In this document: piece after piece, positions 1 through 64,000 of the stretch
Position numbering within the stretch: the stretch's first letter is position 1
How the letters are laid out: each line of letters begins with the position of its first letter
Notes under the pieces: model-generated
What the model was told of the DNA's origin: nothing
Databases searched by the model: none
Seen by the model: only the letters and a program-made list of their open reading frames with translations
Position numbers and translations under genes: made by a program
Origin: Rathayibacter oskolensis
GTDB taxonomy: Bacteria > Actinomycetota > Actinomycetes > Actinomycetales > Microbacteriaceae
Length of the DNA: 64,000 bases
Direction: 5' to 3'
Assembly: GCF_900177245.1 (NCBI RefSeq)
Contig: NZ_FXBM01000001.1
Coordinates: 1,550,001-1,614,000 of the forward strand

Positions 1-468
1 CTCGCGGCGGATCCTGGCCCGGAGGACCTCCTCGACCTCCGCGTCGTCGAGCGGGAGCAGCCACTCGGGCGCCAGCGTGTGCCAGACGAGCGGATGTCCC
101 TTCACCCGCACCCCCCGCTCGGCGAACCACTCCGCCGTCTTCTTCAGGCGTGCCGTCTCGGGACGCCCCCGTTCGGGCTCGAACCCGCGCCAGTAGAAGG
201 GCAGCGTCACCGTGTTGAACACCTCCAGCCACGCGTCCGCGAGCATCCGGGGGTCGGACGAGAGCCGGCCGCCGAAGAACTGCGACGCGTCGCCGCCGGT
301 GGCCAGCGGAGGGCCTCCCAGCCAGTCGACGAAGTCGAATCCGATGTTGCCGAAGCCGAACGCGTGAGCGAGCTGCGTCGTCGTCACGGCCACGTCCGGC
401 ACGGGCCGGCCCTGGTCGTCGACGACGAGGACGTCCGTCGTGAGGGTGCGATGGCAGAGATCAGGCAC
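1..468 (-). CDS. GH10 endo-1,4-beta-xylanase-like glycosidase (partial, C-terminus outside window)
   Basis: The 156 codons visible run off the left edge. They match the N-terminal half of glycoside hydrolase family 10, which cleaves beta-1,4-xylan or xylo-oligosaccharides. The family hallmark GHPLVWH is at residues 124-130, preceded by FNTVTLPFYW (84-93), the equivalent of the usual FNxVTxENxxKW. Residues 12-40 look like the beta-strand lead-in seen in GH10 proteins that lack a secretion signal. There is no signal peptide, so it probably acts in the cytoplasm on imported oligosaccharides. The GTG start at 468 has GGAGG seven bases upstream. The catalytic acid/base and nucleophile glutamates lie beyond the window. 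It is the last visible gene of the transporter-led operon. Confidence 0.82.
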   Translation of the reverse strand, partial: MPDLCHRTLTTDVLVVDDQGRPVPDVAVTTTQLAHAFGFGNIGFDFVDWLGGPPLATGGDASQFFGGRLSSDPRMLADAWLEVFNTVTLPFYWRGFEPERGRPETARLKKTAEWFAERGVRVKGHPLVWHTLAPEWLLPLDDAEVEEVLRARIRRE

Positions 469-510
469 GGATGAACCTCCGCGTCGTCGCGTCGTGCGGC
501 GGAGCGACCG

Positions 511-879
511 TCATCGTTCGCCCCTCGCCCCGGGGTACCAGTCCTCGAGCGTGTTCTCGGTGATCGCGATGAACACGTCGTCCGGGCGCACCCCCTCCGC
601 CTCGAGCCGCCGGGCCACGGCCTCGAACATCGCCGACTTCGCCTCCTGGTCGTACATGCGGACCATCAGCACGCGGACGTAGACCACGTCCCGCCGGTCC
701 CCGCCGAGGTAGTGGGCGTCGGCGATGATGTGGTCGGCGGGCAGGGGGTGGATGACCTGGAAGCGGTCCTCCGCATCCATGCCCAGGCCTTCGACGAGAC
801 CGGCGTTGACGGCCTCCGCGTAGGCGAACCTCTTCTCCACCGAGACGGTGTCGGCTACTTCAATGGTGACGAGAGGCAT
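511..879 (-). CDS. Tautomerase-superfamily protein (4-oxalocrotonate tautomerase-like fold)
   Basis: A 122-residue protein that begins Met-Pro; the proline becomes the N-terminal catalytic base after Met removal, the hallmark of the tautomerase superfamily. The order of motifs (DRFQVI near residue 43, a VYVRV strand, GVRPDDVFI and a terminal EN..DWY) fits the longer, about 120-130 residue tautomerases rather than the 62-residue 4-OT type. Its ATG overlaps the TGA of the upstream oxidoreductase gene by one base (TGATG), so translation is coupled. Context suggests it interconverts keto/enol forms of an intermediate made by the neighbouring oxidoreductases; the substrate is unknown. Confidence 0.8.
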   Translation of the reverse strand: MPLVTIEVADTVSVEKRFAYAEAVNAGLVEGLGMDAEDRFQVIHPLPADHIIADAHYLGGDRRDVVYVRVLMVRMYDQEAKSAMFEAVARRLEAEGVRPDDVFIAITENTLEDWYPGARGER

Positions 880-1952
880 CAGGCCCACGCTTCCTTGCTC
901 ACGCGCACATCGGCGCTGGTTCGTACGGACTCCTCGATCGCGAGACCGAGGAGGTGGTCTTGGCAGGCTTCCGCGAGCGGGTACGGCTCCGGCCCGGCGT
1001 CGCGGGCCCACCGCCCCGTCGCCTCGAGGAAGTCGGCGACGGCGAGGTCGTCCTCGGAGAGTCGTGTGCCGATCCAGGCGTTCCTCCAGACGAACCGGCC
1101 CTCGAAGGAGGCGGACACCACTTCGTTGCCCTCGAGGTTCATGTCGACGCCGGTGCGGCGGTAGGAGATCGGGGAGACGACGACTCCCTCGTCGGTGAGG
1201 TGCGTGACGGTGTCGTCGGAGATCTCGCCCAGCGAGCCCCTGATGACGATCCGCCGGCTCAGCAGCGGATTCCACCACTGGTTGTCCACGAAGTCGTAGA
1301 GGCCCATCCGACCGTCGCCGAAGTCGAGCGTGCCGATGGTGGTGGTGCGCGGTTCCGGTGTCGGGTCCTCGCGCCAGCCGTCGAAGGTCAGCGGGTCGGC
1401 CTGGGGAGCGGTGAAGGCGCGTGCGCTCACGACGGCCTCCGCCATGCCTGCTCCGAGGAACCCGCGCATCAGGCTGGTCGCGTGGTAGAGGTGCGTGGAG
1501 GCCACCTGAACGGCTGTCGGAGCACCGATGGCGCCGCTGTCGATCACCGACTTCCGTGCCGCGTGACCCGGCATCAGCATGTACTGCTCCGCCACCTGCA
1601 CGCGGCCCGACGAGCCGACGGCCGACCACAGCTCGCGCAGCCCGTCGGCCGTCGGCGCGGGCGGAGTCTCGGCGAGCACCGGGATCCCGAGCTCCACGAG
1701 GCGAGTGGTGACGGTCGGCATCGACGACCACGAGACGGCGGCGATCACGAAGTCCGGACGGAGGGCGAGCGCCTCCTCCAGGGTCCGGACGACAGGAGCG
1801 TCCCATCTCGCAGACATCCGCGCCTCGGCCTCGGCGGAGTTCGCCACCACGGCGACCGCCTGCAGCCTCGCGGGCGAAGCGTTCGCCAGGCGGAGGTAGA
1901 ACTCCGACCGCCACCCCGTCCCCACTACAGCGAACTTCACGGGCTCAGTCAT
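879..1952 (-). CDS. Gfo/Idh/MocA-family oxidoreductase
   Basis: A 357-residue NAD(P)-dependent oxidoreductase of the Gfo/Idh/MocA family, which oxidises or reduces sugars and cyclitols. The N-terminal Rossmann fold carries GTGWRS at residues 11-16. Where most members have EKP with a catalytic lysine, this protein has ETPP (Glu95-Thr96-Pro97), so the lysine is absent. The C-terminal part looks like the usual substrate-binding sheet. The ATG at 1952 follows AGAAGG at a good distance. It is separated from the upstream SDR gene by 54 bases and overlaps the tautomerase gene by one base. The role in sugar catabolism is inferred from the operon. Confidence 0.85.
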   Translation of the reverse strand: MTEPVKFAVVGTGWRSEFYLRLANASPARLQAVAVVANSAEAEARMSARWDAPVVRTLEEALALRPDFVIAAVSWSSMPTVTTRLVELGIPVLAETPPAPTADGLRELWSAVGSSGRVQVAEQYMLMPGHAARKSVIDSGAIGAPTAVQVASTHLYHATSLMRGFLGAGMAEAVVSARAFTAPQADPLTFDGWREDPTPEPRTTTIGTLDFGDGRMGLYDFVDNQWWNPLLSRRIVIRGSLGEISDDTVTHLTDEGVVVSPISYRRTGVDMNLEGNEVVSASFEGRFVWRNAWIGTRLSEDDLAVADFLEATGRWARDAGPEPYPLAEACQDHLLGLAIEESVRTSADVRVSKEAWA

Positions 1953-2006
1953 CTCGGACCTTCTCTTTCGTGGACGGGATCGTGCAGGGGTACGGAGAAC
2001 GGGTGG

Positions 2007-2762
2007 TCATATCTGACTCATCCCGCCGTCGACGACGAGTTCGGCGCCGGCGACGAAGCTGGACTCGTCGCTCGCGAGGAAGAGGACCGCTGCGGCGACC
2101 TCCTCGGGCCGGCCGATGCGCCCCACCGGTATCTGCGAGGCGACCGCCTGCTCGACGGCGACGGAGCCTCCGGTGAACCTGTCGAAGCCGGCGGTCGCGA
2201 TCGGGCCGGGACTCACCGCGTTGGCGCGGATGCGACGGTCGGCGAGCTCTGCGGTCAGCGTGCGCGCCAGGGAGCGCACGGCGGCCTTGGTCGCGTTGTA
2301 GACGGCGTGTCCCGCACCGCCGTTGTGCGCGGCGATCGAGGAGACGAGGACGATGCGCCCGTCGTCCGCCATCAGCGGGACGATGGCGCGGGAGGTCAGG
2401 AACGCCCCGCGGAAGTTCAGATCGCTCACGTGGTCGAACATCTCCGGCGTCGTGTCGACGATCGGCGTCGCCTCGACGTCCCGTCCCGCGTTCACGACGA
2501 GGATGTCGACTCCGCGACCGTCCTCGCCGACGGCCCGCGCCAGCGACTCCAGATGCTCGAGCCGCGAGCCGTCTCCGACCACGGTGCGCACGGAGCCGTC
2601 GGTCTCGCGACGGAGCGCCTCCGCGCGCTCCGCACTGGTACCCGTCGCGATGACGTCGGCCCCCTCAGCGACCAGGCGGAGTACGACGGCCCGACCGATC
2701 CCGGCGGTACCGGCGGTGACGACGGCCAGCTTCCCACTCAGGCTCCCGCTCGCCGCGGTCAC
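2007..2762 (-). CDS. Short-chain dehydrogenase/reductase (classical SDR)
   Basis: A 251-residue classical SDR. The cofactor loop TAGTAGIG is at residues 16-23, NAG at 91-93, the catalytic serine at 141-142 and the YxxxK pair at Tyr155 and Lys159, so the active site is complete. The C-terminal GAELVVDGG stretch is typical of FabG-like and sugar-alcohol SDRs. The GTG start overlaps the permease stop by four bases (GTGA), which fixes the start and shows translational coupling. In this operon it probably oxidises an imported sugar or its lactone; the substrate cannot be read from sequence. Confidence 0.88.
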   Translation of the reverse strand: MTAASGSLSGKLAVVTAGTAGIGRAVVLRLVAEGADVIATGTSAERAEALRRETDGSVRTVVGDGSRLEHLESLARAVGEDGRGVDILVVNAGRDVEATPIVDTTPEMFDHVSDLNFRGAFLTSRAIVPLMADDGRIVLVSSIAAHNGGAGHAVYNATKAAVRSLARTLTAELADRRIRANAVSPGPIATAGFDRFTGGSVAVEQAVASQIPVGRIGRPEEVAAAVLFLASDESSFVAGAELVVDGGMSQI

Positions 2763-3547
2763 TTGAGCGCTCCGGCGGCCAGGCCGCGCTCGAACGAGCG
2801 CTGGAGGAGGAGGTAGGCGACGATGACCGGCACAGCGGTGATCACCGCTGCGGCCAGGACGCCGGTCTGGTCGTTCGTGTACTGGCTGGTGAAGAACGAG
2901 GGCAGGAGCGTGACGACCTGCTTGTCCGGGTCGTTGAGCATGAGCAGCGGGAGGAGGAACGCGTTCCAGCTGTTGATCAGCGTGAGCACCACGATCGCGC
3001 CGGCGATCGGCCGGGTCAGCGGCAGGACGATGTACCAGAAGACCTTCCCGATGCCCGCTCCGTCGACTCGCCCTGCGTCCATCAGCTCCGAGGGGATCCC
3101 GGCGAAGAAGCTCCGCGCGAGCAGGACCGTGAAGGGGATCTGGAGAGCGGCCAGCGGCAGGATCACCGCGATGAGCTCGTTGTACACGTCGAGCGTCGAC
3201 GCCGTGACGAACAGGGGCGTCAGCAGCACCGCCTCCGGCATCGTCAGAGCGGCGATCAGGAGCCAGAACCACACCTCCTTGCCGCGGATGCGCAGCTTGG
3301 CGAACCCGAAGGCGGCGAGCATGGTGCAGACGTAGACCAGCGCGACGGTGGAGGCCGCCACGATGATCGAGTTCCGGAAGTAGACGGGGACCACACCGGT
3401 CGCGAAGACCTTGACGTAGTTTCCCCAGCCCTGTCCGGCCAGCGAGCCCTGGACCATCGCCACGAGGGCGAAGAGGTAGGGGATGACGATGACGGTCGCG
3501 AGCAGCTGCACGCCGATGCGGGAGCGGATCGATCGGAGTTCGAACAC
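2759..3547 (-). CDS. Carbohydrate ABC transporter permease (MalG type)
   Basis: A 262-residue inner-membrane permease with about six hydrophobic segments. The EAA loop that contacts the ATPase is at residues 153-176 (core DAGRVDGAG, ending IVLP). It pairs with the MalF-type permease just upstream (7-base gap) and the binding lipoprotein further up. No ATPase gene is in the window; sugar importers of this CUT1 class commonly borrow a shared MsiK-type ATPase encoded elsewhere, and that is inferred here. The GTG start at 3547 has an AGG-containing weak ribosome site. Confidence 0.92.
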   Translation of the reverse strand: MFELRSIRSRIGVQLLATVIVIPYLFALVAMVQGSLAGQGWGNYVKVFATGVVPVYFRNSIIVAASTVALVYVCTMLAAFGFAKLRIRGKEVWFWLLIAALTMPEAVLLTPLFVTASTLDVYNELIAVILPLAALQIPFTVLLARSFFAGIPSELMDAGRVDGAGIGKVFWYIVLPLTRPIAGAIVVLTLINSWNAFLLPLLMLNDPDKQVVTLLPSFFTSQYTNDQTGVLAAAVITAVPVIVAYLLLQRSFERGLAAGALK

Positions 3548-3554
3548 GACGGCC

Positions 3555-4508
3555 TCAGCTCTCGTCGGCGCGGCGCCGGAGGTTCATGAGCACTCCGCCA
3601 CCGACCGCGAGGACGAGGAGAGCGATCGAGATGGCGGCGGCGTATCCGAAGTGCTTCTCGGCGACCATCGTCTGGTAGATGTACGTGCCCAGGAACTCGG
3701 TCGCGTGATTCGGACCGCCCTTGGTCACGAGGTAGGGCACGTCGAAGGTCTTGAGCGCCCCGATGATGCCCAGCGTGGCGAGAGCGATCGTGGTGCCCTT
3801 GCACATCGGCCAGACGATCGAGACGAGCGAGCGGAAGTTGCTCGCACCGTCGATGCGGGCCGCCTCGAGGACCTCCGGCTCGATCTGGGCCATCGCGGCG
3901 TAGAAGAGGATGAACGTGAGTCCGGTCCACTGCCAGACGGTGATCGCCATGACGACGGGCATCGCGGTCGCCGGATCCGCGAGCCAGGGATGGGCGAGAT
4001 CGCCCAGTCCCACGGTGCGCAGGATCGAGTTGAACTGGCCTTCGACATCGAAGATCGCTCGGAAGACCGGGGCCATGGACGCCGGCGCGAGGACGGTCGG
4101 CACGAAGATCAGCACCTTGTAGAGAGGCGCGAGACGGATCCTCGAGTGCATGATCGCCGCGAAGGTGAAGCCGATCGCCGTCTGCACTGCGAAGGTGACC
4201 ACGAAGAAGATCGCCGTGTGCCAGATCGCGCGCCAGAAGACGTCGTCCTGGAACATCTGCACGAAGTTGGCCGCGCCCACCGACTCCGACGGGCTGAGGA
4301 TGAATCCGTTCCAGTCGAGGGTCGAGACGTAGCCGGTGTAGCCGATCGCGAAGTAGATCATGCCCAGCACCAGGATGATCGCCGGGAGGATCCAGATCAT
4401 CCCGGGGCCGAAGATCACCCTCTTCCGCGGTCGCCCCGGGGAGGGCTCGACGCCTCGAGCGGCGCTGTCGGGCGCTCCCGCGCCGGATCTCGCGATGGCC
4501 GTTGTCAT
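3555..4508 (-). CDS. Carbohydrate ABC transporter permease (MalF type)
   Basis: A 317-residue permease with about six transmembrane segments and an EAA loop at residues 211-233 (core EAARIDGAS). The N-terminal 30 residues are polar and cytoplasmic. ATG 4508 was chosen because GGAGC lies six bases before it; an in-frame ATG at 4565 would start inside the large hairpin at 4531-4581 and is unlikely. It forms the CUT1 translocation pore with the MalG-type partner and serves the binding lipoprotein upstream. Confidence 0.92.
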   Translation of the reverse strand: MTTAIARSGAGAPDSAARGVEPSPGRPRKRVIFGPGMIWILPAIILVLGMIYFAIGYTGYVSTLDWNGFILSPSESVGAANFVQMFQDDVFWRAIWHTAIFFVVTFAVQTAIGFTFAAIMHSRIRLAPLYKVLIFVPTVLAPASMAPVFRAIFDVEGQFNSILRTVGLGDLAHPWLADPATAMPVVMAITVWQWTGLTFILFYAAMAQIEPEVLEAARIDGASNFRSLVSIVWPMCKGTTIALATLGIIGALKTFDVPYLVTKGGPNHATEFLGTYIYQTMVAEKHFGYAAAISIALLVLAVGGGVLMNLRRRADES

Positions 4509-4530
4509 GTCAGCTCCATTGCCTGATGCC

Positions 4531-4581
4531 GTGCCGTGGGTGGTCCGCTCGGACGTGATCCGCACGGACCACCCACGGCAC
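4531..4581 (-). terminator. Long intergenic hairpin between binding-protein and permease genes
   Basis: GTGCCGTGGGTGGTCCG at 4531-4547 is the exact reverse complement of 4565-4581: a perfect 17-bp stem with a 17-base loop. It fills most of the 83-base gap between the stop of the binding-protein gene and the permease start. There is no T-run. Such hairpins after binding-protein genes usually act as partial terminators or 3' stabilisers that keep the binding protein more abundant than the permeases. That role is inferred. Confidence 0.75.
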
Positions 4582-4591
4582 GCGGTGGGTC

Positions 4592-5956
4592 TTACTTCTG
4601 GGCGTCCGAGACGGACTGCAGGCCCTCGAGGGCCTCATCGACGGTCCTGTCACCGGAGGCGACGCCGATGAGCGCGTCCCGGAAGGCCGTGTTGAGATCG
4701 GCGCTGACCGTCGCGAAGCGGGGGTCGGTGGCCTCGCTGGCCGTCGCCGTGTACTCCTTGAGCGCGTCGAGCTGAGCATCCGGGGCGACGAGGTCGATGC
4801 TGTCCCAGTCGGGCTGCACTCCCGTCAGAGACGGGATGTCGTTCAGGGTGTTCGCTACCGCCGTCTGGCCGGCCTCGGACGTCGTCAGCCACACCGCGAA
4901 GGTCGTGGCCGCTGCCTGCGCGTCCGACTTCGTGCTCACCGCGAGTCCGTAGTCGGCGTCGCCGAACATCTCGCCGACGTTCCCGGTGCCCGCGACGTCG
5001 GGGAACTGGATCGGGACCATCGTGAACGGCTCGGGGTTCGCCACGCCTGCGGCCTCCATGGCCGTGACCATCGCGTCGCGCACGGTGTACTGCGTGTACC
5101 AGCTGCCCATCATGATCATCGCGTACTTCTCGGACATGAAGGCGTTGTTCGCGTCGGGGTACTGCTGCAGCCCGATCGCCCCCTCCTGCATGATGCCGTC
5201 GTCGAAGAGGCTCTTCCAGATCTCCATCCCCTGCTCGAAAGCAGGATCCGTGTAGTCCATCTCGCCGAGGGAGGCCTTCGCGTAGGCGCCCGGCTCGATG
5301 TTCTGCATGATCGCCTCGAAGGTGTCCATGTCGAACGCCCACTGACCGGCGCCCTGGACGAAGCATCCCTTGCCTGCGGCCTCCAGGGCCTGGCACGCCT
5401 GCAGCCACTCGTCGTAGGTGGTGGGCGCCGTCACGCCGACCTCGTCGAGCATGTCCTGGTTGACCCAGATGCTCCCGGAGTAGACGGCACCTGCCGAGAG
5501 GCCGACGACCTTGTCGTCGACGGCGAGGCCCTCGACGCCCGACGCCGCGAGCTTGTCCTTCCAGTCCGACCCCAGCTCCGCCTCGACAGCGGGAGCGAGA
5601 TCGATGGCACCCGCCTGGAACGTCTCCACTCCGCCGTTGGCCGAGCCCGGTGCGACGTTGAACACGTCCGGGCCGTCCGCGGAGGTGATCGCCGGGCCGA
5701 GGACCGAGTCGTAGCTGTCGATCGGCTTCGAGACGAACTCCACCTCGATGTCCGGGTACTCCTCGTTGAACGAGGCGATGAGCTTGTCCGCCAGCGGCTT
5801 GTCCGGCGTCCACCCCCACCAGGTGATCGATCCCTCTGTGGCGGAGCCGGGATCGCTCGTGCCTCCTCCACCGCTGCAGGCCGCGAGCGACACCGCCAGG
5901 ATGCCGGCCGCGACCATCGCGAGACCGCCTTGCCGTCCGAACGTCTTCTTCGACAT
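4592..5956 (-). CDS. Extracellular sugar-binding lipoprotein of an ABC importer (CUT1 family)
   Basis: A 454-residue solute-binding protein. The start at 5956 is preceded by GGAGGAG at seven bases; an earlier ATG at 5998 would only add a poor leader. The signal is lipoprotein type: basic MSKKTFGRQG, a hydrophobic core and lipobox LAAC with the lipidated Cys27, followed by a glycine/serine linker. The body opens with ITWWGWTPDKP (near residue 40) and shows the usual two-lobe pattern of family 1 sugar-binding proteins. It is the first gene of the operon, divergent from the LacI regulator. The ligand is probably a plant-derived oligosaccharide, given the GH10 enzyme downstream. Confidence 0.93.
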   Translation of the reverse strand: MSKKTFGRQGGLAMVAAGILAVSLAACSGGGGTSDPGSATEGSITWWGWTPDKPLADKLIASFNEEYPDIEVEFVSKPIDSYDSVLGPAITSADGPDVFNVAPGSANGGVETFQAGAIDLAPAVEAELGSDWKDKLAASGVEGLAVDDKVVGLSAGAVYSGSIWVNQDMLDEVGVTAPTTYDEWLQACQALEAAGKGCFVQGAGQWAFDMDTFEAIMQNIEPGAYAKASLGEMDYTDPAFEQGMEIWKSLFDDGIMQEGAIGLQQYPDANNAFMSEKYAMIMMGSWYTQYTVRDAMVTAMEAAGVANPEPFTMVPIQFPDVAGTGNVGEMFGDADYGLAVSTKSDAQAAATTFAVWLTTSEAGQTAVANTLNDIPSLTGVQPDWDSIDLVAPDAQLDALKEYTATASEATDPRFATVSADLNTAFRDALIGVASGDRTVDEALEGLQSVSDAQK

Positions 5957-6040
5957 CGAGCTACTCCTCCAAGCTCCGCGTCGTCGCGGAGTGTTCATGG
6001 GATACAGGTGCGGAGTCCCCGCCTCGGGTGACTCGCGATC

Positions 6041-6091
6041 AACTTACCTGCAAGTTACAACGCAACTTGCGTACGGTTTGCAGTGTAAAGT
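6041..6091. promoter_or_regulatory. Divergent operator/promoter region for the sugar operon and its LacI regulator
   Basis: The 187-base divergent gap holds AACTT (6041-6045), AAGTT (6052-6056) and AACTT (6064-6068) about 11-12 bases apart. They form GCAAGTT-N7-AACTTGC (6050-6070), overlapping a perfect palindrome ACGCAACTTGCGT (6060-6072). Minus-10-like hexamers flank the array: TAAGTT reading left (complement of 6041-6046) and TAAAGT reading right (6086-6091). No convincing -35 boxes were found. This is the expected binding site for the adjacent LacI-family protein, which would then control both its own gene and the operon. Confidence 0.55.
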
Positions 6092-6143
6092 AGCGTGAAG
6101 CTCATCGTCAAGACCAGGACGAACGCGGAGCAAGGGGGGTCTC

Positions 6144-7148
6144 GTGGCTGATTCCGGCGCAACACTCGCGCAGATAGCCGAGGCCGCGGGCGTCTCGATA
6201 CCGACGGTGTCGCGTGTCCTCAACGGCAAGCCCGGCATCTCCCCCCTCAAGCGCAACGAGATCGAGCAGCTGATCGAGGATCTCGGCTACGCCCGGCGCA
6301 AGACGAAGCGCACGGCGTCGCTGATCGACTTCGTGGTCTCCAGCCTCGAGACCCAGTGGGCGACGGAGCTCCTCCGGGGGGCTCAGGCCGAGGCGGCGCG
6401 CGCGGGCGTCGACATGGTGCTCAACGTCACGCACAGCACGCCGGCGGGCGCGCCCGACTGGATCGATCGCATCGCCTCCCGCGGATCGGACGGCATCGTG
6501 CTCGTCGTGTCGGAGTGGACGCCGGACGCGCGGAAGCGACTCGCGAAGCTCAAGCTGCCCGTCGTGGCCATCGACCCGCTGGGGAACGACACCGAGTCGT
6601 TCGCGACCGTCTCAGCGACCGACTGGGTGGGCGGTCGAGAGGCCACCGAGCACCTGCTCGCCCTCGGGCATCGGCGCATCGGGTTCGTCACCGGGCCCAT
6701 GGAGCTCGAGTGCCACCAGGACCGTCTCGACGGGTACATGAGCGCGCTGGGTCGCGCCGATGTCGCGCCGCAGAAGGATCTGGTGCGACACGGCGACTCG
6801 CTGATCAGCGGTGGTCAGAGGTACGGCGGCGAGCTGCTCGACCTTCCGGACCGCCCCACCGCGATCATCAGCGGCTCCGACGAGCAGGCCTACGGTGTCT
6901 ACCTGGCGGCCCGGGATCGCGGCATCCGCATCCCCGAGGACCTGTCGGTCGTCGGCTTCGACGACGTCGATCTCTGCCGGTGGGTCAGTCCGCAGCTGAC
7001 CACCGTCCGCCAGCCGCTCGCGAGCATGGCCTCCGAGGCCACCCGGCTCCTCCTCAAGCTCGCGGCCGGCGAAGCGGTCGACACTCCGACCGTGCGGCTG
7101 GCCTCCGCGCTCATCGTCCGGGAGTCGACGGCGCCCATCGCGTCGTGA
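6144..7148 (+). CDS. LacI-family transcriptional regulator
   Basis: A 334-residue repressor. The N-terminal helix-turn-helix and hinge (residues 8-28, core IAEAAGVSIPTVSRVLNG) are typical of LacI. The rest is a periplasmic-binding-protein-like effector domain with DLSVVGFDDVD near residue 270 and the terminal VRESTAP segment. The GTG start follows AAGGGGGG. It is divergent from the sugar importer operon, so it most likely represses that operon until an imported sugar binds. The effector is not known. Confidence 0.93.
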   Translation: MADSGATLAQIAEAAGVSIPTVSRVLNGKPGISPLKRNEIEQLIEDLGYARRKTKRTASLIDFVVSSLETQWATELLRGAQAEAARAGVDMVLNVTHSTPAGAPDWIDRIASRGSDGIVLVVSEWTPDARKRLAKLKLPVVAIDPLGNDTESFATVSATDWVGGREATEHLLALGHRRIGFVTGPMELECHQDRLDGYMSALGRADVAPQKDLVRHGDSLISGGQRYGGELLDLPDRPTAIISGSDEQAYGVYLAARDRGIRIPEDLSVVGFDDVDLCRWVSPQLTTVRQPLASMASEATRLLLKLAAGEAVDTPTVRLASALIVRESTAPIAS

Positions 7149-7159
7149 GAGCCGCCCGA

Positions 7160-7178
7160 CCGTCCCGCCGGGACGACG
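7160..7178 (+). terminator. Small GC hairpin after the LacI gene
   Basis: CGTCCC-GCC-GGGACG with flanking complementary bases lies 12 bases after the regulator stop, in the 123-base convergent gap to the SDR gene. There is no T-run, so this is only a candidate terminator. Nothing else recognisable is in the gap. Confidence 0.3.
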
Positions 7179-7271
7179 GGCCACGGAGGCAGCACCCCGG
7201 CCGCTCCTGCGCAGGCGGGCGACTCCGGTCGCCGCTGAGTCGTGCCGGGCCGCCCGCCGAGCGTTTCCCCG

Positions 7272-8036
7272 CTATTCGGCGACGAAGTCCGAGGTGTCGC
7301 CGACCAGGCGGGTGTTGTCCGCCGGCACTGGCTCGACCGCCGCGAGAGCGACCTCCGCCGCGAACTCGCCGACGTTGTAGAGCTTGCCCGCCGACTCGCG
7401 GCGCGAGCTGATCGCGCCCGGGTTGGAGCGCTCGAGCAGCGTCGCCGTGATCGTGCCCTCGATCATGTCGCCCGAGACGACGACGAACTCGATCCCGCGC
7501 TCCGAGAGCTCGGCGATCCGCTCGCGCAGGGCGTCCTCGCCGGCGCGCTTCGAGAGGGCGACCGGCTCGTACTCGGGCATCGTCGGCGTGGTGCGGATGA
7601 AGTGGGCCTGGTGGCTGGTCACGAAGACGATCCGCGAGCCGGCGCCGAGCAGCGGGAGCGCCGCCTCCAGGGTCGCGACCTGCGAGTCGCGGTTCAGGAC
7701 CATCGCGTAGTCCTCCCCCATGGCGCTCTCCATGCCGCCCGAGGCGTTGAGGACGAGGACGTCGAGTCCGCCGAGCTCCTGCTCGATGCGCGCGAACATC
7801 TCGGAGCGCGACGCGGGATCGGTGAGGTCGGCGCCCACCGCGAAGGCCGAGCCTCCGGCCGCGACGATCTGATCGACGAGCTTGTTCGCGCGCGGCGCCT
7901 TCGAGCGGTAGTTGACGACCACCCGGGCACCCGCCTCGGCGAAGTAGCGGACGGTGTCGGCGCCGATGCCGCGCGAGGAGCCGGTCACGAGGATCCGCTT
8001 GCCGTCGAGCGAACCGGGAGCGAGGGGGTTGGACAC
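7272..8036 (-). CDS. Divergent SDR-family protein lacking the canonical catalytic tyrosine
   Basis: A 254-residue protein with the SDR cofactor loop TGSSRGIG (residues 18-25) and NASG in place of NAG (97-100). The catalytic serine equivalent is Ser141. The active-site lysine is Lys163 in LSKRAGE, but the tyrosine expected four residues before it is Val159; the nearest tyrosine is Tyr156. The GTG start at 8036 has GGAGG upstream. It may use Tyr156 or be a non-catalytic or altered SDR. It stands alone, convergent with the LacI gene and divergent from the NfeD/SPFH pair. Confidence 0.8.
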   Translation of the reverse strand: MSNPLAPGSLDGKRILVTGSSRGIGADTVRYFAEAGARVVVNYRSKAPRANKLVDQIVAAGGSAFAVGADLTDPASRSEMFARIEQELGGLDVLVLNASGGMESAMGEDYAMVLNRDSQVATLEAALPLLGAGSRIVFVTSHQAHFIRTTPTMPEYEPVALSKRAGEDALRERIAELSERGIEFVVVSGDMIEGTITATLLERSNPGAISSRRESAGKLYNVGEFAAEVALAAVEPVPADNTRLVGDTSDFVAE

Positions 8037-8188
8037 GAGGAGTTCCTCCAGGACGCCGGCGCTTGGTCCGGAACGGGCACGATGACGGGCGACAGCCCGA
8101 CTGAGGAGCCTAGCGCTCCCCCTCCCAGCCCGCTCGCGGCGGGCCTTGTTACGGTGAAGTCGCTCATCGTGGGGAAGGAGCAACGGCA

Positions 8189-8656
8189 ATGGATGCTGTC
8201 ACCCAGTACGCGTGGATCCTCTGGCTCGCGCTCATTCTGATCTTCGTGATCGTCGAGATGATCACTCTCGAATTCACCTTCCTGATGCTCGCCGTCGGAA
8301 GCGTCGGCGGTCTGCTGACCGGCCTCGTGGGCGCGCCGTTCTGGGTCCAGGTCCCGTTCGCCGCCGTGCTCGCGGCCCTGCTGCTGTTCACGGTGCGGCC
8401 CTCGCTACTCCGGCTCCTCAAGCGCGGCGGTGATCCGACTCCGTCGGGCTCCGACGCCCTCCTCGGACTCGCCGGGAGCGTCGTGATCGCAGGTTCCGGT
8501 CCCGGCCAGGTCAAGCTCGCCAACGGCGAGACCTGGACCGCGCGGCTGTCGCCGCTCGTCGAGGACCGCCCGCTCGGAGTCGGCGAGCGCGTCGTCGTCA
8601 CTGCCATCGACGGCGCGACCGCTGTCGTCGTCCCTGCCGAAAGGAGCTCTTCGTGA
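8189..8656 (+). CDS. NfeD-family membrane protein
   Basis: A 155-residue protein. Residues 7-65 contain two or three hydrophobic segments; the C-terminal 65 residues form the predicted OB-fold (GSVVIAGSGPGQVKL, then WTARL). NfeD proteins accompany SPFH/stomatin proteins in membrane microdomain complexes, and here the SPFH gene follows with a 4-base GTGA overlap. AAGGAG lies nine bases before the ATG. This is the short form without the ClpP-like protease domain. Confidence 0.88.
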   Translation: MDAVTQYAWILWLALILIFVIVEMITLEFTFLMLAVGSVGGLLTGLVGAPFWVQVPFAAVLAALLLFTVRPSLLRLLKRGGDPTPSGSDALLGLAGSVVIAGSGPGQVKLANGETWTARLSPLVEDRPLGVGERVVVTAIDGATAVVVPAERSSS

Positions 8657-9594
8657 ACACCTCCGCCATCGTGACGACGGTCATCGTCGCCGCCATCGTG
8701 CTCTTCGCACTGGTGGTGCTCTTCCGCTCGATCCGCATCATCCCGCAGGCCACCGCCGGCGTCGTGGAGCGCCTCGGCAAGTATCACAAGACGCTCCTCC
8801 CGGGTCTGAACCTCGTGGTCCCGTTCGTCGACCGCGTGCGCCCCCTGATCGATCTCCGCGAGCAGGTCGTCTCGTTCCCGCCGCAGCCCGTGATCACCGA
8901 GGACAACCTCGTGGTCTCGATCGACACGGTCGTCTACTTCCAGGTGAACGACGCGCGCGCCGCGACCTACGAGATCGCCAACTACCTCGGAGCGGTCGAG
9001 CAGCTCACGACCACCACGCTCCGCAACGTCGTCGGCGGTCTGAACCTCGAGGAGGCGCTCACCTCGCGCGACAACATCAACGGCCAGCTGCGCATCGTCC
9101 TCGACGAGGCCACCGGCAAGTGGGGCATCCGCGTCGGACGCGTCGAGCTCAAGGCGATCGACCCGCCCCTCTCGATCCAGGACTCGATGGAGAAGCAGAT
9201 GCGCGCCGAGCGCGATCGCCGCGCCGTCATCCTCACCGCCGAGGGGACCAAGCAGTCGCAGATCCTGAACGCCGAGGGTCAGCGCCAGGCGGCCATCCTC
9301 GCCGCGGAGGGCCAGGCCAAGGCCGCGGTCCTGCGGGCCGAGGGTGAGGCCAAGGCGATCACGACCGTCTTCCAGGCGATCCACGACGGACGCCCCGACA
9401 GCGGCCTGCTCGCCTACCAGTACCTGCAGACCCTCCCGAAGATCGCCGAGGGCAGCGCCAACAAGCTCTGGGTCGTCCCGAGCGAGCTGACGGAGGCGCT
9501 GAAGGGCGTCGGCCAGGCGTTCGGGCAGAACGCCGCTCCCCGACCGACCGACCAGCAGGACGCCGGGACCACTCCCCCGACTCCGTCGTTCTGA
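8653..9594 (+). CDS. SPFH/band 7 (slipin/QmcA-like) membrane protein
   Basis: A 313-residue protein with one N-terminal transmembrane helix (residues 6-27), an SPFH domain (opening near IIPQATAGVVERLGKY) and then an Ala/Glu-rich coiled coil at about 195-240 built on repeated AEG(Q/E)xxA units. Such proteins form large oligomeric membrane scaffolds and often modulate FtsH-type proteases. The GTG start overlaps the nfeD stop (GTGA), so the two are co-translated. The C-terminus ends in a low-complexity Pro/Thr tail. Confidence 0.92.
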   Translation: MNTSAIVTTVIVAAIVLFALVVLFRSIRIIPQATAGVVERLGKYHKTLLPGLNLVVPFVDRVRPLIDLREQVVSFPPQPVITEDNLVVSIDTVVYFQVNDARAATYEIANYLGAVEQLTTTTLRNVVGGLNLEEALTSRDNINGQLRIVLDEATGKWGIRVGRVELKAIDPPLSIQDSMEKQMRAERDRRAVILTAEGTKQSQILNAEGQRQAAILAAEGQAKAAVLRAEGEAKAITTVFQAIHDGRPDSGLLAYQYLQTLPKIAEGSANKLWVVPSELTEALKGVGQAFGQNAAPRPTDQQDAGTTPPTPSF

Positions 9595-9610
9595 CTCGCT
9601 CCCACCCTCG

Positions 9611-10426
9611 ATGAGCGACCCGGGCCGCGTCCCCTACCTGTCGGGGCCGCGGCCCCGCGTGATCGCCCACCGGGGCTTCGACCTCGACGGGCCGGGAAAC
9701 ACGCTCGAGTCCTTCCGACGCGCGCTCGACGCCGGTGCCGACCTGCTCGAGTCCGATGTGCGCAGCTCCGTCGACGGGGTCGCCTTCCTCCAGCACGACG
9801 GCGAGATCGTCGAGCGGGGCGGTCGCCGTCACCGCGTCGACCGCCTGCGTGCGGAGGAGCTCTCGAAGCTGGAACTCGTCGGTGGTGAGCACCCGGTCTC
9901 GCTCGCCGACGCCCTGCGCCTCCTCCCCCTGGCCCGGTTCAATCTCGACGTGAAGTCGGCCGACGCGATCGCGCCGACGGTCCGCGCGGTGAGGGAGGCA
10001 CGCGCCGAGCACCGGGTGCTCGTCGCCTCCTTCTCGGAGGCGCGCCGAGCACGGACCCTGCGCGCCCTCCCCGGAGCAGCGACGTCCGCCTCGGCGCTCC
10101 GGTTCGTCCTCGCACTGGTCGCCGCCCACCTCGGAGCGACGCCCCTGATCGAGTACGCCCTCCACGGGATCGACGCCCTGCAGGTCCCGGAACGGGTGCT
10201 CGGTCTGGCCGTCGCGGAGCCGCGCATCCTCCGACGGCTGCGCTCCACCGGCTGCGAGATCCACCTCTGGACGGTGAACGATCCCGACCGGATGCGGGAG
10301 CTCCTCCGGCTGGGTGTCGACGGCCTGATCACCGACCGCACCGACCTCGCTCGCGAGGCCGTCGACGACCTCCGGAGCGGCACCGGCGCGACCGCACGAC
10401 GCGCACGGAAATCGGCCGCGACCTGA
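9611..10426 (+). CDS. Glycerophosphodiester phosphodiesterase family protein
   Basis: A 271-residue TIM-barrel GDPD. The catalytic signature is clear: His20-Arg21 in IAHRG, Asn30 in NTLESF, Glu47/Asp49 (metal ligands) and His62-Asp63. The C-terminal WTVNDPDRM and GVDGLITDRTD segments are typical. It hydrolyses glycerophosphodiesters to glycerol-3-phosphate and an alcohol. No signal peptide is present, so it is likely cytoplasmic. The start 17 bases after the SPFH stop suggests the same transcript, though no good ribosome site is visible. Confidence 0.9.
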   Translation: MSDPGRVPYLSGPRPRVIAHRGFDLDGPGNTLESFRRALDAGADLLESDVRSSVDGVAFLQHDGEIVERGGRRHRVDRLRAEELSKLELVGGEHPVSLADALRLLPLARFNLDVKSADAIAPTVRAVREARAEHRVLVASFSEARRARTLRALPGAATSASALRFVLALVAAHLGATPLIEYALHGIDALQVPERVLGLAVAEPRILRRLRSTGCEIHLWTVNDPDRMRELLRLGVDGLITDRTDLAREAVDDLRSGTGATARRARKSAAT

Positions 10427-10513
10427 GGGTTCTCTGGCAAAGGCAGGGCGCCCGGGACCACCTCCAGGTACGCGGTCGACACTGGTCGGAGCACAGCGAG
10501 AGGAGACCACACA

Positions 10514-10879
10514 ATGGCAGATCGAAGCTTGCGCGGCATGAGGCTCGGATCCCAGAGCCTGCAGAGCGAAGAAGGCGTCGTCTTCTCACCGCGTTCGACG
10601 TACGAGTACCACTGCTCGAATTGCGGATACGACACCGACATGGTGTTCTCAGCCGACGCCGAGGCGCCGGAGACCTGGGAGTGCCGCTCCTGCGGCCACG
10701 AAGCCATCCTGATGGTGGATTCGAAGCCCGTCGTCGTGGATCGGGGCGAGCAGAAGGCCGTCCGGACCCACTGGGACATGCTGCTCGAACGACGCACCCG
10801 CGCCGAGTTGGAGGAGCTGCTCGAGGAGCGGCTCGCCTTCCTCCGCGCGCGGCGCGGTGAGCACAAGATCGGCGCTTAG
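10514..10879 (+). CDS. rbpA: RNA polymerase-binding protein RbpA
   Basis: A 121-residue actinobacterial transcription factor that binds sigma and RNA polymerase and stabilises the open complex. A zinc-binding core with Cys34/Cys37 and Cys57/Cys60 is followed by the basic linker and the C-terminal sigma-interaction helix (THWDMLLERR and RAELEELLEERL). GAGAGGAG lies before the ATG. It is present in essentially all actinobacteria, which supports the taxonomic placement. It is convergent with lnt, six bases away. Confidence 0.95.
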   Translation: MADRSLRGMRLGSQSLQSEEGVVFSPRSTYEYHCSNCGYDTDMVFSADAEAPETWECRSCGHEAILMVDSKPVVVDRGEQKAVRTHWDMLLERRTRAELEELLEERLAFLRARRGEHKIGA

Positions 10880-10885
10880 CGTCGG

Positions 10886-12433
10886 TCAGCGGACCCGACG
10901 TCGTCGGGGCTCGCGCGTCCGGAGGACGAACGAGACCAGAGCGACGAGACCGGCGGCGAGGAAGTACCAGCCGAGGTCACGGGCCCACACCAGAGCCGGG
11001 GTCGTGGTGGATGCAAGGGGAACCTCGTCCACCATGGCACCCGGCTCGAACCATTCCAGGGAGTCGATCGTCCCGCCGTCGGGGCCGATGATCGCGCTCG
11101 TCCCCACGGTCGAGATGTTGACCACGCTGCGACCGGTCTCGATCGCCCGCAGCCGCGCGATCGCCAGCTGCTGGACGCTCTCGTCGGTCCGCCCGAAGTC
11201 GGCGTTGTTGGTCTGAGCGAGGATCACCTGGGCGCCCCCGTCGACCATCGCGTTGGTCAGGGCGTCGTCCGAGATGTCGAAGCAGATCGCGATCCCGGCG
11301 AGGACGCCGTCGATGTCGAAGACGTTCGAGCGGGTGCCGATGGAGTAGTCGCGGCTGACGAGGTCGACGAGGTCCGGTGCGAACATCCGCCAGAAGGAGC
11401 GATCGGGGACGTACTCGGCGAACGGGACCGGATGCACCTTGTCGTAGATCTGGGTCGCTCCCTCCCCCGCCTTCCACAGCAGCGAGCTGTTGTAGAACAC
11501 GTCCTCCTCGGGATTCGTGATCGTCCCGACGATGAAGGGCACGTCCATCTCGCGGCTGAGGTAGTCGAGGACCGCGGCTGACTGCTCGTTGCGGGTCGGG
11601 TCGATGTCGACGCCGTTCTCGGGCCAGACGACCATGTCGACGTCCTCGTCGAGGATCGGCAGCGTCGCCGAGGTGTGGTCCTCGAGGATCTGGCCTCGGT
11701 AGCTCTGTGAGAACAGGCCGGCATCGGAGTCGCCCTGGACGGCCGCGATCCGGGTCCCGCCCTCGGTCGGTGCCGGCCAGGCGGGGAAGACGAGGGCCGC
11801 GACGGCGAAGCCCGCGACCGTGGCGATCCGCGCGGTCGCGGGAACGGACACCACCCGCACGGCCTGCGCCAGGAGGGCCGCCAGGAACGCGACGACGAAG
11901 CTGAGCCCGGTGAAGCCGACCCAGGCGGCGAGGTCGGCGAGGGGCCCCGTCGACTGCGAGAGCGCCAGACGCCCCCAGGCGAACCCTCCGTAGGGCCACA
12001 CGCTCGTGATCGTCTCGCGACCGGCCCAGAGAGCCGCCAGCAGCGCCGGGATGCCCACCATCCGGCCGAGCGGACCCGTCCACACGCGGTTCCCGCGGGT
12101 CGACACGACCGCCATCGCTCCGGCCGAGACGGCGAAGAAGATCGCCTGCAGACCGGCGAGGGCGAGCCAGGGGATCGGGCCGAGGTAGAGCGTCAGCCAC
12201 GAGATGTGGATACCCCAGAACACGCCTCCGCCGACGAGCCCGACGAGCGCGCCGCTCCAGAAGGAGCGACCGGCGAGCGCGAGGAGGATCGCGGCCGCGC
12301 CGACGATCGCCAGCGGCCACACGTCGGTGTCGGGGAAGCCCTGGTCGAGGACGGCGCCGCCCAGAGCCGCGAGAGGGAGCGCGAGCCACAGCGGAGCGAT
12401 CCGCCCCGCGGGCGGTGCGATCAGGTCCCTCAT
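10886..12433 (-). CDS. lnt: Apolipoprotein N-acyltransferase
   Basis: A 515-residue membrane enzyme that N-acylates the lipidated cysteine of lipoproteins. About seven hydrophobic segments in residues 10-215 precede a periplasmic carbon-nitrogen hydrolase domain with the catalytic triad Glu272 (VWPENG), Lys332 (DKVHPVPF) and Cys384 (AICFD). A final transmembrane helix lies near 495. Its ATG overlaps the helY stop by four bases (ATGA). Several lipoproteins in this window (the sugar-binding protein and the FKBP protein) are plausible substrates. Confidence 0.92.
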   Translation of the reverse strand: MRDLIAPPAGRIAPLWLALPLAALGGAVLDQGFPDTDVWPLAIVGAAAILLALAGRSFWSGALVGLVGGGVFWGIHISWLTLYLGPIPWLALAGLQAIFFAVSAGAMAVVSTRGNRVWTGPLGRMVGIPALLAALWAGRETITSVWPYGGFAWGRLALSQSTGPLADLAAWVGFTGLSFVVAFLAALLAQAVRVVSVPATARIATVAGFAVAALVFPAWPAPTEGGTRIAAVQGDSDAGLFSQSYRGQILEDHTSATLPILDEDVDMVVWPENGVDIDPTRNEQSAAVLDYLSREMDVPFIVGTITNPEEDVFYNSSLLWKAGEGATQIYDKVHPVPFAEYVPDRSFWRMFAPDLVDLVSRDYSIGTRSNVFDIDGVLAGIAICFDISDDALTNAMVDGGAQVILAQTNNADFGRTDESVQQLAIARLRAIETGRSVVNISTVGTSAIIGPDGGTIDSLEWFEPGAMVDEVPLASTTTPALVWARDLGWYFLAAGLVALVSFVLRTREPRRRRVR

Positions 12434-14865
12434 GCGACCGAGGAGTAGGCGACGATCCCCCGGCGGACGGATTCGAGCGCGGTCCGGGCGGCGCGACCGA
12501 CCTTGCCGTCGGCCACGACGGAGAGCTGGTCGAGGAGGTCGATGGTCTGCTTCGACCAGCGGACGAAGTCGCCCGCCGCCATGTCGGCCTCGCGGAGCAC
12601 CGCATCGAGCGGCATCCCGCGTGCCCACATGTTCATCGCGAGGGCGAGGCTCGTCGAGATCGGGTTGCTGCCCGGGAGGCGGTGATCGCGCTCGACGTCG
12701 TCGAGCTTCGCCCAGAGCAGCTGCGTCTTCTCGAGCGCCTCGGGGAAGGTGCCGCGGGGCAGGTACTTCTCGCCGATGGTCCCCTCTTCGCGTCGCGGCT
12801 CGAAGACCAGGCAGCACGCCATGGCGGCGAGCCCCGCCGGGTCGAGCTCGGTCCAGGCCTGCTTGCGGAGACACTCCGCGATCAGGAGGTCCCGCTCGCC
12901 GTAGATGCGGCGCAGGGTGCGTCCGTTCGGGGTGAGCGAGAGCTCCCCGGCGTCGTCGCGGCGGAAGTAGCCGAGCTCGAGGAGCACCTCGGTGATGCGG
13001 TCGAAGATCCGCGCCACGGCGCCTGTCCGCGCGCGGATCTGGCGCTCGATCTCGTCGGTCTCGCGGCGCAGCTTCCACCAGCGCTCGGCCCAGCGCGCGT
13101 GCTGCTCGCGGTCCTTGCAGGCGTGGCAGGGGTGCGCCTTCATCCGGCGCCGGAGGGTGTTCAGCTCGCCCTGCCGCTTCTCGCGCTCGCTGTGCGACGC
13201 GGACTCCTTGCGGACGGCACCGCGGCGCTCGAGCTCGCCGATCTCGCGACGGATGGCCGCGTACTGCTCGAAGTCGCCGAGGTGGCACTGCATCGCCGTG
13301 ACGTAGCCCTCGAGCGACTCCTCCTGCTGGCGCACCCGGCGGGCGAGGTCGACGACGGAGCGGTCGGCCTGGAACTGAGCGAAGGACGACTCCAGGATCT
13401 CGCGGGTGCGGGTCCGGCCGAACTGCTCGATCAGGTTCGCCGCCATGTTGTAGCTGGGGCGGAAGCTGGAGTTCAGAGGGTAGGTGCGGCGGGAGGCGAG
13501 GGAGGCGACCGCCTGCGGATTCATCCCCCCGCGCCACTGGATGACGGAGTGGCCCTCGACGTCGATCCCGCGTCGACCGGCGCGCCCGGTCAGCTGCGTG
13601 TACTCCCCGGGCGTGATCGGCACGCGCGCCTCGCCGTTGAACTTCTCGAGCTTCTCGAGCACGACGGTCCGCGCGGGCATGTTGATGCCGAGGGCGAGGG
13701 TCTCGGTGGCGAAGACCACCCGGACGAGACGGCGGAGGAAGAGCTCCTCCACGACCTCCTTGAACGCGGGGAGCATGCCCGCGTGGTGGGCCGCCACGCC
13801 GCGCTGCAGGCCGTCGAGCCACTCCCAGTAGCCGAGGACCGCGAGGTCCTCGTCGCGGATGGTCCGGCAGCGCTCCTCGACGATCGCGCGGATCTCGTCG
13901 CGCTCGTGCCGCTCGGTCAGCCGGACGCCGGAGCGGAGGACCTGCCGCACGGCCTGGTCGCAGCCGGCCCTGCTGAAGACGAAGAAGATGGCGGGCAGCA
14001 GGTTCTTGCCGCGGAGGATCTCGACGACCTCGGACCGCGGGACGAGATCCTCGGTCCGCGACTCGTGGAAACGCCCACCGCGACCACCGCGCTGAGAACC
14101 GCGACCGCCGCGCTCGACGCGGGTACCGCCCTGGGCCAGTCGTGCCAGTTCCGGGTTCACCCGGTTCGTCGCGGCGCGTCCGGAGGAGTCGAACAGGTCG
14201 AGGAGCTTGCCGCCCACGAGGACGTGCTGATCGAGCGGGACGGGCCGCTCCTCCGAGACGATGACCTCGGTCTCGCCGCGGACGGTCTGCAGCCAGTCCC
14301 CGAACTCCTCGGCGTTCGAGACCGTCGCGCTCAACGAGACCAGGCGCACCCGCTGCGGGAGGTGGATGATGACCTCCTCCCAGACGGCTCCGCGGAAGCG
14401 GTCGGCGAGGTAGTGCACCTCGTCCATCACGACGTAGGCGAGATCGCGGAGCAGATCGGAGTCGGCGTAGAGCATGTTGCGCAGGACCTCGGTCGTCATC
14501 ACGACGATCCGGGCCCGGGCGTTCACGTTGGAGTCGCCGGTGAGCAGCCCGACCTCCGAGGCCCCGTACTCGGCGACGAACTCCTGGAACTTCTGGTTGC
14601 TCAGCGCCTTCATCGGCGTCGTGTAGAAGACCTTCGCCGCCGGGTCCTGCATGGCGAGGTGGATCGCGAACTCGGCGACCGCCGTCTTGCCCGCGCCGGT
14701 CGGCGCCGCGACGAGGACGCTCCGCCCGTCGTCGAGTGCGCTGCACGCCTCGTACTGGAACGGGTCGAGGTCGAACGCCAGGGTCGAGCGGAACGTCTCG
14801 ACCCTGGCGTGCCCCTGGCGCGTGCGGAACGCAGCGAAGCGCTCGGCGGGTGACTGCTCGATCAC
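12430..14865 (-). CDS. helY: HelY/Ski2-like DEVH-box RNA helicase
   Basis: An 811-residue superfamily 2 helicase. Walker A APTGAGKT is at residues 54-61, the DEVH box at 148-151 and motif III SAT at 179-181. An Arg/Gly-rich insert follows near residue 250, then the second RecA domain with QLTGRAGRRGID. The long C-terminal region with a conserved cysteine pair (CHACKD) is the Ski2/Mtr4-like arch and helical domain. The GTG start overlaps tatC by four bases (GTGA). It is the actinobacterial HelY (Rv2092c-like), thought to act on structured RNA. Confidence 0.92.
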   Translation of the reverse strand: MIEQSPAERFAAFRTRQGHARVETFRSTLAFDLDPFQYEACSALDDGRSVLVAAPTGAGKTAVAEFAIHLAMQDPAAKVFYTTPMKALSNQKFQEFVAEYGASEVGLLTGDSNVNARARIVVMTTEVLRNMLYADSDLLRDLAYVVMDEVHYLADRFRGAVWEEVIIHLPQRVRLVSLSATVSNAEEFGDWLQTVRGETEVIVSEERPVPLDQHVLVGGKLLDLFDSSGRAATNRVNPELARLAQGGTRVERGGRGSQRGGRGGRFHESRTEDLVPRSEVVEILRGKNLLPAIFFVFSRAGCDQAVRQVLRSGVRLTERHERDEIRAIVEERCRTIRDEDLAVLGYWEWLDGLQRGVAAHHAGMLPAFKEVVEELFLRRLVRVVFATETLALGINMPARTVVLEKLEKFNGEARVPITPGEYTQLTGRAGRRGIDVEGHSVIQWRGGMNPQAVASLASRRTYPLNSSFRPSYNMAANLIEQFGRTRTREILESSFAQFQADRSVVDLARRVRQQEESLEGYVTAMQCHLGDFEQYAAIRREIGELERRGAVRKESASHSEREKRQGELNTLRRRMKAHPCHACKDREQHARWAERWWKLRRETDEIERQIRARTGAVARIFDRITEVLLELGYFRRDDAGELSLTPNGRTLRRIYGERDLLIAECLRKQAWTELDPAGLAAMACCLVFEPRREEGTIGEKYLPRGTFPEALEKTQLLWAKLDDVERDHRLPGSNPISTSLALAMNMWARGMPLDAVLREADMAAGDFVRWSKQTIDLLDQLSVVADGKVGRAARTALESVRRGIVAYSSVA

Positions 14866-15686
14866 GCCGGCAGGTCGGACGGGGTGCCGTCGAAGACCAC
14901 CTGGCGCTTGGCGACGCGCCTGTCGTGCAGGATCGCGATGCCGCATGCGGCGAAGAACAGGATGATGATCGGGATCGCGAGCAGGAACATCGAGATCGGG
15001 TCGGCGGCCGGGGTCGCGATAGCGGTGAAGAGGACGATCACCATGATGGCCACGCGCCACGACTTCAGGATCGTCATCCCCGGGAGGATGCCGACGAAGT
15101 TGAGCAGCACGAGGAACACCGGCAGGACGAAGGCGATGCCGACGACGAGCACCAGCTTGAGGACGAAGTCGTAGTAGACCTTCGCATCGAGGAAGCTCGC
15201 CGCGTCGCCTCCCGTGAAGCCCGTGAGGAGCTCGACGATGTGCGGGAAGACGAACCAGCCGGACAGGCAGCCCGCGAGGAACAGCGGGATGGCCGTCAGG
15301 ATGAAGCCGATCCCGTAGCGCTTCTCCTTGCCCGTCAGCCCGGGAACGAGGAACGCCCAGACCTGGTAGAGCCACACCGGGCTCGCGATGACGACGCCGA
15401 TCGTCATGGCGATCTGGAGCTTGAGATCGAAGGCACCCGTGATCGTCGGGAAGTTGAGGACGGCCTCTTTGTTCTGCGTCGCCGCGACGACGGCGATCGG
15501 GGCCTTGAGCGCCTCGAAGACCCAGTCGGAGAGGAACCAGCCGCCCACGCAGGCGATGGCGATCGCGATGGCGGAGATGAAGAGCCGATTGCGAAGCTCG
15601 ATCAGATGGGCCCCGAGCGACATGCGCCCTTCGGGGTCCTTCTTCGAGCGCTTCGTCCGTGGCTTCTTCGCTGCCACGGAGGTCAT
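14862..15686 (-). CDS. tatC: Sec-independent protein translocase TatC
   Basis: A 274-residue, six-helix TatC, the receptor of the twin-arginine translocase for folded proteins. The N-terminal cytoplasmic motif HLIELRNRL is near residues 30-38, and the glycine/proline-rich helices match the family. The first 25 residues are lysine/arginine-rich. The ATG overlaps the tatA stop by one base (TAATG). No tatB is adjacent; actinobacterial TatB is usually encoded elsewhere. Confidence 0.95.
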   Translation of the reverse strand: MTSVAAKKPRTKRSKKDPEGRMSLGAHLIELRNRLFISAIAIAIACVGGWFLSDWVFEALKAPIAVVAATQNKEAVLNFPTITGAFDLKLQIAMTIGVVIASPVWLYQVWAFLVPGLTGKEKRYGIGFILTAIPLFLAGCLSGWFVFPHIVELLTGFTGGDAASFLDAKVYYDFVLKLVLVVGIAFVLPVFLVLLNFVGILPGMTILKSWRVAIMVIVLFTAIATPAADPISMFLLAIPIIILFFAACGIAILHDRRVAKRQVVFDGTPSDLPA

Positions 15687-15949
15687 TACTTGATCGGGGT
15701 CTCGGGCGGCGTGGTCGCGCTGGACGTCGTCGTCCCGGTCGCGGTCGTACCGGTGCCGGTGACCGTGCCGTCCGTCGAGTCCTTGCGCTCAGCGCCGTCC
15801 TCGTCCTTCATGGTCTTGACCTCGCTCTTGAAGATCCGCATCGACTGCCCGACGCTGCGGGCGAGCTGCGGGAGCTTGGGCGCACCGAACAGGAGGAGGA
15901 TCACGGCGAGGATGATGAGGAGGTGCCACCCCTGGAGGCCAGCGAACAT
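15686..15949 (-). CDS. tatA: Sec-independent protein translocase TatA
   Basis: An 87-residue TatA. One N-terminal transmembrane helix ([15 protein letters not shown]) is followed by the conserved [20 protein letters not shown] hinge and amphipathic helix, then a Thr/Ser-rich acidic tail. It polymerises to form the translocation pore with TatC. It is co-transcribed between a small membrane-protein gene and tatC. Confidence 0.95.
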
Positions 15950-15956
15950 TGCAGAC

Positions 15957-16286
15957 TCACTTCACTTGTCGGTTGCGGTGTACGAGGAGCTTACCTCGTT
16001 CGACGCGGGCTGACCGTCGATCCTCAGCTCTGTCGCGGCAGGAGTCGCGCCGCGATTCGTGTGCGCGTCTCACGTCGTCGCGATCGGCGAACAGGGAGGA
16101 CGGAGGACGGGGCGCCACCGGCAGGTCGGATGCGGGCTGGATCGCGTCGAGCTGCGCGGTGAGCTCGTCGAGCTGCCGGAGCAGGACTCGGCCCTTCCGC
16201 CAGTAGGAGAGCGCGAACAGCACGAGCACGCCCACGGCAGCGAGCGCGAGGCCGAGCCAGATCAGGATCCACGACCACCAGGTCAT
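15957..16286 (-). CDS. Small single-pass membrane protein between pafC and tatA
   Basis: A 109-residue protein of unknown function. Residues 5-28 form one transmembrane helix (core [19 protein letters not shown]), followed by a short amphipathic stretch ([13 protein letters not shown]) likely to be coiled coil, and a highly charged C-terminal tail rich in Arg, Asp and Ser. Its ATG overlaps the pafC stop by one base (TGATG). The position between pafC and tatA suggests a co-regulated envelope protein; function is not inferred. Confidence 0.75.
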
Positions 16287-17275
16287 CAGGCCTCCTCGTC
16301 GTTGGCGCGCAGGGCGGCGCGCGTCCACTCGGCGACGGCGCGCCTCGCCCCGTCGGGAGCCACGACGGCGACGAGTCCGGGCAGGGAGGCGACCAGTCGC
16401 GTCAGCCCCTCGAGATGCGCGACGCGGATGCGGACCACGACTGACTCCTCCCCCGACGCCACCGGCGGGAACTCGGCGTCGGCCGCGTAGTCGCCGAGGA
16501 GGGCGACGGAGCTCGGCGCCACCCGCAGATCGACGACGAGGTCGGAGGCCGAAGCCTCGAAGAGCCGCTCGGGCAGGGTGACCTCGTTGCGCCTGCGCAC
16601 GATGGGCGCACCCGTGTCGGCGAGCGAGCGCATCCGGTCGACGCGGAAGGTGCGGACGCCCTCGCGCAGGTGGCACCAGCCGCGGAGGTACCAGTCGCGG
16701 TCGACCGACTCGAGCAGGAACGGGTCGACGACCCGCGCCTCCGTCTCGCCACGGCCGCTGCGGTAGTCGAAGGCGAGCTGCGTCCCCGCGGAGAGAGCGG
16801 TGCGGATCGTCGCGACCGCCTCGTCGGCTCCGGTGCCCCTCGCGACGGCGACGGCGCTCGGAGCGCTGGAGGCGCCTCGGGACAGCTTGCCCATCAGCGC
16901 GGCGATGCGGTCGTTGCCCTGGTTCTCGGGGAGAGCGGCGAGGTACTGCATCCCGGCGATCAGGGCCGCCGCCTCCCGCGCCGAGAAGCGCGGCGAGTCG
17001 TCGATGGCGACCTGCTGGGTCAGGACGATGTGGTCGTTCTCCTCGAAGTCGTCCCAGCTGATGTCGAAGAGGTCGTTGGCCTGGTACTGCGCCGTCTCTC
17101 CGGGCACGCCGGAGACGGCGATGAGCCGCACGGCCCGACGGACCTCCTCCTCGGCGATGTCGAAGTGCTCGGCGACCTCGGCGACCCCGACGCGACCGCG
17201 GTCGAGGAGGTAGGGCACGAGGGAGAGCAGCACGGCGAGTCGGTCGCGCGCCTGCAGCGAGCGGGGTCTAGCCAT
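16286..17275 (-). CDS. pafC: WYL-domain transcriptional regulator PafC
   Basis: A 329-residue regulator with an N-terminal winged helix (RDRLAVLLSLVPYLL ... VAEVAEHFDI), a WYL domain near residues 190-240 (AFDYRSGRGETEARVVDPFLL and WYLRGWCHL), and a C-terminal WCX region. In mycobacteria PafB and PafC form a heteromeric activator of LexA-independent DNA-damage genes; the WYL domain is thought to sense single-stranded DNA. Its ATG overlaps pafB by eight bases. The pafB-pafC-tatA-tatC-helY order is conserved in actinobacteria. Confidence 0.9.
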   Translation of the reverse strand: MARPRSLQARDRLAVLLSLVPYLLDRGRVGVAEVAEHFDIAEEEVRRAVRLIAVSGVPGETAQYQANDLFDISWDDFEENDHIVLTQQVAIDDSPRFSAREAAALIAGMQYLAALPENQGNDRIAALMGKLSRGASSAPSAVAVARGTGADEAVATIRTALSAGTQLAFDYRSGRGETEARVVDPFLLESVDRDWYLRGWCHLREGVRTFRVDRMRSLADTGAPIVRRRNEVTLPERLFEASASDLVVDLRVAPSSVALLGDYAADAEFPPVASGEESVVVRIRVAHLEGLTRLVASLPGLVAVVAPDGARRAVAEWTRAALRANDEEA

Positions 17276-18278
17276 CGAGAGCTCCTCCGTGGTCGGACAG
17301 CGAGCGGCGCAGGCGGTCGACGACCTTGCGGCGCAGGCTCGCGGGCTCGAGCACGACGACCTCGGGACCGTAGCCGGCGAGCTCATCGGCGAGGATGTCG
17401 GCGTCGGTGAAGTGCAGGCGCAGCAGGTGCGCCCCCTCCCCCTCGGCCTCCGCCCGGCGACCGAGGCGCAGCGCCGCGTCGGAGTCGACGGCGACCCGGA
17501 GGAGCGCCGAGTTGCGTCGCAGGATCTCGTCGAGCTGCGCGAGGGCGGTCGCGGCGTGGTCGCCCTCCTCGATCGGCGCCGTCCGGCCGGTCGAGGAGAC
17601 CGGGCCGACGATCCGGGCGAGGAGGAAGGTGCGGGTGCCCTCCGCCTTCTCGTCCCAGGCGTGCAGGTGCCAGCGGCCCTGGTGGTTCACGAGAGCGCGC
17701 GGGTGGACGGTGCGCACCCGCGGCTGCTCCCCTCCCGGCTTGAGATAGGGGAAGCGGACGACCTGGCCGCGGTCGAGTGCCGCGCTGAGCGGCTCGAACG
17801 ACGCCTCGCGGACGCGGATCGACGGGCTGACTCCGATGACCGGATCGACCGACTCGACGCCGATCGAGCGCAGCTTGATCAGCGCGCGGCGGGACTCCGC
17901 CGAGAGCGTCCCCTCGCGCCAGACGGCGCCGGCGAGGCGGAGGAGCGCGACCTCCTCGGGGTCGAACGAGATGTCGGCCGGGAGGTCGTAGCTGCGCTTG
18001 GCGATGCGGTAGCGCACGGTCTGGGTGTTGCCGGGGTCACCGGGCGAGTCGACGGTCTCGATCGGGATGCCGAGCTCGCGCAGGTCGTCCTTGTCGCGCT
18101 CGAACTGCCGCTCGAGGGAGGCGCGGTCGCCGCGGTCGGACCGCTGGCGGTAGCCCTGCACCGTCGAGAGCACGTCGCTCTTCGTCAGCCCGTTCTCGGC
18201 TGCGACGAGCGCGAGCACGAGGTTGAAGAGACGCTCCTCGGCCGGGATGCGGCTCGAGGACGAGACGTCTGCAGGCAC
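17268..18278 (-). CDS. pafB: WYL-domain transcriptional regulator PafB
   Basis: A 336-residue partner of PafC. N-terminal winged helix (EERLFNLVLALVAAENGLTKSDV), a WYL domain near 165-215 (RFPYLKPGG, then VHPRALVNHQGRWHLHAWD) and a C-terminal WCX domain. The GTG start has GGAGAG just upstream. It is the first gene of the pafBC-tat-helY-lnt operon. No Pup-proteasome genes are in the window, as is usual for Microbacteriaceae, which keep pafBC without proteasome genes (family knowledge). Confidence 0.9.
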   Translation of the reverse strand: MPADVSSSSRIPAEERLFNLVLALVAAENGLTKSDVLSTVQGYRQRSDRGDRASLERQFERDKDDLRELGIPIETVDSPGDPGNTQTVRYRIAKRSYDLPADISFDPEEVALLRLAGAVWREGTLSAESRRALIKLRSIGVESVDPVIGVSPSIRVREASFEPLSAALDRGQVVRFPYLKPGGEQPRVRTVHPRALVNHQGRWHLHAWDEKAEGTRTFLLARIVGPVSSTGRTAPIEEGDHAATALAQLDEILRRNSALLRVAVDSDAALRLGRRAEAEGEGAHLLRLHFTDADILADELAGYGPEVVVLEPASLRRKVVDRLRRSLSDHGGALDG

Positions 18279-18304
18279 GCTCTCCAGTCTAGGGCCGGGC
18301 CCGG

Positions 18305-19261
18305 TCAGGCGATCCCGAGCACGTCGGCCACGAAGACGATGGTGGAGCCGGCGGGGATGCCGTCCTGCGCAGTGTCGCCGTAGCCGTCCTCGGGCGGGAT
18401 GATCGCGATCACCTGGGAGCCGACCGGCTGACCGATCAGCGCCTCCGCGAAGCCGGCGATGACGCCGCCCTGGGTCGTGCTGCCGTCGGCCGCGGTGAAG
18501 ACGGCGGGCGCGCCGTTCTCCCAGCTGGAGTCGAAGACGCTGCCGTCGCTCCAGAGCCAGCCGGTGTAGTTGACGACGACCTGGTCGCCCTCCTCCACGA
18601 CGGCGCCGTCGCCCTTCTTGAGCTGCGCGATCCGGAGGTCGGTGGGGGCGTCTCCGGAGGGCTTGGCGAGACCGGGGGTGCCGTTCTCGTCGAGGGTCAC
18701 GATCGGGAAGCCGTTCGGCGCCGGCTGCGGGTCGCCGTCGGCGCGGGCGAGCGAGGCGCTCTGCACGTCGGCGACGAGGACGAGGGTGTCCTCGGGCGTG
18801 ATGCCCAGCTGGGACGCGGCGTCTCCGAAGCCGTCCTCCGGGGCGATCGCGATGGCGACCCGCGAGCCGACCTGCGTGCAGAGGAGGCCCTCGTTGAGGC
18901 CGATCAGGCCGGCACCGCCGACGGTGAAGCGCGCGGTGCTCTCGCCGTCGTAGGGCGACGCCTCGAGGACGGTCCCGTCGGCGCCGTTGACCAGCGTGTA
19001 GTCGATCGTGACCAGCTGGCCCTTCTCGAGCGGGTCGCCGGAGCCCTCGATCAGAGTGCTGACCTGCGTTCCGTCGGCGTTCAACGGGGTGGGGACCGTC
19101 ACGTCGGGCTGGTAGCCGAAGTCGCCCGTCGCATCGACGGCGGCGGAGGAGTCACCCGGGCCGTAGGGCGCGTCGCAGTCGGCGACCGAGGACGACGCGG
19201 TGCATCCGGCGAGTGCGGCCACGATGCCGATGCTGGCGATGAGCGCGACGGTCCTGCGCAC
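18305..19261 (-). CDS. Lipoprotein with two FKBP-type peptidyl-prolyl isomerase domains
   Basis: A 318-residue exported lipoprotein: signal peptide with lipobox LAGC (Cys near residue 20), then two tandem FKBP domains at about 80-165 and 225-318. The second has the canonical VVNYTGWLW, FDSSW, VIAGFAEALIG and IPPEDGYG signature. The first keeps the fold but lacks the aromatic FDSSW-type residues (LEASPYDG), so it may be a non-catalytic chaperone domain. It probably assists folding of secreted proteins at the outer face of the membrane. Confidence 0.88.
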   Translation of the reverse strand: MRRTVALIASIGIVAALAGCTASSSVADCDAPYGPGDSSAAVDATGDFGYQPDVTVPTPLNADGTQVSTLIEGSGDPLEKGQLVTIDYTLVNGADGTVLEASPYDGESTARFTVGGAGLIGLNEGLLCTQVGSRVAIAIAPEDGFGDAASQLGITPEDTLVLVADVQSASLARADGDPQPAPNGFPIVTLDENGTPGLAKPSGDAPTDLRIAQLKKGDGAVVEEGDQVVVNYTGWLWSDGSVFDSSWENGAPAVFTAADGSTTQGGVIAGFAEALIGQPVGSQVIAIIPPEDGYGDTAQDGIPAGSTIVFVADVLGIA

Positions 19262-19341
19262 GGGTCCTCTATTCGTCGGAGTGGGAGTGGTGGGGCCCGA
19301 GTGCGAGACGATCGGGAGGAGGCCCGAGGGCCGGATTCAGC

Positions 19342-23425
<4,084 letters not shown>

Positions 23426-24274
23426 CTAGGCGGCGATGGCGCCGGTCGCCAGGGCGACCATGAGGACGCCGCCCAGGAGGATCCGGTAGATCACGAACGG
23501 CAGGAAGCTGCGCCGGGAGATGTAGCCCATGAAGAACGCGATCACGACGAAGCCGACGACGAACGCGACGATCGTGGCGACGAGCGTCTCGAGACCGCCC
23601 ACCTGGATCTGGTTCGGCAGCACCTCGGGGTCGCTGATGCTCTTGTACAGCTGGTAGAGGCCGCTGCCGAACACCGCCGGGATCGCGAGGAGGAAGGAGT
23701 ACCTCGCCGCGGCCTTCCGCTCGTAGCCCATGAAGAGGCCGGCGGTGATGGTGCCGCCCGAGCGGGACACTCCGGGGATCAGGGCGAGCGCCTGCGCGCC
23801 TCCGTAGATCAGGCCGTCGCGGACGTTCAGGTCGCGCAGCCGGCGCTTCTTCGCGCCCACCGCGTCGGCGATGCCGAGGAGGATGCCGAAGACGATCAGG
23901 GTCGTCGCGACGACCCAGAGCGAGCGGAGGGTGGTCTCGATGGCGTCCTGGAAGACGAGGCCCAGCACGATGATCGGGATGCTGCCGATGATGATCAGCC
24001 AGCCCATCCGCGCGTTCGCATCGGTGCGCGGGACCCTGCCGACCAGCGAGCGGGCCCAGTTCGACACGATCTTCACGATGTCGCGCCAGAAGTAGATGAT
24101 GACCGCGGTCTCGGTGCCCAGCTGCGTGATGGCGGTGAACGCCGCCCCGGTGTCCCGGCCGTCGAGGCTCGGCAGCAGCTCGCTGACGATCCTGAGGTGG
24201 GCGCTGGAGGAGATGGGGAGGAATTCGGTCAGACCCTGGACGAGTCCGAGGATCAGCGCGTCGAGCAGGCCCAT
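23426..24274 (-). CDS. uppP: Undecaprenyl-diphosphatase UppP/BacA
   Basis: A 282-residue integral membrane phosphatase that recycles undecaprenyl diphosphate for peptidoglycan synthesis and gives bacitracin resistance. The signature [16 protein letters not shown] is at residues 12-27 and the second motif [14 protein letters not shown] near 165. About eight membrane segments. It is directly followed by mshC without a gap. Confidence 0.96.
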
Positions 24275-24343
24275 GCGTCACTTTCGAGGAGGGCTGGGGC
24301 GTCGTCGGCCAGCAGGCGGTCGGTGGCGGGTCGGATCCGGGCG

Positions 24344-25663
24344 TCAGGATCGCAGGAGGAGGTCCGTCAGGACCTTCCTGCCAAACACTAGTGCGTCGAG
24401 CGGAACCCGCTCGTCGACCCCGTGGAACAGCGCGGGGAAGTCGAGCGAGCCCGGGAGCTGCAGCGGAGCGAAGCCGTAGCCGGTGATCCCGAGCGTCGAG
24501 AGGGCCTTGTTGTCGGTGCCTCCGGAGAGCAGGTAGGGCAGCACCTCCGCCTCCGGATCGAAGCGGCGGAGCGACTCGGCCATGCTCTCGACGAGCGGGC
24601 CGGCGAAGGGGACCTCGAGGCCGATGTCGCGGTGCTGCACCAGGATCTCGACGTGCTCGCCCGCGAGGACCCTGATGCGCTCGAGCACCGAGTCCTCCTC
24701 CCCCGGCAGCACGCGGACGTCGATCGTCGCCTCGGCGGTGTCGGGGATGACGTTCGCCTTGTAGCCCGCCGACAGCATCGAGGGGTTGGCGGTGGTGCGC
24801 AGCGTCGCGGAGATGAAGCGGGAGGCCGTCCCCGTGGCGAGGGCGAGCTCCTCCGGTGTGCTGCGCTGCGGGTCGTGGCCGAGGATGCGCGCGACCTCGT
24901 CGAGGAGCTGACGGGTCGTGTCGGTGAGCCGGGTCGGCCACTCCTCGCTGCCGATGCGCGCGATCGCCTCGGCGAGGCGGGTGACGGCGTTCTCGCTGTT
25001 GATCTGCGACCCGTGGCCGGCGGTGCCGTGAGCGCGGAGGGTCAGCCACATCAGCGCCTTCTCCCCGGTCTGCACGAGGTAGGCGCGCTTGCCGCCGAGC
25101 TCGATCGAGTAGCCGCCGACCTCGCTGATCGCCTCGGTGGCGCCGGCGAAGAGCTCCGGCTGCGTGCGGACGAGATGGCCCGAGCCGCGGACGCCGCCCG
25201 CCTCCTCGTCGGCGAAGAACGCGACGACCAGGTCGCGCGAGGGCTTCCGCCCTGAGCGGAGGATGTCGCCGAGGGAGGCGAGGATCATCGCGTCCATGTT
25301 CTTCATGTCGACCGCGCCGCGGCCCCAGAGCATGCCGTCCTTGATCACACCGCCGAAGGGGTCGACGCTCCAGTTGTCCGCGATGGCGGGCACCACGTCG
25401 AGGTGCCCGTGGACGACCAGCGCGCCGCGGTCGCGGTCCTCCCCCGCCACCCGCGCCACGACGCTGGTCCGGCCGGGATCGGAGTCGACGAGGAGCGGCT
25501 CGAGGCCGAGGTCGCGCAGATGCGCGGCGACGTACTCGGCGGCCTCGCGTTCGGGCTCGGCCCGCCCCTCGCCGTAGTTGCTCGTGTCGAAGCGGATCAG
25601 GTCGCGCGCGATCAGCGCGGTCTCGTCGAGCTCGGGGAGGTCGTCGCGGTCGGGCGTCGTCAT
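24344..25663 (-). CDS. M20-family metallopeptidase (dipeptidase/deacylase)
   Basis: A 439-residue zinc hydrolase. Metal and catalytic motifs are present: VVHGHLDVVPA (His, Asp), GRGAVDMKN (bridging Asp) and FADEEAGG (general base Glu). Dimerisation-domain residues occupy about 190-310. It probably cleaves dipeptides or N-acyl amino acids. The ATG at 25663 lies seven bases after TACCGT (complement of 25671-25676) and has no ribosome site, so its mRNA is likely leaderless. Confidence 0.88.
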   Translation of the reverse strand: MTTPDRDDLPELDETALIARDLIRFDTSNYGEGRAEPEREAAEYVAAHLRDLGLEPLLVDSDPGRTSVVARVAGEDRDRGALVVHGHLDVVPAIADNWSVDPFGGVIKDGMLWGRGAVDMKNMDAMILASLGDILRSGRKPSRDLVVAFFADEEAGGVRGSGHLVRTQPELFAGATEAISEVGGYSIELGGKRAYLVQTGEKALMWLTLRAHGTAGHGSQINSENAVTRLAEAIARIGSEEWPTRLTDTTRQLLDEVARILGHDPQRSTPEELALATGTASRFISATLRTTANPSMLSAGYKANVIPDTAEATIDVRVLPGEEDSVLERIRVLAGEHVEILVQHRDIGLEVPFAGPLVESMAESLRRFDPEAEVLPYLLSGGTDNKALSTLGITGYGFAPLQLPGSLDFPALFHGVDERVPLDALVFGRKVLTDLLLRS

Positions 25664-25756
25664 GCGAGCAACGGTACCGCGGCGGGTCGATGCACCCGGT
25701 CGGGGCACTGCTCCTGCGGCCCCTCTCCGGCGTCGTCCGGGGCTCTGAAAGCGTGC

Positions 25757-25762
25757 TAATGT
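25757..25762 (+). promoter_or_regulatory. Possible -10 box of the tRNA-Leu gene
   Basis: TAATGT lies 38 bases before the mature tRNA start. No clear -35 was found. Confidence 0.35.
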
Positions 25763-25800
25763 CTTCTTCGGCCGCGGAAACGCAGGCCGGAGCAACACCT

Positions 25801-25885
25801 GTCCGGGTGGCGGAAATGGCAGACGCGCTAGCTTGAGGTGCTAGTGCCCGTATAGGGCGTGGGGGTTCAAGTCCCCCCTCGGACA
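25801..25885 (+). tRNA. tRNA-Leu (anticodon GAG)
   Basis: An 85-base class II tRNA. The acceptor stem GTCCGGG pairs with CTCGGAC (25878-25884) with one G-T pair, discriminator A at 25885. The anticodon stem CTAGC/GCTAG encloses loop TTGAGGT, giving anticodon GAG for CUC codons. A long variable arm follows, and the T arm is GGGGG-TTCAAGT-CCCCC. CCA is not encoded, so it is added afterwards. Confidence 0.97.
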
Positions 25886-25892
25886 CAGATCA

Positions 25893-25930
25893 GAACCCCC
25901 GTATCTTCGTGAGAAGGTGCGGGGGTTCTT
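25893..25930 (+). terminator. Terminator after tRNA-Leu
   Basis: GAACCCCCG (25893-25901) pairs with CGGGGGTTC (25920-25928); inside, ATCTTC pairs with GAAGGT around a GTGA loop, giving a nearly continuous stem, then TT. It starts eight bases after the tRNA and is the clearest intrinsic terminator in the window. Confidence 0.85.
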
Positions 25931-26026
25931 CGTGTTCCGGCGGCGTCCCGCGTCGCCCGGGGAACGCGATCTCGGCGGGACACCGCACCGGAGGCGGTGT
26001 CTCGCCGAGAAGTGGTCGCTCCTCCG

Positions 26027-27064
26027 TCAGGAGGCGGGCGTCAGCGCCGCCGACGACCACCCGAGCGAGGGAGCGATCGACTCCGCGACGGTCCGGAGGA
26101 GCCTCGCGTTGTAGTCGACGCCGAGCTGGTTCGGCACGGTGAGCAGCAGCGTGTCCGCCTCCTGCACAGCGATGTCCGCCGCGAGCTCTGCGGCGATCAC
26201 GTCGGGCTCGCCCGTGTAGCTGCGGCCGAAGCGGGCGCGGACGCCCTCGAGGGAGGCGACCTGGTCGCGCTCGCCGCGGCCGCCGAAGTAGAGGCGGTCG
26301 AGGTCGCTCGTGATCGGCAGCACGCTCCGCGAGACCGAGACGCGCGGGGTGCGCTCCCAGCCGGCGTCGGCCCATGCCGTCCGGTACTCGCGGATCTGGC
26401 GCGCCTGCAGCTCGTCGAACGGGATCCCCTCCTCTTCGAGCAGCAGGGTGGACGACTGCAGGTTCATCCCCTGCTCTGCCGCCCAGCGCGCGGTCGCGAA
26501 GCTGCCGGCACCCCACCAGATGCGGTCCTCCAGACCGGGCGAGCGGGGTTCGATCGCGAGCGGGATCGCCTGGCGGGTCATGGCCGGGTCCGACTGGGCG
26601 ACGGGAGCGCCCGCGAGCGCCTCACGGAACAGCTGCACCTTGCGGCGAGCCAGATCGGCGTCGGTCGTGCCCTCCTCGGGCACGTAGCCGAACGCCTCGG
26701 AGCCGCGCAGCGCCGTCTCGGGTGACCCCCGGCTCACGCCGAGCTCGAGCCTGCCGCCCGAGATCAGGTCGGTGGCCGCCGCCTCCTCCGCCATGTAGAG
26801 GGGGTTCTCGTAGCGCATGTCGATGACTCCCGTGCCGATCTCGATGCGGCGCGTGCGGGCGGCGATGGCCGCGAGCAGCGGGAAGGGGGACGCGAGCTGC
26901 GGGGCGAAGTGGTGCACGCGGACGTGGGCGCCGTCGATGCCGATCTCCTCCGCCGCCTCGGCGAGCTCGATCGTCTGCAGGAGGACGTCCCGGGCGGTGT
27001 GCGTCAGGGAGCCCTGCACCGCCTGGTAGTGGCCGAAGGAGAGGAAGCCGATGCGCGAGACCAT
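26027..27064 (-). CDS. LLM-class flavin-dependent oxidoreductase (bacterial luciferase-like)
   Basis: A 345-residue TIM-barrel flavoenzyme. Typical landmarks are RIGFLSFGHY at the N-terminus, the RVHHFAPQLASPFPLLAAIAARTRRIEIGTG region shared by LLM monooxygenases, and the ATDLISGGRLELGVSRG segment. F420 or FMN may be the cofactor; sequence alone does not decide. ATG 27064 fits the family N-terminus; an upstream ATG at 27127 with GACGAT seven bases before it would give a leaderless form with 21 extra residues. It is convergent with the tRNA terminator. Confidence 0.85.
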   Translation of the reverse strand: MVSRIGFLSFGHYQAVQGSLTHTARDVLLQTIELAEAAEEIGIDGAHVRVHHFAPQLASPFPLLAAIAARTRRIEIGTGVIDMRYENPLYMAEEAAATDLISGGRLELGVSRGSPETALRGSEAFGYVPEEGTTDADLARRKVQLFREALAGAPVAQSDPAMTRQAIPLAIEPRSPGLEDRIWWGAGSFATARWAAEQGMNLQSSTLLLEEEGIPFDELQARQIREYRTAWADAGWERTPRVSVSRSVLPITSDLDRLYFGGRGERDQVASLEGVRARFGRSYTGEPDVIAAELAADIAVQEADTLLLTVPNQLGVDYNARLLRTVAESIAPSLGWSSAALTPAS

Positions 27065-27312
27065 GTGGAGGTCAGCGTCGCGGTGGCCGGTGCTATTCCC
27101 GCGGAGGCTCCTCCACAACGCCGACATCAGGCTAATCGTCCACAGATCGCTTCTTCGACCCCGGAGGCTCCCCCGCGGTTCCTACCGTCTTCCGCACGCA
27201 GACGCTCCGTGACAGACCAGTCGAGACCCGTTCGATACCCGTATGGTGTCCGGATCCCGCGCCTCCTGCCTCCCAGCCGCGCTCCGCGGGTCGAACGATC
27301 GGATCGAATCCC

Positions 27313-28158
27313 ATGGCCGCTCTTCTGCTCGCCCTCGTGTCCGCCACCGCGTACGGTGTCAGCGACTTCCTCGGGGGGCTCGCCTCTCGTCGGGTCGCCG
27401 CACTCCGGGTCGTCCTGGTCTCGTACCCCGTCTCGGCCCTGGTGATCGCCGCTCTGGCGCCGTTCGCCGGGGGTCGCCTCGACACGCCGTCGCTGCTGTG
27501 GGGAGCGGCCTCGGGCGCCGTGATGGCCGTGGCCATGTGGTGCTTCTATCTGGCCCTCGCCGAAGGTCCCATGACCATCGTCTCGCCGGTGACGGCCGTG
27601 ATGGTCGCCGGCGTGCCGGTCGTAGTGGGAGTCGCTCTCGGCGAGCGGCCGTCCCCGGTCTCGCTCATCGGCATCTTCCTGGCCGTCACTGCGATCGTCC
27701 TCGTGAGCCGCGAGACGTCGACACCCGAAGACGCGCGTCGCTTCACGCCGCGGGTCGCACGACTCACCCTCGGAGCGGGCACCTGCTTCGCACTGAGCTT
27801 CGTCTTCACCGACCGCATCGACGAGAGCTCAGGGCTCTGGGCGCTCGTGGCCGCGCGGGTGGTCGCCTCCTACCTGGTTGCGGTCGCGACGATGCGGACG
27901 ACGCGGACGGCACCGCTCCGCGGGCGGCTCCTCGTGCTCGCCGTCGGCGTCGGGCTTCTCGACGTCGTCGCCAATATCGGCATGCTCTACGCCTTCCGTG
28001 ACGGCATGCTCTCGCTGGTGAGCGTGCTCATCGCCCTCTACCCCGCCGTCACCGTGAGCCTCGCCGTGGTCGTACTTCGCGAGCGCCTCGGGCCTGGCCA
28101 GTGGGCCGGCCTGGCGCTCGCCTCCGGTGCCGTCGTCACGATAGCGGTGGCGGGATGA
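27313..28158 (+). CDS. DMT/EamA-family transporter
   Basis: A 281-residue membrane protein with ten predicted helices arranged as two EamA repeats (about 1-135 and 145-281). The first repeat opens with ALVSATAYGVSDFLGG; the second ends in LRERLGPGQWAGLALASGAVV, a common EamA C-terminal pattern. Such proteins export or import metabolites or amino acids; the substrate is unknown. The preceding 248-base gap holds no recognised gene. Confidence 0.88.
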   Translation: MAALLLALVSATAYGVSDFLGGLASRRVAALRVVLVSYPVSALVIAALAPFAGGRLDTPSLLWGAASGAVMAVAMWCFYLALAEGPMTIVSPVTAVMVAGVPVVVGVALGERPSPVSLIGIFLAVTAIVLVSRETSTPEDARRFTPRVARLTLGAGTCFALSFVFTDRIDESSGLWALVAARVVASYLVAVATMRTTRTAPLRGRLLVLAVGVGLLDVVANIGMLYAFRDGMLSLVSVLIALYPAVTVSLAVVVLRERLGPGQWAGLALASGAVVTIAVAG

Positions 28159-28327
28159 GCGCGCCGAGAACTGCCGGGGAGCGCTCGTCGGTGCGGCACT
28201 CGTCCACCGACTGATCGGCGGCCGGAGCGGAGTGGCCGGGCAGGTCGTCCGAGACTCTCACCGCGACGAAGGAACGGGTGTCGGCCTGCTCGCCCAAGTA
28301 GTCCGGCGGCTTCCCTCGGACAGGCAC
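28136..28327 (-). pseudogene. Possible minus-strand C-terminal gene fragment between DMT gene and argG remnant
   Basis: A 63-codon frame reads inward to the DMT stop. Its middle, SFVAVRVSDDLPGHSAP, resembles the VAVRVVSD segment near the C-terminus of nucleosidases of the MTA/SAH or nucleoside phosphorylase type, but the match is short and judged by eye. It ends near where the argG similarity starts. It may be chance; it is listed because the 28159-28320 stretch otherwise holds nothing recognisable. Confidence 0.25.
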
Positions 28328-28617
28328 ACCTCTTCTTCTACGGGAAGCTCGTCTACGACGGGCTCTGGCACGGCCCGCTGCGCTCAGCGCTCGACGCGTT
28401 CGTCTCCTTCACCCAGCGGTACGTGGACGGGACCATTCGGCTGCGCCTGTTCAAGGGGTCGGCGACAGTGGTCGGGCGCGGGGCGCCTACTCCCCTGTAC
28501 CGACGCGACCTGGTCACTTACAGCGAGGGCTCCACGTTCGATCAGGGCAGCGCGACCGGGTTCATCGATCTCTTCGGGCTGCCCGGCCGCATCTGGGCGA
28601 CGGCGCACGGCCTCTAG
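28321..28617 (+). pseudogene. argG: argG remnant: C-terminal about 98 residues of argininosuccinate synthase
   Basis: Frame 1 translation from 28321 reads HLFFYGKLVYDGLWHGPLR..., continues through RLRLFKGSATVVGRGAP and TYSEGSTFDQGSATGF, and ends IDLFGLPGRIWATAHGL before TAG. This is the C-terminal domain of argininosuccinate synthase (about 400 residues). The catalytic ATP-binding N-terminal three quarters is missing. Upstream codons in the same frame are low-complexity Arg/Pro and do not match the family. No start codon with a ribosome site precedes it, so it is very probably non-functional. Confidence 0.8.
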
Positions 28618-28626
28618 CGGAGCAGC

Positions 28627-29292
28627 TCAGACGGCCTCGAAGTCGGCGGAGACCGCGGCCGAGACCTCGATGTCCTCGGGTTTGAGGGCGAGCTCCTCCT
28701 GCCCGCCGAACTTCGCGGCACGGCTCATCAGCGCCGCGCCGCCCTCGATCCGGGTGTGAGGCCGGAGTCCGGGCTCGAAGAGCGTCAGCACGCGCACGTC
28801 GCCGAGGCCGAGAGCCGCGGCGTAGGCGGCGGCACGCTCCCGTGCATCGCGCACCGCGGCGATCCGCACCTCGCGTTCGGCGGTCGCGCGGCGCGCGGCC
28901 GTGACGTCCCAGTCGACTCCGGCGACGACCACGCCCGGACGTTCGGAGACCGACCCTACCCAGCGGCCGAGCGCGTCGAAGTCGCGGTACTTCACGCGGA
29001 CGGACGCCGCGGCGACGTGGAAGAGCTCCGTGACGTCGGAGTCCTTGAGGTAGCGGCGGACGGTCGAGACCGACACCTGATCGGCCGACCACCAGGTCGC
29101 GACTCCGGAGGACTGCTCTGCGGCCGCCTCGCCGCGCACCCTCCCGTGCTCCGCGGTCACCTCGGAGAGCGCCTGCGACCGCGAGCGGGACTCGCGCCGG
29201 ATCTCGAGGCGGACGGTTCCCCGCTCGGCAGGGAGGAAGTGCTGAGCGAGACCGGAGACGGTGATGGTGACCATCGCTCCATCGTGCCGCAT
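28627..29292 (-). CDS. SIMPL-domain (DUF541) protein
   Basis: A 221-residue SIMPL/DUF541-family protein: ITVSGLAQHFLPAERGTVRLEI at the start, a middle ATAEREVRIAAVRDARERAAAYAAALGLGDV helix and a closing EDIEVSAAVSADFEA strand. No signal peptide is seen, unlike the exported members. Function is unknown. The start at 29292 has GGAG four bases upstream; ATG 29274 is an in-frame alternative that fits the family N-terminus better but lacks a well-spaced ribosome site. Confidence 0.82.
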   Translation of the reverse strand: MRHDGAMVTITVSGLAQHFLPAERGTVRLEIRRESRSRSQALSEVTAEHGRVRGEAAAEQSSGVATWWSADQVSVSTVRRYLKDSDVTELFHVAAASVRVKYRDFDALGRWVGSVSERPGVVVAGVDWDVTAARRATAEREVRIAAVRDARERAAAYAAALGLGDVRVLTLFEPGLRPHTRIEGGAALMSRAAKFGGQEELALKPEDIEVSAAVSADFEAV

Positions 29293-29301
29293 CCGGCTCC
29301 G

Positions 29302-29586
29302 TCAGCGCGGGGAGCGGATCGAGCTCCTGATCTGCTCGGCGAGGACGCGCTCGACCACCAGATTGCTGAGCACCTGCTCGCGGTGGCCGCCGCGAGCAGG
29401 GGGGACGATCTCGCCGGATCGCGGATCGACGAAGCCGCGGAGAGCCCGCTCCCCCTCGGCGATCGACTCCTCGAGCAGCGCGAGTCGACGTGCGAGCCGA
29501 TCGGACTCGAAGGTCTCGACGGTGATGCGGTCGTCGAACGGGTGGCGGGTGGCGGGGGCGTGGATGCTCATCATGTTCCGATCCAT
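29302..29586 (-). CDS. Small hypothetical protein (94 aa)
   Basis: A 94-residue charged protein with no membrane segment. Residues 22-50 are rich in Leu, Glu and Arg with helical spacing (RLALLEESIAEGERALRGF), followed by VDPRSGEIVPPARGGHREQVLSNLVVERVLAEQI. It lies nine bases before the SIMPL gene on the same strand, suggesting an operon. No known family was recognised. An in-frame ATG at 29571 is an alternative start. There are about 110 bases of non-coding DNA between it and the kinase gene. Confidence 0.55.
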   Translation of the reverse strand: MDRNMMSIHAPATRHPFDDRITVETFESDRLARRLALLEESIAEGERALRGFVDPRSGEIVPPARGGHREQVLSNLVVERVLAEQIRSSIRSPR

Positions 29587-29698
29587 CGGGGCGCCCGGGG
29601 TCGGCGCCGTCCCCAGAGAGACATGCGGGGCGGGTGTTCATGACGCTTTGGCGCGGAATGCACCCTCCTGGTGGCGCGAGTGTGCCGCTGCGGCGAGG

Positions 29699-31027
29699 TC
29701 AGTCGCGGAAGACGGCGAGCTGCTCGTTCTCGACGATCGCGAGCGTGCGCACGAGCCGCGTGTAGCGCTCGACGAGCTCCGACTCCTCCGACGCCTGGCC
29801 GACCAGGGCTGCGATGCTCTCGGCGGGGAACAGGCCGACGATCTCCATCGCCACCGCTCGAGCGTGCTCGAAGGAGAGCCCGTGGGCGTACTCGATCGCG
29901 CGGGTCAGCTGCGGGCGCTCCCCGTCGGTCGGGGCGGAGGCCGACCCGGAGTCGGCCGCGTGGGCGAGGACGGCGACGAACACCCGGGCGATCTCGTCGA
30001 CGCGGAGCGCTCGGACCAGAGTCAGCAGGCGCGAGGACACCCGGGAGACACCCCGCGCGAGCAGCTCGCCGCTGAGCGCGCGGACCTCGATCACGTCGCC
30101 CCCGACGAAGTCGCCCGAGACGCGCTTGATCCCCGACGCGAACAGGCTCGACCCCGAGCCGATGCTGCGCTCGGCCTCGAGGTTGATCTCGACGCGCCCG
30201 CGGGCGGTCGCGACACCCGAGATCCAGCGCTGCTCGACCGCGGGGTGCGTGTGGACCGCTCGGACGAGCGTGCCCGGACCGGGGTCGGAGAGGGCTCCCA
30301 GGATGACCTCGGGAGTCCGCGACCCCGCGATCCTGGTCGAGACGCCGTTGTGGGCGGCGAGCTCGGCGGCCCTGAGCTTCGAGCGGATGCCGCCGCGGCC
30401 CGTTCCACCCTTCTGGACCCCGATGCCGCGAAGCTGCGCGATCCCGAGCTCCTCGAGGTGGACGCCCTCGGCGATGCTGCCGGCGAAGACCCCCGGCACA
30501 TCGGTCAGCAGCATCAGCAGGTCGGCACCGAGGAGCATCGCGAGGGCTCCCGCTACCGCGTCGTTGTCGGAACCCGCCGAGTCGATCGTGTCGTTGCCGT
30601 TCACGATCGGCACGACTCCGGCGTCGAGGGCGTGACGGATCGCCTCCGCGACGTGCGCCATCTGCGCGGGAGAGGCGAGGTCGGACTCGCCGATCAGGAT
30701 CTGAGCGACCAGCTCGCCCGAGAGCTCGGCGACCGAGCGGTAGAAGCCCATCAGGACGGTCTGCCCCACCGCCGCGGCGAGGCGGGGGCTGATCGGCGCG
30801 TCCTGGGAGCGGGCGAAGAGGGCACGCCCGGAGGAGACGGCTCCGGAGGACACCAGGACGACGTCCCAGCCGAGGTCGCGGGCGGTGAAGGCGCTCTCGA
30901 GCGCGCTCGCGAGCAGGACGGGATCGGGCCCCGACTGCTTGGTGACCGAGCTGGAGCCCATCTTCACGACGAGCGTCCGCCGCCGCGGCGTGGAGGGCTC
31001 GGCGGAGTCGGGGAGGGCGTCGGGCAT
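29699..31027 (-). CDS. Glutamate 5-kinase-like protein with extended C-terminus
   Basis: A 442-residue amino-acid kinase. VVKMGSSSV (Lys22), DVVLVSSGAVSSGRALF, AAVGQTVLMGFYRSV, VPIVNGNDTID and VQKGGTGRGGIRSKL are the glutamate 5-kinase motifs for the first step of proline synthesis. A PUA-like domain follows near 265-325. Normal actinobacterial enzymes end soon after; this one has about 95 more residues (EIARVFVAVLAHAAD..., ending NEQLAVFRD). proA and obg, its common neighbours, are absent. ATG 31027 lies seven bases after TACCAT; ATG 31036 is inside that box, so the later start is preferred. Confidence 0.75.
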   Translation of the reverse strand: MPDALPDSAEPSTPRRRTLVVKMGSSSVTKQSGPDPVLLASALESAFTARDLGWDVVLVSSGAVSSGRALFARSQDAPISPRLAAAVGQTVLMGFYRSVAELSGELVAQILIGESDLASPAQMAHVAEAIRHALDAGVVPIVNGNDTIDSAGSDNDAVAGALAMLLGADLLMLLTDVPGVFAGSIAEGVHLEELGIAQLRGIGVQKGGTGRGGIRSKLRAAELAAHNGVSTRIAGSRTPEVILGALSDPGPGTLVRAVHTHPAVEQRWISGVATARGRVEINLEAERSIGSGSSLFASGIKRVSGDFVGGDVIEVRALSGELLARGVSRVSSRLLTLVRALRVDEIARVFVAVLAHAADSGSASAPTDGERPQLTRAIEYAHGLSFEHARAVAMEIVGLFPAESIAALVGQASEESELVERYTRLVRTLAIVENEQLAVFRD

Positions 31028-31071
31028 GGCTCCCATGGTAGAGGCGCGGTCGGGGCCGGCCGGAGCCCGTC

Positions 31072-31095
31072 ACCGATTACCGAGTGTCGATCGGT
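31072..31095. promoter_or_regulatory. Inverted repeat upstream of the GH3 gene
   Basis: ACCGAT (31072-31077) and ATCGGT (31090-31095) form a six-base inverted repeat with a 12-base spacer in the 124-base divergent gap between the kinase-like gene and the glycosidase gene. It may be a regulator site for the glycosidase. Confidence 0.3.
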
Positions 31096-31151
31096 TTTGG
31101 CGGTACCCTGCCTGTGGAGCCGACGAGGGCTCCCGCCCCGGAAGGAACCCC

Positions 31152-32942
31152 ATGACACCGTCGTCAGCACCCTCGGACACCGGCCCCTCGGTCGACCGCA
31201 GCTACCTCGATCCGCTGCGCTCCACCTCGGAACGGGTGGAGATCCTCCTCGCGCAGATGACGCTGGAGGAGAAGGCAGGGCTGTTCTTCCAGACGATGAT
31301 CGTGATGGGCGAGGGCGGCGCGCTCGCCGGAGCGGACGGAGCCTTCGGGCTCCCGTCGACCTCGGCGATGGTCCTCGACAAGCGGATGTCGCACTTCAAC
31401 CTCCTCGGCGGCGCCACGGCCACGGCCCGCGAGATCGCCGAGTGGCACAACCGACTGCAGGAGCTCGCCTCCTCCACCCGGCTCGGGATCCCGGTGACCC
31501 TCTCGACCGACCCGCGCCACTCCTTCACCGACAACCCGGGGACCGGCGCGCAGTCGGCGGCGTTCTCGCAGTGGCCCGAGCCACTCGGACTCGGCGCGAT
31601 CGGCGACGAGGAGCTCGTCCGGCGGTTCGGCGACATCGCCCGGCGGGAGTATCTCGCCGTGGGACTGCGCGTCGCGCTGCACCCGCAGATCGACCTGGCG
31701 ACCGAGTCGCGCTGGGCCAGGCAGGTGGGCACCTTCGGCGAGGACGCCGAGCTCACCGGGCGACTGGGGGCCGCCTACATCCGCGGGTTCCAGGGCGACA
31801 CGCTGGGTCCGCAGTCCGTGGCCACGATGACCAAGCACTTCCCGGGCGGAGGCCCGCAGAAGGACGGCGAGGACCCCCACTTCCCCTACGGCCGCGAGCA
31901 GGTGTACCCGGGCGGGAACGCCGAGTACCACCTGACGCCGTTCGAGCGGGCCTTCGAAGCGGGCACGAGCCAGATCATGCCGTACTACGGGATGCCCGTC
32001 GGGACCTCGCTCGAGGAGGTCGGCTTCGGCTTCAACCGCTCGGTGATCACGGGCCTGCTGCGCGAGCGGTTCGGCTTCAACGGCATCGTCTGCACCGACT
32101 GGGGGCTCCTCTCGGACGCCTGGATCATGGGCGACCTGCATCCTGCGCGCGCCTGGGGGGTCGAGCACCTGTCGGTCCCCGAGCGGATGGCGAAGGCGAT
32201 CGGGGCGGGTGTCGACCAGTTCGGCGGAGAGGCGATCCCGGAGGTGCTGATCGCGCTGGTCGAGGAGGGGACGATCGCCGAGGAGCGGCTCGACGTCTCG
32301 GTGCGCCGGCTGCTGCGCGAGAAGTTCGTGCTCGGGCTGTTCGACGAGCGGATCGTCGACCCCGAGGCGGCGGAGGCCGTGGTCGGCTCGGCGGAGTTCC
32401 GCGCAGCGGGTGAGGACGCGCAGCGGGCGGCGATCACCGTGCTGGCGAACGACGGTGTCCTGCCGGCGCGTCGGGGGCTCCGGCTCTACGTGGAGGGAGT
32501 GGACCCGGTGACCGCCTCCGCCTACGGCACGGTCGTCGACTCGCCGGAGGAGGCGGATCTGGCGGTGGTCCGGCTCCAGGCGCCGTTCGAGCAGCGCGAG
32601 ACGGCGTTCGAGAGCTTCTTCCACGCGGGGTCTCTCGACTTCCCCGAGGAGGTGCTCGACCACGTCGCCGCCGTGGCGGAGAGGGTCCCGACGGTCGTCG
32701 ACGTGTTCCTGGACCGGCCCGCGATCCTGACTCCGTTCGTCGGGAGCGTCGCCGCTCTGCTCGGCGACTTCGGGGCCTCGGGAGCCGCACTGCTGGACGT
32801 GGTCTTCGGGATGTCGGCGGCGCGTGGGAGGCTTCCGATGGATCTGCCCCGCTCGATGGCGGCGGCGGCGGAGCGACGGCCGGACGTCCCGTTCGACACC
32901 GCGGATCCGCTGTTCCACTTCGGTCACGGGCTCACGATCTAG
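31152..32942 (+). CDS. Glycoside hydrolase family 3 protein (beta-glucosidase-like)
   Basis: A 596-residue GH3 enzyme. The TIM-barrel domain carries ATESRWARQVGTFGED, KHFPGGG (QKDGED) and the catalytic nucleophile Asp316 in GIVCTDWGLLSD. A second alpha/beta domain follows from about residue 415. No C-terminal fibronectin type III domain and no signal peptide, so it is an intracellular exo-glycosidase for short beta-linked oligosaccharides. AAGGA lies before the ATG. It stands as a single gene. Confidence 0.92.
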   Translation: MTPSSAPSDTGPSVDRSYLDPLRSTSERVEILLAQMTLEEKAGLFFQTMIVMGEGGALAGADGAFGLPSTSAMVLDKRMSHFNLLGGATATAREIAEWHNRLQELASSTRLGIPVTLSTDPRHSFTDNPGTGAQSAAFSQWPEPLGLGAIGDEELVRRFGDIARREYLAVGLRVALHPQIDLATESRWARQVGTFGEDAELTGRLGAAYIRGFQGDTLGPQSVATMTKHFPGGGPQKDGEDPHFPYGREQVYPGGNAEYHLTPFERAFEAGTSQIMPYYGMPVGTSLEEVGFGFNRSVITGLLRERFGFNGIVCTDWGLLSDAWIMGDLHPARAWGVEHLSVPERMAKAIGAGVDQFGGEAIPEVLIALVEEGTIAEERLDVSVRRLLREKFVLGLFDERIVDPEAAEAVVGSAEFRAAGEDAQRAAITVLANDGVLPARRGLRLYVEGVDPVTASAYGTVVDSPEEADLAVVRLQAPFEQRETAFESFFHAGSLDFPEEVLDHVAAVAERVPTVVDVFLDRPAILTPFVGSVAALLGDFGASGAALLDVVFGMSAARGRLPMDLPRSMAAAAERRPDVPFDTADPLFHFGHGLTI

Positions 32943-32964
32943 GGTCGGCCGGGAGGCCGGTCAG

Positions 32965-32993
32965 CAGGCGGATCGGTCCTCCACAGCCGCCTG
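32965..32993 (+). terminator. Possible terminator after the GH3 gene
   Basis: CAGGCGG (32965-32971) pairs with CCGCCTG (32987-32993), a 7-bp stem with a 15-base loop, 23 bases after the stop. No T-run follows. Confidence 0.35.
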
Positions 32994-33047
32994 GACAGGG
33001 GTTCCTCCCCGGGGGCGAGCAGAGCTCGCGGCGGATGTCGGTGGCGA

Positions 33048-33076
33048 TTGACATACTCGAACACATGTTCGAACAT
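33048..33076 (+). promoter_or_regulatory. SOS promoter with perfect LexA box for the imuA'-imuB-dnaE2 cassette
   Basis: TTGACA (33048-33053) and GAACAT (33071-33076) are spaced 17 bases. TCGAACACATGTTCGA (33057-33072) between and overlapping them matches the actinobacterial LexA consensus TCGAAC-N4-GTTCGA exactly. LexA bound here would block polymerase; damage-induced LexA cleavage would release it. The predicted transcription start falls on the ATG at 33083. Confidence 0.9.
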
Positions 33077-33082
33077 GGGCAG

Positions 33083-33802
33083 ATGAGCCCCCCTTCCCCA
33101 CCCCTCTCCGCGGGGACGGCCGAGGCTGCAGAACCCCTTCTGCGGCAGCTCGCGTCGGTGAAGGAGCTGCAGTCCCGGATTCGCGACATGCAGGCGACCA
33201 CGCTCGAGACGAAGAGCATGGCGACCCTGCCGGCCTTCGCCTCCGCCCTCCCGGGAGGATCTCTGAAGCAGGGCGCCGCCTACTCGGTCGAGGGCTCGAT
33301 GAGTCTCGCGATGGGCCTGCTCGCCGGCCCCTCCGCCGACGGCGCGTGGTGCGGTGTGGTGGGCGTGCCCGAGTTCGGAGCCGAGGCGGCGGCGGACATG
33401 GGGATCGATCTCGAGAGGCTGGTCCTCGTCCCCTCCCCCGCCGAGCACTGGCTCACGGTCACCGCCGCACTGGTCGACGTCCTGACCGTCGTGCTCACCC
33501 GCCCGCCCGCCTCCGTCTCCTCGGCCGACGTCTCCCGGCTGAGTGCTCGGCTGCGGCAGCGGGGGGCGGCCCTCATCGTGCTCGGCGAGTGGCCGCAGGC
33601 CGAGGCGCGCCTGAGCCTGCGCAGCAGCCGGTGGGAGGGGCTGGGCGCCGGACACGGCTATCTGCGCACCAGGGACGCGCTCGTCGACGTCGTGGGTCGC
33701 GCGGGTACCAGGGTCCGCACGGTCCGGATGAGCATGCCGGGAACGGCCGGCGCCTTCGGGGTCCTCGACGAGCGCTCGCGGCTGCACGAACGGGCGGTGT
33801 GA
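33083..33802 (+). CDS. imuA': ImuA' (SOS mutasome accessory protein)
   Basis: A 239-residue protein in the position and of the length of actinobacterial ImuA' (Rv3395c-like), a RecA-related accessory of the ImuB/DnaE2 mutasome. The segment LPAFASALPGGSLKQGAAYSVEGS near the start resembles the truncated RecA core; the Walker A lysine motif is not evident. The start is moved from an upstream ATG at 33035 to ATG 33083, because the LexA box and promoter lie between them and the predicted transcript begins at 33083. imuB follows after one base. Confidence 0.85.
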   Translation: MSPPSPPLSAGTAEAAEPLLRQLASVKELQSRIRDMQATTLETKSMATLPAFASALPGGSLKQGAAYSVEGSMSLAMGLLAGPSADGAWCGVVGVPEFGAEAAADMGIDLERLVLVPSPAEHWLTVTAALVDVLTVVLTRPPASVSSADVSRLSARLRQRGAALIVLGEWPQAEARLSLRSSRWEGLGAGHGYLRTRDALVDVVGRAGTRVRTVRMSMPGTAGAFGVLDERSRLHERAV

Positions 33803-33803
33803 G

Positions 33804-35402
33804 ATGACGAGCGCACCCGAGCTGCGGCGGACCATCCTCGTCTGGTGCCCGGACTGGCCGTCCTCGGCGGCCGCGGCTGCTGCGGGGATCGCCGCGGAGG
33901 CCCCGCTGGCCCTCACCGAGAAGAGCAGGGTCTTCGCCTGCTCCCCGTCGGCGCGCGGCGAAGGAGTGCGACGGGGGATGCGGATCCGCGAGGCCCAGTC
34001 GCGCTGCACCGGTCTCACCGTGCTCCCCTACGACCCGGTGCTCGATCACCGCGCCTTCGAGCCCCTGATCCAGGCGCTCGAGGAGATCACCCCCGGTGTC
34101 CAGCTGATCCGTCCCGGCCTGTGTGCGCTCAGGGCCAGAGGTCCTCGTCGCTACTACGGGAGCGAGCAGTCGGCAGCGGAGGCCGTGCTGCACCGCCTCG
34201 CCGAGCTGGGTGTCGCGCGGGCGCGCATCGGGATCGCCGACGGCCTCTTCGCCTCCGAGCTCGCGGCGAAGCACTCCGGCGAGTCCCTCGCCATCGTGCC
34301 CGCCGGCCGGACGGCGGAGTTCCTCTCCCGCCTCCCCCTCGACGCTCTCGAAACCGAGGCCGTCGGGATGAGGACACGACCACCGGTCAGAGGAGAAGAC
34401 CTGGTGACCCTCCTGCGCCGACTCGGTGTGCGCACGCTCGGAGCCTTCGCGGGTCTCCCCCGAGAAGACGTGGCCGCCAGGTTCGGTCCCGACGGAGCCC
34501 GCGCGCACCTGCTCGCCTCGGGCGCCGAGACGGAGACGGTGGTCCCGCGGCTCCCCCCCGAGCGGCTCGATCGCGAACTCGAGTTCGAGCCGCCGCTGGA
34601 TCGGATCGATCAGGCGGCCTTCGCCTTCCGCGTCCCTGCGGAGGAGTTCGTCGACGGGCTCACCCGCGCCCAGCTGGTGGCCACCGCCATTCGCATCGAG
34701 GTCACGAGCGACAGCGGAGAGGTCTCGTCCCGGAGCTGGCTGCATCCGCGCTGGTTCACCCCGGGCGACGTCCTCGATCGCGTGCGCTGGCAGCTCCAGG
34801 GCAGCGGAGCCGTCGACTCCGGGCTGAGCTCCCCCCTCTCCCGCATCCGCGTCGAGCCGGAGGCCGTGGACGCCATCGGCAACCACGAGCAGGGTCTGTG
34901 GGGCACGGCCCCCGAGGAGCGGGTGCACCACGGTCTGAGCCGGGTGCAGAGCATGCTGGGCCACGAGGCGGTGGTCACGGCGTCGGTCGGCGGAGGGCGG
35001 GCCCTGCGGGACCGTCAGCACCTGGTCCCGTGGGGGGATCGCGAACCCGGGGACTCCCGCCCGCGGGGGCTGCCGTGGCCCGGCTCCCTGCCGCCGCCCC
35101 TGCCGCCGACGGTCTTCCCCGAGCCCGCGGCCGTGCTGGTGCGGGGGCCGCGGGGCGAACCGGTCTCGGTCGACGACCGCGGGACGCTCACCTCGGTCCC
35201 CGCCTACTTCACTCCCGGCACCTCCCAGGCACGCCTCGAGCCGGTGGCGGGCTGGGCCGGTCCCTGGCCGATCGACGAGCGGTGGTGGGACGCGCGGACG
35301 GCCGTCCGCTACGACCGCTTCCAGGTGGTCGACTCCGGAGGGGTCGCCTGGCTGCTGCTCTGCCTGGACGGCGAGTGGGCGGCCGAGGCCCGCTACGACT
35401 GA
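33804..35402 (+). CDS. imuB: ImuB, catalytically inactive Y-family polymerase-like protein
   Basis: A 532-residue Y-family homologue that scaffolds the error-prone mutasome. The palm opens with VWCPDWPSSA where active polymerases have a DMDxFFA aspartate, and the second DE motif is replaced by RPGLCALRARG, so catalytic carboxylates are missing as in known ImuB proteins. QGLWG at residues 363-367 fits the beta-clamp-binding motif QLPLWG. ImuB links DnaE2 to the clamp during translesion synthesis. It starts one base after the imuA' stop. Confidence 0.92.
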   Translation: MTSAPELRRTILVWCPDWPSSAAAAAAGIAAEAPLALTEKSRVFACSPSARGEGVRRGMRIREAQSRCTGLTVLPYDPVLDHRAFEPLIQALEEITPGVQLIRPGLCALRARGPRRYYGSEQSAAEAVLHRLAELGVARARIGIADGLFASELAAKHSGESLAIVPAGRTAEFLSRLPLDALETEAVGMRTRPPVRGEDLVTLLRRLGVRTLGAFAGLPREDVAARFGPDGARAHLLASGAETETVVPRLPPERLDRELEFEPPLDRIDQAAFAFRVPAEEFVDGLTRAQLVATAIRIEVTSDSGEVSSRSWLHPRWFTPGDVLDRVRWQLQGSGAVDSGLSSPLSRIRVEPEAVDAIGNHEQGLWGTAPEERVHHGLSRVQSMLGHEAVVTASVGGGRALRDRQHLVPWGDREPGDSRPRGLPWPGSLPPPLPPTVFPEPAAVLVRGPRGEPVSVDDRGTLTSVPAYFTPGTSQARLEPVAGWAGPWPIDERWWDARTAVRYDRFQVVDSGGVAWLLLCLDGEWAAEARYD

Positions 35403-35496
35403 CCGCACGGCGTCCTCTCCTGACACGTCCCTCACCTCACGATCCGCACGAACCGCACGAACCGGTGCGACGCCGAACGACGACCGAAGGAGCCTC

Positions 35497-38400
35497 ATGG
35501 GCTGGAACAACCCGCCGATCCCCTGGTCGGAGTTCGAACGGCGCCTCTCCACCGGCCGCCGCGGCGACGGGACCGTCGTCCGCGGCGACGGCGGGGACAG
35601 CCCCGCCTGGTCGCACAAGCGCCCCGCCTACTCCCCCGGCGACGACGTCCGGCCGCCCGACGAGAAGGTCCCCTACGCCGAACTGCACGCCCACTCCAAC
35701 TTCAGCTTCCTCGACGGCGCCAACCGGCCGGAGCAGCTGGTCGAGGAGGCGGTCCGCCTCGGGATCGACACCCTCGCCCTCACCGATCACGACGGCCTCT
35801 ACGGGATCGTGAGGATGGCGGAGGCGGCGCAGGGCCAGAGCGTGCGCACCGCCTTCGGTGCCGAGCTCTCGCTCGGCCTCAGCGCGCCCCAGAACGGCGT
35901 CGCCGACCCCGAGGGATCCCACCTCCTCGTCCTCGCGCGCCGAGAGGAGGGCTACCACCGGCTGGCGAGGGCGATCACGACGGCGCAGCTCGCCGGAGCC
36001 GAGAAGGGCAAGCCCAGCTACGACCTCGACGAGCTCGCCCGTGCGGCGGGCGGGCACTGGATCGTGCTCACGGGCTGCAGGAAGGGACGCGTCCGCAGCG
36101 CCCTGGTCGCAGGAGGACGAGCAGCGGCCGAGGCCGAGGTGCGCGAGCTCGTGAGCCTGTTCGGAGCGGGCAACGTCCTCGTCGAGCTCTACGACCACGG
36201 CGACCCGCTCGCCTCCCTGCACAACGACCTGCTCGCCGAGATCGCCGGGAGCCTGCGCCTGCGCCTCGTCGCCACCGGCAACGTGCACTACGCCCGACCC
36301 CAGGACCGTCCGCTGCAGACGGCGCTGTCCGCCGTCCGCGCGAGGCGGAGCCTCGACGAGATGGACGGCTGGCTCCCCGCGGCGGCCGGGGCGCACCTGC
36401 GCTCCGGCGCCGAGATGGCCGAGCGTTTCGCGCGCTATCCGGGCGCGGTCGAGAACACGGTCCGTGTCGCCGACGAGATCGCCTTCGAGCTGGGTCGCGT
36501 GCGACCGCGACTGCCCCGGCAGGAGGTCCCGGAGGGTCACACGCCGATGAGCTGGCTCCGCGAGCTGGTCGGGCGCGCCGTACCGGCGAAGTACCCCGAC
36601 GCCGACTCCGACGTCCTCGACCGCCTCGAGAAGGAGCTCGCGGTCATCGAGGCCAAGGACTTCCCGGGGTACTTCCTGATCGTGCACGACATCGTCCACT
36701 TCGCGAAAGGCAGGGGGATCCTCTGCCAGGGGCGCGGCTCGGCCGCCAACTCCGCGGTCTGCTACGTCCTGGGGATCACCGCGGTGGACTCGATCTTCTA
36801 CGACCTCCCCTTCGAGCGGTTCCTCTCCAGCATCCGCGACGAGGAGCCCGACATCGACGTCGACTTCGACTCCGAGCGGCGCGAGGAGGTCATCCAGCAC
36901 GTCTACGAGAAGTACGGGCGACTCAACGCCGCTCAGGTCGCCAACGTGATCACCTACCGGCCGAAGTTCGCCGTGCGAGACATGGCCAAGGCCCTCGGCT
37001 ACAGCGCCGGCCAGCAGGACGGCTGGTCGAAGCAGATCGAGAGGTGGGGCGCCATCACCGAGAGCACCGATCACGACATCCCCGACGACGTCATCGCGCT
37101 GGCCACGCAGGTGCTCGGTGCACCCCGTCACCTGGGCATCCACTCCGGCGGGATGGTGCTCACCGACCGTCCCGTGGGCGAGGTCTGCCCGATCGAGCCC
37201 GCCCGGATGGAGAAGCGGACCGTCCTGCAGTGGGACAAGGACGACTGCGCGTGGATGGGCCTGGTCAAGTTCGACCTCCTGGGCCTCGGGATGCTCGCCG
37301 CCCTGCAGTACACCTTCGACCTCGTCGCCGAGCACGTCGGCGAGAAATGGGACCTCTCGACGATCCCCCGAGAGGAGAAGGGCGTGTACGACCAGCTGTG
37401 CCGAGCGGATTCCATCGGGGTGTTCCAGGTCGAGAGCCGAGCCCAGATGGGCACCCTGCCCAGACTCCAGCCGCGGCGCTTCTACGACCTGGTCATCGAG
37501 GTGGCCCTGATCCGCCCGGGACCCATCCAGGGCGGCGCGGTGCATCCCTACATCCGGCGCAAGCTCGGCGAGGAGCCGGTCAGCTACCAGCACCCCCTGC
37601 TGGTCACGCCTCTCAAGCGCACGCTCGGCGTCCCGCTCTTCCAGGAGCAGCTCATGCAGGTCGCGGTCGCGGTCGGCGACTGCAACGCGGAGGACGCCGA
37701 CCTCCTCCGCCGGGCGATGGGGTCCAAGCGGGGCACGGAGAAGATCGAGACCCTGCGCGAGCGCCTCTACGAGGGCATGGCCCGCAACGGCATCACCGGC
37801 GATGTCGCCGACGACATCTACCTGAGGATCCAGGCCTTCGCCAACTTCGGCTTCGCCGAGAGCCACGCGATCAGCTTCGCCCTGCTCGTCTACGCGAGCG
37901 CCTGGCTGCGCCTGCACTACCCGGCCGCCTTCACCGCAGCCCTGCTGCGCGCCCAGCCGATGGGCTTCTACGCCCCGCACACGCTGGTCGCCGACGCCCG
38001 CCGCCACGGCGTGCGCATCGGCTCCCCCGACGTCAACCTGTCCCTCTCCCACCCCGGGCTCGAACCGCTCGGCGACGCCTCCCCCCGCGGAGGCGCACCC
38101 GCGGGTCGTGACGCATGCCTCGCCGCCGACCAGCCCCCGACCGGACTCTTCGACCGCTCGGAGCACTTCGACACCGACGACCACCGGCGCGACGGCGCCT
38201 TCCTGGTGCGCCTGGGGCTGGCCGAGGTGAAGGGCATCGGGCAGGCGCTCGCCGAGCACGTCGTCGCCGAGCGGGAGCGCGGCGGGCTCTACACGAGCAT
38301 GGCCGACCTCTCGCGCAGGGCGGGGCTGACCGCGGGTCAGCTCGAGGCGCTCGGGGCGGCCGGGGCGTTCGACTCGCTCGGGCTCGAGCGCCGCCAGGCC

Positions 38401-38904
38401 CTGTGGGAGGCGGGGACCGCGTCGGCGGACCGCGAGGAGTTCCTCCCCGGCTCCGTGGTCGCCGTGCAGCCTCCTCTGCTTCCGATGCTCTCGGCGCAGG
38501 AGCGGGTCGTCTTCGACTTCTGGGCCACCGGGATCTCGCCGGACGACCACCCGATGCGGCACCTGCGGGAGAGCCTCGCCGCCCGGGGCTCCCGCTCCAC
38601 GGCCGACCTCCTGGGCACACCCTCCGGCACCCGGATCGAGGTCGGCGGGGTCGTGATCCACCGCCAACGTCCCTCCACAGCCGGCGGAGTGACCTTCATG
38701 AACCTCGAGGACGAGCACGGGATCCTCAACGTGATCTGCTCCGTCGGAGTATGGAACCGCTACCGGCGGGTCGCCCGCGAAGCTCCGGCACTGCTCATCA
38801 GAGGCATCCTCGAGCGCTCGGACGAGGGAGTCACGAACCTGCTCGCCGATCGCTTCGAGGCCCTCACGGTCAACGCGCGCACCACCTCCCGCAACTTCCG
38901 ATGA
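35497..38904 (+). CDS. dnaE2: Error-prone DNA polymerase DnaE2
   Basis: A 1135-residue C-family DNA polymerase. The N-terminal PHP domain has ELHAHSNFSFLDGA and LALTDHDGLYGI; the palm has PDIDVDFD with the catalytic aspartates at about 451-458, and a GRGSAAN block near 410. The C-terminal OB domain (FMNLEDEHGILNVI) ends the protein. DnaE2 carries out damage-induced mutagenic synthesis with ImuA' and ImuB. GGAG lies before the ATG. The 94-base gap after imuB contains a 9-base tandem repeat (CCGCACGAA twice, 35444-35461) of unknown meaning. Confidence 0.96.
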   Translation: MGWNNPPIPWSEFERRLSTGRRGDGTVVRGDGGDSPAWSHKRPAYSPGDDVRPPDEKVPYAELHAHSNFSFLDGANRPEQLVEEAVRLGIDTLALTDHDGLYGIVRMAEAAQGQSVRTAFGAELSLGLSAPQNGVADPEGSHLLVLARREEGYHRLARAITTAQLAGAEKGKPSYDLDELARAAGGHWIVLTGCRKGRVRSALVAGGRAAAEAEVRELVSLFGAGNVLVELYDHGDPLASLHNDLLAEIAGSLRLRLVATGNVHYARPQDRPLQTALSAVRARRSLDEMDGWLPAAAGAHLRSGAEMAERFARYPGAVENTVRVADEIAFELGRVRPRLPRQEVPEGHTPMSWLRELVGRAVPAKYPDADSDVLDRLEKELAVIEAKDFPGYFLIVHDIVHFAKGRGILCQGRGSAANSAVCYVLGITAVDSIFYDLPFERFLSSIRDEEPDIDVDFDSERREEVIQHVYEKYGRLNAAQVANVITYRPKFAVRDMAKALGYSAGQQDGWSKQIERWGAITESTDHDIPDDVIALATQVLGAPRHLGIHSGGMVLTDRPVGEVCPIEPARMEKRTVLQWDKDDCAWMGLVKFDLLGLGMLAALQYTFDLVAEHVGEKWDLSTIPREEKGVYDQLCRADSIGVFQVESRAQMGTLPRLQPRRFYDLVIEVALIRPGPIQGGAVHPYIRRKLGEEPVSYQHPLLVTPLKRTLGVPLFQEQLMQVAVAVGDCNAEDADLLRRAMGSKRGTEKIETLRERLYEGMARNGITGDVADDIYLRIQAFANFGFAESHAISFALLVYASAWLRLHYPAAFTAALLRAQPMGFYAPHTLVADARRHGVRIGSPDVNLSLSHPGLEPLGDASPRGGAPAGRDACLAADQPPTGLFDRSEHFDTDDHRRDGAFLVRLGLAEVKGIGQALAEHVVAERERGGLYTSMADLSRRAGLTAGQLEALGAAGAFDSLGLERRQALWEAGTASADREEFLPGSVVAVQPPLLPMLSAQERVVFDFWATGISPDDHPMRHLRESLAARGSRSTADLLGTPSGTRIEVGGVVIHRQRPSTAGGVTFMNLEDEHGILNVICSVGVWNRYRRVAREAPALLIRGILERSDEGVTNLLADRFEALTVNARTTSRNFR

Positions 38905-38957
38905 TCACCGGGGTCCACCGCTCCGCCGGACGATCCACCCACGAGAAAGCGACACCC

Positions 38958-39398
38958 ATGACGCACACCGATCACGCCGCCCCTCCCTCGCCCCTCGACG
39001 CACCCCTCCTCGACGACAAGGAGCTGCGCGACCGCGTCTCCTCGCTGATCGGACCCGCCTACCGGCGAGCACTGTGGCCGATCTTCCTCGACCGCGAGGG
39101 AGTCCAGCTGCCGATCCTCTACCCGGTCGACGGGCTCCCCGTCCACCCGGACGAGGAGAAGACGGAGCGCATCGTCGCCACACTCGCCAAGGCCGTCGCC
39201 CACCAGGACGTGGGAGCGCTCGCCTTCGCTCTCGAGCGCCCGGGTCGCGCCTTCCTCGGCGAGACCGACCGCGTCCTCGCTCGGCACCTCGCCGCCGCCT
39301 GCCACCGGCGGGCGATCCCCCTCCGCGCCCTCCTGCTCGTCCACGACGAGGGCGTCCGGATCATCGCCGCATCGGAGTACGCGACGGCCGCGCGGTGA
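38958..39398 (+). CDS. Hypothetical protein downstream of dnaE2
   Basis: A 146-residue soluble protein not assigned to a family. It is rich in charged residues, with LSSLIGPAYRRALWPIFLDREGVQLPILYPVDGLP (residues 27-61 area) and ERPGRAFLGETDRVLARHLAAACHRRAIPLRALLLVHDEGV near the end. It follows dnaE2 on the same strand after 53 bases with no terminator, so it may be in the SOS operon. Ribosome site is weak (GAGAAAG). Function unknown; a mutasome link is only positional. Confidence 0.7.
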   Translation: MTHTDHAAPPSPLDAPLLDDKELRDRVSSLIGPAYRRALWPIFLDREGVQLPILYPVDGLPVHPDEEKTERIVATLAKAVAHQDVGALAFALERPGRAFLGETDRVLARHLAAACHRRAIPLRALLLVHDEGVRIIAASEYATAAR

Positions 39399-39426
39399 GG
39401 AGGCGACCGCCGGAGGTGCGGGTGCC

Positions 39427-41226
<1,800 letters not shown>

Positions 41227-41277
41227 GGCGGTCTCCAGGGTCGTTGGTGCAGGTGGGAGCGAGAGGGAGGACGTGCG

Positions 41278-43590
41278 TCAGGCGACCGGCGCGAGGAGCG
41301 CGACGGGCAGATCGACGAGGATCTCCGAGACGGGGGTCGGTCCGCCCCCGAAGGTGCGCCCGGTCAGGACGTCCTCGAGGGGGTGCCCCGGCAGCACGAT
41401 CAGCGTGTCGCCCCAGCCGCCGGCTGCAGCCAGGCCCGCCGGCAGGCGCGTGGCGACACTCACGACGCCGCCCCGGTCGAAGGCGATGATGTGCTCGGCG
41501 GCGGGTCCGACCGGAGTGACGGGGGCGTAGCGCGTGAAGAGCTCCGGCCGATCACGGCGCAGACGCAGCGCCCGCGAGGTGACGAGCAGCTTCGCCGCCC
41601 CCTCCTCGTCGATCGGGGGCAGCCATCCGCCGTCGAGGCGCTCGAGCAGCGCCCGGCGCTCGACGAAGTCGACAGGACGCCGGTTGTCGGGATCGACCAG
41701 CGAGGTCTCCCACAGCTCGCTCCCCTGGTACACGTCGGGGATGCCGGGAGCCGTCAGCTGGACGAGCTTCGCCGAGAGGCTGTTCGACCACCCGGTGGCC
41801 TTCACCCGCTCGACGGTGTCCACGATCAGACCGCGCACAGCAGGCTCGTCGAAGGCCGCGTCGACCGCGGCGTGCATGCGCTTCTCGAACGCCTCGTCCG
41901 GAGCGGTCCAGCGCGTCGAGCTGCCCGCCTCGCGCGACGCCTTCTCGGCGTAGGCGTGGAGGCGCTCCCGGGACGCGGGCCAGGATCCGACGATCGCCTC
42001 CCAGAGCAGGTGCTCGACGGGGCCGTCGCCGAAGCCGACGAGCCCGTGGAGCGAGCGCAGCGTCGTCGCCCAGGCCTCCGGGTCCTCGGCCAGCGCGGTG
42101 ATGCGCGCGCGGGTGTCCTCGCCGCGCTTCGTGTCGTGGGTGGACAGCGTGGTCAGCGAGGCGGGGAAGGAGGCCTGGCGGACCGACTGGCGACGGTGGA
42201 ACTCGTCCAGGTCGATCCAGAACTCGTCCGGATCGGCACCGACCTCGTTGAGCGAGGTGAGTCGGCTGTAGCGGTAGAACGCGGTGTCCTCGACGCCCTT
42301 CGCCATCACCATGCCCGACGTCTGCTGGAAGCGGACCGACACCGGTGTGCCCGTCTCGCCGAGCAGCTCCGCGACCCGGTCGATGATCGGGGCGATCTCG
42401 GGGCGGCGGTGGACGGCGTCCACCCGCGCGTGCTCGAGGTGCTCCGCGCCGACCGGGAGGTAGCTGCGGTACACGGGGAAGGTCGCGAGGAGCTCGGCCA
42501 GCGCGTCGTCCGCTCCGTCGACCTCGGGGATCAGTCGAGCGAGCCGGAGGACCTCGGAGCGGAGGATGCCGTCGGCGATCCCGCGCTTCGTGTCGTGGAT
42601 GAGATCGGCCCAGACGACCGGGGAGCCGCCGCCGCTCAGCTCCGCGTCGAGGCCCTCGAGCACGGGGCGGGCATCCGGGTCGACCAGGATCCGGTCGATG
42701 TCGGCCAGAGCGTCGTACCCCGTGGTGCCGACCGTCGCCCAGTGCGGGGGCAGCTGCTCGTCGCCCTCGAGGATCTTCTCGACCCAGACCGGCGCGCCGC
42801 CGATGACTCGGGCGAGGTCGTCGAGGTACCCGCCCGGGTCGGCCAGTCCGTCCGGGTGGTCCACCCGCAGGCCGTCGGCGAGCCCCTCGGTGAACCAGCG
42901 CACGATCTCGCGGTGCGAGGCGTCGAAGACCTCGGGGCGCTCGACCGTGATCGCCGCGAGCGTGTTCACCGCGAAGAACCGGCGGTAGTTCAGCTCGGCG
43001 TCGGCGCGGCGCCAGTTGACGAGCTCGTAGCTCTGGCGCGCGTGCACCGTGCGGCCGGAGTCGCCGGGCTCGGCGGTCCCGGGCGCGATCGGCAGCCGGT
43101 TGTCGTAGTAGTGCAGCTCGTCGCCGACGACCTCGAGCGCGTCGAGCTCGCTGTCGCTGTCACCCTCACTCGCCCCGTCGCCGAGGATCGGCACGCGCAG
43201 GCGGCCGCCTCCGGCCTCCCAGTCGATGTCGAACGACGTGGCGTAGCGGGAGGAGCGCCCGTTCTCGAGCAGGTCCCACCACCACGCGTTCTCGATCGGC
43301 GTCGCGACACCCATGTGGTTCGGCACGATGTCGATCAGCACGCCGAGGCCCTCGGCCTTCGCGGCCGCCGAGGCGTGCGCGAGTCCCTCGGCACCCCCGC
43401 GGTCGGGGTCGATCCGGTCGTGATCGACGACGTCGTAGCCGTGGTCCGATCCCGGCTCCGCACGCAGCAGCGGCGAGAAGTAGAGCCAGTCCGCGCCCAG
43501 CGAGCGCACGTAGTCGGCGATCTGCGCCGCCTCGTCGAGATCGAAGCCGGAGCGGATCTGGAGTCGGTAGGTCGAAGCGGGCAGTCGCAC
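41278..43590 (-). CDS. treY: Maltooligosyltrehalose synthase
   Basis: A 770-residue GH13 intramolecular transglucosylase that turns the reducing-end alpha-1,4 bond of maltodextrins into alpha,alpha-1,1. TYRLQ and [15 protein letters not shown] at the N-terminus, DIVPNHMGV, and [13 protein letters not shown] are TreY-specific. The GTG start is one base past the treX stop, so the two are tightly coupled. With TreZ it forms the TreYZ route from glycogen to trehalose. Confidence 0.96.
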
Positions 43591-43591
43591 G

Positions 43592-45838
43592 TCAGGCTCC
43601 TGTCGAAGGGGCGGTCGCGGCGTCGGTCGACTCCGCGTGGGGGCTCATGTGGCTGGTGATGATCGGGATGGCCGAGGTGGCGGCCTGCGAGGCGAGGGAG
43701 GCGGCCACGGAGTGGTCCACCTCGGGCTCGGGAGCGCTGTGCTCCTGCAGGATCACGAGCGACTTCGCCTGCACGGTGAGGATCGCGCCGGCGGGGCGGG
43801 GGATCGAGTCGGCCTCGGCTCCTGCCGTGTCCACGAGGACGGCCCACTCGAGCGCGTACTCGTCGCTCGGGATAGTGAACTCCACGTCGACGTCGTCGGC
43901 GTTGAAGTAGAGCAGGAAGCTGTCGTCCATCACCGGCTGGCCGCGCTCGTCGCGCTCGCGGATCCCGTTGCCGTTGAGGTAGATGCCGACCGAGCGGTCC
44001 AGGCCCGAGTCCCAGTCGGACGGCGTCATCTCGGTGCCGTCCGCCTTGAACCAGACGATGTCGGGCAGCGGCTCCTCGGACCCGCGGAGAACGGGCCGGC
44101 CGTCGAAGAAGCGGCCGCGGCGGAACGTCGGGTGCTCGGCGCGGAGCCGGATGAGCGCGGCCGTGAACTCGAGGAGGGGCCGATCGGCGGTGGACCAGTC
44201 GATCCAGGTCAGCTCGCTGTCCTGGGCGTAGGTGTTGTTGTTGCCGTCCTGGGTCCGGCCCAGCTCGTCGCCGTGCAGGATCATGGGCACGCCCTGCGAG
44301 ATCAGCATCGTCGCGAGGAAGTTCCGCTGCTGACGGGCGCGCAGCCCGAGGACCTTCGGATCGTCCGTCGGCCCCTCGACCCCGTGGTTCCAGGAGCGGT
44401 TGTGCGACTCGCCGTCGTTGCCGTTCTCGCCGTTGGCCTCGTTGTGCTTCTCGTTGTACGACACGAGATCGCGCAGGGTGAAGCCGTCGTGAGCGGTCAC
44501 GAAGTTGATGGAGGCGACCGGACGGCGGCCGGAGCGGGCGTACAGATCGGCCGACCCGGTCAGCCGCGACGCGAACTCGCCCAGCGTCGACGGCTCGCCG
44601 CGCCAGAAGTCGCGCACGGTGTCGCGGTACTTCCCGTTCCACTCCGTCCACTGGGGCGGGAAGTTCCCGACCTGGTAGCCGCCGGGACCGACGTCCCACG
44701 GCTCGGCGATCAGCTTGACCTGCGAGACCACCGGGTCCTGCTGCACGAGCTCGAAGAAGGTCGAGAGGCGGTCGACGTCGTAGAACTCGCGCGCGAGGGC
44801 CGACGCGAGGTCGAAGCGGAAGCCGTCGACGCGCATCTCGGTCACCCAGTAGCGGAGGGAGTCCATGATCAGCTGCAGCGAGTGCGGGTGACGCACGTTC
44901 AGCGTGTTGCCGGTGCCGGTGTAGTCCATGTAGTAGCGCTTGTCGTCGTCGACGAGGCGGTAGTAGGCCTCGTTGTCGATGCCGCGGAACGACAGGGTCG
45001 GGCCGAGGTGGTTGCCCTCCGCCGTGTGGTTGTAGACCACGTCGAGGATGACCTCGATGCCGGCCGCGTGCAGCGCCCGGACCATGCTCTTGAACTCCTG
45101 CACCTGCTGGCCGTGATCCCCGGTGGAGGAGTAGGTGTTCTGCGGGGCGAAGAAGCCGATGGTGTTGTAGCCCCAGTAGTTCGAGAGGCCCTTGTCGATC
45201 AGCGTGGAGTCGTTGACGAACTGGTGCACCGGCATGAGCTCGATCGCCGTGATGCCGAGGTGCTTGAGGTGGGCGATGACCGCCGGATGGGCGACGCCCG
45301 CGTACGTGCCGCGGAGCTCCTCCGGGATGTCGGGGTGGGTCTTGGTGAGCCCCTTCACGTGCGCCTCGTAGATCACCGTGCTGTCGTACGAGGTGCGGGG
45401 GCGCCGGTCGCCCGCCCAGTCGAAGAAGGGGTTGATGACGACGCCCATCATCATGTGCGGCGCCGAATCCTCGTCGTTGGTGGAGTCGGGGTCGCCGAAG
45501 GTGTACGAGAACAGCGACTGGTCCCAGTCGATCTCTCCCGCGACCGCCTTCGCGTAGGGGTCGAGCAGCAGCTTGTTCGGGTTGCACCGCTGACCCGCCT
45601 CGGGGTCGTAGGGCCCGTGGATCCGGTAGCCGTAGCGCTGGCCCGGCTGGACCTGCGGGAGGTAGCAGTGCCAGACGTACGCGTCCGACTCGAGCACGTC
45701 GACGCGGATCTCGGTGCCGTCCTCCTCGAAGAGGCAGAGCTCGACGCGCTCGGCGATCTCGCTGAAGAGAGCGAAGTTCGTGCCGCTTCCGTCGAAGGTG
45801 GCGCCCAAGGGGTAGGCGGTTCCGGGCCAGGTCTCCAC
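43592..45838 (-). CDS. treX: Glycogen debranching enzyme (isoamylase type, TreX/GlgX)
   Basis: A 748-residue GH13 isoamylase-type debranching enzyme that hydrolyses alpha-1,6 branches to feed linear chains to TreY. N-terminal CBM48 domain ([22 protein letters not shown]), barrel motifs [30 protein letters not shown] (nucleophile) and LIAEPWDVG (acid/base). The GTG start has GAGGAG four bases before it. Called TreX because it leads the treX-treY-treZ operon. Confidence 0.95.
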
Positions 45839-45900
45839 GAGACTCCTCTGGGTTCTGGTCTCGGGCGATCCGTGGGAGGCCGTCGTGCGGTCTGCGGATG

Positions 45901-45956
45901 CCCGACGTCGGGGGTGATGGTCCAGCGCCTGGGCGACGGACCGACTGCCCAGCTTA
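45901..45956 (-). promoter_or_regulatory. Candidate treX promoter/operator region
   Basis: The 348-base gap 45839-46186 carries no credible gene. On the minus strand TAAGCT (complement of 45951-45956) is a -10 candidate. CCCGACGTCGGG (45901-45912), a perfect 12-base palindrome, lies between it and the treX start and could be an operator or a leader hairpin. The rest of the gap is GC-rich with short self-complementary stretches (for example near 46040) but nothing I can name. Confidence 0.35.
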
Positions 45957-46186
45957 GCGAGAGCCGTCTCCGTGATCTCCGGCGGGGCTTCCTCACGGCC
46001 GAACGGGTGTACTGCGGCGGCAGGCTTCGGCCCCTCTTCGGGGAGGGCCGTCGCCGGGGCGGGCGGGAGCGACGTGGTGGCTCCACGCCGTCACGCTCGA
46101 ACAGTACGGAGGGCCCGATCGCGCCGGGAGGGCTGGCGCCGCGCGGTGCCGATCGGGTAGGACCCGCCGACCGGCGCACCCTGCGG

Positions 46187-47992
46187 TCAGTGCGAGCCGA
46201 GGCGCCTGCGCAGCAGGTCGATGCGGGCCTGCAGCTGCGTCACGCTCGCCTGCGCGACCGCCGGGCCGCCGCAGAGCCGCCGCAGCTCGGAGTGGACCGT
46301 TCCGTGCGTCTCGCCGGTGTTGCGCGCCCAGAGACCGACGAGGGAGTTGAGCAGGCTCCGCTGCTCCTTGAGCGTGCGGTAGAGCGGCGCCGGGATCTCG
46401 CTCGCCTTCGGCTCTCCCGGCGCCTCGGAGGCGGAGCGCGCGCCGGCGCGCTTCGCCTGGCGCTGCTGCCGGTGCTGGAGCAGCTCCCGCACCTGGTCGG
46501 GCTCGAGGAGCCCGGGGAGCCCGATGAAGTCGAGCTCCTCCTCGCTCTCGACCTCCACCTCCATCCCGAACTCCGCGCCCTCGTAGACGACGCGGTCGAA
46601 CGTCGCCTCCGACCCGAGCGACTCGAACCGTCCCTCGTCGAGGAGCTCGGACGACGCCTTCTCGCTCCGTTCGGCATCGGCCATCAGATCGGCCTCGGGG
46701 TACTCCTCGTCGTCGGAGGTGCGCCGGTCGAGGGCGTGGTCGCGCTGGAGCTCCATCGAGCCGGCGAGCGCGAGCAGGCCGGGGACGTTCGGGAGGAACA
46801 CCGAGGCGGTCTCCCCGCGGCGGCGCGCCCGCACGAAGCGCCCGATCGCCTGGGCAAAGAACAGCGGAGTCGAGGCCGAGGTCGCGTAGACGCCCACGGC
46901 CAGTCGCGGCACGTCGACGCCCTCCGAGACCATCCGCACGGCGACCATCCAGCGCGAGGTGTCCTTCGCGAAGGACTCGATCCGGTCGCTCGCCTCCTTC
47001 TCGTCCGAGAGGACGACGGTGACGGGCTCTCCGCTGATCTCGCGGAGCGCGGCGGCGTAGGCGCGAGCGCTGTAGTGGTCCGTGGCGATGACCAGCCCGC
47101 CCGCATCCGGGATCGCGCGCCGCACCTCCGTCAGGCGCGTGTTCGCCGCCCGCAGCACCGAGGGGATCCAGTCCCCCTTCGGGTCCAGCGCCGTGCGCCA
47201 GGCCTGCGAGGTGATGTCCTTCGTGTTGCCCTCGCCGAGCCGCGCCTCCATCTCGTCGCCGGCCTTCGACTTCCAGCGCATCTGGCCGGCGTAGACCATG
47301 AACAGCACGGGCCGCACCACTCCGTCGGCCAGGGCCCGCCCGTAGCCGTAGGCGTAGTCGGTGAGGGAGGTGCGGATCCCCTCGTCGTCGGCCAGGTAGC
47401 TCACGAAGGGGATGGGCGCGGTGTCGGAGCGGAACGGCGTCCCGGTCAGCGAGAGGCGGCGGACGGCCGGCTCGAACGCCTCCCGCACCGCGTCGCCCCA
47501 GCTCATCGCATCGCCGGCGTGGTGCACCTCGTCGAGGATCACGAGGGTCCGGCCCGAGAGCGTCAGCTCGCGGTGCAGCTCGGCGCGCACGGCGACCTGC
47601 GCGTAGGTGACCGCGACGCCGTGGTAGTGGCGGGCGTGCCGCCCCATCCTGTTGGTGAAGGTCGGGTCGAGCCGGATGCCGACGCGGTGCGCCGCCTCGG
47701 CCCACTGGCGCTTGAGGTGCTCGGTCGGCGCCACCACCGTGATGCGGTCGACGGTGCGATTGTGCAGCAGCTCGGCGGCGAGCCGGAGGGCGAACGTCGT
47801 CTTGCCCGCACCGGGTGTCGCGGCAGCGAGGAAGTCGCGCGGCTCGTGCTGGAAGTAGGCCTCGAGCGCCTCGGCCTGCCAGGCGCGGAGCTTGTCGGCG
47901 GTGCCCCAGGGGGCGCGGCCCGGGAACGACGGCGACAGGTGCTCGGCGGCGGAGGTGCCGACCGGATGACCGAAGCTCGAGGGACTGTTCAC
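46187..47992 (-). CDS. DEAD/DEAH-box helicase (superfamily 2)
   Basis: A 601-residue SF2 helicase. Walker A TPGAGKTTFALRL is near residue 60, the DEVH box (VILDEVHHAGDAMSW) near 155, SLTGTPFRSD is motif III and the second RecA domain ends with FAQAIGRFVRARRRGE (motif VI). The C-terminal 150 residues are charged and lack a known domain. It resembles stand-alone actinobacterial XPB/RAD25-like helicases; exact substrate unknown. The GTG start at 47992 lies eight bases after TAGCCT and lacks a ribosome site, so it may be leaderless. Confidence 0.88.
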   Translation of the reverse strand: MNSPSSFGHPVGTSAAEHLSPSFPGRAPWGTADKLRAWQAEALEAYFQHEPRDFLAAATPGAGKTTFALRLAAELLHNRTVDRITVVAPTEHLKRQWAEAAHRVGIRLDPTFTNRMGRHARHYHGVAVTYAQVAVRAELHRELTLSGRTLVILDEVHHAGDAMSWGDAVREAFEPAVRRLSLTGTPFRSDTAPIPFVSYLADDEGIRTSLTDYAYGYGRALADGVVRPVLFMVYAGQMRWKSKAGDEMEARLGEGNTKDITSQAWRTALDPKGDWIPSVLRAANTRLTEVRRAIPDAGGLVIATDHYSARAYAAALREISGEPVTVVLSDEKEASDRIESFAKDTSRWMVAVRMVSEGVDVPRLAVGVYATSASTPLFFAQAIGRFVRARRRGETASVFLPNVPGLLALAGSMELQRDHALDRRTSDDEEYPEADLMADAERSEKASSELLDEGRFESLGSEATFDRVVYEGAEFGMEVEVESEEELDFIGLPGLLEPDQVRELLQHRQQRQAKRAGARSASEAPGEPKASEIPAPLYRTLKEQRSLLNSLVGLWARNTGETHGTVHSELRRLCGGPAVAQASVTQLQARIDLLRRRLGSH

Positions 47993-48119
47993 GTGGGCCA
48001 AGGCTACGCGACACCACCGACACGGGGCCCTCCTCCGCACGCCGCCGCGGGGGCACCGGCGTGTCGTGATCGGTCTTCCGACGGATCCCCGCGGTCGATC
48101 CCGGGAGCAGAATGGAGGG

Positions 48120-49007
48120 ATGGTCGATCAGCCTCATCCGTGGTCCCGCTTCGTCGCCCTGGGCGATTCGTTCACCGAGGGCATCGGCGATCCGGCGCCC
48201 GCGAGCCCCGGCGGTCATCGCGGCTGGGCCGACCGCGTCGCCGAGGTGCTCGGGGGCCTGAACGACGATTTCACCTACGCGAACCTCGCCGTGCGCGGCC
48301 GGCTGCTGCAGCAGATCGTGGACGAGCAGATCGAGCCGGCCCTCGCGCTCCGACCCGACCTGATCACCATCTCGGCCGGAGGGAACGACGTCATCCGCCC
48401 GCGGACCGACCCCGACGACATCGCCGCGCGCTTCGAGGAGGGGCTGGCACGGCTGCGGTCCGGCGGGGCGACGGTCGTCCTCTTCACCGGTGTCGACGTC
48501 GGGTTCTCGCCCGTCTTCAGCCGGATCCGCGGCAAGGTCGCCATCTACAACGAGAACCTCCGCGCCCTCGCCAAGCGCTACGACTGCGTCGTCGCCGACC
48601 AGTGGTCGCTCCAGGAGATCCAGGACGTGCGGATGTGGGCGCCCGATCGGCTGCATCTGAACCCGCACGGCCACCACGAGGTGGCGCGCATGGTGCTCGA
48701 CGCGCTGGGCGTCGAGAACTCGCTCCGGCCTCTCGCACCCGAGCCGCTCCACGAGACGACCTGGCGATCCGCCCGCACCGAGGATCTGCAGTGGGCGAGG
48801 CAGTACCTGGTGCCGTGGGTCGTCCGCCGCGTCCGGCACCAGTCGTCGGGCGACTTCATCACCGCCAAGCGCCCGTCCGCGGAGCCGTACCTCGCCCAGA
48901 GCGAGCCGGGCACCGCTGTCGAGGGCAACGCCACCCCCGAGCAGGTCGCCGCCGACATCGCCACGGCGGGCGTGCGGATCGTCGTCGACGACGGGTCGAA
49001 GCGCTAG
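48120..49007 (+). CDS. SGNH/GDSL hydrolase
   Basis: A 295-residue esterase-like protein. The SGNH blocks are clear: ALGDSFTEGIGD (Ser nucleophile), RG (oxyanion Gly), SAGGNDV (Asn) and DRLHLNPHGHHEVA (Asp and His). There is no signal peptide. About 80 residues follow the catalytic domain (HETTWRS... to DDGSKR) and are of unknown role. ATG 48120 lies six bases after CAGAAT, so it may be leaderless. It overlaps the stop of the convergent carboxypeptidase gene by four bases. Confidence 0.88.
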   Translation: MVDQPHPWSRFVALGDSFTEGIGDPAPASPGGHRGWADRVAEVLGGLNDDFTYANLAVRGRLLQQIVDEQIEPALALRPDLITISAGGNDVIRPRTDPDDIAARFEEGLARLRSGGATVVLFTGVDVGFSPVFSRIRGKVAIYNENLRALAKRYDCVVADQWSLQEIQDVRMWAPDRLHLNPHGHHEVARMVLDALGVENSLRPLAPEPLHETTWRSARTEDLQWARQYLVPWVVRRVRHQSSGDFITAKRPSAEPYLAQSEPGTAVEGNATPEQVAADIATAGVRIVVDDGSKR

Positions 49008-50320
49008 CCGAACAGCTCGGCCGGGTGCGAGACGCGCCAGCCGAAGCCCGGATCCTCGATCTCCCCGTCCGCGACGAGAGGCAGTTCGTAGGGAGTGCCG
49101 TTGACGTCGACCGTCGCCGTGCCGATCGACGCGCCGTCGGCGACCACCTCGACGGGGTCGAGGGCGACGGTGGTGCTCGTCGTGACCGCGCCCCAGACGA
49201 GCACCGACCGCGCCTCCTCGGTCTCGGCGACGGCCGACTCGCCCCACGCGCTCGTGTACGAGCCGTAGTCCTGCCCCGCCGTCGTGAGGGGGACCGTGTG
49301 GAACCCCTCTTCCACGGTCGGGAGGAGCGTGAGGACATCGGAGGCCAGCTGCGGGTGCGTGCGGGCACCGACCACCACCCCGACGAGCGTCATTGGCTGC
49401 CCGTCCACGGTCGTGTCGACCGAGAACAGGAGGCACGCGCCGGCCTCGTCGGTCGTGCCCGTCTTGATCCCGTCCACTCCCCCGCTGCCGAGCAGCGTGT
49501 TCGTGTTCTCGATCAGCCCGACTCCGGGGATCACGGCAGACGGCAGGGCGACGATCGGGGCGAGCACCGGGTCGGCCACGAGCAGCTCGCCGAGCCGCAC
49601 CATCTCGGCCGTCGTGCTCACCGTGTCCGGTGAGAGCCCGCTGGTGTCGGTGACGACGGTCCGCACGAGTCCCTGCCCGTCGAGCCACGCGCGAGCGGCG
49701 GCGAGGTAGGCGTCCTCGGAGCCGTAGGCCCAGATCGCGAGCGACTTCGCGTAGTTGTTGGCCGAGGGGAGCATGAGGACCGTCAGCGCCTGGCGCTCGG
49801 TCAGCTCGAGGCCCGCCGACACCGGGGCGACCGAGCCGTTCTCGGCGACCGACTCGTCGTAGTAGCCCACGTCGGCGCTGGTGAAGGTGATCGTCTCACC
49901 GTCGGTGCCCTCGGCGATCGGCTTCGCGGCGAGGACCACCAGAGCGGTCACGACCTTGGCGATGCTTCCGGTCGGCACCGGATCCGTCGACCCGTAGCTC
50001 GCGAGCACTCCCCCCTCCCCCGCCCCGTCGAGGCCGACGGCGGCGACGGCGCCCGAGCCGTAGGAGGGCCACGCGAGCACCGGGGCGTCGAGGACGGTGC
50101 CGGCCGTCTCCTCGACGACGGCGCTCGCCGCCGGCAGCTCGGCGGTCGCCGCGTTCGCCCCGTAGGCGCCTCCTGCGCTGAGGATCACCGCACCGGCCAC
50201 GACGGCGGCGATCACGGCGGGCCGCCGGCTCCGCCGTCTCGGCGCTGCGGCGGGCGACTCCGACTCGGGAACGCCGAAGATGTCGAGCGGCGAGGCGTCG
50301 GGGCGCGTCGGAGAGGTCAC
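49004..50320 (-). CDS. D-alanyl-D-alanine carboxypeptidase (peptidase S11, low-molecular-weight PBP)
   Basis: A 438-residue S11 serine peptidase that trims the terminal D-Ala of peptidoglycan. The penicillin-binding triad is complete: Ser119-x-x-Lys122 (SIAK), Ser186-x-Asn188 (SAN) and Lys286-Thr-Gly288 (KTG). A transmembrane helix at about 35-57 anchors the enzyme outside; the C-terminal region from about 330 is a beta-rich stalk. The N-terminal 30 residues are polar and arginine-rich. The GTG start lies six bases after TACGAT, so it is probably leaderless. Confidence 0.93.
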   Translation of the reverse strand: MTSPTRPDASPLDIFGVPESESPAAAPRRRSRRPAVIAAVVAGAVILSAGGAYGANAATAELPAASAVVEETAGTVLDAPVLAWPSYGSGAVAAVGLDGAGEGGVLASYGSTDPVPTGSIAKVVTALVVLAAKPIAEGTDGETITFTSADVGYYDESVAENGSVAPVSAGLELTERQALTVLMLPSANNYAKSLAIWAYGSEDAYLAAARAWLDGQGLVRTVVTDTSGLSPDTVSTTAEMVRLGELLVADPVLAPIVALPSAVIPGVGLIENTNTLLGSGGVDGIKTGTTDEAGACLLFSVDTTVDGQPMTLVGVVVGARTHPQLASDVLTLLPTVEEGFHTVPLTTAGQDYGSYTSAWGESAVAETEEARSVLVWGAVTTSTTVALDPVEVVADGASIGTATVDVNGTPYELPLVADGEIEDPGFGWRVSHPAELFG

Positions 50321-50364
50321 CCGGTCATCGTAGGGCGGCGCCCAGGGAGGATCCGAGCGGCTCG

Positions 50365-51186
50365 CTAGCGTGCGGCGAGGGGCGGGCGGGTCAGCGCCCA
50401 CAGCGCCACCGCTCCGGCGGACGCGACGTTCAGCGAGTCGACGCCGTGCAGCATCGGGATCGTGACGACCGTGTCGGCCGCATCGAGCGCAGCCCGCGAC
50501 AGGCCGTCCCCCTCCGTCCCGAGGACGACCGCGACCCGCTCGGGTCGGGAGGCGGCGTACTCGTCGAGCGGCACCGCCTCCGGAGAGAGGGCCAGCGCCG
50601 CGAGAGAGAAGCCCGCCGCCACGAGCTCGGCCCGCGCAGGCGCCCACTCGGGCATCCGCGTCCACGGCACCTGGAGGACCGTCCCCATGCTCACTCTCAC
50701 GCTGCGGCGGTAGAGCGGATCGGCGCAGCGCGGCGTGACCAGTACGGCGTCCGCCCCCATGCCGGCGGCGGCCCGGAAGACCGCGCCGACGTTCGTGTGG
50801 TCGACGATGTCCTCGAGGATGACGACCAGGCGGGCGCCGACGAGGAGCTCGCCCATCGCGCGGAGCGCGGGCCGGTGCATCGAGGCGAGGGCGCCCCGGT
50901 GCAGATGGAAGCCGGTCAGCTCCTCGAGCACCGCATCCGGCCCTACGAACACGGGCACGTCGGGGAACCGCTCGAGCACTGCGGCGGCGTCGGGCAGCCT
51001 CTTCTCCTGCACGAGGACCGAGCGGGGCCGGTGCCCCGCGTCGAGCGCGCGCCCGATCACCTTCCCCGACTCCGCGATGTAGAGGCCGCCCTCGGGCTCG
51101 AGCACACGGCGGAGGGCGACGTCGGTCAGACGGTGGTAGTCGGCCAGGAGGGGGTGGTCGAGGTCCTCGATGTGCACGATCGGCAT
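50365..51186 (-). CDS. TrmH/SpoU-family RNA 2'-O-methyltransferase
   Basis: A 273-residue SPOUT methyltransferase. N-terminal substrate-binding domain to about residue 110, then the trefoil-knot domain with motif 1 VILEDIVDHTNVGAVFRAA, motif 2 VAVVLGTEGDGLS and motif 3 IPMLHGVDSLNVASAGAVAL. The tRNA or rRNA target is not evident. ATG 51186 lies six bases after TAGGGT (complement of 51193-51198) and has no ribosome site, so it is probably leaderless. Confidence 0.9.
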   Translation of the reverse strand: MPIVHIEDLDHPLLADYHRLTDVALRRVLEPEGGLYIAESGKVIGRALDAGHRPRSVLVQEKRLPDAAAVLERFPDVPVFVGPDAVLEELTGFHLHRGALASMHRPALRAMGELLVGARLVVILEDIVDHTNVGAVFRAAAGMGADAVLVTPRCADPLYRRSVRVSMGTVLQVPWTRMPEWAPARAELVAAGFSLAALALSPEAVPLDEYAASRPERVAVVLGTEGDGLSRAALDAADTVVTIPMLHGVDSLNVASAGAVALWALTRPPLAAR

Positions 51187-51244
51187 CCCGGCACCCTAGG
51201 GCACCGGGCTCGCCGCGCTCGTCCGGCACCCGCTCGGGCGGCAC

Positions 51245-51250
51245 TAAACT
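51245..51250 (+). promoter_or_regulatory. Likely -10 box of the sirtuin gene
   Basis: TAAACT lies 49 bases before the sirtuin ATG; the 5' leader would include its GGGAGG ribosome site. A -35 is not convincing. Confidence 0.4.
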
Positions 51251-51298
51251 CGTCCGGGGGCCGCCCGCTCGCGGAGGCCCTCCTGACGGGAGGCGCGG

Positions 51299-52153
51299 AT
51301 GGAGTCGAGTCCGACACCGGTCGCCGACGGCACGAGGGCCGAGGCGATCGAGCAGGCCGTCGAGCTGCTCGGCGGGCGCCGGGTCGCGGCGGTCACGGGC
51401 GCCGGCGTCAGCACCGACTCCGGGATCCCCGACTACCGCGGAGCGGGTGCCCCGGTGCGCACCCCGATGACCTACTCCCAGTTCGTCGCCGACCCCGACT
51501 ACCGCCGTCGCTACTGGGCGGGCAGCCAGCTCGGCTGGCGCCGCTTCACGAGCACGCTGCCGAACGACGGCCACCGAGCGCTCGCCCGGCTCGAGGAGCG
51601 CGGCGTGCTGGCGGGCGTCGTCACCCAGAACGTCGACGGCCTGCACGTCCGAGCCGGGTCGCGCCGCGTGGTCGACCTGCACGGCTCCGCCGACCGCGTC
51701 CGCTGCATGACCTGCGGGCAGTACTTCGCCCGCGATGCCGTGGCCGAACGGATCGACAGCCTGAACCCCTGGCTCGACGACCCCGACATCTCCTCCCTCA
51801 ACCCCGACGGCGACGCCGAGGTGCACGACGTCTCGGCGATGATCGTGCCCGAGTGCACGGTCTGCGGCGGGATCCTCAAGCCCGACATCGTCTTCTTCGG
51901 GGAGTTCATCCCGACCGAGAAGTTCCAGGAGGCACGGGCGATCGTCGCCGGTGCCGACGCCCTCCTCGTGGCCGGCTCGTCTCTCGTCGTGAACTCCGGC
52001 ATCCGATTCCTCGAGATCGCCCGCCGCGGCAAGCTGCCCATCGTGATCGTCAACCGCGGGACGACCAAGGGCGACTCCCGGGCGAGCATCAAGATCGACG
52101 GAGGCACCAGCGAGGTCCTCCGCACCCTCGCCGACCGCCTGCCCGCGCTCTGA
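51299..52153 (+). CDS. Sir2-family NAD-dependent protein deacylase
   Basis: A 284-residue sirtuin. NAD-binding GAGVSTDSGIPDYRG (34-48), TQNVDGLH and LHGSADRVRC, and the catalytic His in the DLHGS motif are intact. The zinc ligands are the CMTCG and CTVCGG pairs. An acidic insert (LNPWLDDPDISSLNPDGDAE) separates the two cysteine pairs and resembles the SIRT4-like class. It removes acyl groups from lysines using NAD. GGGAGG precedes the ATG. Confidence 0.93.
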   Translation: MESSPTPVADGTRAEAIEQAVELLGGRRVAAVTGAGVSTDSGIPDYRGAGAPVRTPMTYSQFVADPDYRRRYWAGSQLGWRRFTSTLPNDGHRALARLEERGVLAGVVTQNVDGLHVRAGSRRVVDLHGSADRVRCMTCGQYFARDAVAERIDSLNPWLDDPDISSLNPDGDAEVHDVSAMIVPECTVCGGILKPDIVFFGEFIPTEKFQEARAIVAGADALLVAGSSLVVNSGIRFLEIARRGKLPIVIVNRGTTKGDSRASIKIDGGTSEVLRTLADRLPAL

Positions 52154-52191
52154 CCGCCCGCGCCCCGACTCCCGTCACCCGAGAGGCCCCC

Positions 52192-52824
52192 GTGACCCAG
52201 CTGACCCTCGTCCGACACGGACAGACCGACTGGAACGCCGCGCGCCGCATCCAGGGCGCGAGCGACATCCCCCTGAACGAGATCGGGCGCTCGCAGGCGA
52301 GGGCCGCTGCGCGCCTCCTCCGCGAGCGCGAGTGGGACGCGGTCGTCGCGAGTCCCCTCGGACGCGCCTACGAGACCGGGGCCATCATCGCGAGGGGACT
52401 CGGCCTCGACGAGCCCCTGGTCGTCCCCGGGCTGGCCGAGCGCGCCTACGGCGAGGCCGAGGGCATGACGGCGGCGGATCTGCGCGAGCTGTTCCCCGGG
52501 GGCATCGAGGGCCAGGGCGTCCCCGGCTGCGAGACCCGCGCCCAGGTCGTCGAGCGCGCGACGGCGGCGCTGCTCGAGGTCTCCGATCGCTTCCCCGGCG
52601 CGCGGGTGATCGTCGCTACCCACGGAGCCGTCATCGGCAGCCTCCTGCGCTTCCTCAGCGCCGACGAGCTGCCGCCGCAGGGCATCACCGTCGGCAACGG
52701 CTCCCGGCACGACTTCTCGATCGTCGACGGCGGGCTGCAGATCGTCGCGTTCGACGGCTCCGGAGACGTGGTCGTCGCCGACGACGACCTCGAGGACGTG
52801 CTGAGCCCGGTCCCCGGCAGCTGA
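52192..52824 (+). CDS. Histidine phosphatase-family protein (phosphoglycerate mutase-like)
   Basis: A 210-residue branch-1 histidine phosphatase. VRHGQTDWN near the N-terminus gives the phospho-accepting His9; ASPLGRAYET and AERAYGEAEG follow, and ATHGAVIGS provides the second catalytic histidine. The GTG start has GAGAGG upstream and lies 38 bases after the sirtuin stop, so the two may be co-transcribed. Substrate unknown. Confidence 0.9.
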   Translation: MTQLTLVRHGQTDWNAARRIQGASDIPLNEIGRSQARAAARLLREREWDAVVASPLGRAYETGAIIARGLGLDEPLVVPGLAERAYGEAEGMTAADLRELFPGGIEGQGVPGCETRAQVVERATAALLEVSDRFPGARVIVATHGAVIGSLLRFLSADELPPQGITVGNGSRHDFSIVDGGLQIVAFDGSGDVVVADDDLEDVLSPVPGS

Positions 52825-52832
52825 GACGCGGC

Positions 52833-52848
52833 GGGGCCGAGCCCCTTC
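52833..52848. terminator. Possible terminator between convergent phosphatase and glycosyltransferase genes
   Basis: GGGGC-CGA-GCCCC (52833-52845) followed by TTCC, in a 50-base convergent gap. The stem is short, so the call is weak. Confidence 0.3.
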
Positions 52849-52874
52849 CGCCTCCTGCCAGCACCGGCCTCCGG

Positions 52875-53957
52875 TCAGCGCCGACCGACCTCGAGCAGCA
52901 GGTCGAGCAGCACCCGGGCGGAGTCGCGCCACGAGTACGCCGACGCCCGCTCCCGCGACCGGCGGGACCGCTCCGCCCACTCCCCCGGCTCCTCGAGAGC
53001 GCGGACCCCGTCCGCGACCGCCTTGGCACTCGACGGATCGACGTAGACGGCGGCGTCCCCTCCGATCTCGCGGAAGATCGGGATGTCGCTGACGACGACC
53101 GGTGTGCCGAGCGCCATCGCCTCGACGAGCGGGATGCCGAATCCCTCGTCCCGGCTCGCGGTCACCAGCGCGGTCGCCCTGGCGAGCACGGCGCGGTACT
53201 CCGCGTCGTCGGCGCCCTGGTGGAACACGAGCTTCGCCGTCGGCGCGAGCGAGCGGAGGGTCTCCACTGTCTCCTCGCTCGCACGGCTCATCAGATGCAG
53301 CTCGTAGTCGGGCAGCAGCCGCATGGCGCGCGCCAGCGTCTCGACGTTCTTGTACGGCATGAACGAGCCCATGTAGACGAGCGTGCGCGCCCCTGAGCGG
53401 TCGGGGAGCGTCGCGGACAGCGCCGCGCTCGCCTCGTCCGGCGCTCCGGCGGCGTTCGGCACGACCACGACGGGCCGCGTCGTCAGGCGGTGGCTCCGGA
53501 GGAGGCCGCGCGTGGTCTCCGACACCGTCACGACGGCGTCCGCGCGCTGCAGCAGCCTCCGCTGCGGCCACCAGGCCAGGTGGTACAGCCGCCACAGCCC
53601 GCGGACGGGAGCCGGCAGATCCCGCGGCGGGGTGCGGTGGCGGTAGTAGATGAGGTCGTGCACGGTCAGGACCAGACGGTAGCGGCGGCCGAGCGTGCCC
53701 ATCGTCTGCATCGGCGAGAAGACCACGTCGGGCTTCAGCCGGTTGACGAGGAGCGCGACGAACGGCTCGAACGCACTCGTGGGGCCGGTCACCTTCTCCC
53801 AGGGCAGCGCGGGCAGCATCGCCAGCTGCCGGCGATCGCTGATCAGCATCGTGACGTCGTGCAGCGCCGCGAGCTCTCGCACGAGCTCGGCGGTGTAGCG
53901 GCTGATGCCGTCGTGACGCTCGAGGCGGGTGTATCGGCAGTCGACGACGATCCTCAT
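52875..53957 (-). CDS. Glycosyltransferase family 4 protein
   Basis: A 360-residue GT-B glycosyltransferase. The N-terminal domain opens with IVVDCRYTRLERHDGISRYTAELV; the GT4 C-terminal domain has VYMGSFMPYKNVETLARAM and the donor-site ASRDEGFGIPLVEAMALGTPVV. It would transfer a sugar from a nucleotide donor, possibly to a cell-wall or capsular glycan; acceptor unknown. The ATG overlaps the hydrolase stop by four bases (ATGA), so the two are co-expressed. Confidence 0.9.
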   Translation of the reverse strand: MRIVVDCRYTRLERHDGISRYTAELVRELAALHDVTMLISDRRQLAMLPALPWEKVTGPTSAFEPFVALLVNRLKPDVVFSPMQTMGTLGRRYRLVLTVHDLIYYRHRTPPRDLPAPVRGLWRLYHLAWWPQRRLLQRADAVVTVSETTRGLLRSHRLTTRPVVVVPNAAGAPDEASAALSATLPDRSGARTLVYMGSFMPYKNVETLARAMRLLPDYELHLMSRASEETVETLRSLAPTAKLVFHQGADDAEYRAVLARATALVTASRDEGFGIPLVEAMALGTPVVVSDIPIFREIGGDAAVYVDPSSAKAVADGVRALEEPGEWAERSRRSRERASAYSWRDSARVLLDLLLEVGRR

Positions 53958-54865
53958 CGGTCGATCCCCTCGTCCAGGGCCGCACGCAGCACCGCGGCGG
54001 CCTCGTCCGGCGTCTCGTAGTGGATCAGGTGACCCACTCCGTCGATCACGTGCAGACGCCCGTGCGGCAGCTGCTCGAGGAGCCGGTACTGAGCGGGGAG
54101 CGGCGTGATGTCGTCCTGCGCGGCGGCGATCAGCTGGGTCGGCACCTCGATCCGGCTCGCGTACTCGCTCACGTCGTGCGACACCGAGGCGCGGAACGCC
54201 TCGAGGACCGTGTCCCGCGAGGCGAAGGCGCTGAAGTAGCGGTCGTGCTGGTCGTGGACGAAGCGGCGCAGGGCCGGGTCCTTCGTCTTCACCATCGACA
54301 GGCTCATCACGCGCACGATGCGCCGATCGCGGAGCAGGCCGAAGCCCAGCACCCGGGGCAGCACGGCTCCGAGCCGGTAGTAGAGCACCGCGAGCCGTGT
54401 CAGAACACCCCGCGGCCCCGCGAGAGCGGGTGCCGCGATGGGGTTCACGAGGACGAGGAGGGGGGTCGGCAGGCCACCGGACACGGCCGCGGCCGCCACG
54501 ATCGAACCGAAGGAGTGTCCCAGCACCACCGCGCGCCCTCGCAGCTCCAGGGCGTCGAGGAACTCGCCGAGCCACGCCGCGTAGCCGTCGACGTCGTGGG
54601 CGTGGGCCGTCATGGGCGGCGAGGCGCCGAACCCGGGCAGGTCGGGAGCGATGACACGGACGTCGGCGCCGCCCGCGAGCAGCCGCGCGATCACCGGCTC
54701 GAGGCCGTGGTGCTCGCCGCGGAAGCCGTGCACCAGCACGAGCACCGTGCTCGCCGACGGCGACCCGTAGGTCCAGTAGGCGGTGGTCGCCCCGGACACG
54801 CTCACGACACCCTCGCTGATGGCGAGGCGTGCGAGGTCGTCCGCATAGGGTGAGGCAGTGGTCAT
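53954..54865 (-). CDS. Alpha/beta-fold hydrolase
   Basis: A 303-residue alpha/beta hydrolase. VLVLVHGFRGEHHGLEPVI (oxyanion region), APDLPGFGAS, nucleophile elbow GHSFGS with Ser118, and C-terminal GVGHLIHYE with the catalytic His. The ATG at 54865 has GGGGA upstream; a second ATG at 54877 is an alternative. Coupling to the glycosyltransferase suggests a role in glycan or lipid precursor handling; the substrate is unknown. Confidence 0.88.
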   Translation of the reverse strand: MTTASPYADDLARLAISEGVVSVSGATTAYWTYGSPSASTVLVLVHGFRGEHHGLEPVIARLLAGGADVRVIAPDLPGFGASPPMTAHAHDVDGYAAWLGEFLDALELRGRAVVLGHSFGSIVAAAAVSGGLPTPLLVLVNPIAAPALAGPRGVLTRLAVLYYRLGAVLPRVLGFGLLRDRRIVRVMSLSMVKTKDPALRRFVHDQHDRYFSAFASRDTVLEAFRASVSHDVSEYASRIEVPTQLIAAAQDDITPLPAQYRLLEQLPHGRLHVIDGVGHLIHYETPDEAAAVLRAALDEGIDR

Positions 54866-55020
54866 GGCGTTCCCCATCGTAGGCACCGCCCGGTGAACTT
54901 CTCGCCGCAACGCCTTGCCTCACCCGATCCCACCCGGGAGCATGAGGACGCGCTCGCGCCGCGACGCACCGCCCCGTCCCCATGACGGTCATCCGCTCAG
55001 GAAGCAGCAGAAGGAGCACC

Positions 55021-56736
<1,716 letters not shown>

Positions 56737-56757
56737 CGACCGGATCCGCCGTGCACC

Positions 56758-56789
56758 GCGGGGCCTCCTGGCGATGTCGGAGGCCCCGC
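56758..56789 (+). terminator. Terminator after treS
   Basis: GCGGGGCCTCC (56758-56768) pairs exactly with GGAGGCCCCGC (56779-56789) around a 10-base loop, an 11-bp GC-rich stem 21 bases past the stop, followed by TT. The -10 box of the next gene begins two bases after it. Confidence 0.75.
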
Positions 56790-56790
56790 T

Positions 56791-56802
56791 TACTCTGATC
56801 GG
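56791..56802 (+). promoter_or_regulatory. Leaderless promoter -10 of the exonuclease gene
   Basis: TACTCT (56791-56796), then six bases, then the GTG start at 56803. No ribosome site is present, so the transcript would start on the GTG. The promoter abuts, and its -35 position (about 56768) falls inside, the treS terminator. Confidence 0.6.
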
Positions 56803-57591
56803 GTGAGCATCACCGAAGCGAGCGCGGAGCCGACCCTGTTCGATCTCGACCCCGGATTCGGCCGTGCGCTGACGTCCGATCCGGTCCTCCAGCAGCCGGC
56901 GGGCCGGCGGTGGTTCGACGAGCTCGCGGTCTTCGATCTCGAGACCACGGGGATCGACGTCCGCACGAGCCGGATCGTCACCGCGCACGTCGGGGTCCTC
57001 GACGCAGCCGGCGAGCCCGTCGAGTCGACCACGTGGCTCGCCGACCCCGGAGTCGAGATCCCCGAGGGTGCGAGCGCGGTGCACGGCATCACCACCCGGT
57101 ACGCGCGAGCCCACGGCCGGCCGGCCGGAGAGGTCGTCGCCGAGGTCTCGGAGGCGCTGCGCTCCCTCCTCGCGCGCGAGATCCCCGTGGTCGTCTACAA
57201 CGCCCCCTACGACCTCTCGCTCCTCGCCCACGAGTCCCGCCGCTGGGGCGTGCCCGTCCTGCTCGACCCCTGCCCGATCATCGATCCGCTCGTGATCGAC
57301 AAGGCGCTCGACCGCTACCGGAGGGGCAAGCGCACCCTCGTGCACGCCGCGGAGCACTACGGCGTCTCGCTGACCGAGGCGCACGACGCCGGAGCCGACG
57401 CCGTGGCGGCCGGCCGTCTCGCGCAGGCGCTGGGCAGGGCCTACGCCGACGAGCTCGAAGTCGACGCTCCCACCTTGCACGGGCTCCAGGTCGAGTGGTC
57501 CCGCACCCAGGCGGAGTCGTTCCAGGAGTACATGCGCCGCGTCCGCGACGAGGGCTTCGTGGCCGACGGCGGCTGGCCCGTCCGCCACTGA
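56803..57591 (+). CDS. DnaQ-like 3'-5' exonuclease domain protein
   Basis: A 262-residue DEDDh exonuclease. Exo I FDLETTG (Asp45, Glu47), Exo II NAPYDLSLL, and Exo III HDAGADA (His and Asp) are present. Residues 1-38 and the C-terminal 60 are outside the domain. It may proofread with a DNA polymerase or degrade DNA/RNA ends; the partner is not known. Leaderless GTG start. Confidence 0.9.
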   Translation: MSITEASAEPTLFDLDPGFGRALTSDPVLQQPAGRRWFDELAVFDLETTGIDVRTSRIVTAHVGVLDAAGEPVESTTWLADPGVEIPEGASAVHGITTRYARAHGRPAGEVVAEVSEALRSLLAREIPVVVYNAPYDLSLLAHESRRWGVPVLLDPCPIIDPLVIDKALDRYRRGKRTLVHAAEHYGVSLTEAHDAGADAVAAGRLAQALGRAYADELEVDAPTLHGLQVEWSRTQAESFQEYMRRVRDEGFVADGGWPVRH

Positions 57592-57616
57592 CCAGTGGCC
57601 GCGCGCGCCACGGCTC

Positions 57617-58189
57617 TCAGACCAGGCCGCGGCCCTCGGCGAGCATGGCGACGTACTCCTGGATCCGACGGGTCCGCGTCTCCGGGCGCTTGAGCTGCTG
57701 CAGGCGGAAGAGGAACGCGAACCGCTGCTGCGCGCCGAGGCTCGCGAAGAACTCCGACGCCGCGGGGTTCGCGTCCAGCGCCGCCCGCAGATCGGCGGGC
57801 ACCTCGGCTCCCTTCTGGCGGTACGCGGCGTCCCAGCGCCCGTCGGCCTTCGCGCGCTCGATCTCGGCGTGGCCCGCCGGCCGCATCCGCCCCTCCTCGA
57901 TGAGGCGCGCGACGTGCTCGCGGTTGACCTGCGACCAGGGGCTGGCCTTCCGGCGGGGCGTGAACGCCTGCAGGCTGAACTGCTCGTCGAACGCGCCGGC
58001 CTGCCCGTCGATCCAGCCGTGGCAGAGCGCCACGTCGAGCGCCTCGGCGTAGGTGATGCCGGGGTCGACCGCGTTCTTCTTGCGCATCTTCAGGCGGACT
58101 CCCCCGGGGTCGGGATCGCCGCTGAGATACGCGTCCCACTCGTCGGCGGTGACGAACGGGAGGATCGGCTTGTCGGCCCAGGACACCAT
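57617..58189 (-). CDS. YdeI/OmpD-associated family protein
   Basis: A 190-residue protein of the YdeI/OmdA-like family, recognised by ALCHGWIDGQAGAFDE, FTPRRKASPWSQVNREHVARL and the C-terminal RRIQEYVAMLAEG. Members have been linked to bacteriocin protection, but function is uncertain. ATG 58189 lies six bases after TAGCGT (complement of 58196-58201) with no ribosome site, so it may be leaderless. It is convergent with the exonuclease gene. Confidence 0.85.
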   Translation of the reverse strand: MVSWADKPILPFVTADEWDAYLSGDPDPGGVRLKMRKKNAVDPGITYAEALDVALCHGWIDGQAGAFDEQFSLQAFTPRRKASPWSQVNREHVARLIEEGRMRPAGHAEIERAKADGRWDAAYRQKGAEVPADLRAALDANPAASEFFASLGAQQRFAFLFRLQQLKRPETRTRRIQEYVAMLAEGRGLV

Positions 58190-58264
58190 GCCCGGACGCT
58201 ACCGCACCGGCTCCCCGACCGGAACGCCCGGCTCCCGCGGCCCGGCCGCTCGGAGGCCGGAACG

Positions 58265-58302
58265 ACGAAGGGCCCCCGACCGCGAGGTCGAGGGCCCTTC
58301 GT
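58265..58302 (-). terminator. Terminator of rpmE2
   Basis: ACGAAGGGCCC (58265-58275) pairs with GGGCCCTTCGT (58292-58302), and inside CGACC pairs with GGTCG around a GCGA loop. The hairpin starts nine bases after the rpmE2 stop on the minus strand. Confidence 0.8.
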
Positions 58303-58310
58303 GAGGCGTG

Positions 58311-58559
58311 CTACTTGCCGAAGTTCTTGTAGCGGCTGTTGAACTTCTCGACGCGGCCGGCCGAGTCCATGATGCGCTGCTTGCCCGTGTAGAACGGGTG
58401 CGAGGCGGAGGAGATCTCGACGTCGATGACGGGGTAGGTCACGCCGTCGAGCTCGATGGTCTTGCTGCTCTTCGCCGTCGAACGGGTGAGGAAGGTCTCA
58501 CCGGACGCGAGGTCTCGGAAGACGATCGCCTCGTACACGGGGTGGATGTCGGACTTCAT
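58311..58559 (-). CDS. rpmE2: Ribosomal protein L31 type B
   Basis: An 82-residue large-subunit protein. It starts [16 protein letters not shown] and has the type B signature without the zinc-binding CxxC pairs of type A, so it belongs to the zinc-independent paralogue usually made under zinc limitation. The [22 protein letters not shown] ending is characteristic. AGGA precedes the ATG. Start 58559 was taken; the earlier in-frame ATG at 58595 has no ribosome site. Confidence 0.95.
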
Positions 58560-58661
58560 GATGGATTCCTGTCGCTGAATGGTCCTGAACCGCACCTGTC
58601 GTCGACGGGAACGGGTGGAAGTGTGGTGGGCGCACGGAGAACGGGCCCGAACCGACTATCG

Positions 58662-58667
58662 AGGATA
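58662..58667 (-). promoter_or_regulatory. Candidate rpmE2 promoter
   Basis: On the minus strand TGGTATCCT is an extended -10 (TATCCT = complement of 58662-58667), about 100 bases before the start. No Zur-type inverted repeat was recognised in 58560-58706, which otherwise holds nothing named. Confidence 0.4.
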
Positions 58668-58706
58668 CCAGATCGTCCGCCCCGCGGAAAGGAGCGGCCG
58701 ACGAGG

Positions 58707-59492
58707 TCAGCCGCGCGCGCGGGCCGAGTAGCGCCCGTTCTCGCGGGTCAGCGCGATGTCGAGCCCGAAGGTCTCGGCGAGCGTCGCCTCCGTGAGCGCC
58801 TCGTCGAGAGGTCCGGCCGCCACGACGGCGCCGTCGCGCAGGAGCAGCGCGTGCGTGAAGCCGTCGGGGATCTCCTCGACGTGGTGGGTGACCATGACGA
58901 TCGCGGGCGAGGCGGGGTCCTTCGCGAAGCCGCCGAGCAGCTGCAGGAGCTCCTCGCGGGCCCCGAGGTCGAGGCTCGCGGCGGGCTCGTCGAGCAGGAG
59001 CAGCTCGGGGTCGGTCATGATCGCGCGGGCGATCTGGACGCGCTTCTGCTCGCCGTCCGAGAGGGTGCCGAAGGTGCGGTCGGCGAGGTGGTCGAGCTTC
59101 CACTCGGCGAGGACGCGACGGGCGCGACGCTCGTCGATCTCGTCGTAGCCCTCGTTCCAGCGTCCGGTCACGGCGTAGGCGGCCGTCATGACGACATCGA
59201 GCACCGACTCGCCCGCGGGCAGCCGCCGGGCCATCGCGGTCGACGCGTAGCCGATGCGCGGGCGCAGCTCGAAGACGTCGACGCGCCCCAGCGTCTCCTC
59301 GAGCAGGTGCGCCTGCCCGGTCGAGGGGTAGTTCTGCGCTGCCGCGATCTGCAGGATCGAGGTCTTCCCGGCGCCGTTGGGGCCGAGGATCACCCAGCGG
59401 TCCTCCTCGGCGACGGCCCACTCGACGTGGTCGAGGATCCGCTTGCCGTTCCGGACGAAGGACACATCGACGAACGAGACAACGCTGGGCAT
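58707..59492 (-). CDS. ABC transporter ATP-binding protein
   Basis: A 261-residue ABC ATPase: Walker A GPNGAGKT (37-44), Q-loop region after residue 75, signature LSDGEQ, Walker B LLLLDEPAAS, and H-loop THHVEEIPD. It resembles the YfmF/ModF-like single ABC ATPases with an N-terminal beta-strand start. No permease is adjacent, so its partner is unknown. It lies 49 bases after glgM on the same strand. Confidence 0.9.
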   Translation of the reverse strand: MPSVVSFVDVSFVRNGKRILDHVEWAVAEEDRWVILGPNGAGKTSILQIAAAQNYPSTGQAHLLEETLGRVDVFELRPRIGYASTAMARRLPAGESVLDVVMTAAYAVTGRWNEGYDEIDERRARRVLAEWKLDHLADRTFGTLSDGEQKRVQIARAIMTDPELLLLDEPAASLDLGAREELLQLLGGFAKDPASPAIVMVTHHVEEIPDGFTHALLLRDGAVVAAGPLDEALTEATLAETFGLDIALTRENGRYSARARG

Positions 59493-59541
59493 GCGTCCAA
59501 TCCTAAGCGGAGGGAGTGACCCGGCCGGACGAGCGGCCGGG

Positions 59542-60723
59542 TCAGACGAGGGAGGCGTAGATCGCGCGGGTGTCGCGGGCGATCTGGGTCCAGCTGAAGT
59601 CGCTCTGCGCGCGCTCGCGCCCGGCGGCGCCCATCCGCTTGGCCGCGGCGGGGTCGGCTACGACCTCCGCGAGGGCCGCCGCGAGGTCGGCGACGTAGCG
59701 ATCGGGGTCCACCGGTGTCCCGGTGCCGTCCGTCACCTGCTCGATCGGCACCAGCCGGCCGGTGACGCCGTCGACGACGACCTCGGGGATGCCTCCGGTC
59801 GCCGTGCCGACGACGGCGGCGCCGCACGCCATCGCCTCGAGGTTCACGATGCCCAGCGGCTCGTAGATCGACGGGCAGACGAAGGTGGTCGCCGCGGTGA
59901 GGACCGCCGAGAGCTGATGGCGCGGGAGGTGGCGGTCGATCCAGACCACGCCGGTGCGCTCCTCCTGCAGCCCGCGCACCAGGGCGGTGACCTCGGCCAT
60001 GATCTCGGGGGTGTCGGGCGCGCCGGCGCAGAGCACCAGCTGCACCTCCGGAGGCAGGGTCGCCGCCGCGCGCAGCAGGTAGGGCAGACCCTTCTGGCGG
60101 GTGATGCGGCCGACGAAGACGACGGACGGACGGGACGGGTCGATCCCGAGCTCGTGCAGCACGGCCTCGTCGTCGACGGGGTGCCAGGCGTCGAGGTCGA
60201 TGCCGTTGTAGACGACGTGCACCTTCGCCGGATCGAGGGCGGGGTACGAGCGGAGGATGTCGGCGCGCATGCCTCCCGAGACCGCGATGACCGCGTCGGC
60301 GCTCTCGTACGCCTCCCGCTCGATCCAGCTCGACACGCGGTAGCCTCCGCCGAGCTGCTCGGCCTTCCACGGGCGCAGCGGCTCGAGGCTGTGCGCCGAG
60401 ACCACGTGCGGGATGCCGTGCAGCAGCTGCGAGAGCCGGCCCGCCGCATTCGCGTACCAGGTGTGGGAGTGGACCAGATCGGCACCCGCCGTGTCCTGGG
60501 CGATCTGCAGGTCGACTCCGAGGGTCTGCAGCGCGCCGTTGGCGTGAGCGAGCTCGGAGGGAACGGGGTACGCGAACGCGCCCGGTTCGTCGCGAGGTGC
60601 GCCGAAGCAGCGCACCACGACCTCGATGTCGCTGCGCAGCGCCTTGGTGAGCTCGGCCACGTGCACGCCGGCTCCCCCGTACACCTCGGGCGGATATTCC
60701 TTGGTCAGCAGATCGACTCGCAC
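59542..60723 (-). CDS. glgM: Alpha-maltose-1-phosphate synthase GlgM (glycogen synthase, GT4 type)
   Basis: A 393-residue GT4 glycosyltransferase beginning MRVDLLTKEYPPEVYGGAGVHVAELTKAL, the pattern of actinobacterial GlgM/GlgA (Rv1212c-like), which uses ADP-glucose. VGRITRQKGLPYLL and the donor motif CPSIYEPLGIVNLEAMACG are present. GlgM makes alpha-maltose-1-phosphate for the GlgE route, or elongates glycogen. It is divergent from glgC, whose product supplies its ADP-glucose. GTG start with TACGGT six bases upstream. Confidence 0.92.
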   Translation of the reverse strand: MRVDLLTKEYPPEVYGGAGVHVAELTKALRSDIEVVVRCFGAPRDEPGAFAYPVPSELAHANGALQTLGVDLQIAQDTAGADLVHSHTWYANAAGRLSQLLHGIPHVVSAHSLEPLRPWKAEQLGGGYRVSSWIEREAYESADAVIAVSGGMRADILRSYPALDPAKVHVVYNGIDLDAWHPVDDEAVLHELGIDPSRPSVVFVGRITRQKGLPYLLRAAATLPPEVQLVLCAGAPDTPEIMAEVTALVRGLQEERTGVVWIDRHLPRHQLSAVLTAATTFVCPSIYEPLGIVNLEAMACGAAVVGTATGGIPEVVVDGVTGRLVPIEQVTDGTGTPVDPDRYVADLAAALAEVVADPAAAKRMGAAGRERAQSDFSWTQIARDTRAIYASLV

Positions 60724-60799
60724 ATCCGAACCGTAGTACAGCCCCGCGACGGCTGATACCCGGGTTCGCGCGGAGGGTCGGCACCCCTACTGTTGAGCC
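60724..60799. promoter_or_regulatory. Divergent leaderless promoters of glgM and glgC
   Basis: In the 76-base gap TACGGT (complement of 60730-60735) ends six bases before the glgM GTG, and TACTGT (60788-60793) ends six bases before the glgC ATG. Neither gene has a ribosome site. Both transcripts would start on the start codon, with the two promoters back to back, allowing one regulator to govern both. Confidence 0.65.
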
Positions 60800-62059
60800 A
60801 TGCAGTCAAAGAAGATTTTCGGCATCGTCCTCGCCGGCGGCGAGGGCAAGCGGCTCATGCCCCTCACGGCCGACCGGGCCAAGCCCGCTGTCCCGTTCGG
60901 CGGGCAGTACCGACTGATCGACTTCGCGCTGTCGAACCTCATCAATTCGGGGCTCACCCAGATCGTCGTGCTGACGCAGTACAAGTCGCACTCGCTCGAC
61001 CGCCACGTCTCGCAGACCTGGCGCCTGTCGGGGCTGCTCAACTCCTACGTCGCGTCGGTGCCCGCGCAGCAGCGCCTGGGCAAGCGCTGGTTCAGCGGAT
61101 CCGCCGACGCGATCCTGCAGAGCCTCAACCTCATCCGCGACGAGAAGCCCGACATCGTCGTCGTGGTCGGCGCCGACCACGTCTACCGCATGGACTTCTC
61201 GCAGATGATCCAGGCGCACATCGCCTCCGGCGCCAAGGCGACCGTCGCGGCGATCCGCCAGCCCATCGAGCTCGCCGACCAGTTCGGAGTCATCCAGCTC
61301 GCGGGCGACGAGGCGGGCGACGGCATCGTCCCGACGAAGATCGCGGAGTTCCTCGAGAAGCCGAAGGACGCCGTCGGGCTCGCCGACTCCCCGCACGAGG
61401 TCCTCGCCTCGATGGGCAACTACGTCTTCGACGCCGACGCGCTGATCGACGCGGTCATCCGCGACGGCGAGCTCTCGACCTCCGACCACGACATGGGCGG
61501 CGACATCATCCCGGACTTCGTCGCGCGCGGCGAGGCGGGCGTCTACGACCTCAAGCTCAACGAGGTCCCCGGCTCCACCGATCGCGACCGCTACTACTGG
61601 CGCGACGTGGGGACGATCGACTCGTTCTACGAGGCGCACCAGGACCTGATCTCGGCGCTGCCGGTGTTCAACCTCTACAACCAGCAGTGGCCGATCTTCT
61701 CGTCGCAGCTGAACTCGCCTCCAGCGAAGATCGTGCGCGACGGCCGCGGCAACATGGGCTCGACCGTCGACTCCGTGGTCTCGCTCGGAACCGTGATCTC
61801 GGGAGCGCACATCGAGCGCAGCGTGATCGGGCCGTGGACCGTCATCGAGTCCAACGCCACCGTCGCCGACTCGGTGGTCTTCGACAAGGTGCGGATCGGC
61901 CCGGACGCCCTGGTGGTGCGCGCTATCCTCGACAAGGACGTCGTCGTCGAGCCCGGTGCCCGTGTCGGTGTGGACCACGCCCACGACCGCGAGCGCGGGT
62001 TCACCGTCACCGAGTCGGGGATCACCGTCGTCGGCAAGGGCGTCGTCGTCCGCCCGTAG
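60800..62059 (+). CDS. glgC: Glucose-1-phosphate adenylyltransferase (ADP-glucose pyrophosphorylase)
   Basis: A 419-residue nucleotidyltransferase making ADP-glucose from ATP and glucose-1-phosphate. [26 protein letters not shown] (nucleotide binding and pyrophosphorylase signature), the GSADAILQ region, and the C-terminal left-handed beta-helix repeats (from about 285) are present. It is the committed enzyme of glycogen and alpha-glucan synthesis. It is divergent from glgM, its likely user. Confidence 0.96.
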
Positions 62060-62142
62060 CACCCCCGCGGGCCGAGAGCACCGCTCCTCCGGGAGCACCG
62101 CGTCCGCGCGCCGGCGACGCGGACCGACCGATTGGCCCGCCC

Positions 62143-62802
<660 letters not shown>

Positions 62803-62841
62803 CGCTCGGTCTCCGAAGGCCGACGCGAGCGTCCAGGCGAG

Positions 62842-63552
62842 TCAGTGACCCATCCCGAGGCCGCCGTCGACGGGGATGACGGCGCCGGAGATGTAGTCGG
62901 CCTCCTCCCCCGCCAGCCAGCGGGTCACCCGAGCGACCTCGGCGGCCGTGCCGTAGCGGGCGAGCGGGATGCTCGAGCGGTACTCCGCCTGCTGCTCGGC
63001 CGAGAGCTCCGCGGTCATGTCGGTCTCGATGAATCCCGGGGCCACGACGTTGGCGGTGATGTTGCGGGCGCCGAGCTCCCGGGTGAGCGAGCGGGCGAAG
63101 CCGACGAGCGCCGCCTTCGAGGAGGAGTAGTTGATCTGACCGGGCGATCCGTAGAGCCCCACCACGCTCGAGATCAGGACGATCCGGCCGAAGCGCTGCT
63201 TGAGCATGCCCTTCGATGCGCGCTTCACCACGCGGAAGGCCCCGGTGAGGTTCGTGTCGATGACCGAGGTGAAGTCCTCCTCCGACATCCGCAGCAGGAG
63301 CGTGTCGCGGGTGATCCCCGCGTTCGCGACGACGACCTCGACCGAGCCGAGCTCCGCCTCGACCTGGGTGAACGCCGCGTCGATGGAGGCGGTGTCCGTC
63401 ACATCCGCGACGACCGTCAGCGAGCCCGCAGGGCCGGAGCCGGACCGCGCGGTGACCGCCACCCGGTGACCCGCCGCCACGAACTCCTCGGCGATGGCGT
63501 AGCCGATCCCTCGGTTGCCTCCGGTGACGAGAACGGTGCGCGGCGTGGTCAT
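62842..63552 (-). CDS. fabG: 3-oxoacyl-[acyl-carrier-protein] reductase (FabG/MabA-like SDR)
   Basis: A 236-residue SDR. TGGNRGIG (10-17), NAG at 77-79, Ser129, and YSSSK with Tyr142 and Lys146 form a complete active site. The C-terminus VDGGLGMGH is typical of actinobacterial FabG/MabA. It reduces 3-oxoacyl-ACP in fatty-acid synthesis. AGGAGG lies six bases before the ATG. Confidence 0.9.
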   Translation of the reverse strand: MTTPRTVLVTGGNRGIGYAIAEEFVAAGHRVAVTARSGSGPAGSLTVVADVTDTASIDAAFTQVEAELGSVEVVVANAGITRDTLLLRMSEEDFTSVIDTNLTGAFRVVKRASKGMLKQRFGRIVLISSVVGLYGSPGQINYSSSKAALVGFARSLTRELGARNITANVVAPGFIETDMTAELSAEQQAEYRSSIPLARYGTAAEVARVTRWLAGEEADYISGAVIPVDGGLGMGH

Positions 63553-63682
63553 GGTGTCCCTCCTGCCGGCACACGGGCAGCGCCGGACGACCCGTACATC
63601 CTAGAGGCGCCTCGCGCAACAGATTCCGGGAAGCCGGGGGGCGGGCCTCGTGCCCTGCCCGGCGACGTAGGCTTGCAGGGCT

Positions 63683-64000
63683 GTGAAACCCCGCGAATCG
63701 CTCACCACTCTCCCGCCGTCACCGACCGCCGAGAGGCGCTCCCGCCTGATCAAGTACTCGATCGCGATGAGCATCAGGATGATCTGCGTGTTCTGCCTCA
63801 TCTTCGCGCAGGGATGGTGGCTGCTCTTCTTCGCACTCGGCGCCATCGTGCTCCCCTACTTCGCCGTCGTGCTCGCCAATGTCGGCAGCTCGGGCGAGAG
63901 CGGGAACGTCGAGCGACCGGGCGCCGTCGTCCTGGCTCGACCGGTCCCGCCGATGCCGGGCTACCCGACGGGCGGCGAACCCCGCGCCGACGGATCGGCG
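63683..64000 (+). CDS. DUF3099-family membrane protein (partial at right edge)
   Basis: 106 codons are visible before the window ends. The segment RLIKYSIAMSIRMICVFCLIFAQGWWLLFFALGAIVLPYFAVVLANVG contains two transmembrane helices and matches the DUF3099 family of small actinobacterial membrane proteins, unknown function. The Pro/Gly-rich tail continues past the edge. GTG start with AGGG nearby, and a TAGGCT -10-like box at 63668-63673. Confidence 0.82.
   Translation, partial: MKPRESLTTLPPSPTAERRSRLIKYSIAMSIRMICVFCLIFAQGWWLLFFALGAIVLPYFAVVLANVGSSGESGNVERPGAVVLARPVPPMPGYPTGGEPRADGSA

What the first reader, a model, noticed from the sequence alone, without database searches (positions are those of the whole stretch)
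1..5956. Importer-led operon with an intracellular GH10 enzyme, tautomerase, SDR and Gfo/Idh oxidoreductase
Seen: a binding lipoprotein, two CUT1 permeases, SDR, Gfo/Idh protein, tautomerase and a GH10 protein without signal peptide lie in one minus-strand run with 1-4 base overlaps, divergent from a LacI regulator. Known: CUT1 permeases import sugars and GH10 hydrolyses xylan chains. Inferred: imported xylo-oligosaccharides, or a decorated or acidic derivative, are cut inside the cell and further oxidised and tautomerised. The combination of a tautomerase with sugar oxidoreductases is not a standard xylan pathway and may be an undescribed catabolic route.
Basis: partly seen in the sequence, partly recalled or inferred. 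Interest (0 to 1): 0.72.

Follow-up and report, generated by a model that had tools for sequence, protein, structure and literature searches.

The report
Xylan-fragment importer operon, two unexplained enzymes
This is a real, conserved bacterial operon that seems to import plant-xylan fragments, cut them inside the cell and, in its close relatives, run on into an oxidative pentose pathway; most parts resemble known ones, but a paired oxidoreductase and tautomerase have active sites that match none of the enzymes compared.

Summary
The gene run is real: lipoprotein, two CUT1 permeases, SDR, Gfo/Idh protein (GFO), tautomerase (TAUT) and a GH10 enzyme cut off by the window end, divergent from LacI. 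Only two of six junctions overlap. In those 8 the operon continues with aldehyde dehydrogenase, IlvD/Edd dehydratase, Zn-alcohol dehydrogenase and a XylB-like SDR, in 7 also an SMP-30 lactonase: a xylo-oligosaccharide operon feeding a Weimberg-like pentose oxidation, a variant of a known kind. Unexplained: (1) GFO has Thr for the catalytic EKP lysine and, by my register, Thr for the catalytic Asp in 80 of 80 aligned sequences, plus an HxxH motif; (2) TAUT lacks the arginines of malonate semialdehyde decarboxylases, and the 8 genomes with TAUT among 297 sampled all have GFO; (3) no known 2-keto-3-deoxypentonate dehydratase is in the operon, and 2 of 16 genomes have neither a strong XylX-like protein nor a second DHDPS. 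TAUT is probably not that dehydratase: one MAG has TAUT without IlvD/Edd. The GFO/TAUT chemistry is unknown. The window itself ends inside GH10.

The parts
4592..5956 (-). Sugar-binding lipoprotein (SBP_bac_1)
   Evidence: PF01547 E 9.9e-23; 92.5% identical to L005
4506..4591 (-). Intercistronic hairpin region between binding protein and permease A (its last 3 bases are the permease start codon)
   Evidence: MFE -54 kcal/mol, z -6.62, 0 of 200 shuffles; stable stems in the 12 relatives whose gap was folded; in L014 and L016 my gene calls leave no gap
3555..4508 (-). CUT1 permease A
   Evidence: PF00528 E 4.7e-17, scanned without the start codon
2759..3547 (-). CUT1 permease B
   Evidence: PF00528 E 1.1e-16
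2007..2762 (-). SDRa, classical short-chain dehydrogenase with YxxxK
   Evidence: PF13561 E 9.3e-61; no curated cut-off reached among the 25 of 231 NCBIfam matches shown
879..1952 (-). GFO, Gfo/Idh-fold protein with ETP in place of EKP
   Evidence: PF01408; T96, T153, H154, H157 identical in 80 of 80 aligned sequences, the window and 79 loci; AlphaFold pLDDT 93.3
511..879 (-). TAUT, malonate-semialdehyde-decarboxylase-like tautomerase
   Evidence: PF14552 E 5.6e-18; FG41 MSAD 3mjz E 6.7e-15; Pro1 and Asp37 kept, the Arg75 position is Tyr in 10 of 10
1..468 (-). GH10 enzyme, N-terminal 156 aa only, gene runs off the window
   Evidence: PF00331 E 9.4e-6; 8b73 E 1.4e-24
6061..6071 (+). Palindromic operator-like site CGCAACTTGCG in the divergent promoter
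   Evidence: 1 match in 64 kb, expected 0.01; 6 of 7 matches in the 141 loci lie in the LacI-SBP gap of 5 loci, 9 of 14 relatives have none
6144..7148 (+). LacI-family regulator
   Evidence: PF00356, PF13377; homolog beside the operon in all 10 complete-set loci

Best explanation
A LacI-controlled operon for xylan fragments. The lipoprotein and CUT1 permeases import xylo-oligosaccharides (ATPase encoded elsewhere, inferred). Cytoplasmic GH10, helped in some related loci by GH3 or a GH120-type enzyme, releases pentose. In relatives the operon runs on with a XylB-like SDR (D-xylose to lactone), SMP-30 lactonase, IlvD/Edd dehydratase (to 2-keto-3-deoxypentonate) and an alpha-ketoglutarate-semialdehyde-type dehydrogenase; I infer that the window's operon does too. 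SDRa, GFO and TAUT form a separate module tied to importer and glycosidase. My best guess is that GFO uses NAD in transient oxidation and elimination on a xylosyl or xylose unit, as RgNanOx does on sialic acid, and that TAUT equilibrates the keto/enol intermediate. Shown: gene content, order, conservation, residues. Inferred: substrate and pathway. Guessed: the GFO/TAUT reaction.
For: 10 of 80 GFO loci carry LacI, SBP, both permeases, SDRa, GFO, TAUT and GH10; 8 have GFO-TAUT-GH10 in a row, and these have ALDH, IlvD/Edd, Zn-ADH and SDRb downstream in 8 of 8 and SMP-30 in 7 of 8 (cluster; families named on representatives). Closest relative L005 (Rathayibacter) is 83-94% identical protein by protein. 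GH10 of L005 is nearest to xylanase AcXyn10A; INE and a second [TS]E motif are in 16 of 16 relatives. GH3, a GH120-type gene, AXE1 and xylose isomerase occur in related loci. SDRb of L005 scores 322.5 bits on D-xylose 1-dehydrogenase NF053674 (cut-off 400); IlvD/Edd 766.4 on L-arabinonate dehydratase (cut-off 882). ALDH homologs lie within 1.3 kb of DHDPS-family genes six times in G002, G003, G005, G012. TAUT is in 8 and GFO in 51 of the same 297 genomes, 8 of 8 within the GFO set (P 4.7e-7; without the centre genome G002, 7 of 7, P 2.7e-6; kinship not corrected).
Against: No equivalog cut-off is reached by SDRb, IlvD/Edd or ALDH (best 25 shown for SDRb and ALDH). No 2-keto-3-deoxypentonate dehydratase in the operon. 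GFO often stands without any other gene of this operon nearby, and one importer locus carries an alpha-L-rhamnosidase (L131). A TAUT paralog sits in an operon with a GH1 beta-glucosidase (L105). The complete set is patchy: of 297 genomes of the order only the centre genome itself, G002, showed a TAUT better than 1e-60. No expression or ligand data; the window ends inside GH10.
Confidence: 0.6

Rival explanations
1. TAUT is the missing 2-keto-3-deoxypentonate dehydratase: Pro1 chemistry removes water from C4 and tautomerises to alpha-ketoglutarate semialdehyde, replacing XylX or KdpD.
For: Chemistry fits the superfamily (general knowledge). G004 and G011 have neither a strong XylX-like FAH nor a second DHDPS; G004 is a TAUT genome. 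A Micromonosporaceae locus has GFO-LacI-IlvD/Edd-FAH in a row and no TAUT match in the fetched stretch.
Against: G009 has a TAUT 80% identical to the window's but no IlvD/Edd or ALDH match at the thresholds used (a MAG, may be incomplete). G011 shows the same gap and has no TAUT in its operon. FAH-family proteins occur in 13 of 13 genomes, so a divergent dehydratase is not excluded. 4 of 16 TAUT genomes searched lack IlvD/Edd. A TAUT paralog sits in a beta-glucosidase operon.
Confidence: 0.12
2. No dehydratase is needed: Zn-ADH oxidises C5 of 2-keto-3-deoxypentonate, ALDH makes 4-hydroxy-2-oxoglutarate, and an aldolase gives pyruvate and glyoxylate.
For: Zn-ADH, SDRb and IlvD/Edd occur together in the 8 complete loci, in L012, L020 and L024, and in L100-L102.
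Against: No candidate aldolase is uniformly present: PF01081 in 12 of 16 genomes; PF03328 over cut-off in 14 of 16, but partly only as short marginal matches. Zn-ADH function unassigned.
Confidence: 0.1
3. The imported ligand is another plant glycoside (saponin, rhamnose- or glucose-bearing xyloside) and GH10 acts on that.
For: alpha-L-rhamnosidase beside the importer in L131; GH5-like genes in L104 and GH1 in L105 beside TAUT paralogs.
Against: GH10 is nearest to a xylanase; GH120-type, GH3, AXE1 and xylose isomerase genes beside GFO or GH10 in related loci.
Confidence: 0.12
4. GFO is a dead or ordinary NAD dehydrogenase and TAUT a bystander.
For: The catalytic Lys is lost, and by my register the Asp; GFO occurs without the others in many genomes.
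Against: E95, T96, P97, H154, Y156 and H157 are the same in 80 of 80 aligned sequences and in three homologs at 28-32% identity, which speaks for selection.
Confidence: 0.1

Closest known systems
Weimberg (Route II) oxidative pentose pathway, as described in PMC6336799
   Same: XylB-like SDR, SMP-30 lactonase, IlvD/Edd dehydratase and a semialdehyde-dehydrogenase-type ALDH in relatives
   Different: No FAH- or DHDPS-type dehydratase found in the operon; extra SDRa, GFO, TAUT, Zn-ADH; fed by oligosaccharide import and GH10
Malonate semialdehyde decarboxylase (Pp and FG41 MSAD)
   Same: Tautomerase_2 family, Pro1, Asp37, Trp near 114
   Different: Arg73 position is R/K/S, Arg75 position is Tyr in 10 of 10; context is sugar uptake
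Gfo/Idh/MocA dehydrogenases
   Same: Predicted fold; His of the K-D-H triad
   Different: Lys to Thr; Asp position Thr (Gly or Ala in three distant homologs); HxYH in all aligned
RgNanOx / E. coli YjhC (PMC7535918)
   Same: HxxH motif; transporter-linked
   Different: RgNanOx keeps the EKP lysine; other substrate
GH188 NAD-dependent sulfoquinovosidases (8qc2, 8qc5; the family number is recalled)
   Same: Best Foldseek matches by E-value, TM 0.67-0.70 for the sulfoquinovosidase chains among the top 8
   Different: 15-17% identity; 8qc2 reads EKP in the alignment
AcXyn10A (8b73)
   Same: Full-length homolog of the GH10 of L005
   Different: From Acetivibrio clariflavus; its gene context was not compared

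Membership tests
Weimberg pathway | D-xylose 1-dehydrogenase | tested here: inconclusive
   Relative L005 SDRb 322.5 bits on NF053674, cut-off 400
Weimberg pathway | Lactonase | tested here: met
   In relatives: PF08450 on L014 and L024, same cluster in 7 of 8 complete loci; not in L005
Weimberg pathway | Pentonate dehydratase | tested here: met
   In relatives: IlvD/Edd in 8 of 8 complete loci; nearest PDB entries 8ej0, 5j83, 9evv; family met, substrate not tested
Weimberg pathway | 2-keto-3-deoxypentonate dehydratase (XylX or KdpD) in the cluster | tested here: not met
   None among the genes named in the 8 complete operons; genome-wide, neither a strong XylX-like FAH nor a second DHDPS in 2 of 16; FAH family itself in 13 of 13
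Weimberg pathway | alpha-ketoglutarate semialdehyde dehydrogenase | tested here: inconclusive
   ALDH nearest to 1eyy and 3v4c; homologs beside DHDPS genes; cut-offs not reached
Weimberg pathway | These genes present in the window's own genome | not testable with these tools
   Window ends in GH10; no whole genome held
Malonate semialdehyde decarboxylase | Pro1 and Asp37 | tested here: met
   Same in 10 of 10 sequences; signature from PMC10606566 passages
Malonate semialdehyde decarboxylase | Arg73 and Arg75 (PpMSAD) or Thr72, Gln73, Arg76 (FG41) | tested here: not met
   Position 73 is R/K/S, 75 is Tyr in 10 of 10 (register from the printed alignments)
Gfo/Idh/MocA dehydrogenase | Rossmann domain and Gfo fold | tested here: met
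   PF01408; model pLDDT 93.3, pTM 0.90; PDB matches
Gfo/Idh/MocA dehydrogenase | Catalytic Lys of EKP | tested here: not met
   Thr in 80 of 80; K-D-H role from PMC5969746 passages
Gfo/Idh/MocA dehydrogenase | Catalytic Asp four before His | tested here: not met
   Thr153 in 80 of 80, Gly or Ala in three distant homologs; register set by hand on H157...R163, MAFFT leaves it ambiguous
RgNanOx/YjhC | HxxH motif | tested here: met
   H154 and H157 in 80 of 80
RgNanOx/YjhC | EKP lysine | tested here: not met
   Thr96; Lys-93 in RgNanOx
GH188 NAD-dependent glycosidase | Glycoside cleavage with NAD | not testable with these tools
   Only fold similarity
GH10 | Family profile and catalytic Glu pair | tested here: met
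   PF00331; INE and [TS]E[TNS]TL motifs in 16 of 16 relatives, their catalytic role recalled. The window holds only the N-terminal part, so the Glu pair was not seen there

The most novel reading that the evidence does not exclude
GFO and TAUT form a two-enzyme unit that processes glycosidic sugars by transient NAD-dependent oxidation and Pro1 keto/enol chemistry, without the lysine and aspartate that the Gfo/Idh sugar dehydrogenases compared here use; xylan and beta-glucoside operons recruit versions of it, with VOC plus amidohydrolase as an alternative second half.
Probability: 0.28. Interest if true: 0.75.

Novelty: new variant of a known kind. Interest (0 to 1): 0.5.

Why it matters
It gives an operon-level link between intracellular xylanases and oxidative pentose catabolism in Actinobacteria, exposes a pathway hole that can be assayed directly, and defines a Gfo/Idh clade, with homologs in Bacillota and a spirochaete, whose altered active site predicts different chemistry.

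Tried and rejected
TAUT as simple MSAD: rejected on the arginine test. GFO as canonical dehydrogenase: rejected on the triad. TAUT as pentose-specific dehydratase: weakened by G009 and by a paralog in a beta-glucosidase operon. 'Set not co-conserved': rejected. TAUT in phage records: no match. AraD1-type FAH: 0 of 13 genomes, but no positive control, so weak. FAH as a family: in 13 of 13 genomes, so it cannot decide alone. The plasmid search with IlvD/Edd found 567 records, 40 listed; of the ten regions I opened, two had no annotation, one had an AraD1-family gene beside it, and the other seven showed no FAH-family gene named beside it, two of them a DHDPS-family gene. Aldolase counts decided nothing. 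Literature: no held paper has both 'Weimberg' and 'tautomerase'. Listings seen as titles and abstract starts, none describing this locus: 20 of 92; 15 of 456; 12 of 12; 3 of 3; 10 of 10; 8 of 45; 12 of 166; so searches showed only a part. Papers: PMC6336799 part 1 of 6 and passages; PMC5969746, PMC7535918, PMC5818174, PMC10606566, PMC11966585 and PMC12485897 passages only. Filters: one search dropped hits under 50% query coverage, under 40%; gene maps are from my own scripts and were printed for 36 of 80 loci. L083's gene was missed by the script, so the 80 aligned sequences are the window and 79 of 80 loci; its row in A1 also reads ETP. The genome of L024 (TAUT-bearing) was not among those searched whole.


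Full report
Observation. The minus-strand run at 1-5956 is as described: binding lipoprotein, two CUT1 permeases, SDR, Gfo/Idh protein (GFO), tautomerase (TAUT) and the first 156 residues of a GH10 enzyme, divergent from a LacI regulator. Two of six junctions overlap (4 and 1 bases); the rest are gaps of 7, 42, 54 and 83 bases. The 83-base gap holds a strong hairpin; stable stems were also found in the 12 relatives whose gap was folded. The divergent promoter has the palindrome CGCAACTTGCG, expected 0.01 times in the window; of 7 matches in 2.4 Mb of fetched loci 6 lie in the LacI-SBP gap of 5 loci, but 9 of 14 relatives have no exact match.

Conservation. A scan of one genome for each of 84,980 species with GFO confirmed 124 relatives, of which the best 80 were kept. 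Of these 80, 10 carry LacI, SBP, both permeases, SDRa, GFO, TAUT and GH10; in 8 the order GFO-TAUT-GH10 is contiguous, in 2 (L016, L024) GH10 lies divergently beside LacI and GH3 follows TAUT. Five further importer loci (L012, L013, L020, L029, L031) have, in place of TAUT, a small VOC protein and an amidohydrolase (families read on L012 and L031). The genes beyond LacI in the complete loci share almost no cluster with one another, and the window's own neighbour SDR has no match in those loci except a 32% SDR in L016, which suggests that the operon moves as a unit (inference).

What lies past GH10. In the 8 complete loci the operon goes on: ALDH, IlvD/Edd, Zn-ADH, SDRb in 8 of 8, SMP-30 lactonase in 7 of 8, in L014 with ALDH last. 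SDRb is near D-xylose 1-dehydrogenase and IlvD/Edd near L-arabinonate dehydratase, both below curated equivalog cut-offs. The ALDH is nearest to 1eyy and 3v4c; homologs stand within 1.3 kb of DHDPS-family genes six times in four genomes, as expected for a semialdehyde dehydrogenase. This is the gene content of the Weimberg route described in PMC6336799, except for its dehydratase. For the window itself this extension is inferred from L005, whose proteins are 83-94% identical.

The hole. A XylX-like FAH taken from a Micromonosporaceae locus (GFO-LacI-IlvD/Edd-FAH; its assignment to XylX rests on recalled sequence features and context) has strong matches (56-57%) in 2 of the 16 operon genomes (G010, G105), middling ones (34-39%) in G005 and G189, none in G091, and only matches of E 2e-10 or worse in the other 11. 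FAH-family proteins as such occur in 13 of 13 genomes tested. All 16 have at least one DHDPS; G004, G011 and G105 have only one, presumably DapA. Thus G004 and G011 have neither a strong XylX-like protein nor a second DHDPS. TAUT is a tempting filler, but G009 has TAUT without an IlvD/Edd or ALDH match, and of 16 TAUT genomes searched 12 have IlvD/Edd and 4 do not. G012 and G013, of the VOC type, lack IlvD/Edd as well. So I read SDRa, GFO and TAUT (or VOC plus amidohydrolase) as one module and the oxidative genes as another.

GFO. Residues E95 T96 P97, T153, H154, Y156, H157 and R163 are identical in 80 of 80 aligned sequences; three plasmid-borne homologs at 28-32% identity also read ETP and keep H154, Y156 and H157, with Gly or Ala at 153. 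Described dehydrogenases use Lys (EKP), Asp and His; alanine mutants of each lost activity in one of them, data not shown there (PMC5969746 passages). RgNanOx, which oxidises, eliminates and re-reduces with no net NADH, has HxxH but keeps the lysine (PMC7535918 passages). The model is confident; its best PDB matches are NAD-dependent sulfoquinovosidases at TM 0.67-0.70 and 15-17% identity. The register of T153 against the catalytic Asp is my manual reading.

TAUT. Pro1 and Asp37 are kept, the arginine pair is not. In 297 genomes of the order, TAUT matches (E up to 1e-20) occur 9 times in 8 genomes, GFO (E up to 1e-60) in 51; all 8 are in the 51 (P 4.7e-7; leaving out the centre genome G002, chosen because it has the operon, 7 of 7, P 2.7e-6; kinship not corrected). 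GFO is adjacent in 6 of the 9 copies. Four of these six (G189, G091, G105, G045) use a different transporter and an aldo/keto reductase between permease and GFO (family on L100; 85-94% identical in the other three), and where the contig reaches far enough continue with Zn-ADH, SDRb, IlvD/Edd, GH3 and GH10. Paralogs in L105 and L106 sit with sugar-transporter genes, an aldo/keto reductase and a ROK protein; in L105 a VOC protein and a GH1 beta-glucosidase were also identified.

GFO without TAUT. Twenty further GFO regions were read: one has importer, SDRa and GH10 with an alpha-L-rhamnosidase (L131), one GH3 and a GH5-like gene (L124); in 11 of 20 GFO is the only match. Actinomycetaceae loci L027, L028 and L077 have GFO directly before GH10; in L027 an acetyl-xylan esterase precedes GFO.

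Verdict. An ordinary-looking sugar operon whose oxidative arm is a variant of a known pathway, with a conserved pair of enzymes that none of the families compared explains. I rate the operon reading at 0.6 and the bold GFO/TAUT reading at 0.28.

Noticed in passing
window 4506-4591: Very stable hairpin between binding protein and permease genes; stable stems in the same gap of 12 relatives folded.
   Followed up: partly
L105, L106: TAUT paralogs beside sugar-transporter genes with aldo/keto reductase and a ROK protein; L105 also has a VOC protein and a GH1 beta-glucosidase.
   Followed up: partly
L027, L028, L077: Actinomycetaceae loci with GFO directly before GH10 and no TAUT; acetyl-xylan esterase before GFO in L027, a gene of the GH120-type cluster before GFO in L077.
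   Followed up: partly
L065:9983-14662 (same place as in L120): Micromonosporaceae MAG with GFO, a LacI 54% identical to a LacI of the operon set, IlvD/Edd and a XylX-like FAH in a row.
   Followed up: partly
L131: Importer with GFO, SDRa and GH10 beside an alpha-L-rhamnosidase: the ligand may include rhamnose.
   Followed up: no
L003:11983-13062, L004:11959-12972: Distant ETP-type Gfo proteins in Lachnospira eligens and Treponema saccharophilum, with no xylan operon annotated around them.
   Followed up: no
window 25801-25885: A tRNA gene is the only Rfam match in the window at gathering threshold.
   Followed up: no
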